From: Deltaproteobacteria bacterium | GTDB lineage: Bacteria > Desulfobacterota > Syntrophorhabdia > Syntrophorhabdales > Syntrophorhabdaceae | Length of the DNA: 64,000 nucleotides | Direction: 5' to 3' | Assembly: GCA_022711595.1 (NCBI GenBank) | Contig: JAKLET010000005.1 | Location: 1-64,000 of the forward strand | In this document: positions 1 through 64,000 of the stretch, one piece after another | How the letters are laid out: each line of letters begins with the position of its first letter | Numbering within the stretch: the first letter of the stretch is position 1 | Translations under genes and position numbers: made by a program | Notes under the pieces: model-generated | Seen by the model: the letters and a program-made list of their open reading frames with translations, nothing else | Told to the model about the DNA's origin: nothing | Databases searched by the model: none

Positions 1-114
1 CTGGGCAAGACACCTGGTGATGGCGCTCGTCAGGGTGGTCTTCCCGTGATCTATATGTCCGATGGTTCCTATGTTCACATGTGGTTTCGTCCGTTCAAAC
101 TTTTTCTTACCCAT
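1..114 (-). CDS. tuf: Elongation factor Tu, 5' end only (cut by window edge)
   Basis: The first 38 codons of EF-Tu are present; the rest lies outside the window. The N-terminus [20 protein letters not shown] is typical and is followed by the G1 P-loop [10 protein letters not shown]-Tu is the GTPase that delivers aminoacyl-tRNA to the ribosome. The ATG lies inside the 3' end of fusA (ATGGGTAA: tuf start and fusA stop share 8 nt), and the GGAGG ribosome-binding site is within the last fusA codons, so translation of the two is probably coupled. Last gene of the str operon. Confidence 0.95.
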
Positions 115-2185
115 AGAGGACCTCCGTCACAAATTTATCTTTTCTTTTTAAACTCTCTAATATGTTTGATGGTACGGGATGGTAATGGAAGAACTCCATA
201 TTGGAGTAACCGCGTCCCTGCGTCAATGATCGAAGCTGGGTGGTATAGCCGAACATCTCGTCGAGAGGGATATGGGAAAGGACATGTTTGAAGCCATTTC
301 GTTCCCCTACCTCAAGGACCCTTCCCCTGCGCGACGTGGCGTCCCCGATCACCGCGCCCATTGCCTCCTGCGGTGTGTGGATGTCAACTTTCATGATAGG
401 TTCAAGAACCACGGGGTTCGCCTTCGACACCGCCTCTTTCACGGCGATGGATCCTGCGAGCTTGAATGCCAGCTCCGAGGAGTCTACATCGTGAAAAGAA
501 CCGTCGATGAGCTCCACCTTTACATTAATGAGCGGGTAGCCCAGGTAGACGCCCTTTTCCAGCGCTTCCCTGATGCCCGTCTCTATGCTGCCGATATATT
601 CTTTGGGTATTGCCCCGCCTATGATCTTGTTCTCGAAGACAAAATCGGCTCCGTCGTGGGGGGCTATGTTGATCACGACATGGCCATACTGCCCCCGGCC
701 GCCTGACTGTTTTATGTATTTTCCCACAGCCGATGCAGGCCTGGTAATGGTTTCACGATAGGCGACCTGCGGAGGCGAGGTGACCATTTCAAGGTTATGC
801 TCTCTCTTGGCCCGGTCCATGATGATCTCGAGATGGAGTTCGCCCATCCCGGAGAGGATCACTTCGCCCGTTTCGCTGTCAAGCCTGACCGTGAGTGAAG
901 GGTCTTCGACCGTATATTTATTGAAGACCAGCCACATCTTCTTCAGATCGTCCTTTTTCTTGGGTGTGATGGCACAGGATAAAACGGGTGACGGTATCTC
1001 GATGGTCTCGAAGACGACATCGTGACCGTTGGATGTAAGGGTATCTCCCGTTACGGCGCCTTTCAGTCCGACAATGGCACAGATATCGCCCGCGCTGACC
1101 CTCTTCACGTCCTCACGCTTGTTGGCGTGAAGCCTGAGGATCCTTCCTACGCGTTCTGTCTTGTCCCGCGAAGTGTTCGTTACGGTATCGCCCGCCTTGA
1201 TCTCGCCGGAATAGACACGGATGTAGCTCAAATGGCCGACGAAGGGGTCCGTCATGATCTTGAAAACAATGGCGCTCATGGGCTCGTCTTCGACGCCCTT
1301 GAGGCTCAGCTCTTCGCCTTGCGAGGTCCAGCACTGGTAAGGTGAAACATCGTCCGGTGACGGCAGGTAATCGACAATGGCATCGAGCAGGGGCTGAATG
1401 CCCTTGTTCTTGAAGGCGCTGCCGCAGAGAACAGGCAGGATCTTCCCTTCAAGTGTTCCTTTCCTGATCACGCTTTTGATCATATCGTTGGTGATCTGTC
1501 CGCCCTCGAGGTATTGCGCCATGAGATGGTCATCTATTTCCGATAAGGTCTCGAGCATCGACTCTCTGAGTGCATGGACCTTGTCCCTGTACTCCCCGGG
1601 AACTTCTTCGTCCGCGCAGTCAAGACCCAGGCGGTCTTTATCGTACCTGTTCATTTTTTCTTCAATAATATCGATAACCCCGATAAATTCATCACCGTTC
1701 TTGAGGGGTATCTGAAGCGTAAGAGGGTTTGCCCGCAAAATGTCACGCATCATGGCGGTGCATTTGTCGAAGTCCGAACCCGGCCTGTCCATCTTGTTGA
1801 TAAAGCCTATGCGGGGAACTCCGTACCTGTCGGCCTGTCGCCAGACGGTCTCCGACTGAGGCTCCACCCCTTCGACTCCCGAGAAAAGCGCGACCGCACC
1901 GTCAAGGACCCGAAGGGACCTTCCGACTTCGATGGTGAAATCTATGTGTCCCGGGGTGTCGATGATGTTGATCCGGTGGTCCCGCCAGAAACAGGTGGTT
2001 GCCGCAGCCGTGATAGTGATGCCGCGTTCCTTCTCTTCCTCCATCCAGTCCATCGTCGCGGCGCCGTCGTCCACCTCGCCGATCCTGTTGTTGACCCCGG
2101 TATAAAAGAGGATCCTTTCCGTTGCGGTTGTCTTCCCCGCATCGATATGCGCCATGATCCCCACATTTCTTACTCGATTGTTCAT
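107..2185 (-). CDS. fusA: Elongation factor G
   Basis: Full-length 692-residue EF-G, the GTPase that drives ribosomal translocation and, with RRF, subunit recycling. The G1 motif AHIDAGKTT is at about residues 12-20, the switch II DTPGH at 76-80 and NKMD at 130-133; the C-terminal domain IV/V signature with EMFGY and LRS.TQGRG is present. It lies in canonical order rpsL-rpsG-fusA-tuf, 10 nt after rpsG. The ATG is preceded by a modest AGGT site. Its stop codon overlaps the tuf start. Nothing suggests a paralogue such as EF-G2, because the operon context is that of the housekeeping copy. Confidence 0.97.
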
Positions 2186-2195
2186 TGTAAACCTG

Positions 2196-2666
2196 TTACC
2201 ACCTGTAGTGGGCGAAAGCCTTGTTGGCCTCTGCCATCTTGTGGGTGTCCTCTCTCTTCTTGACCGCGCTCCCCTTATTGTTGTAAGCGTCGATCAACTC
2301 TCCGGCGAGCCTTTCCATCATTGTCTTTTCCGCCCGCGCACGGGAATAGCGGATGAGCCATCTGATCCCCAGAGAGAGCTTCCTGTTCAGTCTGACCTCT
2401 ACAGGTACCTGGTAGGTGGCGCCGCCGACGCGCCTTGCTTTGACCTCAATTTCCGGCTTGATGTTGTCGAGGGCCTTGTGGAACACCTTGAGGCCTTCCT
2501 CTTTCAGCCGCTCTTCGATGAGGCTTATCGCGCCATAGACGATCCCCGACGCCGTGCTCTTCTTGCCGTCGAGCATCACGCAGTTGATGAGGCGCTGCAC
2601 CATCATGTCATTGTACTTCGGATCGGGCAGTTTTTCCCGTTTCGATATATGTCCTTTGCGTGGCAT
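2196..2666 (-). CDS. rpsG: 30S ribosomal protein S7
   Basis: 156-residue S7, a primary 16S rRNA 3'-domain binding protein. The N-terminus [12 protein letters not shown], the internal [18 protein letters not shown] segment and C-terminal [12 protein letters not shown] are diagnostic. The start is set by GGGAG seven nt upstream. Second gene of the str operon, 13 nt after rpsL. In many bacteria S7 is the translational repressor of this operon; no S7-binding hairpin could be assigned with confidence here. Confidence 0.97.
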
Positions 2667-2679
2667 TTCTTATGCTCCC

Positions 2680-3054
2680 TTATTGTTTCGGTTTCTTTGC
2701 CCCATACTTGGACCTGCTTTTCTTCCTGTTCGCAACACCGCTCGCATCGAGTGACCCCCTGATTATGTGGTAGCGCACACCGGGTAAGTCTTTCACCCTG
2801 CCGCCCCTGATGAGAACAACGGAGTGCTCCTGCAGGTTATGGCCGATACCGGGGATATATGTCGTCACCTCAATGCCGTTCGTAAGCCTGACACGGGCAA
2901 CCTTGCGCAATGCCGAGTTCGGTTTTTTAGGCGTTGTCGTGTAGACCCTGACGCAAACACCCCTCTTTTGCGGGCAGTTCGTAAGGGCCGGAGAAGAACT
3001 CTTCTTTTTGACAGCTTCTCTCCCAAGCCTCACTAATTGGTTAATAGTAGGCAT
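2680..3054 (-). CDS. rpsL: 30S ribosomal protein S12
   Basis: 124-residue S12 of the decoding centre. It has the invariant [18 protein letters not shown] block and the [12 protein letters not shown] and [12 protein letters not shown] segments, with wild-type lysines at the positions where streptomycin resistance usually arises. An in-frame start 12 nt upstream exists, but homology (MPTINQL) and GGAGGT four nt before ATG 3054 favour this start. First gene of the str operon, driven by the promoter at 3126-3154. Confidence 0.97.
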
Positions 3055-3125
3055 CAATACCTCCAAAAAAATAATCCCTCATTACATGAAGGGATACAGG
3101 TCAAAATGGCGAAAAAAGCAGAGCA

Positions 3126-3154
3126 ATAATAAACGATTACCCCTTCAATGTCAA
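3126..3154 (-). promoter_or_regulatory. sigma-70 promoter of the str operon
   Basis: On the minus strand, TTGACA (3154-3149) is separated by exactly 17 nt from TATTAT (3131-3126). The transcript would start near 3119, giving a leader of about 65 nt before rpsL. The match to consensus fits a highly expressed ribosomal operon. Confidence 0.85.
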
Positions 3155-3465
3155 GAGTTATTTACCTTATATCCAGGAAAAAACGTCTCTCCTTCGGGTC
3201 TTTCGTGGTGCTAAAAAATAAAAAAATGCCTGAAAAAAGGGGGCAGCCTCCTTCATTTATTTGCAACTAATAGATATCATTAATAAAAAAAGTGGATTAT
3301 TTTTTCTGCCCCTCCATTTCCGGCGATGATGGAGGATAAACCATATATAGATGCTACACAGGCTTGTGAACGATATTACAAAAAAAACTTGACTTTCTTC
3401 GGCTGAGTATACTAATTTTCAAGTCACATTCGGGTTTAACAATCAAAAAGGGGAGGTAATCCATA
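3155..3465. other. AT-rich divergent intergenic region
   Basis: About 310 bases between the str promoter and the OFA transporter, without a credible gene. It contains a small hairpin, CCTCCAT...ATGGAGG, near 3311-3335. TTGACT (3389) and TATACT (3408-3413) are present but only 13 nt apart, so the transporter promoter is not resolved. GGGAGGT before 3466 is the transporter's ribosome-binding site. Confidence 0.5.
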
Positions 3466-4701
3466 ATGTCCGAAGATACTAAGGTATTCGGTATGTCCGC
3501 GAACGCAGGCAGGTGGGTATTCGTTATCCTTGGCATGATCATCAACCTGTGTCTCGGTGCGGTTTACGCATACAGCGTGTTTAAAGGACCTCTTGAAAAG
3601 CTTTTCAACGCAACGGCAAAGCAGGGTAACATGCCCTTTATGGTTTTCATTGCAGTCTTTGCTCTTTTCACATTCCTGGCAGGAAAATTCATTGACAAGC
3701 TCGGACCCCGTATCGTTATGGTCATCGGCGGCGTCGTCGTCGGCCTTGGATGGATGCTTGCGAAATTCTCAGGCAGCATAACCATGGTCATGATCACATA
3801 CGGAGTTATCGGCGGTGCCGGTGTCGGTCTTGTGTACGGCGGCCCGGTTTCAGTATGCACAAAGTGGTTCCCTGACAGGAAAGGCCTTGCCGTCGGCCTT
3901 GCGCTCCTTGGCTTTGGCGGCTCCGCCTTCATTACAGCGCCCCTTGCAAAGGCCTTAATTGCTTCTTCCGGGGCCCTGAACACCTTCCTTTATATGGGGG
4001 CAGGATTTCTCGTGGTCACGGTCATACTCTCTATGTTCATGAAATTCCCGCCGGCAGGATGGAAACCGGCAGGATGGAACCCGCCTCAGGCGGCGGGCGG
4101 TACAGCCAAGGCGATCACCGCGGGCGGCATGGTCAAAACATCGAGTTTTTACGGCCTCTGGATCTGCTACCTTTTCGGCACCACGGCAGGCCTCATGGCA
4201 ATAGGCGTTTCTGCGACTGTTGGCGGAGAGGTCATCGGGCTCGATGTGGGCACTGCAGCCTTTCTCGTATCCATCTTTGCCATCTTTAATGGTATAGGCA
4301 GGCCCATTTTCGGCACTCTTGCTGACAAGATAACACCGAAATATGCAGCCATCGTCACCTTTGTGATCATCGGTCTTTCTTCTTTAATGATGCTAAGCGC
4401 CGGCAAGGGTTCGGTGGTGCTTTTTGCCGTTGCCTTCTGCGGCTTCTGGCTCACCCTGGGCGGCTGGCTCGCAATCGGCCCCGCAAGCACGGCGTCCTTC
4501 TTCGGCCTTGAGGGATACGCGCAGAAATACGGCGTCGTGTTCAGTGCATACGGCCTCGGCGCAATCATTGGCGGCATTATCTCGGGCATGGCAAAGGACA
4601 CCTTTGGAAGTTACACGGCGGCCTTCTGGCCCACATTGATTCTCTCCATCATTGGAATCTTCATAGCATTTGCACTACTCCGCCCGCCGAAAACGAACTG
4701 A
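3466..4701 (+). CDS. MFS transporter of the oxalate/formate antiporter (OFA) family
   Basis: 411-residue, 12-TM major facilitator protein. The N-terminus GRWVFVILGMIINLCLGAVY and the following YSVFKGPLE are typical of OFA (OxlT-like) transporters; loop 2-3 carries FIDKLGPR and loop 4-5 carries KWFPDRKGLAVG. Such proteins move small carboxylates (oxalate, formate, related acids) in exchange or with protons; the substrate here cannot be read from sequence. It is monocistronic: a strong SD (GGGAGGT) in front and an intrinsic terminator just behind. The nearby acs gene makes carboxylate uptake or release plausible, but that is inference. Confidence 0.85.
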   Translation: MSEDTKVFGMSANAGRWVFVILGMIINLCLGAVYAYSVFKGPLEKLFNATAKQGNMPFMVFIAVFALFTFLAGKFIDKLGPRIVMVIGGVVVGLGWMLAKFSGSITMVMITYGVIGGAGVGLVYGGPVSVCTKWFPDRKGLAVGLALLGFGGSAFITAPLAKALIASSGALNTFLYMGAGFLVVTVILSMFMKFPPAGWKPAGWNPPQAAGGTAKAITAGGMVKTSSFYGLWICYLFGTTAGLMAIGVSATVGGEVIGLDVGTAAFLVSIFAIFNGIGRPIFGTLADKITPKYAAIVTFVIIGLSSLMMLSAGKGSVVLFAVAFCGFWLTLGGWLAIGPASTASFFGLEGYAQKYGVVFSAYGLGAIIGGIISGMAKDTFGSYTAAFWPTLILSIIGIFIAFALLRPPKTN

Positions 4702-4720
4702 TCCCGAAGTCAACGAATAT

Positions 4721-4750
4721 AAAGGAGGCATGGCAGCATGCCTCCTTTTT
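4721..4750 (+). terminator. Intrinsic terminator of the OFA transporter
   Basis: A perfect 12-bp stem, AAAGGAGGCATG / CATGCCTCCTTT, with loop GCAG is followed by a T run, 20 nt after the stop codon. Confidence 0.92.
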
Positions 4751-4798
4751 TTGTCCAATAATCAACAAAACAACGGGGTTCCCTGATGGTATGGTAAT

Positions 4799-4830
4799 CC
4801 AGTTTCTCTGGTTTCCCTGGTCTGTTCGTC
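4799..4830. repeat. Degenerate 9-bp-period intergenic array
   Basis: Successive units read CCAGTTTCT, CTGGTTTCC, CTGGTCTGT. The period matches the 9-bp arrays elsewhere in the window but the word differs (CTGGTTTCY rather than AACGGYTTG). It sits between two gene 3' ends. Confidence 0.5.
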
Positions 4831-4852
4831 TTATCTTGTTATTGTGATTTTT

Positions 4853-5833
4853 TCATTTCTTTACAAGCACAAGATACTCATACTCATAAAGATCGCTGAT
4901 GAAGTGGCAGACCGCCTCTTCGTTATCGCTGTACAGACCCCTGGAAGCGAGGACGGCCTTCAGGTGTTCCGTGAGGTTTGGCACCAGATAATCCGCGAAA
5001 GGGCCGCGGACGGTCTCGTATCCGTGATACCCGGCTATTTTCTGCAGGTAGGAGAATTTGATTGTGTACTCGTCGTGCCCTTTCAGGGTGATCCGCCTGG
5101 GATTTCCGTCTGACATGAGGTTTATATAGGGCCCGAGCGCCGGTGGTGCCTTCGCCTCGCAGCTGTGTTCGCCTATGAATATGTGAGGCACTCCGGCCAG
5201 GCACAGCTTCTCTGTCATCTCCATCGCCCCGATATTGAGGTTGAAATGTTCCACGGCCGGCCTATCAAGCCCGTATGTTTCAAAAAAACGGAGCACTTTC
5301 TTTATAACGGGGTCATGGACAGTGGACGGGTCCCTTGCAAGGACGCGGCTATCGAGACCGACAAGCGCCGGGAAATCGCCAAGGTTCTCATTGAGCACAG
5401 CCAGGTTGTATTGTCCGAATACCTCCGGTTCCGTCTCCATGGCGTCTTCCAGACGATAGGAGACATCGTACCCTTTTAGCGTCTCCTTCTGCTTTTCCAG
5501 AAGTACGGGCGAGATATCAAGCATGCACGCCTTAAAGTGCCCGCAACGGTCCAGAAGGTCTTTCATCAGGTAGCCGTAGCCGCCTCCGATCTCGATCACC
5601 TTCTCTATCTTTTCGAGTGGAAAGAACCGTTTAAGATGGTCGTGAAGGAGATACCCGTATGAATCGCTTCGCACGAGGAATTTCCTCACCGGTGTATCGG
5701 GAGGGTGGAGTGTGTTGCAGACCGTCAGTTCCCATCCGAGCGAACCCAGTTTTCCCTTGTGGTACTCTTCTGTTGAATTGCATTGGTAGACGGGTATGCC
5801 GCCTGACGCGCCTGTTCGCGCAAAGCTTCCCAA
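4853..5833 (-). CDS. SAM-dependent methyltransferase-like protein
   Basis: 326 residues. A class I methyltransferase motif I (VIEIGGGYGYL, about residues 88-98) is followed by an acidic turn LDIS and a motif IV-like NENLGDFP. The layout is reminiscent of MidA/NDUFAF7-type enzymes, but I cannot assign a substrate. The start chosen is TTG 5833, behind AAAGGGGG; there is no ATG near the N-terminus, and the frame stays open upstream through the acs terminator, so the true start is uncertain. It lies 78 nt after acs, separated by a terminator, so it needs its own promoter or read-through. Confidence 0.6.
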   Translation of the reverse strand: MGSFARTGASGGIPVYQCNSTEEYHKGKLGSLGWELTVCNTLHPPDTPVRKFLVRSDSYGYLLHDHLKRFFPLEKIEKVIEIGGGYGYLMKDLLDRCGHFKACMLDISPVLLEKQKETLKGYDVSYRLEDAMETEPEVFGQYNLAVLNENLGDFPALVGLDSRVLARDPSTVHDPVIKKVLRFFETYGLDRPAVEHFNLNIGAMEMTEKLCLAGVPHIFIGEHSCEAKAPPALGPYINLMSDGNPRRITLKGHDEYTIKFSYLQKIAGYHGYETVRGPFADYLVPNLTEHLKAVLASRGLYSDNEEAVCHFISDLYEYEYLVLVKK

Positions 5834-5842
5834 AAAACCCCC

Positions 5843-5880
5843 TTTTATAAAAAGAAGCCCCCGGTTACCCGGGGGCTTCC
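5843..5880 (-). terminator. Intrinsic terminator of acs
   Basis: An 11-bp GC-rich stem, GAAGCCCCCGG / CCGGGGGCTTC (5854-5879), with a 4-nt loop is followed on the minus strand by TTTTTATAAAAGG. The ribosome-binding site of the next gene is embedded in the tail. Confidence 0.88.
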
Positions 5881-5910
5881 TGCTGCCTTTTGAAAAGGCC
5901 TGGCGTGTTG

Positions 5911-7899
5911 TTACTGCCTGCCCTTTACGATCTCATCTACAACTGAAGGATCTGCCAGCGTTGTGGTATCGCCAAGCTGATCGAGCTCGCCTGAGGCGAC
6001 CTTTCTCAGGATCCTTCTCATGATCTTGCCGGAGCGTGTCTTCGGCAGACCGGGTACGAACTGGATCTTGCCCGGTGATGCGATGGGGCCGATCTCTTTC
6101 CTGACGTGGGCAACAAGCTCTTTCTTCAGGGCGTCGCTTCCCTCTACGCCTGTTTTCAGAATAACATAGGCATAGAGATCCTCGCCCTTGACTTCGTGCG
6201 GGAAACCGACGACAGCGGATTCCGCGACTGCTGTGTTGAATGAATTGAGTGCCGCCTCAACCTCTGCGGTACCCATCCTGTGACCGGATACGTTGACGAC
6301 GTCGTCTATACGGCCCATGAGCCTGAAATAGCCGTTCTCGTCCTTTAATGCGCCGTCACCGGAGAAATAGAAGCCGGGCTGCTGGACAAAATAGGTATTG
6401 AAAAACCTTTCGGGCTCGCCGAAAACGCCTCTCATCATGCCGGGCCACGACCTTGCGATGCAGAGCTCGCCCTGCTCGTTCACGGGTGCGTCCACTGCCG
6501 GCTGATCGCCTGAGGACCTTGACTGGAGTGCACGGGCGTCAACACCAAAGAACGGAAGTGTCGCGTAGCCCGGTTTTCCCGGCCATGCGCCAGGAAGGGA
6601 GGTGATAAGGATGCCGCCGGTCTCTGTCTGCCACCAGGTATCTGCGATGGGGCATTTTTCAGAGCCGATGTATTTGTGATACCAGAGCCACGCCTCAGGG
6701 TTGATGGGCTCGCCGACGGAACCGAGGAGTCTCAGCGAGGAAAGGTTCCTGCCCTGCGGCCACTTCTCGCCTTCTTTCATGAGTGCCCTGATGGCTGTCG
6801 GAGCGGTATAGAAGATGCTGACCTTGAACTTCTCGACGATCTGCCAGAACCTGTCAGGGTTCGGGAATGTCGGGACCGACTCGAAGACGATGGATGTCGC
6901 GCCGTTGCACATCGGTCCGTAGACGATGTAGGTGTGGCCCGTTACCCAGCCGATGTCGGCGGTGCAGAAGAACACGTCTTTGTCTTTGTAGTCAAAGATG
7001 TATTTGAATGTGGAGTATGCGTAGACCATGTAGCCGCCGACGGTGTGGAGAACGCCCTTCGGCTTGCCCGTTGAACCGGAGGTATAGAGGATGAAAAGCG
7101 GGTCTTCCGCGTCCATCATCTCGGCGGGGCAGTTGTCGGTGATGTCCGCCGCTGCCAGTTCGTCCTCGAACCAGGTGTCCCTGCCGGCCTTCATCGGTAC
7201 GTCGAAGTTGTTAAGTCTCTTTACGACGACAACCTTATCGACGGTGTGGCCTTCTTTTGCGCAGAGGTCGCAGGCGATGTCGGCGTTTGCCTTTGAGCTG
7301 ACGTTCTTGCCGCTGCGCCAGTAGCCGTTGGTGGTGATGAGCAGTTTTGCGCCGGCGTCGAGGATCCTGTCGCGGAGCGCCTCAGCGGAGAAACCGCCGA
7401 AAACGATCGTGTGGACAGCGCCGATCCTTGCGCATGCGAGCATGACAACGGGAAGCTGCCAGATCATGGGAAGATAGATGGCAACCCTGTCGCCCTTGCG
7501 GACGCCTTTTTTCTTCAGCACGTTTGCGAACTTGGAAACCATGGAAAGCATTTCCTTGTAGGCGAGTTTCACGACGTCGTCTTCCGGTTCGCCCTGGAAC
7601 AGGATGGCAACCTTGTCTCCCTTGCCTTTCTCGACCTGATAGTCGAGGCAGTTATAGGAAATGTTCGTTTTGCCGCCGATGAACCATTCCACTTCGCCCT
7701 TGGCAAAATCTTCCCTGTTAACCTTCATCCACGGCTTGAACCAGTGAAGCTCTTTCGCGATGTTGCCCCAGAAGGTTTCGGGGTCCTGAACGGACTGTTT
7801 CCACATCTTCTCGTACTCATCGCGGCTCTTCACATAAGCCTGGTCAACAAATTCTTTTGACGGGGGATACAATTTGGTTTCTTCTGTTACATCTGCCAT
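5911..7899 (-). CDS. acs: Acetyl-CoA synthetase (AMP-forming)
   Basis: 662 residues, normal length. It converts acetate, ATP and CoA to acetyl-CoA, AMP and PPi in the cytoplasm. The adenylation P-loop YTSGSTGKPKGV is at about 272-283. The C-terminal motif PKTRSGKIMRRIL holds the conserved catalytic lysine (about K625), the usual site of control by acetylation. The start is set by AGAGGAGG eight nt upstream. It is monocistronic, with its own consensus promoter (7959-7987) and terminator. In a syntrophic or acetate-using anaerobe this would activate acetate; whether it runs forward is not visible. A neighbouring acyl-CoA synthetase with another preference (propionyl) is possible but less likely. 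Confidence 0.93.
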   Translation of the reverse strand: MADVTEETKLYPPSKEFVDQAYVKSRDEYEKMWKQSVQDPETFWGNIAKELHWFKPWMKVNREDFAKGEVEWFIGGKTNISYNCLDYQVEKGKGDKVAILFQGEPEDDVVKLAYKEMLSMVSKFANVLKKKGVRKGDRVAIYLPMIWQLPVVMLACARIGAVHTIVFGGFSAEALRDRILDAGAKLLITTNGYWRSGKNVSSKANADIACDLCAKEGHTVDKVVVVKRLNNFDVPMKAGRDTWFEDELAAADITDNCPAEMMDAEDPLFILYTSGSTGKPKGVLHTVGGYMVYAYSTFKYIFDYKDKDVFFCTADIGWVTGHTYIVYGPMCNGATSIVFESVPTFPNPDRFWQIVEKFKVSIFYTAPTAIRALMKEGEKWPQGRNLSSLRLLGSVGEPINPEAWLWYHKYIGSEKCPIADTWWQTETGGILITSLPGAWPGKPGYATLPFFGVDARALQSRSSGDQPAVDAPVNEQGELCIARSWPGMMRGVFGEPERFFNTYFVQQPGFYFSGDGALKDENGYFRLMGRIDDVVNVSGHRMGTAEVEAALNSFNTAVAESAVVGFPHEVKGEDLYAYVILKTGVEGSDALKKELVAHVRKEIGPIASPGKIQFVPGLPKTRSGKIMRRILRKVASGELDQLGDTTTLADPSVVDEIVKGRQ

Positions 7900-7958
7900 A
7901 CATAACCTCCTCTAAAATGTTGGGGTAAAACTACTCGTATTCGCGTATTGAACAGACT

Positions 7959-7987
7959 ATTTTAAACAGGCATTGCAGGGATGTCAA
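7959..7987 (-). promoter_or_regulatory. sigma-70 promoter of acs
   Basis: Minus strand TTGACA (7987-7982), 17-nt spacer, TAAAAT (7964-7959). The leader to the acs ATG is about 55 nt. Confidence 0.8.
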
Positions 7988-8048
7988 CAAATTTTTGTTA
8001 ATATTTTCACAATACTTGTGGCTTTGCGATGAACCTCCGGGTTAGTAC

Positions 8049-8077
8049 TTGATGAATAACCGCAAATCCATTATGAT
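8049..8077 (+). promoter_or_regulatory. sigma-70 promoter of the carbonic anhydrase gene
   Basis: TTGATG (8049-8054), 17-nt spacer, TATGAT (8072-8077); the start would be near 8084, 26 nt before the ATG. It is divergent from the acs promoter, leaving about 60 bp between the two -35 boxes. Confidence 0.75.
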
Positions 8078-8109
8078 ACAGTACAAAACGATGATTAAGG
8101 GGGAAGGCC

Positions 8110-8694
8110 ATGATAAAAGACGCCGAGATCGATAAAGCATTGCAGGCGCTCATTGAGGGAAACAAAAGGTTCGCCGGATCGAAACAGCTCCATCCCAACC
8201 AGGATAAAAAACGCCGTGACGAGGTCGCGAAAGGTCAGAAGCCCTTCGCCATAATCGTTGGATGTTCTGATTCCAGGATCCCGCCGGAGATCCTCTTCGA
8301 TCAGGGCATCGGCGACCTTTTTATCATCAGGCTCGCCGGGAACATCGTCGACGATATGGCCTTAGGGAGCATCGAATACGCAGCAGACCATCTCGGCTGC
8401 CGCCTTGTAGTCGTCCTCGGCCATTCCAAGTGCGGCGCGGTGACGGCAACCGCACAGGGCGGCGAGGCCCACGGCCACATAGGAAGCATCACCGATGTCA
8501 TAAGCACCGCTGTTGAGAATGTTAAGGGAAAAACGGGGGATCTCGTGGACAACGCCATCAGGGAGAACGCCAGGCTCGTCACCGCCGCCATCGCATCGTC
8601 AAAACCCATGCTTGAGAAAATGGTCCAGGAGGGGAAGATCGCTGTGGCGACCATGTATTACGATATAGATACGGGACTGGTCGAGATCCTCTAA
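8110..8694 (+). CDS. can: Beta-class carbonic anhydrase
   Basis: 194 residues. Zinc ligands and catalytic residues of the beta class are all present: C52-S-D54-S-R56 and H105-x-x-C108. It interconverts CO2 and bicarbonate in the cytoplasm, supplying bicarbonate to carboxylases and biotin enzymes. GGGGGAAGG precedes the ATG. It stands alone behind its own promoter, divergent from acs. Confidence 0.93.
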   Translation: MIKDAEIDKALQALIEGNKRFAGSKQLHPNQDKKRRDEVAKGQKPFAIIVGCSDSRIPPEILFDQGIGDLFIIRLAGNIVDDMALGSIEYAADHLGCRLVVVLGHSKCGAVTATAQGGEAHGHIGSITDVISTAVENVKGKTGDLVDNAIRENARLVTAAIASSKPMLEKMVQEGKIAVATMYYDIDTGLVEIL

Positions 8695-8697
8695 AAA

Positions 8698-8908
8698 CCG
8701 TGAACAGTAAAGTGTTAGACGTGAGGTGTTGAAAAACATAGGTTTTTTACACCTTGCAGTTTCACGATTTACGCTTCACGGCTGGAACGGCTGAAACTGT
8801 TTACGCCTGACGCTTCACTCTTCACGGTTTCTAAAGCACTTCACGGTTTCACGCGCTTTACGCCTTACGGCTTATTGAACGGTTTAAACGGCTCAAACGG
8901 TTGAAACG
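8698..8908. repeat. Intergenic 7-bp-period array (TTYACGC type) merging into a 9-bp-period array (AACGGYTSA type)
   Basis: From 8698 the words GTGAAC, GTAAAG, GTTAGA and GTGAGG recur every 7 bp; from about 8760 to 8872 the complementary words TTCACG, TTTACG and TTACGG recur with the same period, so the two halves face each other as imperfect inverted arms. From 8866 the units AACGGTTTA, AACGGCTCA and AACGGTTGA recur every 9 bp and run into the 3' end of lgt, whose stop codon they provide. It fills the gap between two convergent genes. Confidence 0.75.
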
Positions 8909-9702
8909 CTATTTTTGCTTTTTCCCCGCTTCGGAAGGTAGAGGAACATGAGCGCTGCCCCCAGGAGCACCATGATCAGGCTCAGGACCTGTCCCATGCT
9001 GAAAGGACCCAGAACATGCCCGAGCTGGGTATCGGGCAGCCTGAAAAATTCGCAGAAGGTCCTGAATGCCCCATACAGAATAAGGAACAGGGCGAATACT
9101 TCACCTTCCCGTTTCTTTCTGTCCTTGTAGAACCAGAGGATCACAAAAAGAAGCAATCCTTCAAAAAAGGCCTCGTAGAGTTGAGAGGGGTGCCGGGGCA
9201 CCGGGCCTCCCTGGGGAAAGACCATGGCCCAGGGAACATCCGCCGGTTTACCGAAGAGCTCGCCGTTGATGAAGTTGCCGATCCTTCCCAGGCAGATCCC
9301 CACAGGGGCGGTTGGGATGATAAGGTCAACCGTTGTAAAAAGGGGAAGATTCTTTCTGATTATAATGATAACACCGGCGATGAAGGCACCGATGAGGCCG
9401 CCATGAAAAGACATCCCTCCATGCCATACCATGAATACTTCGAGAGGATTATCGATATAAAAACCCAGATTATAGAAGACCGCGTACCCCAGGCGGGCAC
9501 CGACAATGAGCCCTATTATAAGATAGAAGAAAAGATCGTCCACAGCCTCCCTGGGTATGCCCGGTTTCCTGCCACCCCTGAACTGGTACACCGTCAGGCC
9601 GTATGAGGCCAGGAAACCGAGGATATACATAAGCCCGTACCACCGCATGGCAAAAGGGCCTATCCTGAAGATAACAGGGTCAATATGGGGAAATTGGAGC
9701 AT
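8893..9702 (-). CDS. lgt: Prolipoprotein diacylglyceryl transferase
   Basis: 269 residues, seven-TM inner-membrane enzyme that moves diacylglycerol from phosphatidylglycerol to the lipobox cysteine of prelipoproteins. The HGGMSFHGG segment and the Lgt signature GRIGNFINGELFG are intact. Substrates in this window include the lipoprotein at 47978. The last five residues (SVSTV) and the TGA stop are encoded by a 9-bp repeat array, so the C-terminus may have been extended or reset by repeat growth. Confidence 0.95.
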   Translation of the reverse strand: MLQFPHIDPVIFRIGPFAMRWYGLMYILGFLASYGLTVYQFRGGRKPGIPREAVDDLFFYLIIGLIVGARLGYAVFYNLGFYIDNPLEVFMVWHGGMSFHGGLIGAFIAGVIIIIRKNLPLFTTVDLIIPTAPVGICLGRIGNFINGELFGKPADVPWAMVFPQGGPVPRHPSQLYEAFFEGLLLFVILWFYKDRKKREGEVFALFLILYGAFRTFCEFFRLPDTQLGHVLGPFSMGQVLSLIMVLLGAALMFLYLPKRGKSKNSVSTV

Positions 9703-9725
9703 AAGTCGAGTGGCCTCCTAAGAAC

Positions 9726-9901
9726 GGGTCATGGGTGATAGGTTATGGGTTATTAAAAACGGTTTCAACCGTTCCAGTCGTTTCACCAGTTTCAACGGGA
9801 AAAACTAAAAACTTAAAGCATTTAACTGCTGGAACGATTGAAACCGTTGGAACGGCTGAAGCCGTTTTCCTCATCACCCATAACCTATAACCTATAACCC
9901 G
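9726..9901. repeat. Nested inverted pair of degenerate 7-bp and 9-bp arrays
   Basis: Outer left arm (9726-9754) is GGGTCAT, GGGTGAT, AGGTTAT, GGGTTAT; the outer right arm (9873-9901) is ATCACCC, ATAACCT, ATAACCT, ATAACCC. Inside them a 9-bp array (9758-9799: AACGGTTTC, AACCGTTCC, AGTCGTTTC, ACCAGTTTC) faces its imperfect reverse complement (9826-9868). The whole forms a long two-layer imperfect hairpin between lgt and the upstream HAD gene. Confidence 0.85.
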
Positions 9902-9907
9902 TCTTCA

Positions 9908-10525
9908 TTACACACAATTCTCATGTATCACCTTCCATATATCTGCGGCCTCCCTGAAGACGATACCGGGGATACCGTAGGAGGCGGCAGCTTCGACATA
10001 CTGGGGAATATCATCAATATACAGGACCTCGTGCCTCTCAACGGTCTTTTTTTCGAATATTGTGTCATATATCTTCTCCGACGGCTTCTTCGCGCCCACT
10101 TCGAAGGAAAGTATCCATTCATCGAGATAGTTTACAATGGGATATTTCTCTATGATATGGGCGAAATGAAGTTCATTCGTGTTGCTGAGAAGGAAAACGG
10201 GATAACCTTTTTTCTTCAAATAAAGGATGACCTCATTGACGGCCGGGTCCTCTTCGAAGATATTGTTCCATATCTCCTTGAACTCCTCGAATTCCAGGTC
10301 CAGCTTGTATCTTTCCCGGAGCTTCATGAAAAATTCCCTGGACGTCGTCCGGCCCTCCTCATAAACGTTCACAAAACCCCTGGAATGATCGAAAAGGAAC
10401 TGGAAGACATCATCCGGCTTGAAACGGTCCCGGATCATGGAGGCCTCGTGGAGCTTCACAGCTATCTGGCGGTGCTCGAAGGGAAGGATGACCTTCCCGA
10501 GATCAAAAACAAAGAGCTTAATCAT
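9908..10525 (-). CDS. HAD-superfamily hydrolase
   Basis: 205 residues with an alpha-helical cap. Motif I is FDLGKVI (nucleophile D8, with Gly instead of the second Asp, as in YihX-like sugar-phosphate phosphatases); motif II is LLSNTN; the motif III/IV region has K (GAKKPS) and the acidic pair YIDDIP. A phosphatase on a small phosphorylated metabolite is likely, substrate unknown. Its start overlaps the 3' end of the upstream TraB-like gene by 8 nt, so the two form an operon. Confidence 0.8.
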   Translation of the reverse strand: MIKLFVFDLGKVILPFEHRQIAVKLHEASMIRDRFKPDDVFQFLFDHSRGFVNVYEEGRTTSREFFMKLRERYKLDLEFEEFKEIWNNIFEEDPAVNEVILYLKKKGYPVFLLSNTNELHFAHIIEKYPIVNYLDEWILSFEVGAKKPSEKIYDTIFEKKTVERHEVLYIDDIPQYVEAAASYGIPGIVFREAADIWKVIHENCV

Positions 10526-11186
10526 AGGGGTATATCTTTACGGGACTTAACGGGGTATAGAGGTCAAACGGGTCTTTCAAATGCTGCCAGCCGGTGATAT
10601 GAAGGATGCGCTTACCGATGAAACGTCTCATGAGCACAGTGATCCTGCGGGACATGAACCTGTCGCGAAGCGCCATTTCGTCCGTGTACTGAAAAGCGCT
10701 GACCCCGGACCTGAAATAAAGCCCGGCCAGCACCTTTTGCCCATTCGACCTGCCGCCCGTGTCCTCGATGAGGTTTTTCCGTATGTTCTCTTCGCTGATA
10801 AGCTCATCGATCTTCTTCAGTTTCATGTACGAGAAAAGGCCCATGTCGACCAGGTAGAGGTCCGCACTGTTCACCGCACAATAGTCCCGGGCGATCTCGA
10901 ACTCACGGGGAACGCTTACATATGAATAGAAAGACCGCAGGTCATCGGGCGTGCAGGAGTACCCCTCAAACTGCAGTTTGCGGCAGATGGCATCGATCCT
11001 CTTCATGTATGCACGGCCTTTTTCCTGTCTGAAGGCAAGGCCGTAAGGAGAAAGCTCGAGAGTGATAACGCCGGGCCCGACATCATCCATCCACCTTTTC
11101 ACAACAGTATCATTCCTCGCATCCCCGTGGATGATGCCAAGCATGAAAAAACGGCTGTCCGAAAATCTGTCTTCGATCCGGGCCAT
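10518..11186 (-). CDS. Putative TraB/GumN (TIKI-like) family protein
   Basis: About 222 residues, not firmly recognised. The pattern fits the TraB/TIKI superfamily: an N-terminal GIIHGD followed by ITLELSP, a late RDRFMSRR segment and a terminal GWQHL. Family members are metal-dependent peptidase-like or regulatory proteins. I chose ATG 11186; a longer TTG start at 11222 would begin inside repeat-like DNA (GAAACGGTTTACGGGTCATG). Neither start has a good SD. Co-transcribed with the HAD gene. Confidence 0.5.
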   Translation of the reverse strand: MARIEDRFSDSRFFMLGIIHGDARNDTVVKRWMDDVGPGVITLELSPYGLAFRQEKGRAYMKRIDAICRKLQFEGYSCTPDDLRSFYSYVSVPREFEIARDYCAVNSADLYLVDMGLFSYMKLKKIDELISEENIRKNLIEDTGGRSNGQKVLAGLYFRSGVSAFQYTDEMALRDRFMSRRITVLMRRFIGKRILHITGWQHLKDPFDLYTPLSPVKIYPYD

Positions 11187-11261
11187 AATAAAAATTAATG
11201 CATGACCCGTAAACCGTTTCAAGGAAAATGTTGAGGCCCTTTCCGGGCCGCTTATACTTTT

Positions 11262-11288
11262 TTGTTGTCAATTATCTTTAGTTATAAT
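11262..11288 (+). promoter_or_regulatory. Probable promoter of the LysM/L,D-transpeptidase gene
   Basis: A perfect TATAAT (11283-11288) lies 22 nt before the ATG. The best -35 is TTGTTG (11262-11267) at a short 15-nt spacing, so the -10 is firm and the -35 weak. Confidence 0.5.
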
Positions 11289-11310
11289 AGAATAGGCATC
11301 TGTCATACCT

Positions 11311-12327
11311 ATGAAAACATCAATAAAAACGGCGTTATTGCTCGTCTTCATTGCATTTGCGCCGGCCCTTGCATCTCAGACACCCGCCATCGACATGATC
11401 ATCGGCGGCGAGACGACCCACACCGTCGCAAAGGGCGACAACGTCTACCGGGTGGGCGCAAAGTACGGCGTGTACTGGAAAAACATCGTCAGGGACAACG
11501 GCCTCGACGAAAAACAACCCCTTGTCGAGGGTACCGTGCTGAAACTGAACAACAGGAAGATCGTCCCCAGGGTGGTCGAAAACGGCATCATCATAAACAT
11601 TCCCGACCGCACACTCTATTTTTTCCAGGCCGGTCAGCTCATGGCCCTGCCGGTGGGCCTCGGCGCCATTTTCCGAAACGAGTTCGGAGACTGGAAAACA
11701 CCTGAAGGAAAATTCCACATCAAAAACAAAAGGAAGGACCCTGTCTGGTACGTGCCTGAATCGATCCAGATCGAATATGCCCTGAAAGGCAAAGAGGTTG
11801 AAGAGGCCGTACCGCCCGGTCCAAAAAACCCCCTTGGCAAGTACGCCATCACGACCTCCATCCCTGCCGTTCTCATCCATGACACCATCTATCCCGGGAG
11901 CGTTTATCGTTATATGAGCCACGGGTGCATAAGGATGCTCCGCGAACACATCGAACGTCTTTTCCCCCTTGTCGAAATAAACACCCAGGGCGAGATCATA
12001 TATGAGCCCGTAAAGATCGCCAGCACCGCCGAAGGCAGGATCTTCCTTGAAGTGCGCACCGATGTATACAAAAAGCACCGTTCACTGAAGCAGTATGCCA
12101 CAAAACTGATCGAGTCCCGCGGCATCTCGGACAAGGTGGACTGGCAGAAGGTGGAAAAACTCATCAAGGAAGAAACGGGCGTGGCCGAAGACATATCTCT
12201 GTCGCCGCCGCCAAAGGCCGCCCCTTCAACGCAGTCATCCTCCTCACCGGGATTCACCCGGCGGATAATCGACTATTTCAAGACAAAGTTCAAAAAACCT
12301 GCTCAAACAAGCAGTCAAAAACTCTAA
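11311..12327 (+). CDS. Periplasmic L,D-transpeptidase with LysM domain (ErfK/YbiS type)
   Basis: 338 residues. A signal peptide (about 1-22, cleavage near ALAS) is followed by a LysM module (about 37-80, HTVAKGDN...) and a YkuD catalytic domain (about 90-220) with His190 and the SHGCIRM motif, nucleophile Cys206. The C-terminus is Ser/Pro rich and then basic. Such enzymes make 3-3 crosslinks or attach lipoproteins to meso-DAP in the periplasm. Monocistronic; a bidirectional terminator follows. This is one of two YkuD-domain proteins in the window. Confidence 0.9.
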   Translation: MKTSIKTALLLVFIAFAPALASQTPAIDMIIGGETTHTVAKGDNVYRVGAKYGVYWKNIVRDNGLDEKQPLVEGTVLKLNNRKIVPRVVENGIIINIPDRTLYFFQAGQLMALPVGLGAIFRNEFGDWKTPEGKFHIKNKRKDPVWYVPESIQIEYALKGKEVEEAVPPGPKNPLGKYAITTSIPAVLIHDTIYPGSVYRYMSHGCIRMLREHIERLFPLVEINTQGEIIYEPVKIASTAEGRIFLEVRTDVYKKHRSLKQYATKLIESRGISDKVDWQKVEKLIKEETGVAEDISLSPPPKAAPSTQSSSSPGFTRRIIDYFKTKFKKPAQTSSQKL

Positions 12328-12374
12328 GCCAACAGGTTTAATACGAGGTTCGTTCTGAACTGCAGGTTAAAAAG

Positions 12375-12396
12375 AAAAAGCCCTTTAAGGGTTTTT
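12375..12396. terminator. Bidirectional terminator between convergent genes
   Basis: AAAAGCCC and GGGTTTT arms around TTTA give a short hairpin with A and T runs on either side, serving the L,D-transpeptidase gene on the plus strand and the hydrolase on the minus strand, whose stop codon lies inside it. Confidence 0.65.
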
Positions 12397-13386
12397 AACC
12401 CGGGAATCATAATCCGGGGCCCGCAGCAGGTTGTTCCTCAGGCCCGGAGAACGCAGCACGTCCTTTATCGGTGTATTCCTTTGCCCTTCCGCACCTGATC
12501 TCTCCTGCCGGTTGTCCCGGGGAACGAGGTTCCAGAAACCATCATCCAGCCTGACCCTGTAGGTCCGCTGTTTTTCGTCGGAATTGAAAAGACCGGCATA
12601 AAGCTCCGGGCTCTTTCCCGGCTCAAGCCTGACGATCCATGTTGCCAGCGTCCGTATCTTCGACCCTTTTTTTGCCTTCCGCATAACGGCCCCATCGGAG
12701 CCTCCATTCTCATCGCGGCTCATCGAAATGAACCCTTCAAGGCTGTGGGGCCGTCCCGGACCATCGAGCAGCCTGTTTATCCCTTTGAGCCGCAGAAGGC
12801 TTTGCCGGCTCATCCTTTCGTTTGCATCAATGATCCTTTCATCCGTGAAATGATTTGTAAATGCCAGTGTCCCATTCTCTTTCACGCAGGCCGACACCCT
12901 CCCGCCCGGGGCCACCTCGACGGACATTATCTTTTTCGCATCGGCAATGATGTAGATCGCCGGATGCGTTTTTTCGAAAAAACCCTTCTGATCCAGGAGG
13001 GCATCCACAGAGTCAAACGCGGTCAGTATCCTCTCCGTGACATCCTCGGTTGCAGTGTGACGCTTGCGCGCAGGAACGCTGTTTGCCGAGGCGTTGACCA
13101 CGACAAGCCCTTTCTCGTTGATGGCGGCCGCGACGTACCAGTCCGCACGCACATCAAGGATACCGAAAAAACGGAAACCCCCTGATGGAAAGACCATTTT
13201 AAGCCCCGTATACAACGATGACACGTTATCGCGGTTTTTGGCGATGATGGTGCCGCCTCCCCCTGCGGCGTCCCCGGCTGACGCCCAGATCGTGCAGGCC
13301 CGTGCATGGATGCACAGACCCGTTATGAATACCATCGGCGCTATGACATAAATAAAAATGATAAAACACGGCCTTCTCATGAACAC
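12385..13386 (-). CDS. Secreted Ntn-hydrolase (linear amide C-N hydrolase / acyltransferase-like)
   Basis: 333 residues. The signal peptide ends HARA, directly followed by Cys31; cleavage there would create the N-terminal nucleophile of the choloylglycine-hydrolase/penicillin-acylase-like Ntn fold. Downstream motifs agree: AKNRDN (about residue 49), AAINEKGLVVVNA and FTNHF. The likely reaction is hydrolysis or transfer of an amide bond outside the cytoplasm; the substrate is unknown. Convergent with the L,D-transpeptidase gene. Confidence 0.7.
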   Translation of the reverse strand: MFMRRPCFIIFIYVIAPMVFITGLCIHARACTIWASAGDAAGGGGTIIAKNRDNVSSLYTGLKMVFPSGGFRFFGILDVRADWYVAAAINEKGLVVVNASANSVPARKRHTATEDVTERILTAFDSVDALLDQKGFFEKTHPAIYIIADAKKIMSVEVAPGGRVSACVKENGTLAFTNHFTDERIIDANERMSRQSLLRLKGINRLLDGPGRPHSLEGFISMSRDENGGSDGAVMRKAKKGSKIRTLATWIVRLEPGKSPELYAGLFNSDEKQRTYRVRLDDGFWNLVPRDNRQERSGAEGQRNTPIKDVLRSPGLRNNLLRAPDYDSRVKNP

Positions 13387-13412
13387 CCCGACGGACAGTA
13401 TAGCATAAAGAC

Positions 13413-13591
13413 GGGTTATAGGTCATAGGTTATAGGTGACAGGAGAGAGGCCACGGTCTCTTTAATTTCTCTCGTTTTTCCAGTTTCTTTGGTTATTTAT
13501 TAACCGAATAAATTAGAAAAACCTATGCATTACCCACAATCCATCACCTGCTTTTTCTTTCCCATGACCTATCACCCATGGCCCATGACCT
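13413..13591. repeat. Facing 7-bp arrays around a 9-bp T-rich array
   Basis: Left arm from 13413: GGGTTAT, AGGTCAT, AGGTTAT, AGGTGAC. Right arm 13528-13591 contains CATTACC, CACAATC, CATCACC and then CCATGAC, CTATCAC, CCATGGC, CCATGAC. Between them lies a 9-bp-period stretch (TTTAATTTC, TCTCGTTTT, TCCAGTTTC). Same architecture as the array at 9726. Confidence 0.75.
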
Positions 13592-13606
13592 GTACTTTTT
13601 AATTGA

Positions 13607-13635
13607 TTGCCATAATCCAGCTTTTTCCTTACAAT
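13607..13635 (+). promoter_or_regulatory. Promoter placing transcription start at the pilB/gspE start codon
   Basis: TTGCCA (13607-13612), 17-nt spacer, TACAAT (13630-13635). The ATG begins 7 nt after the -10 box and has no Shine-Dalgarno sequence, so the mRNA may be leaderless. Confidence 0.55.
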
Positions 13636-13641
13636 ATTCCC

Positions 13642-15369
13642 ATGACGACAAAACTGAAGAAGGAATCTCCCGACGGACGGCTGGCCGCCTTTCTTATCGA
13701 CCAGCGGCTCATCTCCACCGAACAGCTTGAGAAAGCCATTGAAATACAAAGGACAGGCGGTGGTTATCTCAGCGAGGTCCTGGTCAAAAAAGGTCTTATC
13801 GCCGAAGACGATGTCGCCTTCGCTCTTTCTCAGGAATTCGGCATTCCCCTCCTTTCTTCCCAAAACGGATCATTGAGACCGACCTACGACCAGAACCTTG
13901 AAAAGCTCATCCCAAAACAGTTCGCCATGCGCAACGTCATTCTTCCGCTTTCCCGGGAAGCCGGCGTCTTCACATGTGTCATGTTCAACCCTCTCGACGT
14001 GATGCTTATTGACGAGCTGAAAAAGATCACCGGCTGCGAGGTCCGTGCCATTGCCGCCACCAGATCAGATATCTTAAGGGCGATAGAGGGATTCTACGAC
14101 ACGACATCTCTTTCTAAAAAATTCTATCATCAGCCGCTCGCGATCAACCGCCTCGACCTGAGGTCTCCTGAGGCACAGGAGGAAACAGCGGGCACAGAAG
14201 GCATCCTTGCCAGGGCCAAGGCGGCACCGACGGTGAAACTCGTCGATCTCATGCTCTGGCAGGCCATTGATAAACGCGCATCGGACATTCATATCGAACC
14301 CTTCGAGGACCATGTTTCACTCAGGTACCGCATCGACGGGAAGCTCTATGAGATGGCGCCGCCCCCGAAGCACCTCCACCTCCCCATAGTGTCCCGCATC
14401 AAGATCCTGTCCGGCCTGGACATATCCGAGAAACGGCTTCCCCAGGACGGGACGTTCATGGTCAAGCTCGAAGACCGCACCATCGACCTGAGGATCTCCA
14501 TCATCCCCACGATCTATGGCGAAAAGGTGGTCATGAGGATACTCGACAGGACCGGGGTGATCCTTGAGCTCGATCAGATGGGCTTTGAAGATGACGACCT
14601 TGAAAAGCTGAGAAAGGCCATATTCAGCCCCTACGGCCTCGTCTTCCTGACGGGACCCACTGGCAGCGGAAAATCCACCACGCTCTATGCCATACTCCAG
14701 GAGATCAAATCCACAGAGAAGAACATCGTCACCGTGGAAGACCCCGTCGAATACCGGCTCGCCGGCATCAACCAGGTCCAGGTAAAACCGGAGATCGGCC
14801 TCACTTTCGCCTCGGCCCTGCGCAGTTTCCTGCGCCAGGACCCGGACATAATGCTTGTCGGCGAGGTGCGCGATCTCGAAACGGCGGAGATATGCGTCCG
14901 TTCAGCCCTGACCGGCCATCTTGTCCTTTCCACCCTCCACACGAACGACGCGCCCTCGGCCGTCACAAGGCTCATCGATATCGGTGTGGAGCCCTTTCTC
15001 CTCGCCCCGACTATCCTCGTTGTCGTTGGCCAGCGGCTTGTAAGAAAACTCTGCCCCGAATGCAAGGAGGAATACAAACCCACCGCAAAAGAGCTCGGTT
15101 CCGTGAAGCTTCGCGCCGAGACCATCTACCGCGCCAGGGGGTGCCCCGCATGCAACAACACGGGCTACCGGGGCAGAACTCTCGTCGCGGAGATCATGTC
15201 CACATCGGAAGATATCAAGTCAATCATCACTCACAGCGTCTCGTATCAGCAAATGCGTGATACCGCCAGAAAGCTCGGCATGAGCACCCTCTACGAATCA
15301 GGCTTAAGAAAGGTTGAGAAGGGCATCACCAGCCTCGAAGAGGTGATGACGGTGACCTTCGGGATCTAA
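13642..15369 (+). CDS. Type IV pilus / type II secretion assembly ATPase (PilB/GspE family)
   Basis: 575 residues from ATG 13642. An N-terminal GspE_N domain (about 10-150) precedes the ATPase core: Walker A GPTGSGKS (about 337-344), the Asp and His boxes, Walker B LVGEVRD. A four-cysteine zinc motif, CPEC...CPAC, follows. It powers assembly of pseudopilins at the inner membrane. No other pilus gene lies nearby, so PilB versus GspE cannot be decided from context. No SD; see the leaderless promoter call. Confidence 0.9.
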   Translation: MTTKLKKESPDGRLAAFLIDQRLISTEQLEKAIEIQRTGGGYLSEVLVKKGLIAEDDVAFALSQEFGIPLLSSQNGSLRPTYDQNLEKLIPKQFAMRNVILPLSREAGVFTCVMFNPLDVMLIDELKKITGCEVRAIAATRSDILRAIEGFYDTTSLSKKFYHQPLAINRLDLRSPEAQEETAGTEGILARAKAAPTVKLVDLMLWQAIDKRASDIHIEPFEDHVSLRYRIDGKLYEMAPPPKHLHLPIVSRIKILSGLDISEKRLPQDGTFMVKLEDRTIDLRISIIPTIYGEKVVMRILDRTGVILELDQMGFEDDDLEKLRKAIFSPYGLVFLTGPTGSGKSTTLYAILQEIKSTEKNIVTVEDPVEYRLAGINQVQVKPEIGLTFASALRSFLRQDPDIMLVGEVRDLETAEICVRSALTGHLVLSTLHTNDAPSAVTRLIDIGVEPFLLAPTILVVVGQRLVRKLCPECKEEYKPTAKELGSVKLRAETIYRARGCPACNNTGYRGRTLVAEIMSTSEDIKSIITHSVSYQQMRDTARKLGMSTLYESGLRKVEKGITSLEEVMTVTFGI

Positions 15370-15372
15370 AAG

Positions 15373-15487
15373 ACCGTTTCAACCGCTTGAACCGCTTGAA
15401 CAGCTTGAACGGAAAATGCAAAGGCAAGGCCTTTTCTTTTCTGTAACGTTCGAGCGGCTGAAACGGTTCATACGGTTCAAACGGTTT
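15373..15487. repeat. Inverted pair of 9-bp arrays between convergent genes
   Basis: Left arm 15373-15413: GACCGTTTC, AACCGCTTG, AACCGCTTG, AACAGCTTG. Right arm 15445-15487 is its imperfect reverse complement (CGGCTGAAACGGTTC, ATACGGTTC, AAACGGTT). The central part contains AAAGGCAAGGCCTTTTC. It could act as a bidirectional transcript end for pilB/gspE and greA. Confidence 0.8.
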
Positions 15488-15488
15488 T

Positions 15489-15953
15489 TTAGTCGATGTT
15501 GACGATCTCGTAGGTGCGTTTTCCGCCGGGGGCGTTAAAATTCACTTCATCGCCGATGGACTTGCCCATGAGCGCCCTTCCCAGGGGAGATGTTATGGAA
15601 ATGGTGCCTTTCTTGATGTCCGACTCGTAGGGGCCGACGACCCGGTAAAACGACTCCTCATCGGTATCGAGGTTGACGAGCTTCACGGTGCAGCCGAACT
15701 CCACGGTCTCACCGTCGCCCTTTTTTACATCCAGGATCTCGGAGTTCTTGATCATCTCCTCGATCTCGGCAACCTTTTTCTGAAGGAACTGGAACTCTTC
15801 TCTTGCGGCATCATACTCGGCATTTTCCGAAAGGTCGCCGTGGGCCCGGGCCTCTTCGATGGCCTTGAGTATCTGCGGGCGTTTCACGCTGAGCAGGTTC
15901 TCATGATCTTTCTTTAATGCCTCATAGCCTTCCCGTGTAATTGGCACCTTCAT
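15489..15953 (-). CDS. greA: Transcription elongation factor GreA
   Basis: 154 residues. N-terminal coiled coil (about 10-75) with the tip acidic residues in GDLSENAEYDAA, then the C-terminal FKBP-like domain ending GGKRTYEIVNID. It restarts backtracked RNA polymerase by stimulating transcript cleavage. An in-frame GTG two codons upstream exists, but CGGAG five nt before ATG 15953 favours the ATG. The stop codon abuts a 9-bp repeat array. Confidence 0.95.
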   Translation of the reverse strand: MKVPITREGYEALKKDHENLLSVKRPQILKAIEEARAHGDLSENAEYDAAREEFQFLQKKVAEIEEMIKNSEILDVKKGDGETVEFGCTVKLVNLDTDEESFYRVVGPYESDIKKGTISITSPLGRALMGKSIGDEVNFNAPGGKRTYEIVNID

Positions 15954-15983
15954 TGACACTCCGATAATTTGCGATGGAGTAAA

Positions 15984-16012
15984 AGACTACAACGAGGTGA
16001 GCAAATTATCAA
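15984..16012 (-). promoter_or_regulatory. Probable greA promoter
   Basis: Minus strand TTGATA (16012-16007), 17-nt spacer, TAGTCT (15989-15984); leader about 25 nt. Confidence 0.55.
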
Positions 16013-16097
16013 CAGTTTTATGCGGGTACTGTCCCGCGGCCGGCTTTTTACAAGCGTTACACAACGCAGATAAACAAACCGCAGATAAGACATTTGA

Positions 16098-16174
16098 CAT
16101 CAGCGGAGGTCCCCGCCCGGCCGTCTTCGTGAAGGAACTCACCTGCAACAGACAACCGGGGACCTCCGCCGATG
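16098..16174 (+). repeat. Long inverted repeat upstream of the HDOD gene
   Basis: Arms CATCAGCGGAGGTCCCCG (16098-16115) and CGGGGACCTCCGCCGATG (16157-16174) pair at 17 of 18 positions around a 41-nt loop, 53 nt before the HDOD start codon. The function is unknown; it could be a cis RNA structure or a protein-binding site. Confidence 0.75.
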
Positions 16175-16227
16175 TGAAGATTAAGAAAAAACAAAAAAAG
16201 CCGATTATCCTCAATACAAGGTAAACC

Positions 16228-17379
16228 ATGCCTGTATTTTTCATGTCATTATGCTTAGTCGCGCTTCTTTTCATCGCATATGCCCTGTATCATGCGAAAC
16301 GGCTCAAGGCGGCGCAGCACGTGCCTTCCACGGGCCCTGTATCCTCCGGCCCGGAAAAATGTGAAAATACCGCCATTCCTGCGAGGGCACGCACCGTCCC
16401 GGATGAGAAAACGGCCATGCTGGAAGCCTATCCGGCCCTGCGGGGGATCCATCACATCCCCGTCAGGGAGGGGCTTTTCCCTGTTTCCCATTTCACCGTC
16501 GATGAAAAAGCCAAAAAAGACCTCGAAGCCAGGGCATCGATCCTTCCCAATGTTCAGACGGCATCACTCAGGCTCCTTGGCCTGCTGCAGACGCCTCAGT
16601 CGAATCCCCATGAGATAACCTCCCTTGTTTCGACGAATCCCGTTTTCTCGGCAAAGATCCTCCAGGTGATCAATTCCGCCTATTTCAAACAATTTGAAAG
16701 CGTGACATCCGTGGGACGGGCCATTACGCTCCTTGGCTACAACAACGTAAGGTCGCTGGTCCTTGAGGACATTCTCCAGAACACCTTGCCCTCTTTCAAG
16801 GACAACAACCGGGAACTCTATGTGAAGATATGGACCCATTCAGCTGCCGTCTCCACATGCGCGGGCCATCTGGGCAAAACACTGTTCCAGCTGCCCGAAT
16901 ACACCCTCGGGACAATAGGGCTCCTCCATGATATCGGAAAATACTTTTTCCAGCTCCTGGAAAGGAGGGATGTCTTTGCAAAGAACCTGCCGGCTGATCT
17001 GCCGGCCGTCATCAGGGAAGAGAAGTGGTACGGGATGAACCACGCCCTTGTCGGTGCGATCATCGCGCATAAGTGGCAGCTCCCCGATGTCGTCACCGAA
17101 ACCATCGAGCACCATCATGCCCCGGCATTTCTTCCGCCCGAAGGCATCCCCGGGGAAGTTGTGAAGGAGAGCTTTATCATTTGCCTTTCGGACCTTATCT
17201 GTAAAGCCCTGGGATACACCGGACAGGATGAAGATCTGCCGGCCCTGAAGAAAGAGTATTATGAAAGGTTTGGTTTAACCGGGGACCTGTACGATCTGGT
17301 CACACCGTCCCTCATCAGGGACATCGAGAAGGCGCACCTGACCGTCCTGTCATACGTGAACACAGGTTCATCGGAATAG
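16228..17379 (+). CDS. Membrane-anchored HDOD-domain signalling protein
   Basis: 383 residues. An N-terminal TM helix (about 3-23) and a linker precede the HDOD domain (about 95-330). HD-type motifs survive in part: GLLHDIGKYF, HALVGAIIAHKW and IEHHHAP. HDOD proteins act in signal transduction and gene regulation, usually without proven phosphodiesterase activity. It lies between greA and the division operon but is read towards mraZ with a 235-nt gap. The start has only a weak AAGG site. Confidence 0.8.
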   Translation: MPVFFMSLCLVALLFIAYALYHAKRLKAAQHVPSTGPVSSGPEKCENTAIPARARTVPDEKTAMLEAYPALRGIHHIPVREGLFPVSHFTVDEKAKKDLEARASILPNVQTASLRLLGLLQTPQSNPHEITSLVSTNPVFSAKILQVINSAYFKQFESVTSVGRAITLLGYNNVRSLVLEDILQNTLPSFKDNNRELYVKIWTHSAAVSTCAGHLGKTLFQLPEYTLGTIGLLHDIGKYFFQLLERRDVFAKNLPADLPAVIREEKWYGMNHALVGAIIAHKWQLPDVVTETIEHHHAPAFLPPEGIPGEVVKESFIICLSDLICKALGYTGQDEDLPALKKEYYERFGLTGDLYDLVTPSLIRDIEKAHLTVLSYVNTGSSE

Positions 17380-17549
17380 CGCCTGTCCGGCGTCAGTTCA
17401 ATCATCGTGAAGATGCCCGCGTAAAAAAACCTGCCGCCTGAAACTCGCTGCGGAGGTCCTCGCAACACAATGCCCGCCTGACATTCCCCGGGTTTCCCAA
17501 AAGAGAAAAAGACCGAAACAGGGCAAAAGCGGAAATGAACAAAAAAACC

Positions 17550-17578
17550 TTGACAAACTATAGAGTTACCAGTATAAA
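17550..17578 (+). promoter_or_regulatory. Promoter of the dcw operon
   Basis: TTGACA (17550-17555), 17-nt spacer, TATAAA (17573-17578). The start point near 17585 falls just before the MraZ repeats. It is the only strong promoter seen for the whole division cluster. Confidence 0.85.
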
Positions 17579-17586
17579 TGACTAAA

Positions 17587-17611
17587 GTGGTAAAAAGTGT
17601 AAAAAGGTGGG
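17587..17611 (+). promoter_or_regulatory. MraZ operator: three direct repeats at 10-bp spacing
   Basis: GTGGT (17587), GTGTA (17597) and GTGGG (17607) repeat with exact 10-bp spacing in A-rich spacers, the geometry of known MraZ sites (TGGGN boxes separated by 5 nt). They lie between the promoter and the mraZ start, so bound MraZ would repress its own operon. The last box doubles as the mraZ ribosome-binding site. Confidence 0.8.
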
Positions 17612-17614
17612 AAA

Positions 17615-18055
17615 TTGTTCGCAGGCCGTTATGAGTACACGATTGATGACAAGAGCAGGGTGAGCATTCCCGCAAGGTTCCGGGAATCGTTGTCCCAGAA
17701 CCACGACCTGCGCCTTATCCTCACCAACCTGGACGGCTGCATCGTCGCTTATCCTTACCAGGAATGGCTGAACATACAGGAAAAGATATCAAGCGCCGGC
17801 TCCATACGAAAAGAGGCGCGCGCCTTCCTGCGTTATTTCTACTCAGGCGCATCCGAGTGCCCCATAGACAAACTGGGAAGGATCCTCATTCCCCAGGCAC
17901 TGAAAACGGATGCCCATATACAGAAAAGTGTCGTCATAATCGGGGTAGGGAAAAAGATAGAGGTCTGGGCAAAAGAAAAATGGGAAGAACTGGTGAGACA
18001 GGCCACTGCCGATCCCGATCAGATCGCCGATATCGTATCGGAACTTGGTCTTTGA
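17615..18055 (+). CDS. mraZ: Transcriptional regulator MraZ
   Basis: 146 residues; two tandem SpoVT/AbrB-like repeats with DxxxR motifs (DDKSRVSIPARFRE and DKLGRILIP). It binds the direct repeats just upstream and represses the dcw operon. The start is TTG 17615: MFAGRYEY aligns with the family N-terminus and GGTGGG lies just upstream; no ATG fits. The stop overlaps the rsmH start. Confidence 0.92.
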   Translation: MFAGRYEYTIDDKSRVSIPARFRESLSQNHDLRLILTNLDGCIVAYPYQEWLNIQEKISSAGSIRKEARAFLRYFYSGASECPIDKLGRILIPQALKTDAHIQKSVVIIGVGKKIEVWAKEKWEELVRQATADPDQIADIVSELGL

Positions 18056-18921
18056 ACGACCAGGGGCACATAGCCGTTCTTTCCAACGAAGTGTTTGAAA
18101 ATCTGATCAGTACCGGTTGTAGAACATTTGTCGATGCCACCGTAGGCGCAGCCGGACATGCACTTGGAATGCTGGTCAGAAACAGAAATTTACACCTTAT
18201 AGGTATTGATAGAGACCAGGAAGCACTGGACCGGGCAGGACAGACGCTCAAAGAGTACTCCGGCCGGGTAACGTTACTGAGGGGAAACTTCAGGAACTTG
18301 AAGGAAATATTGCAGGGAATAGGGATATCGTCCATAGACGGCATACTGTTCGATCTCGGTATTTCGAGTTACCAGCTGGCTGACTCGCGAGGCTTCAGCT
18401 TCAACGATGACGAAGGGCTCGACATGAGAATGGACACACGCGAGGCGCTCACGGCTTACGAGATAGTCAACTCCTACCGTCAGGAGGACATCGCCCGCAT
18501 TCTTTATGAATACGGTGAAGAACACAGGTCCAGGAAGATAGCAAAGGTCATCTTCGACAGCAGGAAAAAAGAGAAGATACGCACAGCCAGACAGCTCGCA
18601 AGCATCGTCGCATCAGCGAAAAAAAGGACCGGCAGGATCCATCCCGCCACCAAGACCTTCCAGGCATTGAGGATAGCTGTGAACGACGAACTGGGCAGCC
18701 TTGCGCAGGGTATGGATGCGGCCGTCGGTCTCCTGGCCGCCGGAGGCAGGATCGGCATCATCACCTTCCATTCCCTCGAGGACAGGATGGTGAAGGAACG
18801 TTTCAGAAACGATAGAACCCTGAACGTGCTGACGCGAAAAGCCATAAAACCCGGGAGGGAAGAGGTCTTGAGCAATCCCCGGTCGCGCAGCGCCAAGCTC
18901 CGCGTGGCGGAAAAAAACTAA
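18052..18921 (+). CDS. rsmH: 16S rRNA (cytosine-1402-N4) methyltransferase
   Basis: 289 residues. Start placed at TTG 18052, giving MNDQGHIAVLSNEVFENL, which aligns with the family's HxPVLxxEVL N-terminus; it overlaps the mraZ stop as TTGA. SAM-binding FVDATVGAAGH (about 24-34), the DGILFDLGISS motif and TFHSLEDR are intact. It modifies C1402 of 16S rRNA with RsmI. Standard second gene of dcw. Confidence 0.92.
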   Translation: MNDQGHIAVLSNEVFENLISTGCRTFVDATVGAAGHALGMLVRNRNLHLIGIDRDQEALDRAGQTLKEYSGRVTLLRGNFRNLKEILQGIGISSIDGILFDLGISSYQLADSRGFSFNDDEGLDMRMDTREALTAYEIVNSYRQEDIARILYEYGEEHRSRKIAKVIFDSRKKEKIRTARQLASIVASAKKRTGRIHPATKTFQALRIAVNDELGSLAQGMDAAVGLLAAGGRIGIITFHSLEDRMVKERFRNDRTLNVLTRKAIKPGREEVLSNPRSRSAKLRVAEKN

Positions 18922-18931
18922 CGGGGGAATT

Positions 18932-19234
18932 ATGCAAAGAATATACATCGATTCACCGAGGGCCACGTTCAGAGGGAGCCTCAGGCCCATCATCTTCTTC
19001 TGCTTTATCGTCGCCGTTGTGATGATGGTAAGTTTCGTACTGGTCAGCGCTCATAATCGCGCCAGGGAAGACCTCATCGAGACGCTTAAGCTTGAGCGGG
19101 AATTGATGGAAACACACAATAAACTGAAGCTGGACCTCGCGGGCATCACCCAGACAAGGCTGCTTGAGCTCAAAGCCAGGGAACGGCTGGGGCTCACAAA
19201 ACCGAAAGAAGAAGAGGTCGTCGTCTTGAAATGA
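18932..19234 (+). CDS. ftsL: FtsL-like division protein
   Basis: 100 residues: short cytoplasmic head, one TM (about 19-41), then a coiled coil rich in Leu/Glu/Lys, ending in an acidic-basic tail. Size, topology and position after rsmH are those of FtsL, which bridges FtsB/FtsQ and normally activates FtsWI. GGGGG lies six nt before the ATG. The start of the next gene overlaps its stop (ATGA). Confidence 0.8.
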   Translation: MQRIYIDSPRATFRGSLRPIIFFCFIVAVVMMVSFVLVSAHNRAREDLIETLKLERELMETHNKLKLDLAGITQTRLLELKARERLGLTKPKEEEVVVLK

Positions 19235-20085
19235 ACAAGCGGGCGATCCAGAAAGCCTTCTTTGTATGCGCCTTCATCGGGCTTACGTATGCGGCGTTGG
19301 CATTCAATATTCAGGACAGGTTCGTAATGAAAAGGACTTTTGATATATCGGCAAGACCGGCGCCAAAGGGCATGAGCGTCGCCGCGCCGGGGGCAGACAC
19401 CGGACATGCGGCGCAGGTGCATCAGCCCGTTATCGCCAAGGACAGCCCCTCCATAGAGCCGTCTCTCCTGATCGCAATTCCCATCGTGGCCTCATCGATC
19501 AAAGAGGGCCTCATCGAGAAAGAAGGTCTCATCCTCATCAAAAAGGACGGGGATCCCTCCCGCGTGTATCTGAAAAAACCCTTCGATATCCTCCGGGACA
19601 AAGACAGGGAAGGATTAAAAAGCCTCTCCAGGGTCATCGGCAAAAAGAATATCGAGGCATTTCTAAAAAAAGAAGGGATCGTGCTTCCCGACAGGTCCCT
19701 GCCCTTCGATACCATGACAGGGAAGGGCTTCAGCGTGGACAAAAAGGTGCTCACGGCGCTTTACGGTAAACATGTCACGGAAGGCTTTGATTCATTGTTT
19801 CCCTTCGCCGACGGCGCCTTCGAGGTGCGGAAACAATCGGGCGTCTTCGAGATCACAAGTGCGGGCGAGCCGAGACAGGGCAAAAAGGCCGAGAGCGACA
19901 CCGCCTTCGACATGCCCGATCTTTCGGGGCTTTCCATGAAAGCGGCCCTCGACATGCTCGCACCCAGGACACAGAAGATAAAGATATACGGCTGGGGCAC
20001 GGTTGCCGATCAGCTGCCGAAACCTCAGGAGCAGGTAAGGGGCGATACGCAGTGCGTTCTATACGGGAGGTCAAACCAGCGTTGA
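19231..20085 (+). CDS. Single-pass PASTA-domain protein in the ftsI position, without a transpeptidase domain
   Basis: 284 residues. An N-terminal TM (about 7-26) is followed by a Pro/Ala linker, a central region of no recognised fold (about 75-220) and a C-terminal PASTA-like domain (about 226-284) beginning MPDLSGLSMKAALDML and ending near GDTQCVLYGR, much like the PASTA tail of FtsI in related bacteria. The signature motifs SxxK, SxN and KTG(T/S) are absent and the length is less than half of a normal FtsI. It overlaps ftsL (ATGA) and murE (TTGA). No frameshift or internal stop breaks the frame, so it is not a fresh pseudogene. It may be a division-site scaffold or sensor. Function unknown. 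Confidence 0.75.
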   Translation: MNKRAIQKAFFVCAFIGLTYAALAFNIQDRFVMKRTFDISARPAPKGMSVAAPGADTGHAAQVHQPVIAKDSPSIEPSLLIAIPIVASSIKEGLIEKEGLILIKKDGDPSRVYLKKPFDILRDKDREGLKSLSRVIGKKNIEAFLKKEGIVLPDRSLPFDTMTGKGFSVDKKVLTALYGKHVTEGFDSLFPFADGAFEVRKQSGVFEITSAGEPRQGKKAESDTAFDMPDLSGLSMKAALDMLAPRTQKIKIYGWGTVADQLPKPQEQVRGDTQCVLYGRSNQR

Positions 20086-21533
20086 AACTCGGTGAGATCA
20101 TACGCGGCATCGATAAAATAAGCATCCACGGCGACACCTCCGTGGAGATCACGGACATTACCAAGGATTCCCGCAGCGTGTCCGAAGGCTCCCTCTTCTT
20201 CGCGGCGGGCACCGGGCGGGCCTTTATCGATGACGCCCTGAGGCGCGGGGCGCGGGCTGTCGTCACGGACGGCCCGACCGAAGGACCCTTCGCCTGCATC
20301 GTCCGCGTCGGGAACATCGCGAAGGCCCTGGGCCAGGCCGCTTCAAAATTCCATGGCCATCCATCACGGAAGATGCACGTGACGGGCATCACCGGCACAA
20401 ACGGCAAAACGACGACAACCTATCTTATGGAGTCCATTTTGAAGGCGGCGGGCAAAAGGCCCGGCGTCATCGGTACGATATCCCACCGCTTTGGCGGCAG
20501 GATTGTCAAGGCGGAAAACACCACCCCGGGTGCCAGCGAGATAAACCGGCTCCTTGACGACATGGCCCGTTCAGGCACAACCCACGTCGTTATGGAGGTT
20601 TCCTCCCACGCACTCGACCAGTGCCGTGTCGAAGGCATAGATTTTGATACCGCCGTATTCACAAATCTCACCCATGACCACCTCGATTACCACAGGGACT
20701 TCGACAGCTATAGGGCTGCAAAAAAGCTCCTCTTCGAAGACTACCTGATGAGAAGCAGGAAAAAGAAAAGATGCGCCATTATGAACATTGACGATCCCTC
20801 CATAAGAGAGTTCGCCATCGGCCAGCCGGTGAAAACGCTCTCATACAGCATAAAGGGTTTCGCGGATGCCTGCCTTTCGGACTGGTCCGAAGGCATCCAT
20901 GGTCTGACACTCACCATATCCCTCCAGGGGAAAAAGATCCCCATCGCCTCACCTTTGATCGGCATGTTCAATGCCTCAAATATCCTCGCAGCAACATTGT
21001 CAGGCCATGTCGCAGGTATACCGCACTCCGTTATCAGGGAGGGCGTCGAAAGACTGGACGGCGTTCCGGGCAGGCTCGAGCGCGTAAAGAACGACAGGGG
21101 CATCTTTGCCTTTGTCGATTACGCACACACTCCGGACGCACTGGCCAGCGTGCTCACCCTTCTCGGAAGGCTCAAGAAGGGAAGACTCATCGTTGTCTTC
21201 GGCTGCGGAGGCAACAGGGACACCACAAAGAGGCCCGTCATGGGCGCCATTGCGTCGAGCATCGCGGACCATGTCATCGTCACCTCCGACAACCCGCGGG
21301 GTGAAGATCCGCTGCGGATCATCGACGACATCTCGAAGGGCTTCGACGGCAAACCGTTCAAGGCCATCGAGAACAGGCGCGAGGCCATCCTTGAAAGCAT
21401 ACGGATGGCAAGACAGGACGACGTGGTGCTCGTGGCCGGCAAGGGCCACGAGGATTACCAGATCATCGGGGACAGGACATTCCACTTCAGCGACCGAGAA
21501 GTCATCGAGGAGTTTCTCAATGTGGCGACTTGA
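20082..21533 (+). CDS. murE: UDP-MurNAc-L-Ala-D-Glu:meso-diaminopimelate ligase
   Basis: 483 residues from TTG 20082 (MKLGEII..., overlapping the previous stop as TTGA, with GGGAGG 11 nt upstream); a GTG at 20052 is an alternative. P-loop ITGTNGKTTTTYL, the conserved HxHLDYH (HDHLDYH) and the meso-DAP selector DNPR (in SDNPRGEDP) are present, so the wall peptide carries meso-DAP. Third-step Mur ligase of the cytoplasmic pathway. Confidence 0.95.
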   Translation: MKLGEIIRGIDKISIHGDTSVEITDITKDSRSVSEGSLFFAAGTGRAFIDDALRRGARAVVTDGPTEGPFACIVRVGNIAKALGQAASKFHGHPSRKMHVTGITGTNGKTTTTYLMESILKAAGKRPGVIGTISHRFGGRIVKAENTTPGASEINRLLDDMARSGTTHVVMEVSSHALDQCRVEGIDFDTAVFTNLTHDHLDYHRDFDSYRAAKKLLFEDYLMRSRKKKRCAIMNIDDPSIREFAIGQPVKTLSYSIKGFADACLSDWSEGIHGLTLTISLQGKKIPIASPLIGMFNASNILAATLSGHVAGIPHSVIREGVERLDGVPGRLERVKNDRGIFAFVDYAHTPDALASVLTLLGRLKKGRLIVVFGCGGNRDTTKRPVMGAIASSIADHVIVTSDNPRGEDPLRIIDDISKGFDGKPFKAIENRREAILESIRMARQDDVVLVAGKGHEDYQIIGDRTFHFSDREVIEEFLNVAT

Positions 21534-22878
21534 AGACGTGGTAAAAGCGACAGGCGGAACGGTGCCGCAAAAAGGAAAGGAGGTCTTTACCGGCATCTCG
21601 ACGGATTCACGCACCATAAGGGAAGGCGAGCTTTTCATCCCCATCGTGGGACCGAACTTCGACGGCCATTCCTTCATCGGCGAGGCCCTGAAGAGATCCG
21701 GGGGAGGGACGCTGTCCGACATCGGCCATTCGGGTTCCATCGCCGGCTCACCGGGCACTGTCATTATAGTTAAAGACACGGGGGCGGCCCTTCTCGATCT
21801 GGCGCGCTTTAAACGTGATGGTCTTTCCGGCAGGTTCATTGCCATCACGGGAAGCAACGGCAAGACAACGACCAAAGAGGCCCTCGCCGGCATGATGAAA
21901 AAGCGCTACACCGTCCACTTCAATGAGAAGAATCTCAATAACCTCATCGGCGTCCCCATGAGCATACTCTCCATAACAGGCAACCCTGAGATCTGCATTT
22001 TTGAACTGGGGACGAATATGCCGGGGGAGATCAAAAAACTTGCCCTCGCAACAGATCCGGATATGTCGCTCATCACCAACATCAATCCTTCCCATCTCGC
22101 GGGGCTCGGGACGATCGAGGGCATCCTCGAGGAAAAGCTGGACATCTTTTTCAATACCAGGGAAGGCGGAGAGGTCTTCGTCAACGCCGACGACCCCCTC
22201 ATCCTGCCGCGGTACCGCGACTTCAGGCACAGGGCCGTTACATTCGGCATCGACAATGATGCCGCCTGGCACCTTCATGTGGATGAAAACCTCGGATGGG
22301 AGGGCTCAAGGATATCGATCACATCCGCCGGAACGGCAATCAGAACAAAGACGGCCCTTCTCGGCAAGCATAATCTCTATAACCTCCTCGCTGCAGCGTC
22401 AATGGCCTCCTCCATGGGGGTGGAGGAGGCCTTGATCGCCTCGGCGATCGAAGAATTCACGTCCTATGACAAACGATTCCAGCCGATTAAAGCCAAAAAA
22501 GGGTACGTCATCATCGATGACACATACAACGCAAACCCTTCATCCATGTACTGGGCCATACAGACCCTCCTGAACCTTCCGGCACAGGGAAAGCGGGTGG
22601 CCATACTGGGGGGCATGAAGGAGCTGGGAGAGGACAGCTCCCGTTACCACAGGCAGCTCGGCAGCACGCTCAAGGCAGCGGACATCGCCCTCATAGCCCT
22701 CATCGGCGAAGAGGCGCGCGAGACATACGAGGAACTCGGGCCGGCCCGGGCTGCGCTTTTTGACGACAGGAAAAGGCTCGTAGAACATGTCGCGGCAAGC
22801 CTTAGCGCAGGCGACACGGTCCTGGTAAAAGGCTCACGGGCATTCAAAATGGAAGAGATCGTGGAGGCGCTTAAGTAA
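21520..22878 (+). CDS. murF: UDP-MurNAc-tripeptide:D-Ala-D-Ala ligase
   Basis: 452 residues from ATG 21520 (MWRLEDVV), behind GAGGAG and overlapping murE by 14 nt. ATP-binding ITGSNGKTTTKE, the NEKNLNNLIGVP segment and the C-terminal DDTYNANPSS motif identify MurF. It adds D-Ala-D-Ala made by Ddl, encoded further down the operon. The stop TAA shares an A with the mraY ATG. Confidence 0.95.
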   Translation: MWRLEDVVKATGGTVPQKGKEVFTGISTDSRTIREGELFIPIVGPNFDGHSFIGEALKRSGGGTLSDIGHSGSIAGSPGTVIIVKDTGAALLDLARFKRDGLSGRFIAITGSNGKTTTKEALAGMMKKRYTVHFNEKNLNNLIGVPMSILSITGNPEICIFELGTNMPGEIKKLALATDPDMSLITNINPSHLAGLGTIEGILEEKLDIFFNTREGGEVFVNADDPLILPRYRDFRHRAVTFGIDNDAAWHLHVDENLGWEGSRISITSAGTAIRTKTALLGKHNLYNLLAAASMASSMGVEEALIASAIEEFTSYDKRFQPIKAKKGYVIIDDTYNANPSSMYWAIQTLLNLPAQGKRVAILGGMKELGEDSSRYHRQLGSTLKAADIALIALIGEEARETYEELGPARAALFDDRKRLVEHVAASLSAGDTVLVKGSRAFKMEEIVEALK

Positions 22879-23954
22879 TGTTATACTATCTCCTCTACCA
22901 GCTTCACGTAAAAGCCACGGTCTTCAACGTGTTCCGCTACATCACCTTCAGGGCCGTCCTGTCCATACTCTCGGCACTTATTATCAGCTTTATCCTCACG
23001 CCTTACGTGATAAGGAAATTCCACGAATGGAAGATAAGGAGCGGCAAGCGGGAAGATGTTCCCGACCGTCACGAGGCAAAGAAGGAAACTCCCACCATGG
23101 GCGGTTTCGTGATCCTCATCGCCACCATCATACCGACGCTCCTGTGGGCTGACCTGACCAACTATTATATATGGATAGTCACCTTCGCGCTTCTGTCCTT
23201 CGGGGCCATAGGCTTCATCGACGACGTGCAGAAACTGAAAGGCACGAGCGGAAAGGGCATATCGGGGAGGACAAAGTTCACCCTGCAGATAGTCTTCGGG
23301 CTGACAATAGGCGCACTCATCTATTTCAAGTACGGTTTCATCACGCAGCTGACCGTACCGTTCTTCAAGAACATACTCCCTGACCTCGGGGTCTTCTATA
23401 TCCTGCTGTGCATCTTCATCATCGTCGGCACATCAAACGCGGTCAACCTCACCGACGGCCTCGACGGCCTTGCCATCGGTCCCGTCCTCACCGTCTGCAC
23501 CACCTTTTTGATCTTTTCCTATCTCGTCGGCAACATCATATTCGCGCAATATCTCCAGATATTCTACGTCAAGGGCGCAGGGGAGCTGACCATCCTTTGC
23601 GGGGCCATGCTCGGCGCCGGCATAGGTTTTCTCTGGTATAACGCCCACCCGGCAGAGCTTTTCATGGGCGACACGGGGTCTCTCTCCCTGGGGGCGGCCC
23701 TTGCAACGATAGCGGTCATCATCAAACAGGAGTTCCTCCTCGTCATCGCCGGCGGGATCTTTGTCATGGAGACCCTCTCCGTCATCATCCAGGTCTATTC
23801 CTTCAAGCTCCGGGGCAAGAGGGTCTTCAGGATGGCGCCCATCCATCATCATTTCGAACTGAAGGGATGGAACGAGGGAAAAATAGTGGTACGGTTCTGG
23901 ATCATATCCGTGATCCTTGGGCTTATAGCTCTTAGTACATTGAAACTGAGGTAA
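22878..23954 (+). CDS. mraY: Phospho-MurNAc-pentapeptide transferase
   Basis: 358 residues, about 10 TM helices. It transfers phospho-MurNAc-pentapeptide to undecaprenyl phosphate, forming lipid I on the inner membrane. Catalytic acidic residues in GFIDDVQK and NLTDGLDGLA and the late APIHHHFELKGW motif are intact. One-nucleotide overlap with murF. Confidence 0.95.
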   Translation: MLYYLLYQLHVKATVFNVFRYITFRAVLSILSALIISFILTPYVIRKFHEWKIRSGKREDVPDRHEAKKETPTMGGFVILIATIIPTLLWADLTNYYIWIVTFALLSFGAIGFIDDVQKLKGTSGKGISGRTKFTLQIVFGLTIGALIYFKYGFITQLTVPFFKNILPDLGVFYILLCIFIIVGTSNAVNLTDGLDGLAIGPVLTVCTTFLIFSYLVGNIIFAQYLQIFYVKGAGELTILCGAMLGAGIGFLWYNAHPAELFMGDTGSLSLGAALATIAVIIKQEFLLVIAGGIFVMETLSVIIQVYSFKLRGKRVFRMAPIHHHFELKGWNEGKIVVRFWIISVILGLIALSTLKLR

Positions 23955-23955
23955 G

Positions 23956-25281
23956 ATGGACATACCTGATCGCATACTGATAGTCGGGCTCGGTGCCTCG
24001 GGCATCGCGGCGGCGAAGTTCCTTTCCGGGCTGGGAAAAAAGATCGGCCTTGCCGATGAAAAAAGCGAGGCATTCCTCGCGGATACACTCAAAGGCCTCG
24101 GCGGGATCCCCTTCACCGGCCACTTCGGGCCCCACCGGCAGGAAGACTTCAATGCCTACCCGATGATCGTGCTCAGCCCCGGCGTCGACAGCGAGCTGCC
24201 GGTGCTGCGCGGAGCACGGCAGGCGGGGGTGCGGGTCATCGGTGAAATGGAGCTTGCCTTCTCCTTCATCAGGGAACCTGTTATCGCCATCACCGGCACC
24301 AACGGCAAGACGACGACGACAAGCCTCATCGGCGAGATATTCGAAAGGGCCTTCGGTTCCGTATTTGTCGGCGGCAACATAGGGAACCCCCTCATCAATT
24401 ATGTCGCGGAAGGGAAAAAGACGCCCCATGTCATCGTCGAGGTGAGCAGCTTCCAGCTCGAGACCATCGAAACCTTCAAGCCCCGGGCGGCCATCCTCCT
24501 CAACATCACCGAGGACCATCTGGACCGCTACCGCAGTTATGGCGAATACAAAGAGGCGAAGTACCGCATCTTTGACAATCAGACAAAAGAGGATTTCGCC
24601 ATCATCAGGAAGGGGCTCGACGCGGTCATCAGGGGGACTCCCCGGGTGCTTGGCTTCTGCGCCGCCGGAGAACTTGAAGAAGGCGCCTTTTTCAAGGACG
24701 GCCGTATCTGCGTGCGCCTTGACGGGAAGGAAACGTCATACCCAAGGAGCCTGTCGCCGCTCGTCGGAATCCACAACACGGAAAACCTCCTGACGGCTGT
24801 CCTCACCGCGCAGATATTCGGTATCGACGCGAAGGATGTAGAAGAGGCCTTGAGGGGCTTTAAGGGCCTGGCCCACAGGGTCGAGTTCGTCCGCAGCGTG
24901 AGCGGGGTCTCCTTCTACAACGATTCCAAGGCAACGAATGTCGATGCGGCAAAAAGGGCCCTGGAGAGCATGGAAGGCAATATCATCCTCATCGCGGGCG
25001 GAAAAGATAAGGGCGGCAGCTACCGGGCCATCCGCGGTGAGGCGGGCAAGATAAAGGCGATCATCGCAATAGGCGAGGCCAGCGGCAGGATAACCTCGGA
25101 GCTTGGCGACGCGATCCCCACCGAGCATGGTGACGATATGGCCTCGGCCGTGCAGAGGGCGTTCTCGATAGCCACAGCGGGAGATATCGTGCTTTTGTCC
25201 CCCATGTGCAGCAGTTTCGACATGTTCAAAAACTACAAGGAGCGGGGCGACACGTTCAGGAGAATGGTAGAGGCGCTGTGA
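23956..25281 (+). CDS. murD: UDP-MurNAc-L-Ala:D-Glu ligase
   Basis: 441 residues. N-terminal Rossmann motif LIVGLGASGIAAAKFL, P-loop ITGTNGKTTTTSL, EDHLDRY and the C-terminal SKATNVDAA and AGGKDKGG motifs are standard for MurD. Its TGA is overlapped by the GTG of the next gene (GTGA), so the following membrane protein is translationally coupled. Confidence 0.95.
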   Translation: MDIPDRILIVGLGASGIAAAKFLSGLGKKIGLADEKSEAFLADTLKGLGGIPFTGHFGPHRQEDFNAYPMIVLSPGVDSELPVLRGARQAGVRVIGEMELAFSFIREPVIAITGTNGKTTTTSLIGEIFERAFGSVFVGGNIGNPLINYVAEGKKTPHVIVEVSSFQLETIETFKPRAAILLNITEDHLDRYRSYGEYKEAKYRIFDNQTKEDFAIIRKGLDAVIRGTPRVLGFCAAGELEEGAFFKDGRICVRLDGKETSYPRSLSPLVGIHNTENLLTAVLTAQIFGIDAKDVEEALRGFKGLAHRVEFVRSVSGVSFYNDSKATNVDAAKRALESMEGNIILIAGGKDKGGSYRAIRGEAGKIKAIIAIGEASGRITSELGDAIPTEHGDDMASAVQRAFSIATAGDIVLLSPMCSSFDMFKNYKERGDTFRRMVEAL

Positions 25282-26066
25282 AACAGATCTTTATCGCGAT
25301 GACGACGATGCTTCTCACGTACAGCTTCTTCAGGGAGTTCACGCTGGCGAGGGCGCTTATCGTCTTCGCCGCGGCGGCGGCCGCCTTCTGCATCTATCGT
25401 CTCCCCCAGCGGGCAATAGAGGCAATGAAATACCCGCTCATCGTCCTTTGCTTCATGGTAACGGTCCTGTTCTTCTTCTATCCGAAGATAGCCCTTGCCG
25501 ATCCCGCCCGTATGGCCATCATCTTCCTCTCCTTCTACAGTTTTATCCTCTACCTCATGGGCATGGAGGAAAAAAGCCAGGATTTTTTCAAAGAGGTAAC
25601 GGCCCTTTCGATCCTTTTCTTCTCGGCTGGCTTCAACCTCTTTATGACGGGCAGGCTGGTCCTCATGATATCCTTCGCGCTGGCGCTCATCCTCTTCCTC
25701 TTCATCCTCGGAAGGCACCGCATTATACCTTTCATAGGGGCATACACGATCATCGCTTCCTTCATGAGCTACCGTCAGGGTGCCGGCATCCTGGGAAGCG
25801 GCCTCACCGGGCTCTCCGGCATCAACAAGTATATACTGCTCGGGGCCTCATTCGCCCTTCTCATCGCGAGCTTTGTTCTTGTCATGAAAAAAAGCACCCT
25901 CACGGGCATGCTTCCGTTCTTCGGTTTCCTCTATATATCCATGGACATCCTCATGGTCCTGGGAGTGAAATTCTCCTCCGGGCTCCTCTATCAGCCCATC
26001 CTGTTTTTGGCCATCCTTGTACCCCTCACCGGGGTCATGCTGAAAACGGAAGGGGGGCGCTCATGA
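25278..26066 (+). CDS. Polytopic membrane protein in the ftsW position, not a recognisable SEDS protein
   Basis: 262 residues from GTG 25278. About 9-10 hydrophobic segments fill almost the entire protein. FtsW is normally about 360-400 residues with conserved GSGG..G.GLG and LPE.HTDFIFA motifs; none is clear here, although GILGSGLTGLS near residue 170 faintly recalls the first. No catalytic Asp in the expected periplasmic loop can be pointed to. It overlaps murD (GTGA) and murG (ATGA), so it is a true operon member. It could be a decayed SEDS protein or an unrelated replacement. Function unknown. Confidence 0.7.
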   Translation: MKQIFIAMTTMLLTYSFFREFTLARALIVFAAAAAAFCIYRLPQRAIEAMKYPLIVLCFMVTVLFFFYPKIALADPARMAIIFLSFYSFILYLMGMEEKSQDFFKEVTALSILFFSAGFNLFMTGRLVLMISFALALILFLFILGRHRIIPFIGAYTIIASFMSYRQGAGILGSGLTGLSGINKYILLGASFALLIASFVLVMKKSTLTGMLPFFGFLYISMDILMVLGVKFSSGLLYQPILFLAILVPLTGVMLKTEGGRS

Positions 26067-27133
26067 GACTTGTCATATCCGCGGGAGGAACAGGCGGACA
26101 CATCTTTCCGGGAATAGCCGTGGCCGAGACGCTTATGAAAAAAGACGCGGACAGCAGCGTCCTTTTTATCGGGACCCCCTATGGACTCGAAGGAAAATTC
26201 ATTCCCGGCGCCGGCTTCAGGCTCAGTTTTATCGAGGCGCACCAGTTCCTGGGGCGCTCCCCGGTCCACAAGATGATCACCATCCTGAGGGTCTTGAAGG
26301 GCATTGTCATGTCACGCAGGATCCTGAAGGAGGAAAAACCCGACGCCATCCTCGGTATGGGAGGCTTCACCTCGGTGCCGGTCATAATCGCGGGCCGGCT
26401 GCTCGGCATACCCTGTTTCGTCCATGAACAGAACGTTCAGCCCGGGCTTGCCAACAAGCTCCTTTCAAAGATAGCCCGCATGACCTTCATAAGCTTCGAG
26501 GGGACGCGGGAATACCTCAAGGGGAAGAAGGTCCTCCACACCGGCAACCCGCTGCGCCAGAGACTGAAAAAGCTTGAAGGCCTCAGAAAGGAAGGCTCCT
26601 CCTTCGGCATCTTCGTCTTCGGCGGGAGCAGAGGGGCAAAAAGCATCAATGACGCCGTACTGACCCTGCTGCCTTATCTCGAAGGCCGCAAGGATGCCGT
26701 CATATACCATCAGACGGGCGCCGATGACCTTGAAAGGATAAGCGCCGCCTATTCAAAAAGCCCTGTGGCCCACGAGGTCTTCGCCTTCACCGACGAAATG
26801 GAGAAATACTACGCCCTCTCCGACGTCATCATATCCAGGGCGGGGGCCACGACCATATTCGAACTTGCCTTTTTCCGCAAGGCCGCCATACTGATCCCCT
26901 ACCCTTACTCGGCAGGCAACCATCAATGGCAGAACGCCGCTTATGTGGAGGCGACAGGAGGGTGCTACCTCATCGGCAACGATGAAGCAACGGGAGAGAG
27001 GCTTTTTGGCGTTATAAGCCATCTCATGAAAGAACAGGAACTGAGCAGGGAAATGGGAGAAAACCTGGGAAAGATATTCGTGGAGGACGCGGCGGCGCGC
27101 ATCATCGGAGGAATAGAACATGGTCTTTCATAA
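26063..27133 (+). CDS. murG: UDP-GlcNAc:lipid I N-acetylglucosaminyltransferase
   Basis: 356 residues from ATG 26063 (MRLVISAGGTGGHIFPG). GT28 glycine loops GGTGGH and GGSRGAKSIN and the nucleotide-sugar region SRAGATTIFE are intact. It converts lipid I to lipid II at the inner membrane. It overlaps the previous gene by 4 nt and murC by 14 nt. Confidence 0.95.
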   Translation: MRLVISAGGTGGHIFPGIAVAETLMKKDADSSVLFIGTPYGLEGKFIPGAGFRLSFIEAHQFLGRSPVHKMITILRVLKGIVMSRRILKEEKPDAILGMGGFTSVPVIIAGRLLGIPCFVHEQNVQPGLANKLLSKIARMTFISFEGTREYLKGKKVLHTGNPLRQRLKKLEGLRKEGSSFGIFVFGGSRGAKSINDAVLTLLPYLEGRKDAVIYHQTGADDLERISAAYSKSPVAHEVFAFTDEMEKYYALSDVIISRAGATTIFELAFFRKAAILIPYPYSAGNHQWQNAAYVEATGGCYLIGNDEATGERLFGVISHLMKEQELSREMGENLGKIFVEDAAARIIGGIEHGLS

Positions 27134-28496
27134 AATAGAGCGGGTGCATTTCGTCGGCATCGGAGGCATCGGGATGAGCGGTATAGCCGAGGTCCTCATA
27201 AACCTCGGCTTCAAGGTCACCGGCTCTGATGTTCGCCAGACGGAGATCACTCAACGCCTGGAAACGCTGGGCGCGACGATATTTTACGGCCATCGCGGGG
27301 AGAACATCGTCGACTCCGACGTGGTCGTCATATCGTCGGCGATAAGACCCGACAACCCGGAGGTGAAAAAGGCAAAGGAACTCTTCATCCCCGTCATCCA
27401 GCGCGCCGAGATGCTCGCCGAGCTCATGCGTATGAAATACTCCATTGCCGTCGCGGGGGCACACGGCAAAACAACAACGACATCCCTTGTTTCCTCCATC
27501 CTCGGCCACGCCGGGCTCGATCCCACCTGCGTCATCGGCGGAAGGCTGAATTCCCTGGGAAGCAACGCAAAGCTCGGTGACAGCAAGTTCCTCGTCGCCG
27601 AGGCCGACGAGAGCGACGGCACGTTCCTGCTCCTTTTCCCCACCATCGCCGTCACGACGAACATCGACCTGGAACACCTCGATTTCTACAAGGACATAAA
27701 CGACATCAAGGCCGCCTTCCTGGCCTTTCTCAACAAGGTCCCCTTCTACGGGCTCAACGTCATCTGCATCGACAACGCGAACGTGCAGAGTCTCATCCCC
27801 ATGCTGAAACGCCGTTACATGACATATGGCCTGTCCAAACAGGCCGACCTGAGGGCTGAAGGCATCTCCTATGAAGGATTCCTGACGAGGTTCAGGGTCA
27901 TTTACAAAGGCTATGACCTGGGTGAAATAGAGCTCACCCTGCCGGGGATCCACAACGTGGTCAATGCGCTGGCGGCGTGCGGCGCCGCAATCGAGCTCGA
28001 CATACCCTTTCGGACCATACAGGAGGCCCTGAAGGACTTTTCCGGGATACACCGCAGGCTGGAGGTGAAATGGGACGGCGAGATCAAGCTCATAGACGAC
28101 TACGGACACCACCCGACGGAGATCAAGGCGACCCTGTCGGCGATACGGAAGATGTGGAAGGGGCGGATCATCGTGGCCTTTCAGCCTCACCGCTACACGA
28201 GGACACAGGCGCTCATGGAAGATTTCGTGACATCCTTTAACGAAGCGGACATCCTCATCCTCACCGAGATCTACGCGGCGTCGGAGGACGCCATCGAGGG
28301 GGTGACGGGGTCCAACCTCGCCGAGAAGATACGTGCGAGCGGCCACAAGAATGTCGTCTTCGCGCCTGAAAGAGAAGATGTTGTGCAGAAGATCCTGGAG
28401 AACGCGGCCGCGGGGGATGTAGTCGTCACCCTCGGCGCCGGCGACCTCTATAAAATTGACGAGAGACTGAAAAGCGCATGGAGTGGAAAGGAATAA
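27120..28496 (+). CDS. murC: UDP-MurNAc:L-alanine ligase
   Basis: 458 residues. FVGIGGIGMSG (about 11-21), P-loop AGAHGKTTTTS, VAEADESDGTF and DDYGHHPTEI are all present. It catalyses the first amino-acid addition. The start sits behind GGAGG, inside the end of murG. This is the housekeeping MurC; the related ligase domain at 33602 is separate. Confidence 0.95.
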   Translation: MVFHKIERVHFVGIGGIGMSGIAEVLINLGFKVTGSDVRQTEITQRLETLGATIFYGHRGENIVDSDVVVISSAIRPDNPEVKKAKELFIPVIQRAEMLAELMRMKYSIAVAGAHGKTTTTSLVSSILGHAGLDPTCVIGGRLNSLGSNAKLGDSKFLVAEADESDGTFLLLFPTIAVTTNIDLEHLDFYKDINDIKAAFLAFLNKVPFYGLNVICIDNANVQSLIPMLKRRYMTYGLSKQADLRAEGISYEGFLTRFRVIYKGYDLGEIELTLPGIHNVVNALAACGAAIELDIPFRTIQEALKDFSGIHRRLEVKWDGEIKLIDDYGHHPTEIKATLSAIRKMWKGRIIVAFQPHRYTRTQALMEDFVTSFNEADILILTEIYAASEDAIEGVTGSNLAEKIRASGHKNVVFAPEREDVVQKILENAAAGDVVVTLGAGDLYKIDERLKSAWSGKE

Positions 28497-29374
28497 AAGG
28501 GACAGTGCTGAAAGACGTGTCTATGAAGAGATACACCTCGATGCGTGTCGGGGGACCGGCGAAGCTGCTTTGCTACCCCGCCGACAGGCAGGACCTCGCG
28601 GCGATGGCACGGCGCCTTAACGATAAGGGCATCCCATACCGCTTCCTGGGCAACGGGACGAATGTCATCGTCAGCGACGAAGGGATAAAAGAGGCCCTGG
28701 TGCGTATAACGAAAATGAACCGCCTGCACTTCACAAAGACCCCGGACGGCGCCGTCGCCGAGGTGGGCGGGGGATATTCGCTGAAAAGGTTCATCAGCGA
28801 GTGCGCACGCCGCGGCCTCGCGGGCCTGGAAAAACTCTACTGGATTCCGGGCAGTGTCGGGGGAGGCATCAGGATGAACGCGGGCAGTTTCGGCCAGTCC
28901 ATATCTGACACGCTCACCGCCGTCGACATCATGAACAGCAGCGGCGAGATCATCGAAAAACAGCCCGGCAAAGAAGAATTCAGTTACCGGGCATCACCCG
29001 TCGGCCGCAGCGACTGTGTCATCAACGCCCGGTTCCGCCTGAGGTCGTCAGATGCAAAAAAACTTCAGGAGGACATGGACCGCGTTTACCTGGAGCGCAA
29101 GAAGAACCATCCCATGGAATACCCTTCCGCCGGATCGGTATTCAAGGCCGTGGGTGACCGGTCGGCCTGGTGGTTCGTCGACAGGGCAGGTCTTCGGGGC
29201 TATCGCATAGGAGACGCATGCGTCTCCGAAAAACACACGAACTTCATCGTGAACTTAGGTCACGCAAGGGCCCGCGACATCGCGTCCCTCATAGACAAGA
29301 TAAAGGGAGAGGTCTTCTCCAGACTCGGTGTGAAGCTCGAGGAAGAGGTGGAGCTCTGGGGGTTCAATGGATAA
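28478..29374 (+). CDS. murB: UDP-N-acetylenolpyruvoylglucosamine reductase
   Basis: 298 residues. FAD-binding MRVGGPAKL and GNGTNVIVSD, the central IPGSVGGGIRMNAG, catalytic Ser in AGSVFKA and the terminal Glu in EEEVELWG indicate an active MurB. It makes UDP-MurNAc with NADPH. It overlaps murC by 19 nt and ddl by 8 nt. Confidence 0.94.
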   Translation: MEWKGIKGTVLKDVSMKRYTSMRVGGPAKLLCYPADRQDLAAMARRLNDKGIPYRFLGNGTNVIVSDEGIKEALVRITKMNRLHFTKTPDGAVAEVGGGYSLKRFISECARRGLAGLEKLYWIPGSVGGGIRMNAGSFGQSISDTLTAVDIMNSSGEIIEKQPGKEEFSYRASPVGRSDCVINARFRLRSSDAKKLQEDMDRVYLERKKNHPMEYPSAGSVFKAVGDRSAWWFVDRAGLRGYRIGDACVSEKHTNFIVNLGHARARDIASLIDKIKGEVFSRLGVKLEEEVELWGFNG

Positions 29375-30275
29375 AAAGACACTTAAGGACATGAAGATCG
29401 GTGTCCTGCTGGGAGGAAAATCGTCGGAGCGCGGGATATCCTTAAAGAGCGGCGATGCCGTTCTGGCAAGCTTGCTCAGATCGGGATACAGGGCCGTTGC
29501 CATCGACGCGAAGGCCGGCCTCGCCGGGAAGCTCAAAAAAGAGAAGATCGGTGTCGCCTACATCGTCCTTCACGGCAGGTGGGGCGAGGACGGCACCGTC
29601 CAAGGGCTCCTTGAGATGATGGGTATACCTTATACGGGCCCCGGCGTCCTCGGTTCCGCGGCGGCCATGGACAAGGCCGTCATGAAGTTCATCCTTGAAG
29701 CGAAAGGCATCCCCACCCCGGCTTACGCGATCGCCTCGGCCGGAAGCAGGATAAAGCTCAAGCCCCCCTTCGTCGTCAAACCAGCAAACGAGGGCTCAAC
29801 GATCGGCATATCCCTGGTCAACAAAAAAGCGGAAATTCCGGCGGCCATGGAAGAGGCCCTCAAGTATGACAGGAAGATCGTCATCGAGGAGTTCATAAGC
29901 GGCCAGGAGATCACCGTGGCCGTAGTGAACGGCAGGCCCCTGCCTGTCGTCGAAGTAAGGCCCCTGAAAGGCTTCTACGATTTCGAGGCAAAATATACGA
30001 AAGGGATGACCCGGTACATCGTCCCCGCCCAGATTCCGGGGACGCTTGCGAAGAAGGCACAGGCCGTCGCCATGGACGTATGCGACAGCTTCGACCTGAC
30101 AGGGTGTGTCCGCATCGACATGCTTATCATGGACAAGGTGCCTCTCGTAATCGATATCAACACATCACCGGGCATGACGGAAACCTCTCTTGTCCCCAAG
30201 GCATGGATCTACGAGGGAGGGACCTTTGATTCACTCGTTGAGGAGATACTTGCGGGAGCGTCACTGAAGACATGA
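29367..30275 (+). CDS. ddl: D-alanine:D-alanine ligase
   Basis: 302 residues, ATP-grasp fold. N-terminal GVLLGGKSSERGISL, the VVKPANEGSTIG lysine/serine segment and the C-terminal DINTSPGMTETSL are diagnostic. It supplies D-Ala-D-Ala for MurF. GGGGG lies four nt before the ATG, within the end of murB. Confidence 0.95.
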   Translation: MDKKTLKDMKIGVLLGGKSSERGISLKSGDAVLASLLRSGYRAVAIDAKAGLAGKLKKEKIGVAYIVLHGRWGEDGTVQGLLEMMGIPYTGPGVLGSAAAMDKAVMKFILEAKGIPTPAYAIASAGSRIKLKPPFVVKPANEGSTIGISLVNKKAEIPAAMEEALKYDRKIVIEEFISGQEITVAVVNGRPLPVVEVRPLKGFYDFEAKYTKGMTRYIVPAQIPGTLAKKAQAVAMDVCDSFDLTGCVRIDMLIMDKVPLVIDINTSPGMTETSLVPKAWIYEGGTFDSLVEEILAGASLKT

Positions 30276-30973
30276 AAAAATTCTTATACATACTCTTTGT
30301 CGGACCGGTGTGCATACTTTCAATGCTCTCCGTCATCTATCTTTTCTCCCGGGAAGAGCCTCTCTTCTTCCTGCAGAACGTCAAGGTGAACGGCATGAGC
30401 CAGCTCAGCGACAGGGAGATGGCGGGCAAGATCACGCCGCACCTCACGGAAAGCATCCTCAAAGTGGACGTCGCCAAGGTGCGCGACGCCGTCACCTCCC
30501 ACCCGTTCGTGAAAGAGGTGAGCGTGAAAAGGGTCTACCCCTTCTCCATTGTTATCGACGTCAAGGAAAAGAAGCCTTCGGCCCTGTGGGTGGCGGGCGA
30601 CGGCAACATCCAGATTCTCGATGAAACGGGCGAACCCTACCGGGCCCTCGGCAAGGATGACGTAAAGGGGCTCTACATCATCAACACAAGGGAGAGATCG
30701 GACGCCAAGAGCGTCTTCAATGAGGCAAATTCCTGGATCGCCTCGGGCATGGTGAAAAAGGGACAGATATCCGAGGTGGCATACCAGGAGGGCAGCATGA
30801 CCATCTTCAGTCTCAACGACGGTGTTGAGATCATCCTCGGGAGAGAGGAATACAGGACAAGGCTTAAAAGGGCCCTGGCCGTTCTTGAGAACGCCAGAAA
30901 ACGGGGCCTTCTCATAAAATGCATCGACGCGCGCTTCGAAAAAGGCGCCATAATACAGGAAAGGAAGGGGTGA
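30272..30973 (+). CDS. ftsQ: Division protein FtsQ
   Basis: 233 residues: short cytoplasmic N-terminus, one TM (about 5-24), a POTRA domain beginning FFLQNVKVNGMSQLS, and the beta-domain with KRVYPFSIVIDVKEKKPSALW. It recruits FtsL/FtsB at the septum. It overlaps ddl by 4 nt (ATGA). Confidence 0.88.
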   Translation: MKKFLYILFVGPVCILSMLSVIYLFSREEPLFFLQNVKVNGMSQLSDREMAGKITPHLTESILKVDVAKVRDAVTSHPFVKEVSVKRVYPFSIVIDVKEKKPSALWVAGDGNIQILDETGEPYRALGKDDVKGLYIINTRERSDAKSVFNEANSWIASGMVKKGQISEVAYQEGSMTIFSLNDGVEIILGREEYRTRLKRALAVLENARKRGLLIKCIDARFEKGAIIQERKG

Positions 30974-30977
30974 GACG

Positions 30978-32219
30978 GTGAAGGACGATGAACTTCTCGT
31001 AGGGCTCGATATAGGGACGACAAAGATCTGTGTGGTCGTCGGAAAGGCGGCGGAAGGCAAGGTCAATATCGTCGGTATCGGTTCGCACCCTTCCACGGGG
31101 CTGCGCAAGGGCGTTGTCGTCAACATGGACAGCACCGTCAATTCCATCAAGAAGGCCGTTGAGGAAGCGGAGCTCATGGCGGGCATCAAGATAGATTCCT
31201 GCCTTGCCGGGATCGGCGGCGCCCACATCAAAAGCTTCAACAGCAACGGCGTGGTGGCGGTCAAGGACCAGGAGGTCCGTCCCGATGACATTGAGAGGGC
31301 GATAGACGCCGCCAAGGCGGTTGCGATACCGGCAGACAGGGAGCTGATCCACGTAATCCCCCAGGAATTCATCGTCGACGACCAGGACGGTATAAGGGAC
31401 CCCGTCGGCATCACCGGCGTGCGGCTTGAGGTAAAGGTCCACATCGTGACGGGGAGCATCTCGTCCGCCCAGAACATAATCAAGTGCTGCAAGCTTGCAG
31501 GTCTCAACGTCGACGACATCATATTGTGTCAGCTCGCCTCCGCGGAGGCCGTGCTGACACCCGAAGAGAAGGAGATCGGCGTGGCCGTTGTAGACATCGG
31601 CGGAGGGACGAGCGACATCGCCGTCTACGCAAATGGAGCTATAAAACACACCTCCGTCCTGCCCTTCGGAGGCAACAACATTACAAACGACATCGCCATC
31701 GGGCTGAGAACGCCCATCGATGATGCAGAAAAGATCAAGAAGAAATACGGCTGCGCCATGGCGAACCTGGTCGGACAGAACGAAACCATAGAGGTGCCCA
31801 GCGTCGGCGGCAGGAAACCGCGGACGCTCCAGCGCAAGACGCTCGCGGACATCATCGAGCCGCGGGTCGAGGAAGTGGCTTCGCTCATATACGACGAGAT
31901 AAAGAAATCAGGCCTCGAGAAGCTTCTTGCATCGGGCGTTGTCCTTACCGGCGGGTGCGCCAATCTCGACGGCATACCCGAGATGTCGGAGAACATATTC
32001 AACCTCCCCTCCCGCAAGGGGGACCCCATCGGGGTGGGAGGCCTGATAGATGTGGTGAACAATCCCGCCTACGCGACAGCGGTGGGGCTTTTACTTTTCG
32101 GTTTCAAGGAGGGAAGGGGGAAGAAACGCGGATTCGATGCAGCACGGTCGATGAAGAAGCTCTTCAGCAATCAGCGGCTGCTTACAAAAATGAAGGATTG
32201 GTTTAAAGAAATATTCTAG
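30978..32219 (+). CDS. ftsA: Actin-like division protein FtsA
   Basis: 413 residues from GTG 30978. Actin-fold phosphate loops [11 protein letters not shown] (about 5-15) and [13 protein letters not shown], and the adenosine motif [11 protein letters not shown], are present. The C-terminus MKDWFKEIF is an amphipathic membrane-targeting helix. It tethers FtsZ to the membrane. Confidence 0.95.
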
Positions 32220-32230
32220 GAGGTGTATCT

Positions 32231-33397
32231 GTGAGCGCAATGTTTTACATGGACGAGAACAACGGATTTTCTGCAAAACTCATTGTCATCGGAGTTGGAG
32301 GAGGCGGCTGCAACGCGCTCAACAACATGGTGGACGCGGGCATTCAGGGTGTCGAATTTATTGCGGTCAACACCGATATCAAATCCCTGAGCACCTGCAA
32401 GGCTCCCGTAAAGATCCAGATCGGGACGAAGCTCACCGAGGGCCTCGGCGCGGGCGCGAACCCGGAGATCGGCAAGAAGGCCGCCCTCGAGGATGTGGAC
32501 AAGATAAAGGACCACCTCAAGGGCGCCCACATGGTCTTCATAACCTGCGGCCTTGGCGGCGGCACCGGCACGGGAGCGTCCCCGGTCATTGCGGAAATTG
32601 CCAAGGAAGTAGGCGCGCTGACCGTGGCCATCACCACGAAACCCTTCGCCTTTGAAGGCAAGGACAGGATGACCCAGTCCGAGAACGGCGTCATCCAGTT
32701 GAAATCACGCGTAGACTCTCTCATCACCATACCGAACCAGCGGCTTCTTTCCATCGGCGGACGCCACATGACGATCATGGAGGCCTTTCTCAAGGCTGAC
32801 GAGGTCCTCCTTAACGCGGTAAGGAGCATCTCCGATCTCATCGTCGGCTCCGGACACGTCGTCGTCGACTTCGCCGACGTAAAGACCATTATGAGCGAGC
32901 GCGGCATGGCGATAATGGGCATCGGCGAGTCGACAGGCGAGAACAGGGCGCACGACGCGGCACAGAAGGCCATATCGAGCCCGCTTCTTGAAGACATCTC
33001 CATTCACGGAGCGCGGGGTGTCCTCATCAACGTCACGGGCAACACCGACATGACCTTGAGCGAGGTCAGCGAGGCGTCCACGCTCATACAGGAACAGGCC
33101 CACGAGGATGCAAAGATCATCTGGGGCCTCGTCTATGATCCTTCCATGCAGGATTCCATCAGGATCACCGTCATCGCCACCGGCTTCGAGGAACGCGCCG
33201 TGATCGACGAAGACAAGACGGAGCCTTTCCTTCGGGGCAAGCTCTTTGATGACGAGAACGTCCCGTCATTCATGAAAAAGAAGGTCGCCATCGATTACAA
33301 GGTCGATTATAAAGAGATCAGGCAGAAGAGCGACACCATAGACATCGACGATGATCGCTACGATATACCCACCTTTTTAAGAAAACAGGCAGACTAA
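32231..33397 (+). CDS. ftsZ: Tubulin-like division protein FtsZ
   Basis: 388 residues from GTG 32231 behind TAGGAGGT. Tubulin signature [13 protein letters not shown], the N-terminal [11 protein letters not shown] and the NTD loop are canonical. After a short linker, the conserved tail [11 protein letters not shown] that binds FtsA closes the protein. It forms the Z-ring, and its presence shows that binary fission machinery is kept although the ftsI and ftsW slots are altered. Confidence 0.97.
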
Positions 33398-33408
33398 CCT
33401 CCTTTAAC

Positions 33409-33445
33409 CGGGGTGGCGCGCGCAAATTCTCGTCCCGCCACCCCG
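33409..33445 (+). other. Strong hairpin after ftsZ
   Basis: CGGGGTGGCG (33409-33418) pairs with CGCCACCCCG (33436-33445). It is followed by A rather than T, so it is not a classical intrinsic terminator on the plus strand; it may protect the ftsZ mRNA 3' end. Confidence 0.6.
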
Positions 33446-33453
33446 AAAAAAAA

Positions 33454-33495
33454 GCTTCAACCGCTTGAATGTTTGAATGGCTTGAATGTTGAAAG
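33454..33495. repeat. Single-arm 9-bp array
   Basis: CTTCAACCG, CTTGAATGT, TTGAATGGC, TTGAATGTT recur with 9-bp period. A weak opposing element (CTTTCAAAACAGTTCAAAA) follows at about 33533. Confidence 0.6.
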
Positions 33496-33601
33496 AACAG
33501 ATCCAACAATCCTTGTTATATTTTCGATTGCACTTTCAAAACAGTTCAAAAAAACCTTGCACGCAGGAACACGGAAACGGGCTGACCAAAAATAGAGGTC
33601 A

Positions 33602-35509
33602 ATGATGGACAGCGGGCGATTGCATCGCATATATAAAAGACTTCGGGAATTCCTGACCGATCCCGCGGAGCCCTTCCTCGTCCAGTCGATAGAGGCGCAA
33701 ACCCTCTTCGTCTGCGAGAAAGACACTGTCACCATGAGCTATGGTGCTTCAACCTCCCGCTTCGGCTGCGGCATCCGTGAAAACTCCTTCAAAACACCCC
33801 CGGGAATCCATCGGGTCAGGGAAAAGATAGGGTCAGAAGCGCCCGCTGGTCGTATCTTCAGGGACCGCCGGGACACGGGGATCGACTGGGACCGCAGCCT
33901 GACGGAAGACAATCTCATATTGACACGCATCATTCGGCTTGAAGGCCTGGAGGAAGGGATCAACAAGGGTGCGGGGGTGGATTCATATGAGCGTTTCATT
34001 TATATCCACGGCACGAACCGGGAGGACCTTGTGGGCACCCCGCTGTCCCACGGGTGCATTTGCTTAAAGAACCGGGATATCCTCCACCTCTTCGAGAGGG
34101 TCAGTGAAGGCACCGTCGTTTACATCGACCCGCCGCCCGTAATGGTCGGCGAAAGACCCTGCCGAAGCTTCCATTTCACCGGCGTCTTCGGCACCGGCAT
34201 GAGCGCCCTCGCCCAGTATTTGCGCTTCCAGGGGATCGAGGTTTCCGGTTCCGACCGCCTGCTCTCCAGCGAGGACACCGCTTCCATGAGACGATCTCTG
34301 GAAAGGCTGGGGTGCGTCATCGTCGACCAGGACGGCTCGGGCATCAGCAAAGACACCGACGCCCTCTGCGTTTCAACAGCGATAGAGCTGTCCAATCCCG
34401 ACATCGCCGCCGCGCGGACCCATGGTGTCCCCGTCATACACCGGTCCGACCTGCTCGCCTCGATCATCGCTTCAAAAAGGACGATAGCCGTCGCCGGCAC
34501 AAGCGGCAAATCGACGGTGACGGCGATGATATTCGAATTCCTTAACGCGTGCGGCAAGTCGCCATCGCTGATAAGCGGCGCGCCGCTTATCAGCCTTGAG
34601 AGACAGGGACTCATAGGCAACGCGTTTTGCGGGGGCTCTGATCTCCTGGTCGTCGAAGCGGACGAGAGCGACGGGACACTGGTCAAATATTCACCCGAGG
34701 TCTCCGTTGTTCTCAATATCTCCAAGGACCACAAGAACGTTGATGAGATAAAAGAACTTTTCAGCACGCTCGTTTCAAGGTCTTCCTGGACCGCGTCAAA
34801 TTCGGACGACCCGGGGCTTGCCGGTATCCCGGCCTCAGAGGGATTCGGCAGCGGTCCATCCGCCTCGTGGCGACCCGACAGCGAAGAGACCCTGAAGACC
34901 TCGGTCCGGCTCCTGCGAGGCGGTATCGGGTATCACCTGCCCCTTCCGGGAAAACACAACCTTGAGAACCTGCGCGCAGCACTGTGTGTCTGCGAACATT
35001 TCGGCTGCGAAGGACAGGCCGTTGCCGACGGCGTTAAGGATTTCAAGGGTGTGGCCAGACGCTTTGCCGTAACAATGACAAAACAGGGAGTGCATGTTGT
35101 CGACGATTTTGCGCATAACCCGGCAAAGATAGCGGCCGCTGTGGATGCCGCACGGGGCCTTTCCCGGCGCATCATTGCCGTGTACCAGCCGCACGGGTTC
35201 GGCCCGACACGTTTTCTGAAAGATGAATACATCGAGACCTTCCGGTCTGTCTTCCGCCGCGGCGATTCCTTCTACATGCTGCCCATCTACTATGCCGGAG
35301 GCACCGCGCAAAAGGACATTTCTTCGGAAGACATCATAACCGGCCTCGGCCCCGTGGAGTTCGACGCGCAAGCGTCAGGCGGACGGGAGACATTACTGAC
35401 CGCGCTCAAAACAGACGCAAGGCCGGGGGACTGCGTCCTTGTTATGGGTGCCCGCGACCCGTCCCTTCCCGCCCTGGTGAAAAAGGTCATTGAACTCTTC
35501 GGCGGGTGA
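33602..35509 (+). CDS. Fusion of a YkuD L,D-transpeptidase domain and an Mpl/MurC-like Mur ligase
   Basis: 635 residues with no signal peptide or TM, so cytoplasmic. Domain 1 (about 1-180) is YkuD-like: His136 in IHGT and SHGCICLKN with Cys152. Domain 2 (about 188-635) is a three-part Mur ligase: GVFGTGMSALA (194-204), P-loop AVAGTSGKST (about 296-305), EADESDGT, and DDFAHNPAKI, closer to Mpl (DDFAHHP) than to MurC (DDYGHHP). MurC itself is present at 27120, so this is a second enzyme. Mpl reattaches recycled L-Ala-D-Glu-meso-DAP to UDP-MurNAc; the fused YkuD domain could trim D-Ala from the tetrapeptide first, the job of LdcA. AGAGGT precedes the double ATG. It lies 205 nt after ftsZ, same strand. 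Confidence 0.85.
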   Translation: MMDSGRLHRIYKRLREFLTDPAEPFLVQSIEAQTLFVCEKDTVTMSYGASTSRFGCGIRENSFKTPPGIHRVREKIGSEAPAGRIFRDRRDTGIDWDRSLTEDNLILTRIIRLEGLEEGINKGAGVDSYERFIYIHGTNREDLVGTPLSHGCICLKNRDILHLFERVSEGTVVYIDPPPVMVGERPCRSFHFTGVFGTGMSALAQYLRFQGIEVSGSDRLLSSEDTASMRRSLERLGCVIVDQDGSGISKDTDALCVSTAIELSNPDIAAARTHGVPVIHRSDLLASIIASKRTIAVAGTSGKSTVTAMIFEFLNACGKSPSLISGAPLISLERQGLIGNAFCGGSDLLVVEADESDGTLVKYSPEVSVVLNISKDHKNVDEIKELFSTLVSRSSWTASNSDDPGLAGIPASEGFGSGPSASWRPDSEETLKTSVRLLRGGIGYHLPLPGKHNLENLRAALCVCEHFGCEGQAVADGVKDFKGVARRFAVTMTKQGVHVVDDFAHNPAKIAAAVDAARGLSRRIIAVYQPHGFGPTRFLKDEYIETFRSVFRRGDSFYMLPIYYAGGTAQKDISSEDIITGLGPVEFDAQASGGRETLLTALKTDARPGDCVLVMGARDPSLPALVKKVIELFGG

Positions 35510-35550
35510 GCAAACCGGCAAAACCTCATCTCATGCCCGTCCATGAAGGC

Positions 35551-35811
35551 AGTTCTAACTGTTTCAGCGGTTTCAACTGTTCCAACCGTTAAAGATCAGG
35601 TCGTTTTAGTTTTTCCAGTTTAAGAGGCTGTTGATAAACCTCCCATAACTCGTCACCCCGGCGAAGGCCGGGGTCCAGATGGTTTCTAAGCCCTTGTTTT
35701 TCCTGGATACCGGCCTTCGCCGGTATGACAGAAATGATCAAATGCAGCAAAAAATACTTTATCAACAACCTCTTAAACGGATGAAACGGCTGAAACTGTT
35801 CAAACGGTTTC
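35551..35811. repeat. 9-bp arrays flanking a MITE-like element
   Basis: Left array 35551-35592 (AACTGTTTC, AGCGGTTTC, AACTGTTCC, AACCGTTAA) faces right array 35774-35811 (ATGAAACGG, CTGAAACTG, TTCAAACGG). The element at 35619-35777 lies in the loop between them. The right array supplies the stop codon of the epimerase-like gene. Confidence 0.75.
35619..35777. mobile_element. 159-bp MITE-like palindromic element
   Basis: Terminal inverted repeats TTTAAGAGGCTGTTGATAAA (35619-35638) and TTTATCAACAACCTCTTAAA (35758-35777) match at 19 of 20 positions. Inside, two short palindromes face each other: CCCCGGCGAAGGCCGGGG and TACCGGCCTTCGCCGGTA, each flanked by TCA/TGA and CCAG/CTGG. There is no coding capacity. 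A transposase in trans would be needed; none is in the window. Confidence 0.65.
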
Positions 35812-36366
35812 CTGTATCTCCTCCGCCAGCGCCTTCGCCTCTTCCTTTTTCAGCTCCAGCCGGGCCTTACCCCCGCCCGGGTGCGCGATGGTGAGGGCAA
35901 TGCCATCCGGGACCGGCGCGATCTCCCATTTTACCCCTTCCGGGAACCTCTGGGGCTCCAGGAGGAAATCCTCCGGTTTGAATTGAGCTATCTGTATGAG
36001 AACCCCGAAGGCATCCCTGGGATGGATGAAAAGCTCCTTCCAGTCCCCGTCGGTGTTGTAACCGAAATAGGGCACCCCTTTTTCCTCCAGCGATTTTCGG
36101 GCCTTTTCGATGTCAAGCGTCTGAAAACACAGGTGGTGGGCCCCTTCCCGTTCGGACAGGAATTTGTCCAGAAAACTCCCTTCTCCTGTCGGCGTTATCA
36201 TCTCGATCCTTGTCAGGTCCCCCGCCGAGAACACCTGCCCCAGGTACTTCATATCTTCCAGTACAGACCACGCGCAGGGCACGCAGCCGAGAACATCGCA
36301 GAAGAATTTTTTTGCCTTTTCAAGGTCCCTCACCGCGAGGGAGATGTGATCGATCCTCTCTATCAT
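35800..36366 (-). CDS. VOC-family protein, methylmalonyl-CoA epimerase-like
   Basis: 188 residues from ATG 36366 (behind GAGGTG). The first part matches methylmalonyl-CoA epimerase: IERIDHISLAVRDLEKA, GAHHLCFQT and FIHPRDAFGVLI. The last metal-ligand position, normally Glu in VLIEL, reads Gln (VLIQI), which could change metal binding. A C-terminal extension (about 130-188) is not typical of the epimerase. In a propionate/acetyl-CoA anaerobe an epimerase is plausible; a glyoxalase-like activity is the alternative. The TV-stop end comes from a repeat array. Confidence 0.65.
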   Translation of the reverse strand: MIERIDHISLAVRDLEKAKKFFCDVLGCVPCAWSVLEDMKYLGQVFSAGDLTRIEMITPTGEGSFLDKFLSEREGAHHLCFQTLDIEKARKSLEEKGVPYFGYNTDGDWKELFIHPRDAFGVLIQIAQFKPEDFLLEPQRFPEGVKWEIAPVPDGIALTIAHPGGGKARLELKKEEAKALAEEIQETV

Positions 36367-36586
36367 GGTCACCTCATATACTGGCCGCAGAGCAACCGAT
36401 GCGGACAGCTTTTTTGCTCCTTTATGTTAGCCTCAACCGTGTTGTCATGCAAGGGAATGTTTTCTAAAAAAACAGGTTGTCCCGGTGTGAAGCGATACCC
36501 TGAAATGTCCCCAGGGTCACGATGACGGTCTAACTGATTTATCTATAAGGTTCCCGGCAATGATGTCTTGACACACCGGACAGAGG

Positions 36587-36829
36587 CTAATTGAGTATGT
36601 TGAAACTTGCGGGTATCTTTCGTTTGCATATGGGGCATACGGGCTCGATAAGCGTGAATGTCTTGCCGAAGACGTCAACGTTCTTGAAGAATACACCCGG
36701 CGCCTCGCAGATCTCTTTTTCGCTGAATATCTTGCCGCAGTCGCACACGGGGTATTCCTGGCGTATCGTCTGTCCCCGGAATGCCTGATCCGCATACTTG
36801 GTGACCATTTTCTGTTCTTCTGTAGTCAT
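36587..36829 (-). CDS. Small zinc-ribbon-like protein
   Basis: About 80 residues from ATG 36829. CDCG and CPIC pairs about 35 residues apart look like a zinc ribbon. The GGAGG upstream is rather far (13 nt). No function assigned. Confidence 0.55.
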   Translation of the reverse strand: MTTEEQKMVTKYADQAFRGQTIRQEYPVCDCGKIFSEKEICEAPGVFFKNVDVFGKTFTLIEPVCPICKRKIPASFNILN

Positions 36830-36986
36830 AGCTTTAATATAACCTCCGTGATGGTCTTTGACAACCTGGGCCCTGTGCGCTGCCGGCATATTTTTTTCTT
36901 CCCCGAACTTTCATACATGTATAATCGGTATTACCCGGGGAAACTTAAAGAAACAAAGGACAGACCTTTCTATTGAAGAACATTCT

Positions 36987-37015
36987 TTTCAATGGTAGAT
37001 TTACAGAACTATAAT
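36987..37015 (+). promoter_or_regulatory. Candidate promoter of the exported HMA-like protein
   Basis: TATAAT (37010-37015) with TTTCAA (36987-36992) 17 nt upstream. The start would fall near 37022, giving a leader of only about 11 nt that barely includes GGAGGT. Confidence 0.5.
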
Positions 37016-37032
37016 CCACTGGAGGTGTGCCG

Positions 37033-37392
37033 ATGAAAAAACAGGTTCTTTTGGTCGTCATCATTGCATCGTGCATCTTTGTTTTTGCGTCCATGCCCGC
37101 GAAGGCGGCCTACGAGTTCTACGTGATCCAGCTTGAAGGCTTTAACCAGGACAAGCACAAGGACTGGAACCAGGTGAACAACATCGTCCGTTCCGTCAAT
37201 GGTGTCAAGAACGTCCAGATCGACCGCCGCAACAATCAGGTCAGGATAACCTGCGGCAACAACGGCTGCAATGATGTCATCGTGAACCAGGTAAAAAGCA
37301 AGCTCACGCAGAACCGCTACATCGTTCGCCCGACATCGTGGGGCGATCCTCACGTCGGGAGCGACAAATGGAAGGGCCCTGCGGGACGGTAA
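37033..37392 (+). CDS. Small exported protein with HMA-like fold pattern
   Basis: 119 residues. Signal peptide ends near AKAA (about residue 26). The rest shows a beta-alpha-beta-beta-alpha-beta rhythm with VNNIVRSVNGVKNVQID resembling heavy-metal-associated domains, but the CxxC metal motif is missing; two cysteines lie in TCGNNGC. GGAGGT precedes the ATG; an in-frame GTG two codons upstream is less likely. Just 20 nt upstream of the purF-like gene. Confidence 0.55.
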   Translation: MKKQVLLVVIIASCIFVFASMPAKAAYEFYVIQLEGFNQDKHKDWNQVNNIVRSVNGVKNVQIDRRNNQVRITCGNNGCNDVIVNQVKSKLTQNRYIVRPTSWGDPHVGSDKWKGPAGR

Positions 37393-37412
37393 GAAAGACA
37401 TAAGGAGGAATC

Positions 37413-38807
37413 ATGAGCGGCGTATTCGGCATACTATCAAGGAAGGATTGCGCGAGCAACCTGCTCTACGGCACTGACTACCACTCGCATATGGGGACCG
37501 AATACGGCGGAATGGCCGTGCTGGGAGAGAGGTTCTTCCGCAGCATCCATGATATCAGCAAGTCCCAGTTCAAATCAAAGTTCTATGAAGAATACAAGGA
37601 GATGAGGGGAAATGCCGGCATCGGCGTCATCAGCGACCGTGACGCCCAGCCCCTTATTATCGGCTCCAGGTTCGGCAACTTTGCGGTCGTTTCCTCGGGT
37701 ATCGTTGAAAACGTGAAAGAGCTGGCAGCGGAGCTTCTTTCCAGCGGCGAGTCCTTCAGCGAGATGTCCGCCGGCGGCATCAATTCCGTGGAGCTCATCG
37801 CCAAACTCATCACCAGGGGAAAGACCCTTATCGACGGCATCGAGGGCGTCTACGACCGGATCGAAGGTTCCGCCTCGATCCTGCTCCTCAAGGAGGACGG
37901 CATCTATGCCGCCAGGGACCGCCTGGGGCGGACACCTCTTGTCATCGGAGAAAAGGACGGCGATTATGTCGTCGCCACCGAGACCTGCTCTTTTCTCAAC
38001 ATGGGGTATCACATCCTGAAGTACATAGAACCGGGGGAGATCGTCCGCATCAGCCCATCAGGGCTTGAAAGCAAGCTTCCAGGAAAGGACCGCAACCAGA
38101 TCTGCTCCTTCCTGTGGATCTATACGGGTTATCCCGCCTCAAGCTATGAAGGGATCAGCGTCGAGGTGGTCAGGGAGCGCTCGGGAAGGCTCCTTGCCAA
38201 GAACGACAATATCGAGGCCGACCTCGTTGCCGGGGTGCCCGATTCCGGGGTGGGCCACGCCATCGGTTATTCCATGGAATCGGGTCTGCCATACCGCCGG
38301 CCGCTGGTCAAATACACGCCCGGGTACGGAAGAAGCTACACCCCTCCCTCTCAGGAGATACGGGACCTTGTGGCCACCATGAAGCTGATCCCCATCAGGG
38401 ACATCATCGCCGGGAACCGGATCGTCCTTTGCGAAGACTCAATCGTCCGCGGTACTCAGCTCAAGAACTTTACCGTCAGCAAGCTCCTTGAATCCGGTGC
38501 CAGGGAGATCCACGTCCGGCCTGCCTGCCCTCCCCTGATGTTCCCGTGCAAATTCGCACTCTCGACACGTTCCATCGATGAGCTTGTCGCCCGCAGGGCC
38601 ATCAATGACCTCGAAGGCAAACGCACCGACAATATCGCCGAATATCTCGACGATACTTCGGAAAAATACGGGAAGATGGTAGACTGGATCACAAAAGAGA
38701 TCGGGGTGACCACCCTGAAGTATCAAAAGATAGGCGACATGATAGAGGCCATCGGCCTGCCGCGGGCAAAACTCTGTCTTCATTGCTGGCTCGGGGAAGG
38801 TAATTGA
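37413..38807 (+). CDS. PurF-like amidophosphoribosyltransferase lacking the N-terminal cysteine
   Basis: 464 residues. N-terminal Ntn glutaminase-like domain, then a PRTase domain with the PRPP motif VLCEDSIVRGTQ and iron-sulfur-type cysteines late in the chain (PACPP, CLHC). The catalytic Cys that should follow Met1 is Ser (MSGVFGIL), so glutamine hydrolysis by the usual mechanism is not expected. A known PurF-like subfamily has this change. It might use free ammonia or serve another phosphoribosylamine-type reaction. AAGGAGG precedes the ATG. Confidence 0.75.
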   Translation: MSGVFGILSRKDCASNLLYGTDYHSHMGTEYGGMAVLGERFFRSIHDISKSQFKSKFYEEYKEMRGNAGIGVISDRDAQPLIIGSRFGNFAVVSSGIVENVKELAAELLSSGESFSEMSAGGINSVELIAKLITRGKTLIDGIEGVYDRIEGSASILLLKEDGIYAARDRLGRTPLVIGEKDGDYVVATETCSFLNMGYHILKYIEPGEIVRISPSGLESKLPGKDRNQICSFLWIYTGYPASSYEGISVEVVRERSGRLLAKNDNIEADLVAGVPDSGVGHAIGYSMESGLPYRRPLVKYTPGYGRSYTPPSQEIRDLVATMKLIPIRDIIAGNRIVLCEDSIVRGTQLKNFTVSKLLESGAREIHVRPACPPLMFPCKFALSTRSIDELVARRAINDLEGKRTDNIAEYLDDTSEKYGKMVDWITKEIGVTTLKYQKIGDMIEAIGLPRAKLCLHCWLGEGN

Positions 38808-38839
38808 AAAAGACCGGCCGTCATCGACCTTGAGGGATC

Positions 38840-40861
38840 ATGAAGGGAGACGAACTCTTCCGCCAACTGGCGGCGCGTGAGCCTTTTGCAAGCCTTCACC
38901 CTGCGGTGGGAGGCTTCTTCAAGGAATATCTCTCCCACGAGAAAGCGGTGAGCTTCAACGGCCGCTATGTTATCAACACCCATTTCCCGCCCTTTCCGGG
39001 CAAGGCTTTCGACAACCTGACACATCATTTTGATTCTATCGGCGAAACTGCCGGGCGCAGGCTCTACTCCGTCACCTTCGGCGTCACCAACCGCTGCAAT
39101 TACAGTTGCTGGCACTGTTACAACGCCGGGCGCTCCCAGCAGGACATGAGTTTTGCAAATATCGAAAGGATCGCAAGGCAGCTTTCCGGGTACGGCCCGG
39201 TCATGGTCAATCTCTCCGGCGGAGAACCGCTCCTTCGCAAAGACCTGGAAGATATCGTCGCGCTGTTCGATGACTCTTCCTGCCTGATGCTGAACACGAC
39301 CGGCTCGGGACTGACCGGCGGGCGGGCGCGCTCGTTGCGTCAGGCGGGTCTTTTCGGCGCCGGCATCAGCCTTGATTCCATCGACCCCGGGCAGCACGAC
39401 AGGATGCGCGGCATCAAGGGCGCCTTCAAAACCTCCCTTCGCGCCATAGAAACAGCCCGTGATAACGGCCTGTACCCTTATATCGTGACCGTCGCCACCC
39501 ACGAATTGCTGCAATCGGGCGGGCTGATGAAGTTCATCGAATTCGCCGGAAATTGCGGGGCCCTGGAGGTGCACCTTCTTGAACCGTGCCCAACGGGACG
39601 GCTAAAGGGAAACAGCGGCGCTGTCCTCTCGGACCGTGAAAAACGGGACGTTCTCAGCCATCAAAAGACCATCGCGGCCAGAGACGATCTGCCGATCCTT
39701 TCCACATTCCTCTACCTTGAATCGGCAAAGGCATTCGGATGCGGCGCGGGCCTCACCTATCTCTACATCGACGGCACCGGAGAGGTCTGTCCCTGCAACC
39801 TGGTGCCGCTCAGCTTCGGCAATGCCTCGAAAGAGGAACTCTCCTCGATACTTTCGCGGATGGGAAAACACTTCGCAAGGCCCCGCACCTTATGTGCGGG
39901 CCACGTCCTCAGCGGGCATATCCCCGATATTCCCCTTCCCGCCGAGCGTCATATCTCCGAAGAGCTTTGCCGGGAACATCTTCCCTCCAGGCATGGTATG
40001 CCGTTGTTCTTCAGGGTCAAAAAGAAGGCCTTATCAAGCGTCGGACGCGAGGAGCTGCGGGCGGCATACGACAGGATACACGATGACTATGACGCCTTCT
40101 GGCTCTCTGAGGCCAAAGGGCCCATAGAGCATCTGGTGAAAAAGATCATTCCCGCGCACTGCGGGAGAGTGTTCGAAGCAGGCTGCGGAACCGGCTACGC
40201 AACGGCCCTTCTCGCAGGGGCCCTGAAACCCTCATGCCGTATCGTTGCCGCCGATATCTCAAAGGGGATGATAGGGGTTGCGAAGGTACGCATCCGGTCA
40301 GAAGGTCACAGGAACGTCCGCTTTATCCACGGGGACGCGCTTGAGATAATGCCCGGACACGGTCCCTTCGACCTTGTCTTCAGCAGCTGGGTCCTGGGAT
40401 ATATCCCGCTGAGGCCTTTTTTTACCGCCGCCGCCTCTTCTCTCAATGATGGCGGACGTCTTGCCTTCGTCGTTCACAGACAGAACTCCCCCGCCCGGGA
40501 GATCGGAATATTCCGCGAGCTTGTCGCCGAAGACCTTTCGGTTCTGCAAAAGAAGGTTCACTTCGACTTCCCCGAAAACAGGGGGCAGGTGGAGGCCGCT
40601 CTCGAGGAAAACGGCCTTTTTCCCGAAGAACTCACCGAGGGACATATAACCTTCACATACACATCGCCCGGCGGGGTGCTTGAACACCTGCTCCGCTCCG
40701 GCGCCGGGACGGCCTTTTACGACGCCATAGACCCTGTGAGACGAAGCGAAATGGAGGGGCGGTTCAAGGCCTTGCTCGTCGAAAAGAACAAACCCGCAAG
40801 GGATTACCCTGTCGTTCATGACTACGTCCTCTGTGTGGCGGCAAAGAGAGGAAGAAAATGA
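38840..40861 (+). CDS. Radical SAM enzyme fused to a SAM-dependent methyltransferase
   Basis: 673 residues. The radical SAM core has C86-x3-C90-x2-C93, GGEP (127-130) and later cysteines (301, 317, 319, 352) that resemble a SPASM-like auxiliary cluster. A class I methyltransferase domain begins near 405, with motif I VFEAGCGTGYA (444-454) and post-I DIS. The two halves use SAM differently. Enzymes with this plan often modify peptides or small natural products, but no precursor peptide was seen nearby. It overlaps glk as ATGA, so the two are co-translated. Substrate unknown. Confidence 0.8.
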   Translation: MKGDELFRQLAAREPFASLHPAVGGFFKEYLSHEKAVSFNGRYVINTHFPPFPGKAFDNLTHHFDSIGETAGRRLYSVTFGVTNRCNYSCWHCYNAGRSQQDMSFANIERIARQLSGYGPVMVNLSGGEPLLRKDLEDIVALFDDSSCLMLNTTGSGLTGGRARSLRQAGLFGAGISLDSIDPGQHDRMRGIKGAFKTSLRAIETARDNGLYPYIVTVATHELLQSGGLMKFIEFAGNCGALEVHLLEPCPTGRLKGNSGAVLSDREKRDVLSHQKTIAARDDLPILSTFLYLESAKAFGCGAGLTYLYIDGTGEVCPCNLVPLSFGNASKEELSSILSRMGKHFARPRTLCAGHVLSGHIPDIPLPAERHISEELCREHLPSRHGMPLFFRVKKKALSSVGREELRAAYDRIHDDYDAFWLSEAKGPIEHLVKKIIPAHCGRVFEAGCGTGYATALLAGALKPSCRIVAADISKGMIGVAKVRIRSEGHRNVRFIHGDALEIMPGHGPFDLVFSSWVLGYIPLRPFFTAAASSLNDGGRLAFVVHRQNSPAREIGIFRELVAEDLSVLQKKVHFDFPENRGQVEAALEENGLFPEELTEGHITFTYTSPGGVLEHLLRSGAGTAFYDAIDPVRRSEMEGRFKALLVEKNKPARDYPVVHDYVLCVAAKRGRK

Positions 40862-41841
40862 ATAACATCATCGCTGTTGACATTGGGGGGACAAACAGCC
40901 GCTTCGCGCATTTCACGCTTGACGACACGGGCAGGCTCTCATTCATCGGCAAACTGCAGCTGAAGACCGTCGAAACCTCCTCTCTTGACGACCTTGTCGG
41001 AAAAGTGCGGCAGGAAGAGGGTCCCATGGTATCGTCAGGAAAATGGGACGCGGCGGTGTTCGCCGTTCCGGGAGCGGTGGAGGGAAACACCCGGGCAAAG
41101 CTTGCGAACGTGGCCTGGGCGGTGGACATATCCGGCCTGAGGCAGCGTTTCCCGGATAAAAAGATCTTCCTCATCAATGATTTTGTCGCCCAGGCATATG
41201 CCTGCCCCTTGGAAGACAAGACAGAACAGAAGATCGTCCAGGAGGGACACAGGGAAGAAGGCGCCGCAATGGCGGTGATAGGGGCCGGGACGGGTCTCGG
41301 GCACTGCGCCCTTGCAACGGACGACCTGGGCGGCTTCACCGCCGTTCCCTCCGAAGCCGGTCACGCATGTTTCCCGTTTTACGGAAAGACTGAAAGCGCC
41401 TACCAGGACTATCTCCTCAAGGCAACCGGCGCGGCCTATCCATACGGCGATCTGGTTGTATCCGGGCCGGGCCTGTCGCATCTTCACGCCTTTCTGACCG
41501 GCAGAAAACTTGCTCCCAGAGAGATTGTCCAGGAGATCGTGCCCGATTCCGAGACAACGGCCCTGTTCGCCCGTTTCTACGCGCGTGCGTGCCGCAATTA
41601 CACCCTTACCGTCCTTGCCACGGGAGGGCTCTTCATCGCGGGCGGCGTGGCCATGAAAAATCCCTTTCTGGTGGTCAACGACCATTTCAGAAAGGAGTTC
41701 AACAACTCTGAGCACTTCGGCGCGATGCTTGGAAAGGTGCCCGTCCGGCTCATATTAAGCGAGGACAGCGGCCTCTGGGGTGCGGCGAATTACGGCGCCA
41801 TAAGATTGAAAGAAGATCATAAAGATTCAGGTCATGGGTGA
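40858..41841 (+). CDS. glk: Glucokinase
   Basis: 327 residues, bacterial Glk type. Phosphate loop VDIGGTNSRFA (about 7-17), the catalytic Asp in LINDFVAQAYA, GAGTGLGHC and the GGLFIAGGVA adenosine loop are present. It phosphorylates glucose, perhaps from the glycoside hydrolases at 43-47 kb. The last codons (GGTCATGGGTGA) and stop are part of a 7-bp repeat array. Confidence 0.88.
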   Translation: MNNIIAVDIGGTNSRFAHFTLDDTGRLSFIGKLQLKTVETSSLDDLVGKVRQEEGPMVSSGKWDAAVFAVPGAVEGNTRAKLANVAWAVDISGLRQRFPDKKIFLINDFVAQAYACPLEDKTEQKIVQEGHREEGAAMAVIGAGTGLGHCALATDDLGGFTAVPSEAGHACFPFYGKTESAYQDYLLKATGAAYPYGDLVVSGPGLSHLHAFLTGRKLAPREIVQEIVPDSETTALFARFYARACRNYTLTVLATGGLFIAGGVAMKNPFLVVNDHFRKEFNNSEHFGAMLGKVPVRLILSEDSGLWGAANYGAIRLKEDHKDSGHG

Positions 41842-41997
41842 TGAGAAGAAAAGTTTAACGGCTTGAAAGTTTGAACGTTTGAAAGTGGAGAGGCAGGAAA
41901 CCCCTCTTCCTTTTTTAATCGATTCACAAACTTTCGAACGCTTCATAAACTTTCAAACTATCTTTCCTATCACCCATGATCTATAACCCATTACCCG
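41829..41997. repeat. Nested inverted 7-bp and 9-bp arrays after glk
   Basis: Outer 7-bp arms: AGGTCAT, GGGTGAT (41829-41842) and CCTATCA, CCCATGA, TCTATAA, CCCATTA (41966-41993). Inner 9-bp arms: GTTTAACGG, CTTGAAAGT, TTGAACGTT (41853-41888) facing CTTTCGAACGCTTC and AAACTTTCAAAC (about 41926-41960). Same layered plan as 9726-9901. Confidence 0.82.
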
Positions 41998-42022
41998 TTT
42001 TTAATTAAAAAGGAGGATTGCT

Positions 42023-42991
42023 ATGGCAGGCGCAGGAGAGATCAAGGCAAAGGGAATGAACGTAAAGAGATTCATCGATGAAAAAGTGGAAGAGATACGG
42101 GCTGCCGTCGGCAAGGGTGTGGCCATCAACGCCCTTTCGGGCGGGGTCGATTCATCGGTCGTCACCATGCTGGGACACAAGGCGCTTGGCGACAAACTGA
42201 AAACCTATTTTATTGATAACGGCCTCATGCGCAAGGACGAACCCGAGCGGATCGCAGCGATATTCAAAAAGCTCGGCGTTTCCATCGAGATCCTCGACGC
42301 AAAAACAAAATTCTTCAAGGCATTGAAGGGCCTTACCGACCCTGAGCAAAAACGTGAGGCCATCACACAGACCTTCTACAAGGACGTCTTCGGCAAGCTC
42401 GTCACAAAAAGCAAGGCAAAGTATCTCCTGCAGGGAACGATCCTTACCGATGTCGATGAAACGGTGGCGGGCATCAAGAGGCAGCACAATGTCTTCGAAC
42501 AGCTCGGTATTGATCCCCAAAAGGCCTTCGGGTACGGCATCCTCGAGCCCTTGGTGCAGCTCCGCAAGGACGGGGTACGCAAGGTGGGTTCGGCGCTTGG
42601 ACTTCCGGCGTCCATGTACAAACGGATACCCTTCCCCGGCCCCGCGCTTGCGGCCCGGGTCGTCGGCGAGATCACCCCTGAAAAGATCGAGATTGTCAGG
42701 CTCGCAACGGTCGTCGTTGAGGAGGAGCTGGAAAAGGTGAAGGCGTTCCAATACCTGGCCATCCTTCACGAGGACAGGATGACCGGGATGCGCGACGGCA
42801 GGAGGGACTTCGGCCGGCAGATAGAGGTGCGATGCTGGGATTCCATAGACGCCCGGAAGGCGACACCGACGAACCTGCCTTTCGCGAAGCTCACAAGGAT
42901 CGCTGCGAGGATCTGCAGGGAAGTTCCCGGGGTGGTCAGCGTGACTTACAATATTGCCTCGAAACCGCCTTCAACGATAGAGGCGATCTGA
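42023..42991 (+). CDS. guaA: GMP synthetase, ATP-pyrophosphatase subunit without glutaminase domain
   Basis: 322 residues. P-loop LSGGVDSS (38-45), the GTILTDVDE region and the C-terminal dimerisation domain with IPFPGPALAARV and KPPSTIEAI match GuaA. The usual N-terminal class I glutamine amidotransferase domain is absent, and AAAAAGGAGG before the ATG shows this is the natural start. It resembles archaeal GuaAb, which pairs with a separate GuaAa; none is nearby. Converts XMP to GMP. Confidence 0.9.
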   Translation: MAGAGEIKAKGMNVKRFIDEKVEEIRAAVGKGVAINALSGGVDSSVVTMLGHKALGDKLKTYFIDNGLMRKDEPERIAAIFKKLGVSIEILDAKTKFFKALKGLTDPEQKREAITQTFYKDVFGKLVTKSKAKYLLQGTILTDVDETVAGIKRQHNVFEQLGIDPQKAFGYGILEPLVQLRKDGVRKVGSALGLPASMYKRIPFPGPALAARVVGEITPEKIEIVRLATVVVEEELEKVKAFQYLAILHEDRMTGMRDGRRDFGRQIEVRCWDSIDARKATPTNLPFAKLTRIAARICREVPGVVSVTYNIASKPPSTIEAI

Positions 42992-43019
42992 AGACGGGTG
43001 ACGGGACCCTTCTTTTTTC
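42990..43019 (+). terminator. Probable terminator after guaA
   Basis: GAAG...GGGT pairs with ACCC...TTC in an imperfect hairpin followed by TTTTTT; it starts at the stop codon. Confidence 0.55.
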
Positions 43020-43048
43020 ATTCAGGCTTCCGGTACGGCTGGAAAGTT

Positions 43049-44512
43049 CTAATGCGTTTCCAGGAAATGGTATCCCCGGGGCCCCAGCTCCACATAGAGC
43101 CCTTCGCCGTCCAGTGAACGTTCATAGACCTCAGATGTGAAAACATCCTTGAGATGCCAGACCCTGCCCGTGATATCATCCCAGGGGACCCTGACCAGAC
43201 CCTGGGAAGGCCTGCTGGAGAGGTTTACCACGATGAGGCAGCGCGACTGACCCTTCTGCCAGCACCAGGAAACCAGGTTTTCGCAGCTTCCATTGTCCGG
43301 CCAGCCGGTGCATGAACACAACTGCCACGTTCCCCGGATAAAGTCCCCATGACGCAGCGCTCCGAGCAGCTGTTCGTAGAACGTCAGCAATTCAGGGTCC
43401 GGCCGCTCCTCGATGCGCCGCGCCAGAAAGACAGGCAAGCGCGCTTTTCTCCCTTCCATCTGGCCTTCGTGAACGAGTCTGGCGCCCGGCAGTGTCAAAG
43501 CGGTCAGGGCCGCGGCCTTGTTTTTCAAGGGGTCGAACACCGCGTGTGCGCGGGGCTCGTCATGGTTCTCGATGAACCTCACCAGTTTTTCCTGGTATGG
43601 GAGGTCAGCGCAAAGGTGCATGCGCACGTTTTGCGCCGGGCCGTGCCGCAGGCGGTCGTAGAGGCGCTTGTCGTAGCACAGGTCAAACCCCTGCTGCTGC
43701 AGCTTCCATTCCAGGTCCCAGTATGCCTCGGCAATGAAAAGAAATTCGGGGTATTTCTTCCTGACTGCAGAAATGATCTCAGGCCAGTAATCTTTCCCGG
43801 GAATGGCCCCCCCGCGGTTTCCCCACGTCTTGGCGAAGATGGAATTCATAAGGAGCATGGCCATGTCGCAGCGTATCCCGTCGCACTGTCCGGCAACATC
43901 CAGGATGGTCCCGATGACGGCGCGGCGCAGCCCTTTGTCAAATGCGTTCAACTGCAGCACATCGGGCCAGGCCGGAAAAAAGGGATCACGGCCGCAGGCG
44001 AACACCCTGCCGTTTGCCGCAAAGAATGACGCGGGATCGCCGGCAAGATCCCCTTCGTCTCCCTGAATGAAGAAGCCGGGATGATCGAAAACCCACGGGT
44101 GATCGGGCGCCACGTGGTTGGGTACAAAATCCAGAATAAGGCCCAATCCCAGGCCGGCGAGTTTCTCTCTGGCCCGGGCCAGGGCCTTTTTGCCTCCCAG
44201 ATGGGCATCGACCGCATAACGCCGCACACAGTAAGGAGAACCAACATTGTCCCGTTCTTCAAAATCAGGCAGGGCCCGCTGAAAGTCGGCCAGGAGGCCG
44301 GCGTTCGCCATGGAGATCCGGATACCTTCCGGGCTTCGCTCCCAGACCCCCATGAGCCAGACGGCGTCAAAACCTGTCGCCGCGATCTTTTCCCACTGCC
44401 CGTCGGGAACCGACGCGAGGGTCAGCTTGCGCCCGGCCTTCCGGCTGAGCTCATCAAGCCAGACCCATGTGTTGATCTCATATATCAGCGGATCCCCGGG
44501 TAAGGGCCTCAT
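43049..44512 (-). CDS. GH13-family (alpha-amylase-like) glycoside hydrolase
   Basis: 487 residues with no signal peptide, so cytoplasmic. TIM-barrel motifs: DFVPNHVAPDHP (region I), nucleophile Asp in GIRCDMAML (II), acid Glu in FIAEAYWD (III) and ENHDEPR (IV). Likely acts on alpha-glucosides; exact specificity (amylase, transglucosylase or phosphorylase-like) is not readable. Its start overlaps the upstream GH63-like gene by 4 nt (ATGA). Confidence 0.82.
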   Translation of the reverse strand: MRPLPGDPLIYEINTWVWLDELSRKAGRKLTLASVPDGQWEKIAATGFDAVWLMGVWERSPEGIRISMANAGLLADFQRALPDFEERDNVGSPYCVRRYAVDAHLGGKKALARAREKLAGLGLGLILDFVPNHVAPDHPWVFDHPGFFIQGDEGDLAGDPASFFAANGRVFACGRDPFFPAWPDVLQLNAFDKGLRRAVIGTILDVAGQCDGIRCDMAMLLMNSIFAKTWGNRGGAIPGKDYWPEIISAVRKKYPEFLFIAEAYWDLEWKLQQQGFDLCYDKRLYDRLRHGPAQNVRMHLCADLPYQEKLVRFIENHDEPRAHAVFDPLKNKAAALTALTLPGARLVHEGQMEGRKARLPVFLARRIEERPDPELLTFYEQLLGALRHGDFIRGTWQLCSCTGWPDNGSCENLVSWCWQKGQSRCLIVVNLSSRPSQGLVRVPWDDITGRVWHLKDVFTSEVYERSLDGEGLYVELGPRGYHFLETH

Positions 44513-47280
44513 GCTTCGCCCGATGAGGGCGTCTTCCCCACAAACACCCTGGTGCTGTCAGATTCGAGCATGGCCCGCGCGTCGACGTAACCGAAAAGCT
44601 GGATCAATTTTGCCACGATTCCCGTCCATCCTGTCTGGTGGCTCGCACCCAGACCGGCGCCATTGTCCCCGTGGAAATATTCATAAAAAAGGATATTGTC
44701 CCGCCAGTGAGGGTCGGATTGGAATTTTTCCGTGCCTCCGTAAACGGGGCGCCTGCCGCTGCCGTCGCGCAGGAATATCCGGGTCAGGCGGTCCGAGATC
44801 TCCCGGCTCACATCGAAGAGGTTCATCATCCTGCCGGACCCCGTGGGACATTCGATCTTGAAGTTGTCACCGTAGTAACGATAATACTGGAGGAGCGCCC
44901 GGATGATGAGAATGTTGACGGGCATCCAAACGGGTCCCCTCCAATTCGAGTTCCCGCCGAACATTTCGCTGTCCGACTCAGCGGGAGTATATTGGACCCG
45001 GTATTCCTCTCCGTCCACATGGATGACATACGGGTGCTCCAGGTGGTAGCGCGAGAGGGCCCGGATACCGTATGGGCTCATGAATTCATCTTCGTCGAGC
45101 ATCCGGGCAAGGATCCTCCGCAGCCTCTGCTCATTTATCAGGGCGAGGATCCCGCGGTCGGCAACACCCCTGTGACCCGGCCCGGTGGGATGAATGCTCC
45201 GGAAGAGCTCCGGCATACGCTCAAGGTGCCTTGTCAACCTGTCGCTCACATGCGGCATCCGGTCCCTTTGACCTGCTTCGATGACAGTCGCGGCACAAAG
45301 CGGTATGAGCCCGACCATGGAACGTACTTTAAGCCGCTGCGCGCTTGAGTCGGGCAGCCTGAGCAGGTCGTAATAAAAGCCATCCTCCTCGTCCCACATA
45401 CCGTCATCGCCCGCACGGTTGATCCCTGATGCGATCCACAGGAAATGTTCGAGGAATTTGTAGAGGAGGTCTTCGTAGGCAGGGTCGTACAGGGCCAGTT
45501 CCATGCTCATTTCGATCATGTTCTGACAGAAAAAGGCCATCCATGCCGTGCTGTCAGCCTGTTCCAGGTGTCCCCCGTCGCGAAGGGGCGCGCTTCTGTC
45601 GAAAACGCCGATGTTGTCGAGCCCGAGGAAACCGCCTTCAAAGACATTCCTGCCGAAGCGGTCCTTGCGGTTGACCCACCAGGTGAAATTCAGCATGAGC
45701 TTGGCAAAGGAACGTTTCAGAAAGTCAATATCGCCCTTTCCGTGCAGGGCCTGCTCTGTCCGGTAAAGAAAAAGCGTTGCCCACGCGTGTACCGGCGGGT
45801 TCACATCGCTGAAGTTCCACTCGTAGGCAGGGATCTGGCCGCTGGGATGGAGGTAGTCGGTTTGAAGCATGAGATCAAGCTGTTCCCTGGCAAAGTCAGT
45901 ATCAACCAGGGCAAGGGGGCCGGAATGGAATGCCAGGTCCCAGGCGGCATACCATGGATACTCCCACTTGTCGGGCATGGAGATGATGTGATCGTTGACC
46001 ATGTGGAACCATTCCTTGTTCCGGAACGGACGGCTGCCGGCATCCAGCGGATGCGCGTTGTGCTCCTTGAGCCACACGTTGACATCAAAATAATAATACT
46101 GCTTGCTCCACATCATCCCGGCCAGCGCCTGGCGCATAATGCTGGCAGCATCTTCGCCGGCATCAGGGGGGGTCACCGACCGGTAGAACAGGTCGGCCTC
46201 GCGAAGCCGCGCCGAGAAGACCCCGTCGAAGGCGCTGCCGAAGGCGCCCCCTTTGATGGCCGTTGACGCGGCGGAGAGCCTCAATTTGATGACCGCGCAG
46301 TCACCGGCGGCTATTTCAAGACGGTAATGCGCGGATGCCCTGGTCCCCGTCTTCTCAGGATTCACCGCCGCCCGCTTTCCATGCACCACGCAGTCGTTGA
46401 TGCCGTCTTTCACATAAGGCCCGGCATTAGGCGTGCCGAAAATACGTTCGTTGTTGGTTTCGTTTTCCGTGAAAAGAAGAACCGGATCGCCGTCGCACCG
46501 GAGGATATAATCCGATATGGCCCCCTGGAAGAGAGGATCGGTATGATGGGCCTGAACCGCCCGGTGCTTCTGTGTTTCAATGGGTCCGAGATATGGCCTT
46601 GATCCTCCCCCCGGCCATGACCAGGTGTTGCGAAACCACAGTGTGGGCAATACATGGACAGGCGCCGGATCGGGACCCCGATTGCAGACGGTGATCCTGA
46701 TCAGTATATCTTCCGGGGCGGCCTTGGCATATTCCACAAAAACATCGAAGTACCGGTCGTCTTCGAAGATCCCCGTGTCGATAAGCTCATATTCCATCTG
46801 TGCCCGGGAACGCCCGCGGTTCGTCTCCACGATGTCCGGGTAAGGGTAGGCCTTATGGGGGTACTTGTAGAGGAATTTCATGTATGAATGCGTGGGGGTG
46901 CTGTCGAGATAAAAATAATATTCCTTGACATCCTCGCCGTGGTTGCCCTCGCTGTTGGTAAGACCGAACAGCCGTTCCTTCAGGATAGGGTCTTTCCCGT
47001 TCCAGAGGGCCAGCGCGAAACAGAGGACCTGCCTGTCGTCGCAGATCCCTCCCAAACCGTCCTCTCCCCACCGGTATGCACGGGAACGGGCCTGGTCATG
47101 TGTGAAGTAATCCCAGGCATCCCCCGAATCGCTGCAGTCTTCCCGTACGGTTCCCCACTGCCGCTCGCTCAGGTAGGGTCCCCATTTTTTCCATGGCGCC
47201 TTTTTCTCCCGCGCCTCTTCGAGCCTTTCCTGCTCGGCGGCCTCTTTACCACCGGCCGTGCCCTTCGTCTTTTTCGGCAT
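44509..47280 (-). CDS. GH63-like glucosidase
   Basis: 923 residues from ATG 47280. The C-terminal two thirds form an (alpha/alpha)6-barrel type domain of the GH63/MGH family (EYPWYAAWDLAFHSGPL; NWRGPVWMPVNIL; FYEYFHGDNG near the end). Cytoplasmic by absence of a signal. Partner of the GH13 enzyme, perhaps in breakdown of a compatible solute or glucan. A longer TTG start at 47307 is unlikely. No SD; a promoter ends six nt before the ATG. Confidence 0.8.
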   Translation of the reverse strand: MPKKTKGTAGGKEAAEQERLEEAREKKAPWKKWGPYLSERQWGTVREDCSDSGDAWDYFTHDQARSRAYRWGEDGLGGICDDRQVLCFALALWNGKDPILKERLFGLTNSEGNHGEDVKEYYFYLDSTPTHSYMKFLYKYPHKAYPYPDIVETNRGRSRAQMEYELIDTGIFEDDRYFDVFVEYAKAAPEDILIRITVCNRGPDPAPVHVLPTLWFRNTWSWPGGGSRPYLGPIETQKHRAVQAHHTDPLFQGAISDYILRCDGDPVLLFTENETNNERIFGTPNAGPYVKDGINDCVVHGKRAAVNPEKTGTRASAHYRLEIAAGDCAVIKLRLSAASTAIKGGAFGSAFDGVFSARLREADLFYRSVTPPDAGEDAASIMRQALAGMMWSKQYYYFDVNVWLKEHNAHPLDAGSRPFRNKEWFHMVNDHIISMPDKWEYPWYAAWDLAFHSGPLALVDTDFAREQLDLMLQTDYLHPSGQIPAYEWNFSDVNPPVHAWATLFLYRTEQALHGKGDIDFLKRSFAKLMLNFTWWVNRKDRFGRNVFEGGFLGLDNIGVFDRSAPLRDGGHLEQADSTAWMAFFCQNMIEMSMELALYDPAYEDLLYKFLEHFLWIASGINRAGDDGMWDEEDGFYYDLLRLPDSSAQRLKVRSMVGLIPLCAATVIEAGQRDRMPHVSDRLTRHLERMPELFRSIHPTGPGHRGVADRGILALINEQRLRRILARMLDEDEFMSPYGIRALSRYHLEHPYVIHVDGEEYRVQYTPAESDSEMFGGNSNWRGPVWMPVNILIIRALLQYYRYYGDNFKIECPTGSGRMMNLFDVSREISDRLTRIFLRDGSGRRPVYGGTEKFQSDPHWRDNILFYEYFHGDNGAGLGASHQTGWTGIVAKLIQLFGYVDARAMLESDSTRVFVGKTPSSGEA

Positions 47281-47286
47281 GCGATA

Positions 47287-47315
47287 GAAATAACACAGGC
47301 AAGGCAAACTATCAA
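47287..47315 (-). promoter_or_regulatory. Candidate leaderless promoter of the glycosidase operon
   Basis: Minus strand TTGATA (47315-47310), 17-nt spacer, TATTTC (47292-47287), then six nt to ATG. The -10 is weak, but the geometry is the same as at 13607-13642. Confidence 0.4.
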
Positions 47316-47338
47316 TCGGTAATCGAACACCTGTCTTT

Positions 47339-47833
47339 TTAGTTCTTTTTTCTTTTCTTTTCCATGCGGGCCTCTTTTTCCTGTTCGTAGATATCCTCGG
47401 TGAGTGTGGCCACCCGCTCGCGCCAGCGCGGGTCGTTCTTGTTTATCTCCACCTCTTCGTAGAAGTCGGATATACTGTGATTGAGGAGCCTGTAGGGGTT
47501 CTCCTCGGATTCGATATCGAAGAAGGTGTGCCTCAGTTCATGGCGCAGTATCTTCACCCTGTCCAGGTCTGTGATGTTGTCCCAGCATTTTTTATCGATA
47601 GTGATGATATAGTCATAACCCTCTGTGACATCCGCCTTCTGCCTGGTAAGATGGCGCATGAGGTCGTTCGTCTTGATTATCCTTGCAAGGACGATCAGAC
47701 CCCCTGATTTTCTTTTCTTCAGATCGAAAAGGACCTTGATCTTCGCGTTCTTCAACTCCGGGAAATCCTGTGATCTCACTTCTTTAAGCAGGTCGAGGAC
47801 GTGCTCGTTCACCTCGTCATAACGCAGCCCCAT
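47339..47833 (-). CDS. Putative zinc metallopeptidase-like protein
   Basis: 164 residues from ATG 47833 (GGAGG eight nt upstream). HELRHTFFD (about residue 98) looks like an HExxH-type zinc site, followed by acidic residues, as in the putative phage-metallopeptidase family. The C-terminus is highly charged. Function unknown. Confidence 0.6.
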   Translation of the reverse strand: MGLRYDEVNEHVLDLLKEVRSQDFPELKNAKIKVLFDLKKRKSGGLIVLARIIKTNDLMRHLTRQKADVTEGYDYIITIDKKCWDNITDLDRVKILRHELRHTFFDIESEENPYRLLNHSISDFYEEVEINKNDPRWRERVATLTEDIYEQEKEARMEKKRKKN

Positions 47834-47929
47834 GGTGTGTGCCTCCTGAGAAAAAACGATTTTTGTGCGGACGGGGAAGATTAACATGAGGGGCGGTTAA
47901 AAATCAAGAAGACCAGCGCCTTCGAGCCC

Positions 47930-47959
47930 TTGACAGGGCGGCGCCTCAACCGTTATATA
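47930..47959 (+). promoter_or_regulatory. Promoter of the lipoprotein hydrolase
   Basis: TTGACA (47930-47935), 18-nt spacer, TATATA (47954-47959), 18 nt before ATG 47978. Confidence 0.65.
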
Positions 47960-47977
47960 TGCACAGGGAGGAAAACA

Positions 47978-48961
47978 ATGGATTTCAATTACGGGCGGCG
48001 AAAAAGACAATACATAAAAAAAGCGCTATGGGCATGCCTTCTTTTCGTTGCCGTCCTGTCTCTCGCGGCATGTTCGACAAATTCCGGCTTCGCCGTACGC
48101 GAGGGGTTCATCGACGTCACCGGCGGCAGGGTGTGGTACCGCATCGTCGGCTCCGGCGACAGGACCCCCGTCATACTCCTCCACGGCGGCCCGGGAAGCG
48201 CCAGCGATTATCTGAAACCGCTCGAGAAGCTTGCCCTCGACAGACCCGTGATCTTCTACGATCAGCTCGGCTGCGGGCGGTCCGACCGTCCGGAAGGCAG
48301 AGGCCTCTGGCGCATCGAGAGGTTCGTGGAAGAACTTGCCCAGGTGCGCAGGGCGCTGAAGCTCAAAGAGGTCCACATATACGGCCACTCATGGGGCACC
48401 ATGCTCGCCGTCGATTACATGCTCACGAAACCGGAAGGCGTAAAGGGCCTCGTGCTTGCAAGCCCGTGCCTGAGCGTGAAAAGGTGGGTGGAAGACGCCC
48501 GGGTCTTCGTCGAACAGCTCCCTTACAAGGCTCGAAGGGCCATCAGGAAGAACGAAGAAGCGGGAACGACGGATTCAAAGGAATACGAACAGGCGGTCGC
48601 GGAGTATCTCAAGCGCCACCTGTGCCGTCTCGATCCTTGGCCGAAAGACCTTCTGCAGTCATTCGACATGTCAAGCCCGGCTGTATACAAGATCATGTGG
48701 GGGCCAAGCGAGTTCTATCCGACGGGGAATCTGAAGACCTACGAGCGGGTTGAGAGGCTGCACGAGATAAAGGTGCCGACTTTTTTCACCGCCGGGCGCT
48801 ACGACGAGGCCACACCTGAGGCGACTGCCTGGTACCGCTCGCACGTACCCGGCTCAACCCTGCGGATCTTTGAGAACAGCTCACACATGGCCATGTTCGA
48901 AGAGCCTGATGCCTACGTCGGGAGCATCAGGGAGTTCTTGAAACACGCCGACGGCCGCTGA
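47978..48961 (+). CDS. Alpha/beta hydrolase lipoprotein, proline iminopeptidase-like
   Basis: 327 residues. N-terminal basic stretch, TM and lipobox LSLAAC, so exported and lipidated by Lgt. Oxyanion-hole HGGPGSASDY, the FYDQLGCGRSD motif, nucleophile elbow GHSWGT, a late Asp and His (SSHMAMFEEP) match proline iminopeptidase-type hydrolases. GGGAGG precedes ATG. Substrate may be an N-terminal-proline peptide, or unrelated ester. Confidence 0.82.
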   Translation: MDFNYGRRKRQYIKKALWACLLFVAVLSLAACSTNSGFAVREGFIDVTGGRVWYRIVGSGDRTPVILLHGGPGSASDYLKPLEKLALDRPVIFYDQLGCGRSDRPEGRGLWRIERFVEELAQVRRALKLKEVHIYGHSWGTMLAVDYMLTKPEGVKGLVLASPCLSVKRWVEDARVFVEQLPYKARRAIRKNEEAGTTDSKEYEQAVAEYLKRHLCRLDPWPKDLLQSFDMSSPAVYKIMWGPSEFYPTGNLKTYERVERLHEIKVPTFFTAGRYDEATPEATAWYRSHVPGSTLRIFENSSHMAMFEEPDAYVGSIREFLKHADGR

Positions 48962-48983
48962 GTCCGGCACGGCCGCATCACTC

Positions 48984-49214
48984 TCACTTCGTGTACCAGT
49001 TTTTGCCCGTGGTTTTCACATAGACCCGCACGATGGTCCCGCAATCATCGCATACATCGGCATAGAACGGCTCGGTGGCGATCACTGCAAATTTGGTCTT
49101 GTAGGCAAGTCCGATCCTTCCCGCATCCGCAGTCTGATCGACCTTTACGCCGCTGACAATGTTGCCGCCGCCGCAATGCGGGCATTTTTGAGCGGGCCCG
49201 TATGACTTTTCCAT
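48984..49214 (-). CDS. Small zinc-ribbon protein
   Basis: 76 residues. CPHC and CDDC pairs about 44 residues apart, with a beta-rich middle. AGGAGGGG precedes the ATG. Last gene of the four-gene operon beginning at 52792. No function assigned. Confidence 0.6.
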   Translation of the reverse strand: MEKSYGPAQKCPHCGGGNIVSGVKVDQTADAGRIGLAYKTKFAVIATEPFYADVCDDCGTIVRVYVKTTGKNWYTK

Positions 49215-49240
49215 TCACACCCCTCCTGCCCTGTCACAAT

Positions 49241-50155
49241 TCATTCAAATTCTTCAAATTCTTCGGCAGAATAAAAAAGATGTGTTTCCCGTATTGTTTC
49301 CTTATCCAGGCTGCCGTCCAGTATGGACCTTTCCGCCTTGTCCCTGAAAACTCTTGCCAGCCCTTCAAGCTCACCCAGTCTTTCCGCAAGCCCCTTTTCC
49401 CGTATTATCTCCTTGACGGCGCGGTATACGTCCTCGCTCCCATAAAGCAGCAGCCCCTCGTGGAGGATCTTGATCGCCACCATGCGCTTGAAGTCATCAA
49501 AACACGCCTGCTCCCTGATGAGACCCAGCCGTTTTATTTTGTAGTCCACTTCCTCATTGACCGATGGATTGATGAGCATCCTGTACTTCTTCCGGTAAAT
49601 AAGCTCATCAAGCCTGTGGATATCGTCAACAGGCAGGTCATCGCCGACGACGACCACGAGGTCGATATCCGAACCTCTTACAAGCTTGCCGGTGCTGCGC
49701 TCCGGCCTTGGCACATCATGGGCCATATTATAGACTATGTCTCCGGCAATTATAAAACATATCTGGTGCCCCTTTTGCGCGGCACCCTCGAATTCCTCCA
49801 TGACCCCGGAAACCATTTGCCGTGCGAGTTCAAACTTGAACTTGCTTATCTTGTGGGTCCGGTCGGCCACCTCAACACATCTTTTTTCGATCATTTCCGT
49901 GTCGCCGATGAGGCCCACGACCGTATACGTAAGGAATTCCCTTAGAATTGAAGGGGAAAGGCGGGCAAAACCGTCCACATGGCGGTCAAGCCTCATCCAT
50001 CTTTTTCCCAAAGTCCGAACCTGGAGCTTTCCGGAAACCCTGCATGTCTTCCAAATCATGAGACTGTCGGCATCTATATCTGCCTGGATCTCAAACCCCG
50101 TGCGCGGTCCTTTTGTTCTTATGAGATCAACGATGGAATCTTCAAGGTCGGGCAT
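49241..50155 (-). CDS. Nucleotidyltransferase-fold protein with N-terminal winged-helix-like region
   Basis: 304 residues. Residues about 1-75 look like a winged helix; a central domain has GSDIDLVVVVGDD (about residue 163), the GSxxDxD signature of the polymerase-beta-type nucleotidyltransferase fold. The C-terminal third is helical. Substrate and role are unknown; possibilities are a DNA-binding regulator, an RNA or protein nucleotidylating enzyme. It follows glmM by 8 nt, so co-expressed with UDP-GlcNAc synthesis. Confidence 0.6.
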   Translation of the reverse strand: MPDLEDSIVDLIRTKGPRTGFEIQADIDADSLMIWKTCRVSGKLQVRTLGKRWMRLDRHVDGFARLSPSILREFLTYTVVGLIGDTEMIEKRCVEVADRTHKISKFKFELARQMVSGVMEEFEGAAQKGHQICFIIAGDIVYNMAHDVPRPERSTGKLVRGSDIDLVVVVGDDLPVDDIHRLDELIYRKKYRMLINPSVNEEVDYKIKRLGLIREQACFDDFKRMVAIKILHEGLLLYGSEDVYRAVKEIIREKGLAERLGELEGLARVFRDKAERSILDGSLDKETIRETHLFYSAEEFEEFE

Positions 50156-50163
50156 TTTACTTT

Positions 50164-51513
50164 TCAGCCAAGCATGTTTCTTATTACGTCCGCGATCTCT
50201 TTGCAGTGCTTTTCCGTCACCTCGTCAGACGGCCCTTCGACCATCACCCTGCACATCCTCTGGGTGCCGGAATAACGGACAAGGACACGTCCCTCGTCCC
50301 CCAGCTTTTTTTCCACCGCCTCTATCACCCTGGTGATCTGGGGCACTGTTGAGATGTCCGGTTTGCTCTTCACATCCACATTGATCAGTTTCTGGGGATA
50401 GATATCCATCAGCCCCGCAAGCTCCGAAATGGGTTTGCCCGATCTTATCATGGCAGCGATAAGCTGCATGGCGGTAATGATGCCATCACCGGTTGTGTGG
50501 TGATCAAGGAATATCATGTGGCCCGATTCTTCTCCGCCGATCACGCTCCCCAGCCGCATCATATCCTCAAGTACATAACGGTCTCCGACATTGGACGCGT
50601 GATATTTGAAGCCGTATTTCCTGCAGGCGACCCTCAGTCCCAGGTTGCTCATTACGGTACCGACAAGGAGGTCGTTTTTCAGCCTGCCCTGTTCCTTAAG
50701 GGCCTTCGCGCATATGAGCAGTATCTGGTCGCCCGTTATCTCCCGCCCTTTTTCATCGACTGCTATCAGGCGGTCACCGTCGCCGTCAAAGGCAAGACCT
50801 ATCGCCGCTCCGCTTTCAACGACCTTCTTCTTCAGGTCATCCGTGTACTGCGAACCGCATTTATCGTTTATGTTGATGCCGTTCGGGGTATTGTGGATGA
50901 CCTCCAGGTCCGCGCCCAGTTCCCAGAAAGCGTCCGGGGCAACTTTATAGGTGGCGCCATTGGCGGCGTCTATCACGATCTTCATTCCCTCAATGGAAAG
51001 GTCCCTGGGAAAGGTATTTTTTAAAAAAACAATGTAGCGGCCGTGCACGTCATCCAGGCGGTATGCCTGCCCCATGTCCCTGACCGCCGGTACCAGGGTG
51101 TGAAGGGTATTGCTCAGCATCAGGTCCTCTATGGCCTCTTCCTGTTCGTCCGACAGCTTGAAACCGCTGCCTGAAAAGATCTTTATACCGTTGTCCTGGT
51201 ATGGGTTGTGCGATGCGGAGATCACGATGCCCGCGTCGGCCCGCATGCTCTGGGCGACAAAAGCTATCCCCGGGGTCGGCAGGACTCCCAGCAAATAAGG
51301 GTATCCGCCCATTGAAGTGATCCCCGATTCCAGCGAGCTCTCAAGCATATAACCTGAGATGCGCGTATCCTTCCCGATAACTATTTTTGGACGATTATGT
51401 GTCTTTTTCAGCACATAGACCACTGCCTGTCCTATGGCAAAAGCTATTTCAGCATTCATCGGATAGCGGTTCGCTTCCCCCCTGACGCCATCAGTACCAA
51501 AGAGTTTACCCAT
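50164..51513 (-). CDS. glmM: Phosphoglucosamine mutase
   Basis: 449 residues. Active-site phosphoserine loop GIVISASHNPYQDNGIK (about 94-110), the metal loop DGDGDR and the sugar-phosphate motif GEESGH are intact; N-terminus MGKLFGTDGVRG is typical of GlmM. It converts glucosamine-6-phosphate to glucosamine-1-phosphate for UDP-GlcNAc. AAAGGA precedes ATG. It lies 37 nt after the LbH gene. Confidence 0.94.
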   Translation of the reverse strand: MGKLFGTDGVRGEANRYPMNAEIAFAIGQAVVYVLKKTHNRPKIVIGKDTRISGYMLESSLESGITSMGGYPYLLGVLPTPGIAFVAQSMRADAGIVISASHNPYQDNGIKIFSGSGFKLSDEQEEAIEDLMLSNTLHTLVPAVRDMGQAYRLDDVHGRYIVFLKNTFPRDLSIEGMKIVIDAANGATYKVAPDAFWELGADLEVIHNTPNGININDKCGSQYTDDLKKKVVESGAAIGLAFDGDGDRLIAVDEKGREITGDQILLICAKALKEQGRLKNDLLVGTVMSNLGLRVACRKYGFKYHASNVGDRYVLEDMMRLGSVIGGEESGHMIFLDHHTTGDGIITAMQLIAAMIRSGKPISELAGLMDIYPQKLINVDVKSKPDISTVPQITRVIEAVEKKLGDEGRVLVRYSGTQRMCRVMVEGPSDEVTEKHCKEIADVIRNMLG

Positions 51514-51550
51514 AATGGTCCTTTCTAATTATTATTTATTGCACATAAAA

Positions 51551-52792
51551 TCACTTACCGAACATGTTCAATGACGGTATCATCACCTTCGCCTTTTCAC
51601 AATAGAGATTGACGATCCCCTGGAGCCATACCACTCCTTTAGCCGAGGTACCGGCATCAAAACCCTGGACGGCGTCTATGTAGTTTGTCCCGTTTGCCTT
51701 TCCCGCCACGTCCGAGGTCGAGAGAAAATCGTCGCGGCATTTTTCCACGGCACTGTCTTCCAACGTTGCCGCAAACAGCCCTTCTATCTCCGCAAACCTC
51801 TCATGAAGCTCGTTCCTCCCTGCCGCGTACGCCTCGTTTTCTGAAGATGTCTTTGCTTTTTCCGCCAATATCCGCAAGCGCTTCATTCGCTCTTTTTTCG
51901 CGATTGCCAGCTTATCGAGCAGTCCGGCAAAGATGAGTCCGCCGAATTCCAGGGAATCAAAGAATGGGCGCCTTACATGTATGTACCACTGTTCAAGGGC
52001 CATGAGGTTCGCGATGTAGACGATATTGCTCTCAACGATGCGGCGGATGTTCGCGTATGCCCTTGGCTTAAAACCAATCGTCTTTGCGGAGTACGTTTTT
52101 CCGACAATGAGCTTGTTGTCTTCTATAAAATCACTCCTGAGCACCGAATTGGCCGCAACCACGTTCCCGTACCCCATGCGCAGAGGGCCCACGATGCCCC
52201 CCTGGCCGCCGAGAAAAATGGCAGGCTGGTTGAGCATCACGCCCCTCGGGACATCGCCGATAAGCGATGCCGTGGCCTTGTCCCCGTCCGGCGTGAAGTT
52301 AAAATGGATATAGGAACTGCCCACCTCGCTGTGGTCCTTGCGGCTTGTCCCTCCCGCCATAAGGCAATCGCAGAAATTGATCAGGCTGCCAAGCGTTACA
52401 AAGGGAAAAAGAATGGTCTGCTTTATGCCCACGCAATGCGCGCCGCTGGCCTCTTCTTCAAGGATGCATCCTTCACGCACATGCGCCCCCAGACCCATGT
52501 TTGCCTTTTCCAGAAAAACGGACTTGCTGAAATATCCGGCCCTGAGCTCAACAGAGGGCCCCAACTGGCAATTGTCTATTGTCGCCGGCCCTTCATAACC
52601 GATCTTCGATCCGGCCGATATGACCGTCCTTTCGCCATAGATCCTGCACCCGGGATAGATCCTTACACCCTTTCCGGATATCTGGTCGACGTTAACCTCG
52701 CCGCCTATGTCTATGGTCAACGGGTTCGGGATATCAACCCCTTTATTGATCATCTGTACAACTTTATCATAGCATCGAGGTTGGATGTCCAT
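51551..52792 (-). CDS. Left-handed beta-helix protein, GlmU acetyltransferase-like
   Basis: 413 residues from ATG 52792 (behind AGGGG). Hexapeptide repeats spread over about 25-240 suggest a left-handed beta helix as in the GlmU acetyltransferase half; the HSEVGSS and YGNVVAANSV segments fit. The pyrophosphorylase (Rossmann) domain of GlmU is missing and a helical C-terminal region (about 270-413) is added. Position in front of glmM suggests the UDP-GlcNAc pathway, but it may be another sugar acyl- or nucleotidyltransferase. Confidence 0.65.
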   Translation of the reverse strand: MDIQPRCYDKVVQMINKGVDIPNPLTIDIGGEVNVDQISGKGVRIYPGCRIYGERTVISAGSKIGYEGPATIDNCQLGPSVELRAGYFSKSVFLEKANMGLGAHVREGCILEEEASGAHCVGIKQTILFPFVTLGSLINFCDCLMAGGTSRKDHSEVGSSYIHFNFTPDGDKATASLIGDVPRGVMLNQPAIFLGGQGGIVGPLRMGYGNVVAANSVLRSDFIEDNKLIVGKTYSAKTIGFKPRAYANIRRIVESNIVYIANLMALEQWYIHVRRPFFDSLEFGGLIFAGLLDKLAIAKKERMKRLRILAEKAKTSSENEAYAAGRNELHERFAEIEGLFAATLEDSAVEKCRDDFLSTSDVAGKANGTNYIDAVQGFDAGTSAKGVVWLQGIVNLYCEKAKVMIPSLNMFGK

Positions 52793-52818
52793 TTCAGCCC
52801 CTGTCAATATATCTATAA

Positions 52819-52847
52819 TTTATAGATTTTAAGATCATTTGTCGCAA
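52819..52847 (-). promoter_or_regulatory. Promoter of the LbH-glmM operon
   Basis: Minus strand TTGCGA (52847-52842), 17-nt spacer, TATAAA (52824-52819), about 27 nt before the start codon. Confidence 0.65.
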
Positions 52848-52848
52848 T

Positions 52849-52882
52849 TTGAAAAGATATCAATTATGTCACATCTTTTCAA
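52849..52882. promoter_or_regulatory. Palindrome between divergent promoters, candidate operator
   Basis: TTGAAAAGAT (52849-52858) and ATCTTTTCAA (52873-52882) are perfect inverted 10-bp arms with 14 bp between, adjacent to the -35 box of the glmM operon. No regulator gene is adjacent. Confidence 0.5.
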
Positions 52883-52913
52883 TAGTCATAAAATTCCGGG
52901 TTTAACAACTCTA

Positions 52914-52942
52914 TTTCAACAATGTGTCAATAAGGTTAGGAT
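52914..52942 (+). promoter_or_regulatory. Promoter of the EndoQ-like gene
   Basis: TTTCAA (52914-52919), 17-nt spacer, TAGGAT (52937-52942). Confidence 0.5.
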
Positions 52943-52979
52943 AGTTCCCTTGTAAAGCCCGGACGTTCGGTGGTATCGT

Positions 52980-54254
52980 ATGGGACGAAACGGACACCGA
53001 TCAATGCGCTTTATTGCCGACCTCCATATTCATTCCCATTACTCGATCGCCACAAGCCCCGGCACCACGCCGGAGGGTCTCTGGAGGTGGGCGCAGATCA
53101 AGGGGGTTACGGTCATCGGTACCGGGGATTTCACCCATCCCGGCTGGTTCAGGGAACTCGGGCGCAAGCTCGACTTTGAAGGCAATGGACTTTTCGCGCT
53201 GCGCGAAGAGTTCCGCGGTGACGACATACCCGCCTCATGCAGAGCGGATGTTTTCTTTCTCATGAGTGCCGAAATAAGCTGCATCTACAGTAAAAATGGG
53301 AAAACCCGGAAGGTCCATTGCGTTGTTCTCGTTAATGACATGGAGAGCGCCCTTCGCCTGCAGGGCAGGCTTTCGAAGATCGGCAACATCTCCTCCGACG
53401 GAAGGCCCATCCTCGGGCTCGACGCAAAGAGACTGCTCGGGATCGTCATCGACGAATGCCCCGGTGCCCTGTTCGTACCCGCTCATGTCTGGACGCCGCA
53501 CTTCTCCGTGTTCGGCTCGGCCTCCGGCTTCGATTCGCTGGAGGAGTGCTTCGAAGAGCTCACACCAAGCATCCGCGCCATCGAGACCGGCCTCTCTTCG
53601 GACCCCTCAATGAACTGGCGGTTGTCCGCCCTCGACCAGCTGACCCTTCTTTCCAACTCCGATGCCCATTCACCTCAAAAGATCGGTAGGGAAGCGAACA
53701 TCTTCAATACCGACCTTTCCTTCGACGCCATTGCGGATGCCATAAGAACCAAAAAAGGTTTTGAAGGGACCATCGAGTTCTTCCCCGAGGAAGGCAAGTA
53801 CCACTATGACGGGCACCGGTCATGCAAGGTGAGGATGGCGCCGGAAGAAACGGTCGCGGCGGGCATGAGATGTCCTGTCTGTGGGAAAAAGGCGACCCTG
53901 GGTGTGCTCCACCGGGTGGCCGCGCTTGCCGACAGGCCGGGCGGGTCAGTGCCAGACGGCGCAAGGCCATATCGGTCGCTCGTCCCTCTCAGGGAGGTCA
54001 TCGCCGATACCCTTGGGGTCGGTGTCCAGGCAAAAAAGGTCGACAGGGCGTACTTCGACCTTCTTGAAAAGCTCGGCAACGAACTTACCATTCTCATGGA
54101 AACATCCGCGGAAGATATCGTCGGAGCGGGTCACCCGGATGTGGCCGAAGCCATTGCGCGTGTGCGCTCCGGCGATGTGACGATCGAGCCCGGTTATGAC
54201 GGGCAGTACGGAAAGGTCGGCATATTCAAGGAGCATCAGAAGACCCGGCTTTGA
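52980..54254 (+). CDS. Endonuclease Q-like PHP-domain protein
   Basis: 424 residues. PHP metal motifs DLHIHSHYS (about 14-22), the VPAHVWTPHF segment and NSDAHSP, then a CPVCGKK zinc-ribbon-type segment and a C-terminal domain, fit EndoQ, which nicks DNA 5' of deaminated bases in DNA repair. A start eight codons later (ATG 53004, MRFIADLHIH) is an alternative; GGTGG before 52980 favours the longer form. Monocistronic with its own promoter. Confidence 0.72.
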   Translation: MGRNGHRSMRFIADLHIHSHYSIATSPGTTPEGLWRWAQIKGVTVIGTGDFTHPGWFRELGRKLDFEGNGLFALREEFRGDDIPASCRADVFFLMSAEISCIYSKNGKTRKVHCVVLVNDMESALRLQGRLSKIGNISSDGRPILGLDAKRLLGIVIDECPGALFVPAHVWTPHFSVFGSASGFDSLEECFEELTPSIRAIETGLSSDPSMNWRLSALDQLTLLSNSDAHSPQKIGREANIFNTDLSFDAIADAIRTKKGFEGTIEFFPEEGKYHYDGHRSCKVRMAPEETVAAGMRCPVCGKKATLGVLHRVAALADRPGGSVPDGARPYRSLVPLREVIADTLGVGVQAKKVDRAYFDLLEKLGNELTILMETSAEDIVGAGHPDVAEAIARVRSGDVTIEPGYDGQYGKVGIFKEHQKTRL

Positions 54255-54337
54255 CCATTGGAAAGGGGAAGGAGCGGCCGCGCGCCGCAAAGCCGTGCCG
54301 GTCGTCGGCAAAAAAGGTGCCCCCGCAAAACACACGC

Positions 54338-56197
54338 TTACGGTATTATTTCATCACGCCACTTGAGCGATCCTATCTCGCTGTCCACCATTTTCTTAAA
54401 TTTCGACTGATCGGACGACAGGACATGGCCGATCATCAGGACAAGGTGCCGCGCCGTGAGTATCCTCGGGAGGAAAACATAGTCGGCCCCCTCGGCATAC
54501 ATCTTCAGGGCTCCCTGAGCGCTTTCGGCGGTAACGATAATTTTCGCATGGGGGTTGATGTTCCTGATGTGCCGTATAAACTTCAGGTTGTCCGTACCGA
54601 CCAGTATACTGTCCGATATCGTGGAGATAACCAGCTTTGCATCGTGTATGCCTGCATGGTGGAGCGTGTCAATGTGGCCTATGTCCCCGTAAATCACCTT
54701 GATGCCCATTGTCTGGAGCATCGAATGCACTTCGGGGTTGAAATCGACCACCACGATCCTGTCTTTCAGCCGGGCCAGAGGCGCCTTTTTGTCCATGCTC
54801 ATTATCTCGCTCACAAGAGAGCTCGCCGTGCGGTGGAACCCCAGAATCGCGATCTCTCTGCCCGATACCTCTTTTCCCTCGTCGGCATGCACCCCGATAT
54901 CCTTCAGCCCTATCTTCTGCAGTACGGCATTCAGCATTTTTTGCAGGTTGTCGCTGTATTTTATCATGTAGGTCGAAACAACCGATGTTATCACGAAAAC
55001 GAAGATCACCACGGACATCACATTTTGGCCTATATGGCCGGCCTTCATGCCAAGGGCCGTTATCACGAGGGAAAACTCGCTTATCTGTGAAAGGTTTATG
55101 GATGTCAGGATGCTGACCCTGTTGCCGTTTTTCAAAAAATATAGAAGGGGGTAGATAGAAAAGAACCTTGAACAGATGAGAAAGACGGAAACAATCCCGG
55201 CAGTGGCCAGGATGCCGGGGCTGCCCATGGGATTGGGGATCTGCATGCCAAGCCCCACAAAGAACAGGGTGACGAAGAAATCCCTGATGTTGACCACCTT
55301 TGCCATGACATCGATATTATAGGGAAATGTCGAGATCGCAATCCCGGCGATGAGGGCGCCCATCTCAAGGGAGAGATCAAGATAGCCTGCCAGGCCGCAT
55401 ATAAAAAAACACCAGCCCAGGGAGGAAACGAGCACAAGCTCAGGGATCTTGGATACCGTCCGGAACAGGCGGGGAAGGACGTATTTGCTGAGCAGGAGGC
55501 TCACCGCCACCAGCGCCGCCCCCTTGATGAAGGATAACAGGATCATAAGCACCTGGGGGTTGGAAAGGTTGGGCTGGATGCCCAGCAGTATGATCGCCCA
55601 TATGTCCTGGAACACGAGGACTCCCAGCGTGATCCTGCCCGCCAGGGTGTCGATCTCGAATTTCCCGTACAGGAGTTTAACTACGATGGCCGTACTGCTC
55701 AAGGCGCAGCATGCTGAAAGGTAGAGCAGGTCATACCGTCCGCCCCCGATACCGTACCCGAGGAGATAGAAAAAACCCATCCCCAGCAGGACGCAGATGA
55801 TGAACTGGAAAAGACCACTGACGATCAGCGATCTGCCCGATTCCCTGAGCTTTTTAATGTCTATTTCGAGACCTATCAGGAAAAGGAGGAGTATGAGCCC
55901 TATGTGGGCGATTGTCTCGATGTCGTGCAGGTTCGTAACCAGTCCGAAACCGATGCCCGGGCCTATCATCACGCCGGCGGCGATGTATGCAAGCAGGAGG
56001 GGCTGCTTCAACACGTGGCCGACAAAGGACATGATCGTGGCGGCGATTATCGCGATGCCGACGCTGCTGACAAGACTGCCGTCACCGTTCTCGGCTGCCA
56101 GCAGGGGCGTTGAAAAAAGAACAAAAAAAACCGTCAGAACACACGCGCGAAAGGGCAGCTTATGCGCGAGGCGTTCAATTATTCGCACTATACTCAT
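54338..56197 (-). CDS. Kef-type monovalent cation/proton antiporter with RCK domain
   Basis: 619 residues. An N-terminal signal-like hydrophobic stretch, then 12-13 TM of the CPA2 antiporter family (GLEIDIKKLR; LVFQDIWAI; GALIAGIAIS), and a C-terminal Rossmann RCK_N-type domain with VVVDFNP and IYGDIGHIDTLHHAGI. It exports K+ or Na+ in exchange for protons. It overlaps the small K+ channel upstream by 23 nt. GGGG precedes ATG. Confidence 0.88.
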   Translation of the reverse strand: MSIVRIIERLAHKLPFRACVLTVFFVLFSTPLLAAENGDGSLVSSVGIAIIAATIMSFVGHVLKQPLLLAYIAAGVMIGPGIGFGLVTNLHDIETIAHIGLILLLFLIGLEIDIKKLRESGRSLIVSGLFQFIICVLLGMGFFYLLGYGIGGGRYDLLYLSACCALSSTAIVVKLLYGKFEIDTLAGRITLGVLVFQDIWAIILLGIQPNLSNPQVLMILLSFIKGAALVAVSLLLSKYVLPRLFRTVSKIPELVLVSSLGWCFFICGLAGYLDLSLEMGALIAGIAISTFPYNIDVMAKVVNIRDFFVTLFFVGLGMQIPNPMGSPGILATAGIVSVFLICSRFFSIYPLLYFLKNGNRVSILTSINLSQISEFSLVITALGMKAGHIGQNVMSVVIFVFVITSVVSTYMIKYSDNLQKMLNAVLQKIGLKDIGVHADEGKEVSGREIAILGFHRTASSLVSEIMSMDKKAPLARLKDRIVVVDFNPEVHSMLQTMGIKVIYGDIGHIDTLHHAGIHDAKLVISTISDSILVGTDNLKFIRHIRNINPHAKIIVTAESAQGALKMYAEGADYVFLPRILTARHLVLMIGHVLSSDQSKFKKMVDSEIGSLKWRDEIIP

Positions 56198-56606
56198 TCA
56201 TTCCCCTTACATCCCTCTTATAAGCCCGCAACAACAGTTCGAACTTTTTTGACCTCATGATGCCTTTGCACGCAAATATGGCGATCGAGAACGCGAGATA
56301 GAAATAGCCGAACACGGACTGGACGATTGAGCACACCTTTGCCGGTACGGAAGCGGCAACGATATCGCCATAACCCACGGTCGTCTGCGTCGTGATGCTG
56401 AAATAGAAGCAGTCCAAATAAGTTGCCGGAAGCGCTCGATCCGAGGCCCGCAGGTTGTGTGCCAGCGCCTGGTGTCCTTCAAAAAACGGCACTATCGAAT
56501 AGTATAAAAAGGAGAACAGGATCGCCACGGCCACAAAAAACGACACAAGATAGTACGTGCTTTTATCGTCATTGACCATATCCATGAGAAACTTTTTCAT
56601 AACCAC
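56175..56606 (-). CDS. Small two-TM potassium channel
   Basis: About 143 residues from GTG 56606, which has GGGAGG five nt upstream (ATG 56600 is possible but 11 nt away). Two TM helices flank the pore filter TTVGYGDI. It probably passes K+. Translated just before the Kef-type antiporter, so a cotranscribed K+ efflux pair is likely. Confidence 0.82.
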   Translation of the reverse strand: MVMKKFLMDMVNDDKSTYYLVSFFVAVAILFSFLYYSIVPFFEGHQALAHNLRASDRALPATYLDCFYFSITTQTTVGYGDIVAASVPAKVCSIVQSVFGYFYLAFSIAIFACKGIMRSKKFELLLRAYKRDVRGMNEYSANN

Positions 56607-56820
56607 TTCGGCCTCCCTTGTTTCCAACTCTTCAAATGCGATGCCTTTAAAGTTTTATGTGTACCAGGCTATCTTTTATATTGTGGATTCGCTTGATCTT
56701 TTTACCGACAATACGTATCTGCCGCTTATGCTGCCCGTGATAGACTATATTATTAAAAGGAACGATCAAAGTCAACGGACAAAAAATTTATCATCCTGTT
56801 ATCCCCATACCGTACTGTGG

Positions 56821-56826
56821 TATCAT
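56821..56826 (+). promoter_or_regulatory. -10 element directly before the DsbD/TauE-like start codon
   Basis: TATCAT lies 7 nt before ATG 56834 and there is no SD; the -35 is poor. Another possible leaderless start. Confidence 0.35.
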
Positions 56827-56833
56827 CCTGTCC

Positions 56834-57472
56834 ATGGATGCGTTCCTTCTCGGGCTTGCCAACGGCACCGTCTGCATCGGGTACTGCGCGCCGGTGCTCG
56901 TGCCATACCTGCTGGGGCAGCAGGCCGGCGTAGCGGCAAATGCCGGTATCGTGGCCCGTTTTCTCGGAGGGCGCCTTACCGGCTATCTCATTTTTTCCGT
57001 TGCGGCATGGGCCTTACAGGCTTCCCTTTTAAGCTCCCCGACCGCGCGGGATGCCGTTGTGGGCTGCTCCCATGTCATCCTCTCCATCCTTCTTGTCATC
57101 TACGGTTTCGTCAGGAAAACGGCCCCGGTCTGCACCGCGCGGACCAGCGGGGGGCTCATCGCCCGCATTGACAGACTGTGGCCCCCCTTCGCACCCGTCG
57201 CCCTTGGCCTTCTGACGGGGCTCACCATATGCCCGCCTTTTTTGCTGGCATTCACCGCCGCCCTCGGGAAGACAAGCCTGATGGGAAGTGTCACGTTTTT
57301 CCTGCTCTTCTTTTGCGGCACATCGGTCTTCTTCCTCCCCTTCCCGCTGATCGGCGCCCTTAAAGGTCTTCGCGCCCTGTCCATAGTGGGCCGGCTCGCC
57401 GCCGGGATCATCGGCCTCTACTATTTTTATGCTGGTCTTGTCCTTCTCATCGGTGTTATAAAAAACCTATAA
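56834..57472 (+). CDS. Membrane protein of the DsbD/TauE-like family
   Basis: 212 residues, six TM helices. CIGYCAP near the N-terminus and TICPPFLL in the second half resemble the paired cysteine/proline segments of DsbD/CcdA-type thiol transporters and the sulfite-exporter TauE/SafE group. Next to a NapH-like ferredoxin protein. It could move reducing equivalents across the membrane. Four nt separate it from the next gene. Confidence 0.6.
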   Translation: MDAFLLGLANGTVCIGYCAPVLVPYLLGQQAGVAANAGIVARFLGGRLTGYLIFSVAAWALQASLLSSPTARDAVVGCSHVILSILLVIYGFVRKTAPVCTARTSGGLIARIDRLWPPFAPVALGLLTGLTICPPFLLAFTAALGKTSLMGSVTFFLLFFCGTSVFFLPFPLIGALKGLRALSIVGRLAAGIIGLYYFYAGLVLLIGVIKNL

Positions 57473-57476
57473 AGCA

Positions 57477-58649
57477 ATGACCAAAGAACCCGGCAAAAAT
57501 CATTTCGAAGAGATGAGCAGTTTCAAGGCCCTTCTTTTTACCCTCCCGATGATGGCCTTCACATTCATAATGTTCTCAGAGGGCAAACTTCCCCATGGAC
57601 CCGTAAATGTCATCGCGTTTTTCGCAACTTATTTCTTTTTTAACGCACTTTTTTTTCTCATGCTCAGGACAGGCCGCACGGACCGCTGGCGCGCTATAAT
57701 CTTCATCACTTTTGCAGCCGTGTTCACCTTCTCTTTCATAACGCATTATATCGAAGTGCGCGGCAGCATGGCCATTGATGAATCAAACCTCCTGGAATGC
57801 AAGACCCCCTTCTGTCACATCGTCATACCCATGACGATCATCCCCATAGCCCTTACAAGGACAATCATCTTCCCGGGGACCATGACCGGGATCTACGCGG
57901 CGATCGCGAGTATGTTCATCCTGTGGATAGGTGCGTCGCTCGCACTGGGTAGGGGCTTTTGCGGATGGGGTTGTTTTTTCGGCGGTTGGGACGACGGTTT
58001 TTCCCGCATCCTGAAAAGACCTTTCATAAGACATATCGGGGAAAAGTGGCACTATCTTCCCTTCGCGGTCCTGCTCGCTATTGCCCTCACTTCGGCGGCC
58101 ATATTATCACCCACGTATTGTGAGTGGCTGTGCCCTTTCAAGACCGTCACCGAATACGTTCAGGTCACTTCCGTGAAAACGCTTCTGCAAATGGTCTTAT
58201 TTATCTCACTTTTTGCCGGACTGGTCGTTGCGCTGCCCGTTCTCTCCAAACGACGTATCCAGTGCGGGCTTTTCTGTCCCTTCGGGGCCTTCCAATCCTT
58301 CACGAACAAGATAAATCCTTTTGAAGTCCGCGTGGATAAGGACCTGTGCATTAAATGCAAAAAGTGCGTCAACATCTGCCCCACCTTCTCAATAACGGAA
58401 GGAACGATCGAAATGGGCAAAACGCGCATGACCTGCATCAAATGCGGCAAGTGCATCGACAACTGCCCGAAAGGGGCACTTTCGTTCCACATCAAGGGAA
58501 CCGTCATTGGTAAGGGGCGGCAGGTGCAGCGCCTCTTTTTTCTCTACCCTGCCTTCCTCTTTCTGGCAACCATGGCAGGTCATAGTTTCCAGAATGCGAT
58601 AGTTCGGATTGCGGGGCTTATAATATCGGGAAGGCCGTTAACGCATTAG
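57477..58649 (+). CDS. NapH-like polyferredoxin membrane protein
   Basis: 390 residues. Several TM helices, Cys pairs GFCGWGC, EWLCPF and GLFCPFG, then two [4Fe-4S] motifs CIKCKKCVNICP and CIKCGKCIDNCP (C-terminal third). Electron carrier linked to the quinone pool or to periplasmic reduction. No SD; coupled to the gene upstream. Confidence 0.85.
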   Translation: MTKEPGKNHFEEMSSFKALLFTLPMMAFTFIMFSEGKLPHGPVNVIAFFATYFFFNALFFLMLRTGRTDRWRAIIFITFAAVFTFSFITHYIEVRGSMAIDESNLLECKTPFCHIVIPMTIIPIALTRTIIFPGTMTGIYAAIASMFILWIGASLALGRGFCGWGCFFGGWDDGFSRILKRPFIRHIGEKWHYLPFAVLLAIALTSAAILSPTYCEWLCPFKTVTEYVQVTSVKTLLQMVLFISLFAGLVVALPVLSKRRIQCGLFCPFGAFQSFTNKINPFEVRVDKDLCIKCKKCVNICPTFSITEGTIEMGKTRMTCIKCGKCIDNCPKGALSFHIKGTVIGKGRQVQRLFFLYPAFLFLATMAGHSFQNAIVRIAGLIISGRPLTH

Positions 58650-58661
58650 GATAAGGATCGA

Positions 58662-59126
58662 ATGATCGAGAAATTCAGATCTGCAACTGGATACACAATG
58701 GCCGCGGCGGCCCTTGTCGTTGTCCTTGTCACCTTCATCTGGCAGGACCGTCTCAGCCTGGCATTTGTCCGCGCGACAGGCATCACCGTGTCAGCGAGAT
58801 ATACAGGCGGCAAGGTTGTCAAAACCATCGATCACGGCAGCTACAGGACGCTCATTCACCGCCCTGTCTTCGACGGCCTCCTTTCAGAGCGCCGTGACGG
58901 CTTCATACAGATAAATTGGGATGGAGCGCCGCCCTGGCCGGCCGTCCTGAAAGAAGCCATAGACTATGACGGGGACAACGCCATTGACCTTGTCATCACC
59001 TTTGATACCAAAACACTGGAAGCCGGCCTTTCGCAGAAAAATCCCTATGTGACCGGCATTGAAAAAACATATAAGATCGACAAAGGTTTCGCTGTCAGGA
59101 TCGCCCTGCGGAAAAAACCATTATGA
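58662..59126 (+). CDS. Membrane-anchored protein of unknown function
   Basis: 154 residues. One N-terminal TM (about 12-27), then a soluble extracytoplasmic part with no recognised motif, possibly a beta domain. AAGGA precedes the ATG. Part of the module 56834-59535. Confidence 0.6.
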   Translation: MIEKFRSATGYTMAAAALVVVLVTFIWQDRLSLAFVRATGITVSARYTGGKVVKTIDHGSYRTLIHRPVFDGLLSERRDGFIQINWDGAPPWPAVLKEAIDYDGDNAIDLVITFDTKTLEAGLSQKNPYVTGIEKTYKIDKGFAVRIALRKKPL

Positions 59127-59142
59127 GGAGACCCTCGAACAA

Positions 59143-59535
59143 ATGACCGACCCCGATTACATACCCGTCACCGCCGCTGTCATCGAAAAGGACGGCAGAA
59201 TACTCATCGCTCGCCGAAAAAGCCCCTTCATGGGACATAACTGGGAATTCCCCGGCGGCAAGATGGAAGACAACGAGACCCTCGAGGAGTGCCTGAAACG
59301 CGAGATCCGCGAGGAACTTGGCATCGACATCGCCGTCGGAGGGCTTATCTCATCAAGAAAGCACGTCCTCAACTGTCAATCCGCCATCATGCTTTATGCC
59401 TACCATGCGGAATATCTCCACGGTGAGATCGTACTTAACGACCACGACGAGATCGCCTGGGTCTTGCCCGGAGACCTCCGAAAATACAGCTTCCCCGATC
59501 CCGACTGGCTTGTCGTACAGGACATATTGAAATAA
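59143..59535 (+). CDS. mutT: 8-oxo-dGTP diphosphatase (MutT-type Nudix)
   Basis: 130 residues from ATG 59143. Nudix box beginning GGKMEDNETLEECLKREIRE continues EELGI, with all key Glu residues. It removes oxidised dGTP; the QDILK end is normal for the family. GAGGAG lies about 12 nt upstream. Last gene of the operon from 56834. Confidence 0.88.
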   Translation: MTDPDYIPVTAAVIEKDGRILIARRKSPFMGHNWEFPGGKMEDNETLEECLKREIREELGIDIAVGGLISSRKHVLNCQSAIMLYAYHAEYLHGEIVLNDHDEIAWVLPGDLRKYSFPDPDWLVVQDILK

Positions 59536-59577
59536 ATGGCTCGAACGGCTTGAGATGCTTGAACCGTTTGAACGTTA
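59536..59577. repeat. Single-arm 9-bp array after mutT
   Basis: ATGGCTCGA, ACGGCTTGA, GATGCTTGA, ACCGTTTGA recur with 9-bp period directly after the stop codon. No opposing arm was found. Confidence 0.6.
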
Positions 59578-59717
59578 AAAGGCCCATCGAGGACAGCTCT
59601 TCGAATTCAACAAGTGCATTAAAAAAATTTACAGAAAAATCCGGTATTGTAGTGTGCGCTACAGAGGGAACCCCCTTTATGGAGTTAATTTGATAGCAAC
59701 GAAAAAAGGGGGTTATT

Positions 59718-59810
59718 ATGTTCAACGTTATCATGATCGTCACGGGTATTGTTATGTTCGGCTTCGTACTGGGCATGGTCTTCTACAACATGAAAGGATC
59801 GAAGAAGTAG
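59718..59810 (+). CDS. 30-residue single-TM micro-protein
   Basis: MFNVIMIVTGIVMFGFVLGM and then VFYNMKGSKK: one hydrophobic helix and a positive tail, expected N-out/C-in by the positive-inside rule. GGGGG lies five nt before the ATG. Alone between mutT and an empty region. Function unknown; similar in size to accessory subunits of membrane complexes. Confidence 0.6.
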   Translation: MFNVIMIVTGIVMFGFVLGMVFYNMKGSKK

Positions 59811-60118
59811 TCCCTTCCCGTATTTTCCGTACGCTCTGATCGAAAAGCAGGGGAAACAGGCATCAGGACAATCCGTACACCCTTGCTCAAGGACCACGCG
59901 GTGGGACGCGCCGGGAAATTGCGGGAAGAACAAAAAAGATAGCGGCAGCGTCCTGCTGTCAGCATGGGATGGGCCTTTAAGAGGGCCTCTAAGGGGTTTG
60001 TTGCCTCATCTCCATCGGGCAGATCATCGGGTTTTATCCTGACATAACGGAACGGGGTAAAACAAACAGTGAGGTTTACCCTCAACCCTTGGGCATGCCG
60101 CAGCAGTTGGGACCGCTC
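59811..60118. other. Gap of about 300 bases, possible decayed gene on the minus strand
   Basis: No clean gene. On the minus strand a frame from about 60085 reads like protein (KPDDLPDGDEATNPLEALLK) and a second frame, starting near 59933, continues with a cysteine-rich stretch (GCTDCPDACFPCF); a frameshift near 59935 would join them. This could be a frameshifted small gene or chance. Confidence 0.25.
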
Positions 60119-60943
60119 TTACCCCTTCACCGTCACCGACCTTCCTGTGTCAAAGGGGTTTGTCCTTATGGCGAGGGAAAAGAGGAACGGGTAGTTGTTC
60201 CTGAGATATTTCATGTAAACAAGCCACTCGCCGACAATGAGGTGATACGAGCGCTTGATGTCGCCTGCCAGGTGGTCGCTGTCAGCCCTGGGGATATCTT
60301 CGAAACCCTTGCGATAAGCAAGCTCTTCGGTGAGGTGGAAGACTGCACGAAGCAGGTCCGTGAAGGACTGGTGTTCCATGAGCACGGGGTTCTCGAGAAG
60401 CCGCACAAGGAAATCGCGCCTCTCCATGAGAAATCCCTTGAGCGAGGAAAGGTCCACAACTTCCATGCGTACGCCGAATGCGTGGTCCCGGGAATCCTTT
60501 ATCGCCCTCTGAAAATCCCTGTCTGTCCAGTTCGCGGTGACGATGAGGCCCGGCCGTATGGAATCGAATTCCGGGTCATAATGTGAAAAGATGTCCAGCA
60601 GTCCAACACCGACCTCGCTGAAAAAAACGCCGATGACCATATTGAGCTTTTGCATGCGGGCTTCCATCTCCCGCTTGGCGAGCATCATCTCCGTCGCGTT
60701 GGCGATGACCCCAAGGAAGGTGCTCACCCCCATGACAATGATTACGATGGCGATGGCCTTTCCGCCGCCGGTGACCGGGTGGATATCCCCGTAACCGACG
60801 GTGGCCATGGTGACGATCACGAAATAGAACGAATCGGCGAGGGATTTTTTCTCGACATACATGAAACCAAGCGTCCCGAAGACCATAACCGTGAAAAAAA
60901 CGACAAGGAAGATCTTGAAACGCGTCTTGAGATGGTCCTGCAT
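60119..60943 (-). CDS. Two-TM potassium channel with C-terminal regulatory domain
   Basis: 274 residues. TM1 (about 10-29), pore filter ATVGYGDIHP (TVGYGD at 48-53), TM2 (about 62-83) then a 190-residue cytoplasmic part without a clear RCK Rossmann motif. AGGA precedes the ATG. Divergent from the response regulator at 61070. Confidence 0.82.
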   Translation of the reverse strand: MQDHLKTRFKIFLVVFFTVMVFGTLGFMYVEKKSLADSFYFVIVTMATVGYGDIHPVTGGGKAIAIVIIVMGVSTFLGVIANATEMMLAKREMEARMQKLNMVIGVFFSEVGVGLLDIFSHYDPEFDSIRPGLIVTANWTDRDFQRAIKDSRDHAFGVRMEVVDLSSLKGFLMERRDFLVRLLENPVLMEHQSFTDLLRAVFHLTEELAYRKGFEDIPRADSDHLAGDIKRSYHLIVGEWLVYMKYLRNNYPFLFSLAIRTNPFDTGRSVTVKG

Positions 60944-61069
60944 GGAATCCTATTCTACACAAAATACGGGAACCTGGCAAATCAAAACCAGCTCGCAGAA
61001 AGATTACCCGTACGCTTTCGAACCTGGCACCCTTGTGGAGGGGAGATATTTGTGCTAAAGGTATTTCAT

Positions 61070-62407
61070 ATGAAAAATATTCTTATTGTCGATGACGAAA
61101 AGAACATACGATCCACCCTTTCAATCTGTCTTGAAACGATGGGACACAGGGTTACCGCTGTAGGCGGCGGCGACGGCGCGCTGATCGCTCTCAAGCAGGG
61201 AAGGTTCGATATCGTTTTTCTTGACCTCAGGCTCGGCAGCGAGAACGGGATGGACCTCCTCCCCCATATCCTTACGCTCTCCCCCGGTATCGCCGTCATC
61301 ATAATCACCGCTTACGCCACTTTTGAAACAGCCGTGGAAGCCATAAAGCTTGGTGCCAGAGACTATCTTCCCAAACCTTTCTCCCCATCCCAGATACGTC
61401 ATGTAATAGACAAGATCACAAGCACACTGGAGCTTGAAAACCGGGTGGCGGATCTGGAGGACCGATTAAGAGAAACCGTTCCTGAGATCAGCCTCGAGAG
61501 CGGTGCGGCGCAGATGTCAGCCGCCGTCGATACCCTGACAAAGGCATCGGCATCCGATGCGGCCGTGCTGATACGCGGGGAAAGCGGGACGGGAAAGGGG
61601 ATCCTCGCGAGAATGCTTCACATAAAGAGCCCGCGCGCAAACCGTCCCTTCATTACCATAAGCTGCCCCACCCTCTCGGAAGAGCTTCTTGCCAGCGGGC
61701 TTTTCGGGCACGCAAAGGGTTCCTTCACCGGCGCGACACAGGACAAGGAAGGTATGGTAGAGAGGGCCGAAGGAGGAACCCTCTTCCTTGACGAGATAAG
61801 CGAAATATCCCCCGCTATTCAGGCCAAACTCCTGAGGTTCCTCCAGGAAAAGTCTTTCGAGCGTGTTGGTGAGACAAGGACACGCAAAGCAGATGTGCGC
61901 ATCGTGGCGGCCACGAACAGAGACCTGGAACAGGCGGTACGTCAGCAGAAATTCCGCGAAGACTTGTTTTTCAGAATAAATGTCATTGAAGTTATGGTGC
62001 CTCCGCTGAGGGAAAGACAACAAGACATAATCCCCCTGGCAAAAAGATTCCTTGCTTTCTTTGCACGGGATGCCAAGAAGACGGTCCCCGAATTGTCTGC
62101 AAGCTCGCAGGAGGCCATTCTCTCCTATCACTGGCCTGGAAACGTCAGGGAGCTTCGCAACGCCATGGAAAGGGCTGTCATCCTGTGCCCCTCCATCATC
62201 ATCGAGCCCGAATCCCTTCCCGAAAGGATAAGGCCCGGCGCTTCAAGCAGTGTACGGATAGGAGGAAGGCACTCTCTGGAAGAAGTGGAAAGAGAGCACA
62301 TCGTTTCCGTAATAGCCTCATCTGCAAGCCTCGATGAGGCATCCCGCATACTTGGTGTCGACGCATCGACGCTGTGGCGCAAACGAAAGAAATACGAAGG
62401 AACATAA
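61070..62407 (+). CDS. Sigma-54-dependent response regulator (NtrC family)
   Basis: 445 residues. Receiver domain with phospho-acceptor D52 (about 1-120), AAA+ domain with Walker A GESGTGKG (about 169-176), the sigma-54 contact loop GSFTGA, and a C-terminal Fis-type HTH (LDEASRILGVDASTLWRKRKK). It activates RpoN promoters. A GTG at 61052 behind GGAGGGGAG is a strong alternative start. No partner histidine kinase is adjacent. Flanked by a K+ channel and kdp genes. Confidence 0.88.
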   Translation: MKNILIVDDEKNIRSTLSICLETMGHRVTAVGGGDGALIALKQGRFDIVFLDLRLGSENGMDLLPHILTLSPGIAVIIITAYATFETAVEAIKLGARDYLPKPFSPSQIRHVIDKITSTLELENRVADLEDRLRETVPEISLESGAAQMSAAVDTLTKASASDAAVLIRGESGTGKGILARMLHIKSPRANRPFITISCPTLSEELLASGLFGHAKGSFTGATQDKEGMVERAEGGTLFLDEISEISPAIQAKLLRFLQEKSFERVGETRTRKADVRIVAATNRDLEQAVRQQKFREDLFFRINVIEVMVPPLRERQQDIIPLAKRFLAFFARDAKKTVPELSASSQEAILSYHWPGNVRELRNAMERAVILCPSIIIEPESLPERIRPGASSSVRIGGRHSLEEVEREHIVSVIASSASLDEASRILGVDASTLWRKRKKYEGT

Positions 62408-62426
62408 GGCCCTCATACCCCCTACC

Positions 62427-62485
62427 TATTGCAATTTGCAATTCGAAGATGCCTGCGCCTTTCATTCTGCAATGCCAATTTCAAA
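62427..62485. repeat. 7-bp-period array (TTGCAAT type)
   Basis: TTGCAAT, TTGCAAT, TCGAAG (62429-62448) and TTCTGCA, ATGCCAA, TTTCAAA (62465-62485) recur every 7 bp, as in the other 7-bp families but with a new word. Confidence 0.5.
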
Positions 62486-62584
62486 CCCTGCCCGGACAAC
62501 ATACCGATATCATTATTTTAACCAATATCCGATCAAGGGTATGCGGTTTGCTGTTATCCTGTCATGCTTATGGATGGGGCCGAT

Positions 62585-62668
62585 ATGTTTGATAATTTGT
62601 TTGCTCTGGCAATACTAGTTTTTTTCATCATTGCCTGGCTTTACATGATCCGTTTCGGAAAAAACTAA
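62585..62668 (+). CDS. 27-residue single-TM micro-protein upstream of kdpF
   Basis: MFDNLFALAILVFFIIAWLY then MIRFGKN. GGATGGGG lies five nt before ATG. It is 21 nt before kdpF, so probably part of the kdp operon. It resembles KdpF in size, not in motif. Confidence 0.6.
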   Translation: MFDNLFALAILVFFIIAWLYMIRFGKN

Positions 62669-62689
62669 AAAGAAAAGGAGAACACTTCT

Positions 62690-62773
62690 ATGGAATACCT
62701 GGCCGGATCAGTTTTATCCTTACTGCTCGCCGTATACCTTGTCTACGCCCTGTGCAGGCCGGAGCGTTTTTAG
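62690..62773 (+). CDS. kdpF: Potassium-transporting ATPase small subunit KdpF
   Basis: 27 residues with one TM and the KdpF end YALCRPERF. AAAAGGAG precedes the ATG. It stabilises the KdpABC complex. Confidence 0.85.
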   Translation: MEYLAGSVLSLLLAVYLVYALCRPERF

Positions 62774-62784
62774 AAGGGCGCGTC

Positions 62785-64000
62785 ATGAATGTTTACGGCT
62801 GGGCACAGATATTCCTTTATTTCCTTGTAATACTCGCACTGACACGGCCTATGGGGAACTACCTCTACCGGGTGTTCGAGGGTGAAAGAAAGCCCTTTCC
62901 CGGGATCTTCGGTGCGGCAGAGTATTTCGTATACCGCGCGTTGATGGTCGACAAAAACAAGGAGCAGACCTGGAAGGAATACGCCTTTTCGCTCTTCATC
63001 TTCAGCTTTTTCGGCATCCTTGCCCTTTACGCCCTGCAAAGGCTCCAGTTCTTCCTACCCTTCAACCCTCAAACATTAGAAGGGGTGACTCCAGAGCTTG
63101 CCTTCAATACCGCTGTAAGTTTCGTCACCAACACGAACTGGCAGGCATACCCTGGAGAGTCGACCATGGGCTACCTCGTCCAGATGGCGGGATTAGCCTG
63201 GCAGAACTTTCTTTCCGCCGGGGCTGGAATTGCAGTCGCCTTCGCTCTTGCACGGGGCCTCACCAGAAAGGCAAACCAAGCAAAAACTGCAACGATAGGT
63301 AATTTCTGGGTCGATATCACCCGCTGCACCATATATGTACTGCTTCCGCTTTCGCTCCTTGGCGCGCTCTTTCTGGTATCTCAGGGCGTCATTCAAAACA
63401 TAAATCCCTACCGCGAGATCGTGACCCTTGAAGGAACCCGCCAGAGTGTTGCCATGGGGCCCGTAGCATCGCAGGAAATCATCAAGGAACTGGGGACGAA
63501 TGGTGGAGGTTTTTTCAACGCCAACAGTTCCCATCCCTTCGAGAACCCCACGCCACTTACCAACTTCATCGAAATGGTGCTTATCTTCCTGATCCCTGCC
63601 GGCCTGACCTATACCTACGGAAGGATGTCGGGCAACAGACGGCAGGGATGGGTGCTCTTCTGTGCAATGGCGATCCTTTTCATGACGGGCACTGCCGCCT
63701 GCTATCAGGCGGAGTCACACCCCAACCCAATACTGGCAGGGTTGCCCCTTGATCACAGTCAGGGGAACATGGAAGGGAAAGAGGTGCGTTTCGGCACATC
63801 GGGATCGGCACTCTTCACCGTGATCACCACGGCGGCTTCCTGCGGGGCAGTGAACTCCATGCACGACAGTTACACGCCGATGGGCGGACTTGTCCCCCTT
63901 GTAAATATCATGCTCGGTGAGGTCGTCTTCGGCGGCACAGGCGCCGGGCTCTACGGTATGTTGATATACGCAATCCTTGCCGTTTTCATAGCAGGCCTCA
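62785..64000 (+). CDS. kdpA: Potassium-transporting ATPase subunit KdpA (3' end outside window)
   Basis: About 405 codons present, cut by the window edge. The four pore-loop selectivity motifs of the Kdp channel subunit are visible in part: TNTNWQAY, TNGGGFFNANSSHP and TTAASCGAVNSMHDS, then LGEVVFGGTGAGLYGM. High-affinity K+ uptake; kdpB and kdpC should follow. Confidence 0.95.
   Translation, partial: MNVYGWAQIFLYFLVILALTRPMGNYLYRVFEGERKPFPGIFGAAEYFVYRALMVDKNKEQTWKEYAFSLFIFSFFGILALYALQRLQFFLPFNPQTLEGVTPELAFNTAVSFVTNTNWQAYPGESTMGYLVQMAGLAWQNFLSAGAGIAVAFALARGLTRKANQAKTATIGNFWVDITRCTIYVLLPLSLLGALFLVSQGVIQNINPYREIVTLEGTRQSVAMGPVASQEIIKELGTNGGGFFNANSSHPFENPTPLTNFIEMVLIFLIPAGLTYTYGRMSGNRRQGWVLFCAMAILFMTGTAACYQAESHPNPILAGLPLDHSQGNMEGKEVRFGTSGSALFTVITTAASCGAVNSMHDSYTPMGGLVPLVNIMLGEVVFGGTGAGLYGMLIYAILAVFIAGL

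Follow-up and report, generated by a model that had tools for sequence, protein, structure and literature searches.

The YkuD-Mur ligase fusion gene and its relatives

The window, a 64,000-nucleotide stretch of DNA from the bacterial family Syntrophorhabdaceae, carries on its forward strand a single open reading frame of 635 amino acids (33602 to 35509) encoding a YkuD domain, a short linker, and a complete Mur ligase, as the sequence-only reading of this DNA had described. The frame itself, Pfam, NCBIfam, homologues, and AlphaFold identify the gene as a fusion of an ElsL-type YkuD domain to a ligase of the MurC/Mpl class. The start is probably at 33605 (Met2), because homologues begin there and a GAGGT precedes it by 5 nt. 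The YkuD domain and all three Mur ligase domains exceed their own Pfam cut-offs (64.7 bits against 23.4 for YkuD). The L,D-carboxypeptidase-like YkuD domain (residues 27 to 175; 33680 to 34126) was recognized by Pfam PF03734 (E 1.8e-17), by the ElsL model NF040925 (E 1.6e-36), and by its fold. Its catalytic His136 (codon at 34007 to 34009) and Cys152 (34055 to 34057, within SHGC, at the nucleophile position of the YkuD family) stand at the residues named in the sequence-only reading and are invariant in 39/39 aligned fusions and in 10/10 unfused relatives. The ligase comprises an N-terminal, UDP-MurNAc-binding domain (Mur_ligase; residues 190 to 292; 34169 to 34477), an ATP-binding middle domain (Mur_ligase_M; residues 297 to 464; 34490 to 34993), and a C-terminal, peptide-binding domain (Mur_ligase_C; residues 486 to 618; 35057 to 35455). 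The P-loop of the middle domain reads GTSGKST (34496 to 34516; G[TA]HGKTT in MurC and Mpl) and is invariant in 41/41 aligned ligases. In the C-terminal domain, the ligase alignment places DDFAHNP (residues 501 to 507; 35102 to 35122) opposite DDYGHHP of MurC and DDFAHHP of Mpl.

Among NCBIfam models, the nearest were murC (273.6 bits; cut-off 335.1), ElsL (125.6; cut-off 270), and mpl (103.2; cut-off 388.7); all three scores fall below the cut-off, and therefore none of these models claims the fusion protein. AlphaFold predicted the two-part protein with a mean pLDDT of 90.8 and a pTM of 0.90, given an alignment of the window protein with loci from the related-locus search, and the YkuD part alone with values of 91.6 and 0.88, respectively. 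The N terminus lacks a hydrophobic stretch (best 13-residue hydropathy window, 1.22), whereas the same window gave 2.7 for a LysM-YkuD protein encoded at 11311 and 2.58 for FtsQ; this call rests on hydropathy with positive controls rather than on a trained predictor. The reported lack of a signal peptide was thus upheld, and a cytoplasmic location is supported as a prediction.

Full-length homologues with 55 to 78% identity occur in many independent assemblies, which rejects an assembly artefact as the origin of the fusion. A search for the same domain pair, proposed in the sequence-only reading, recovered it: the ElsL-type domain is present in 30 of the 46 genomes of the order, always sharing one long frame with the ligase (contig ends truncate two of these), and full-length relatives were also found in metagenome-assembled genomes (MAGs) that their depositors labelled Nitrospirota and Fibrobacterota. 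We conclude that the fusion is genuine, ancient, and conserved. The ligase, fused or solo, is carried by 33/46 genomes of the order. A scan of the phylum sample with the ElsL model returned 2 of 148 genomes, both of the window's family, and the ElsL-type domain is therefore restricted within that sample. In a Chitinispirillales MAG (L023), the two halves lie in overlapping open reading frames (8001 to 8531 and 8515 to 9921), either a genuine pair of genes or a frameshift confined to that assembly. An apparent ElsL-Mpl fusion (genome G207) was rejected, as its 887-amino-acid open frame merely extends beyond an ordinary Mpl.

We found no description of a YkuD-Mur ligase fusion in the literature searched (published papers available without subscription). 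A published survey of ElsL orthologs dropped proteins longer than 200 amino acids (PMC8649774), so fusions of this kind could not appear in it.

The gene follows ftsZ in the window. Membership in the dcw cluster was set aside as evidence, since no queried dcw gene adjoins the fusion in those loci of relatives that were examined. We also rejected a classical terminator in the interval separating it from ftsZ: on this strand, the 9- to 10-bp GC-rich inverted repeat at about 33408 to 33444 is followed by a run of A, not T. The fold of this intergenic region is ordinary (z = −1.33).

The carboxypeptidase-like and ligase halves

ElsL of Acinetobacter baumannii has been proven to be an L,D-carboxypeptidase of the YkuD family that works in the cytoplasm (PMC8649774, PMC8630537, PMC9239154). 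The sequence-only reading overlooked it in placing the usual site of YkuD activity outside the cell, a premise that is now partly superseded. ElsL requires its cysteine (C138) and converts disaccharide-tetrapeptide to tripeptide (M4 to M3) in vitro (PMC8649774), with independent support for its role (PMC8630537, PMC9239154), and it supplies Mpl (PMC8649774, PMC8630537). The YkuD half resembles ElsL in its compact domain, lack of a signal peptide, His/Cys pair, and proposed step. ElsL, however, is a standalone protein (model length, 164 positions) with a separate Mpl downstream, whereas the YkuD half is joined to its ligase. LdcA (S66) and LdcV share the proposed L,D-carboxypeptidase step but belong to other catalytic classes, serine and zinc (PMC8649774).

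ElsL is the closest NCBIfam model to the YkuD half, although the half falls short of the curated cut-off of this narrow, "exception"-type model. In the predicted model, the half adopts a YkuD fold (B. subtilis YkuD 4a1i, Z 16.6, rmsd 2.1, 116 residues aligned). Judging from its family, it is very probably an L,D-carboxypeptidase, in line with the reaction proposed in the sequence-only reading. One feature counts against the recycling reading: the Arg two residues past the catalytic Cys (HGCxR) is present in 8/10 solo relatives, but almost all fusions have C, A, T, or V there, which also distinguishes them from ElsL at the sequence level. Some of the unfused relatives (L030, L032, and L034) have lipoprotein-like or signal-like N termini and are probably secreted; we therefore call the unfused set ElsL-like rather than strictly ElsL.

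The ligases of the fusions form one clade (support 100/100) on a long stem of 1.67 changes per column, apart from a MurC clade (95/91) and an Mpl clade (99/100). Because the tree (44 rows) was built under LG+G4 rather than a mixture model, and long branches triggered a warning from the program, we make no claim about branching order among the three clades. Overall, MurC (TIGR01082; 1p3d) is nearest to the fusion ligase in sequence and fold. The top structural match is MurC 1p3d, solved with UMA and an ATP analogue (Z 40.2, rmsd 3.4, 432 aligned), with Mpl of P. arcticus (3hn7) lower (Z 32.5, rmsd 3.4, 429 aligned). The N-terminal domain has a mean identity to MurC of 34%, and the residues on the UDP-MurNAc side are conserved and common to MurC. 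ATP/Mg residues K303, E352, D354, H377, and N453 are common to the fusion ligase, MurC, and Mpl.

The peptide-binding side differs. MurC of H. influenzae contacts L-Ala through H376, R377, R380, Y346, and H348 (PMC3060825). At 35186 to 35212, the fusion has QPHGFGPTR in place of the L-Ala-binding QPHRYTRTR of MurC, and the extended motif QPHGFGPTRF is nearly invariant among the 41 aligned fusion or solo ligases. In H. influenzae numbering, R377 is replaced by G and R380 by P in 41/41 of them, compared to retention of R380 in 15/15 and R377 in 12/15 of the MurCs examined. H376 and H348 are retained, and Y346 is F in nearly all. Forty-nine positions are specific to the clade, R618 in the C-terminal loop among them.

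With its L-Ala arginines lost, its score under the TIGR01082 cut-off, its own clade, and a true MurC alongside, the fusion ligase is rejected as a canonical MurC. It shares with Mpl (TIGR01081; E. coli mpl) a three-domain Mur ligase architecture, DDFAH, the UDP-MurNAc class, and the proposed substrate. Its earlier description as Mpl-like, however, depends on the single motif DDFAHNP, and over the full length the ligase scores nearer to MurC. Identity with canonical Mpl is nevertheless rejected: the TIGR01081 cut-off is far from reached, the protein lies outside the Mpl clade, the Mpl motif EPRSNT occurs in 0/41 aligned fusion or solo ligases, and EADEYDSK is likewise absent from the alignment. 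Since neither EPRSNT nor an Mpl score points to the substrate, peptide specificity is argued by elimination. In our reading, the second half is a ligase of the UDP-MurNAc class in which residues for L-Ala recognition are gone; a stem peptide is its most probable substrate, and it may well work like Mpl.

Recycling genes in the window genome and its order

The window genome, with 58 contigs and a listed completeness of 100%, was surveyed by family and protein searches, on which all genome-wide statements here rest. The sequence-only reading had named separate ldcA and mpl genes as a finding that would refute it, and the outcome favored it: S66 LdcA gave no match even at E <= 10 and no Mpl exceeded its cut-off. 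A separate, intact MurC is encoded at 27120 to 28496 of the window (forward strand; 543.7 bits), about 5 kb upstream of the fusion, and retains QPHRYTRTQ.

AmpG is present in 41/46 genomes of the order, the window genome included. AmpD (Amidase_2) was found in one of the 46 and NagZ (GH3) in three, the window genome being among neither; the upstream recycling route is therefore non-canonical, which counts against a bifunctional recycling enzyme. In the window genome, a DUF1460/AmiA-like amidase gene (L094:10812-11762, minus strand; E 1.9e-65) adjoins ampG (L094:8992-10275); taking the start that its homologues share, the product lacks a signal peptide and is predicted to be cytoplasmic. This amidase could take the place of AmpD in freeing the stem peptide. 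Further DUF1460/AmiA-like genes lie beside ampG at L099:9577-10335 and L100:3386-4123. Two genomes without the fusion, G168 (L100:5262-8031) and G173, have a NagZ gene directly beside ampG; both carry S66 LdcA and a more canonical recycling set, still with no Mpl.

None of the 10 fusion genomes outside the order (the one with the split L023 pair included) had a canonical Mpl above its cut-off, compared to 6/9 genomes with unfused ElsL-like YkuD proteins. The remaining three, which count against the recycling reading, are all Verrucomicrobia MAGs; because the two sets differ in phylogeny, this contrast is support rather than proof. Within the order, Mpl occurs in 0/46 genomes, with or without the fusion, so its absence there is not informative by itself. 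Mutual exclusion of LdcA and the fusion in the order was not significant (Fisher p 0.70), a point against the recycling reading: both occur in 5 genomes (5/30 of those with the fusion), the fusion only in 25, LdcA only in 4, and neither in 12.

In two genomes, G178 and G177, the ligase stands without a YkuD domain (472 and 471 amino acids, respectively), and these solo ligases sit at separate positions among the fusions in the tree. G178, which keeps the ligase but lacks the YkuD domain, carries an S66 LdcA, a point for the recycling reading. G177 has neither the YkuD domain nor S66 LdcA, a point against it. A DUF885 gene (L076:3839-5539, minus strand) ends 3 bp upstream of the G177 solo ligase on the same strand and could encode a substitute carboxypeptidase.

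Proposed role in peptidoglycan recycling

In E. coli, peptide trimming and reattachment are carried out by separate proteins. We consider it likely that the fusion is a cytoplasmic, bifunctional peptidoglycan-recycling enzyme, with both activities, the peptide substrate of the ligase, the coupling, and the order of steps being predictions. Muropeptides would enter through AmpG, and the DUF1460 (AmiA-like) amidase, not AmpD, would free the stem peptide. The ElsL-type YkuD domain, acting through Cys152 and His136, would cut the terminal D-Ala from L-Ala-gamma-D-Glu-mDAP-D-Ala to give the tripeptide, which the ligase would join to UDP-MurNAc at the expense of ATP, yielding UDP-MurNAc-tripeptide, a MurF substrate. 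With both domains on one protein, trimming would be coupled to ligation and tetrapeptide would not reach the precursor pool; the reverse order, trimming after ligation, is also compatible with the data. The sequence-only reading is partly supported, by location, YkuD type, loss of the L-Ala arginines, and gene content; its premise on where YkuD enzymes act needs correcting, and the ligase belongs to a third clade beside MurC and Mpl. With somewhat less confidence, we favor the broader view that such ligases constitute a third, hitherto unrecognized class of UDP-MurNAc:muropeptide ligase, with an evolution separate from that of Mpl and joined to an ElsL-type carboxypeptidase, which would replace the missing Mpl and LdcA in the window's order and in the bacteria labelled Nitrospirota and Fibrobacterota.

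Other functions were weighed against this one. The closest overlaps with it: the YkuD domain may edit the product, the ligase joining tetra- or tripeptide and the YkuD domain trimming UDP-MurNAc-tetrapeptide. ElsL does act on a sugar-linked tetrapeptide, M4 to M3 (PMC8649774), and Mpl enzymes accept tetrapeptide too, less well (PMC3060825), but a DUF1460 amidase with the supposed activity would make tetrapeptide available in free form, and we regard product editing as rather unlikely. It is unlikely, too, that the ligase makes a specialised envelope precursor by joining a substrate that is not a murein stem peptide, such as a different amino acid or peptide, or by using a different sugar nucleotide. 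The long stem of the clade and its specific positions, including R618, would fit such a role; the old, conserved fusion to an L,D-carboxypeptidase-type domain, the MurC-like residues on the UDP-MurNAc side, and the matching gap for Mpl do not.

That the ligase is a second MurC, adding L-Ala to UDP-MurNAc with the YkuD half as passenger or regulator, seems very unlikely. Its score for murC does exceed that for mpl, and MurC structures are its closest folds, but the murC score stays under the cut-off, both L-Ala arginines are gone from every member, a full MurC lies upstream, and the ligase falls in a separate clade; a passenger YkuD domain would also sit poorly with an invariant catalytic pair. 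We give hardly any weight to the YkuD half being an L,D-transpeptidase or exchange enzyme on cytoplasmic peptides instead of a carboxypeptidase. The nearest solved YkuD folds are mostly transpeptidases, yet the nearest family, ElsL, is a carboxypeptidase, and the carboxypeptidases Csd6 and Pgp2, as well as Bd1075, align over 139 to 143 residues compared to about 115 to 126 for most transpeptidases. We also know of no cytoplasmic cross-linking partner for such an enzyme.

If the bifunctional recycling reading is correct, lineages that appear Mpl-less and LdcA-less to standard annotation would recycle their walls via a fused carboxypeptidase-ligase, gene fusion would tie ElsL to its partner step, and a ligase class missed by the curated murC and mpl models would be exposed. 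The fusion offers a single protein in which trimming, ligation, and their possible coupling can be assayed, with a simple prediction on the peptides accepted.

Elsewhere in the window, positions 38840 to 40861 encode a 673-amino-acid radical SAM/SPASM protein fused to a methyltransferase domain, flanked by genes for a GATase_7 protein resembling PurF (37413 to 38807) and a glucokinase-like protein (40858 to 41841).
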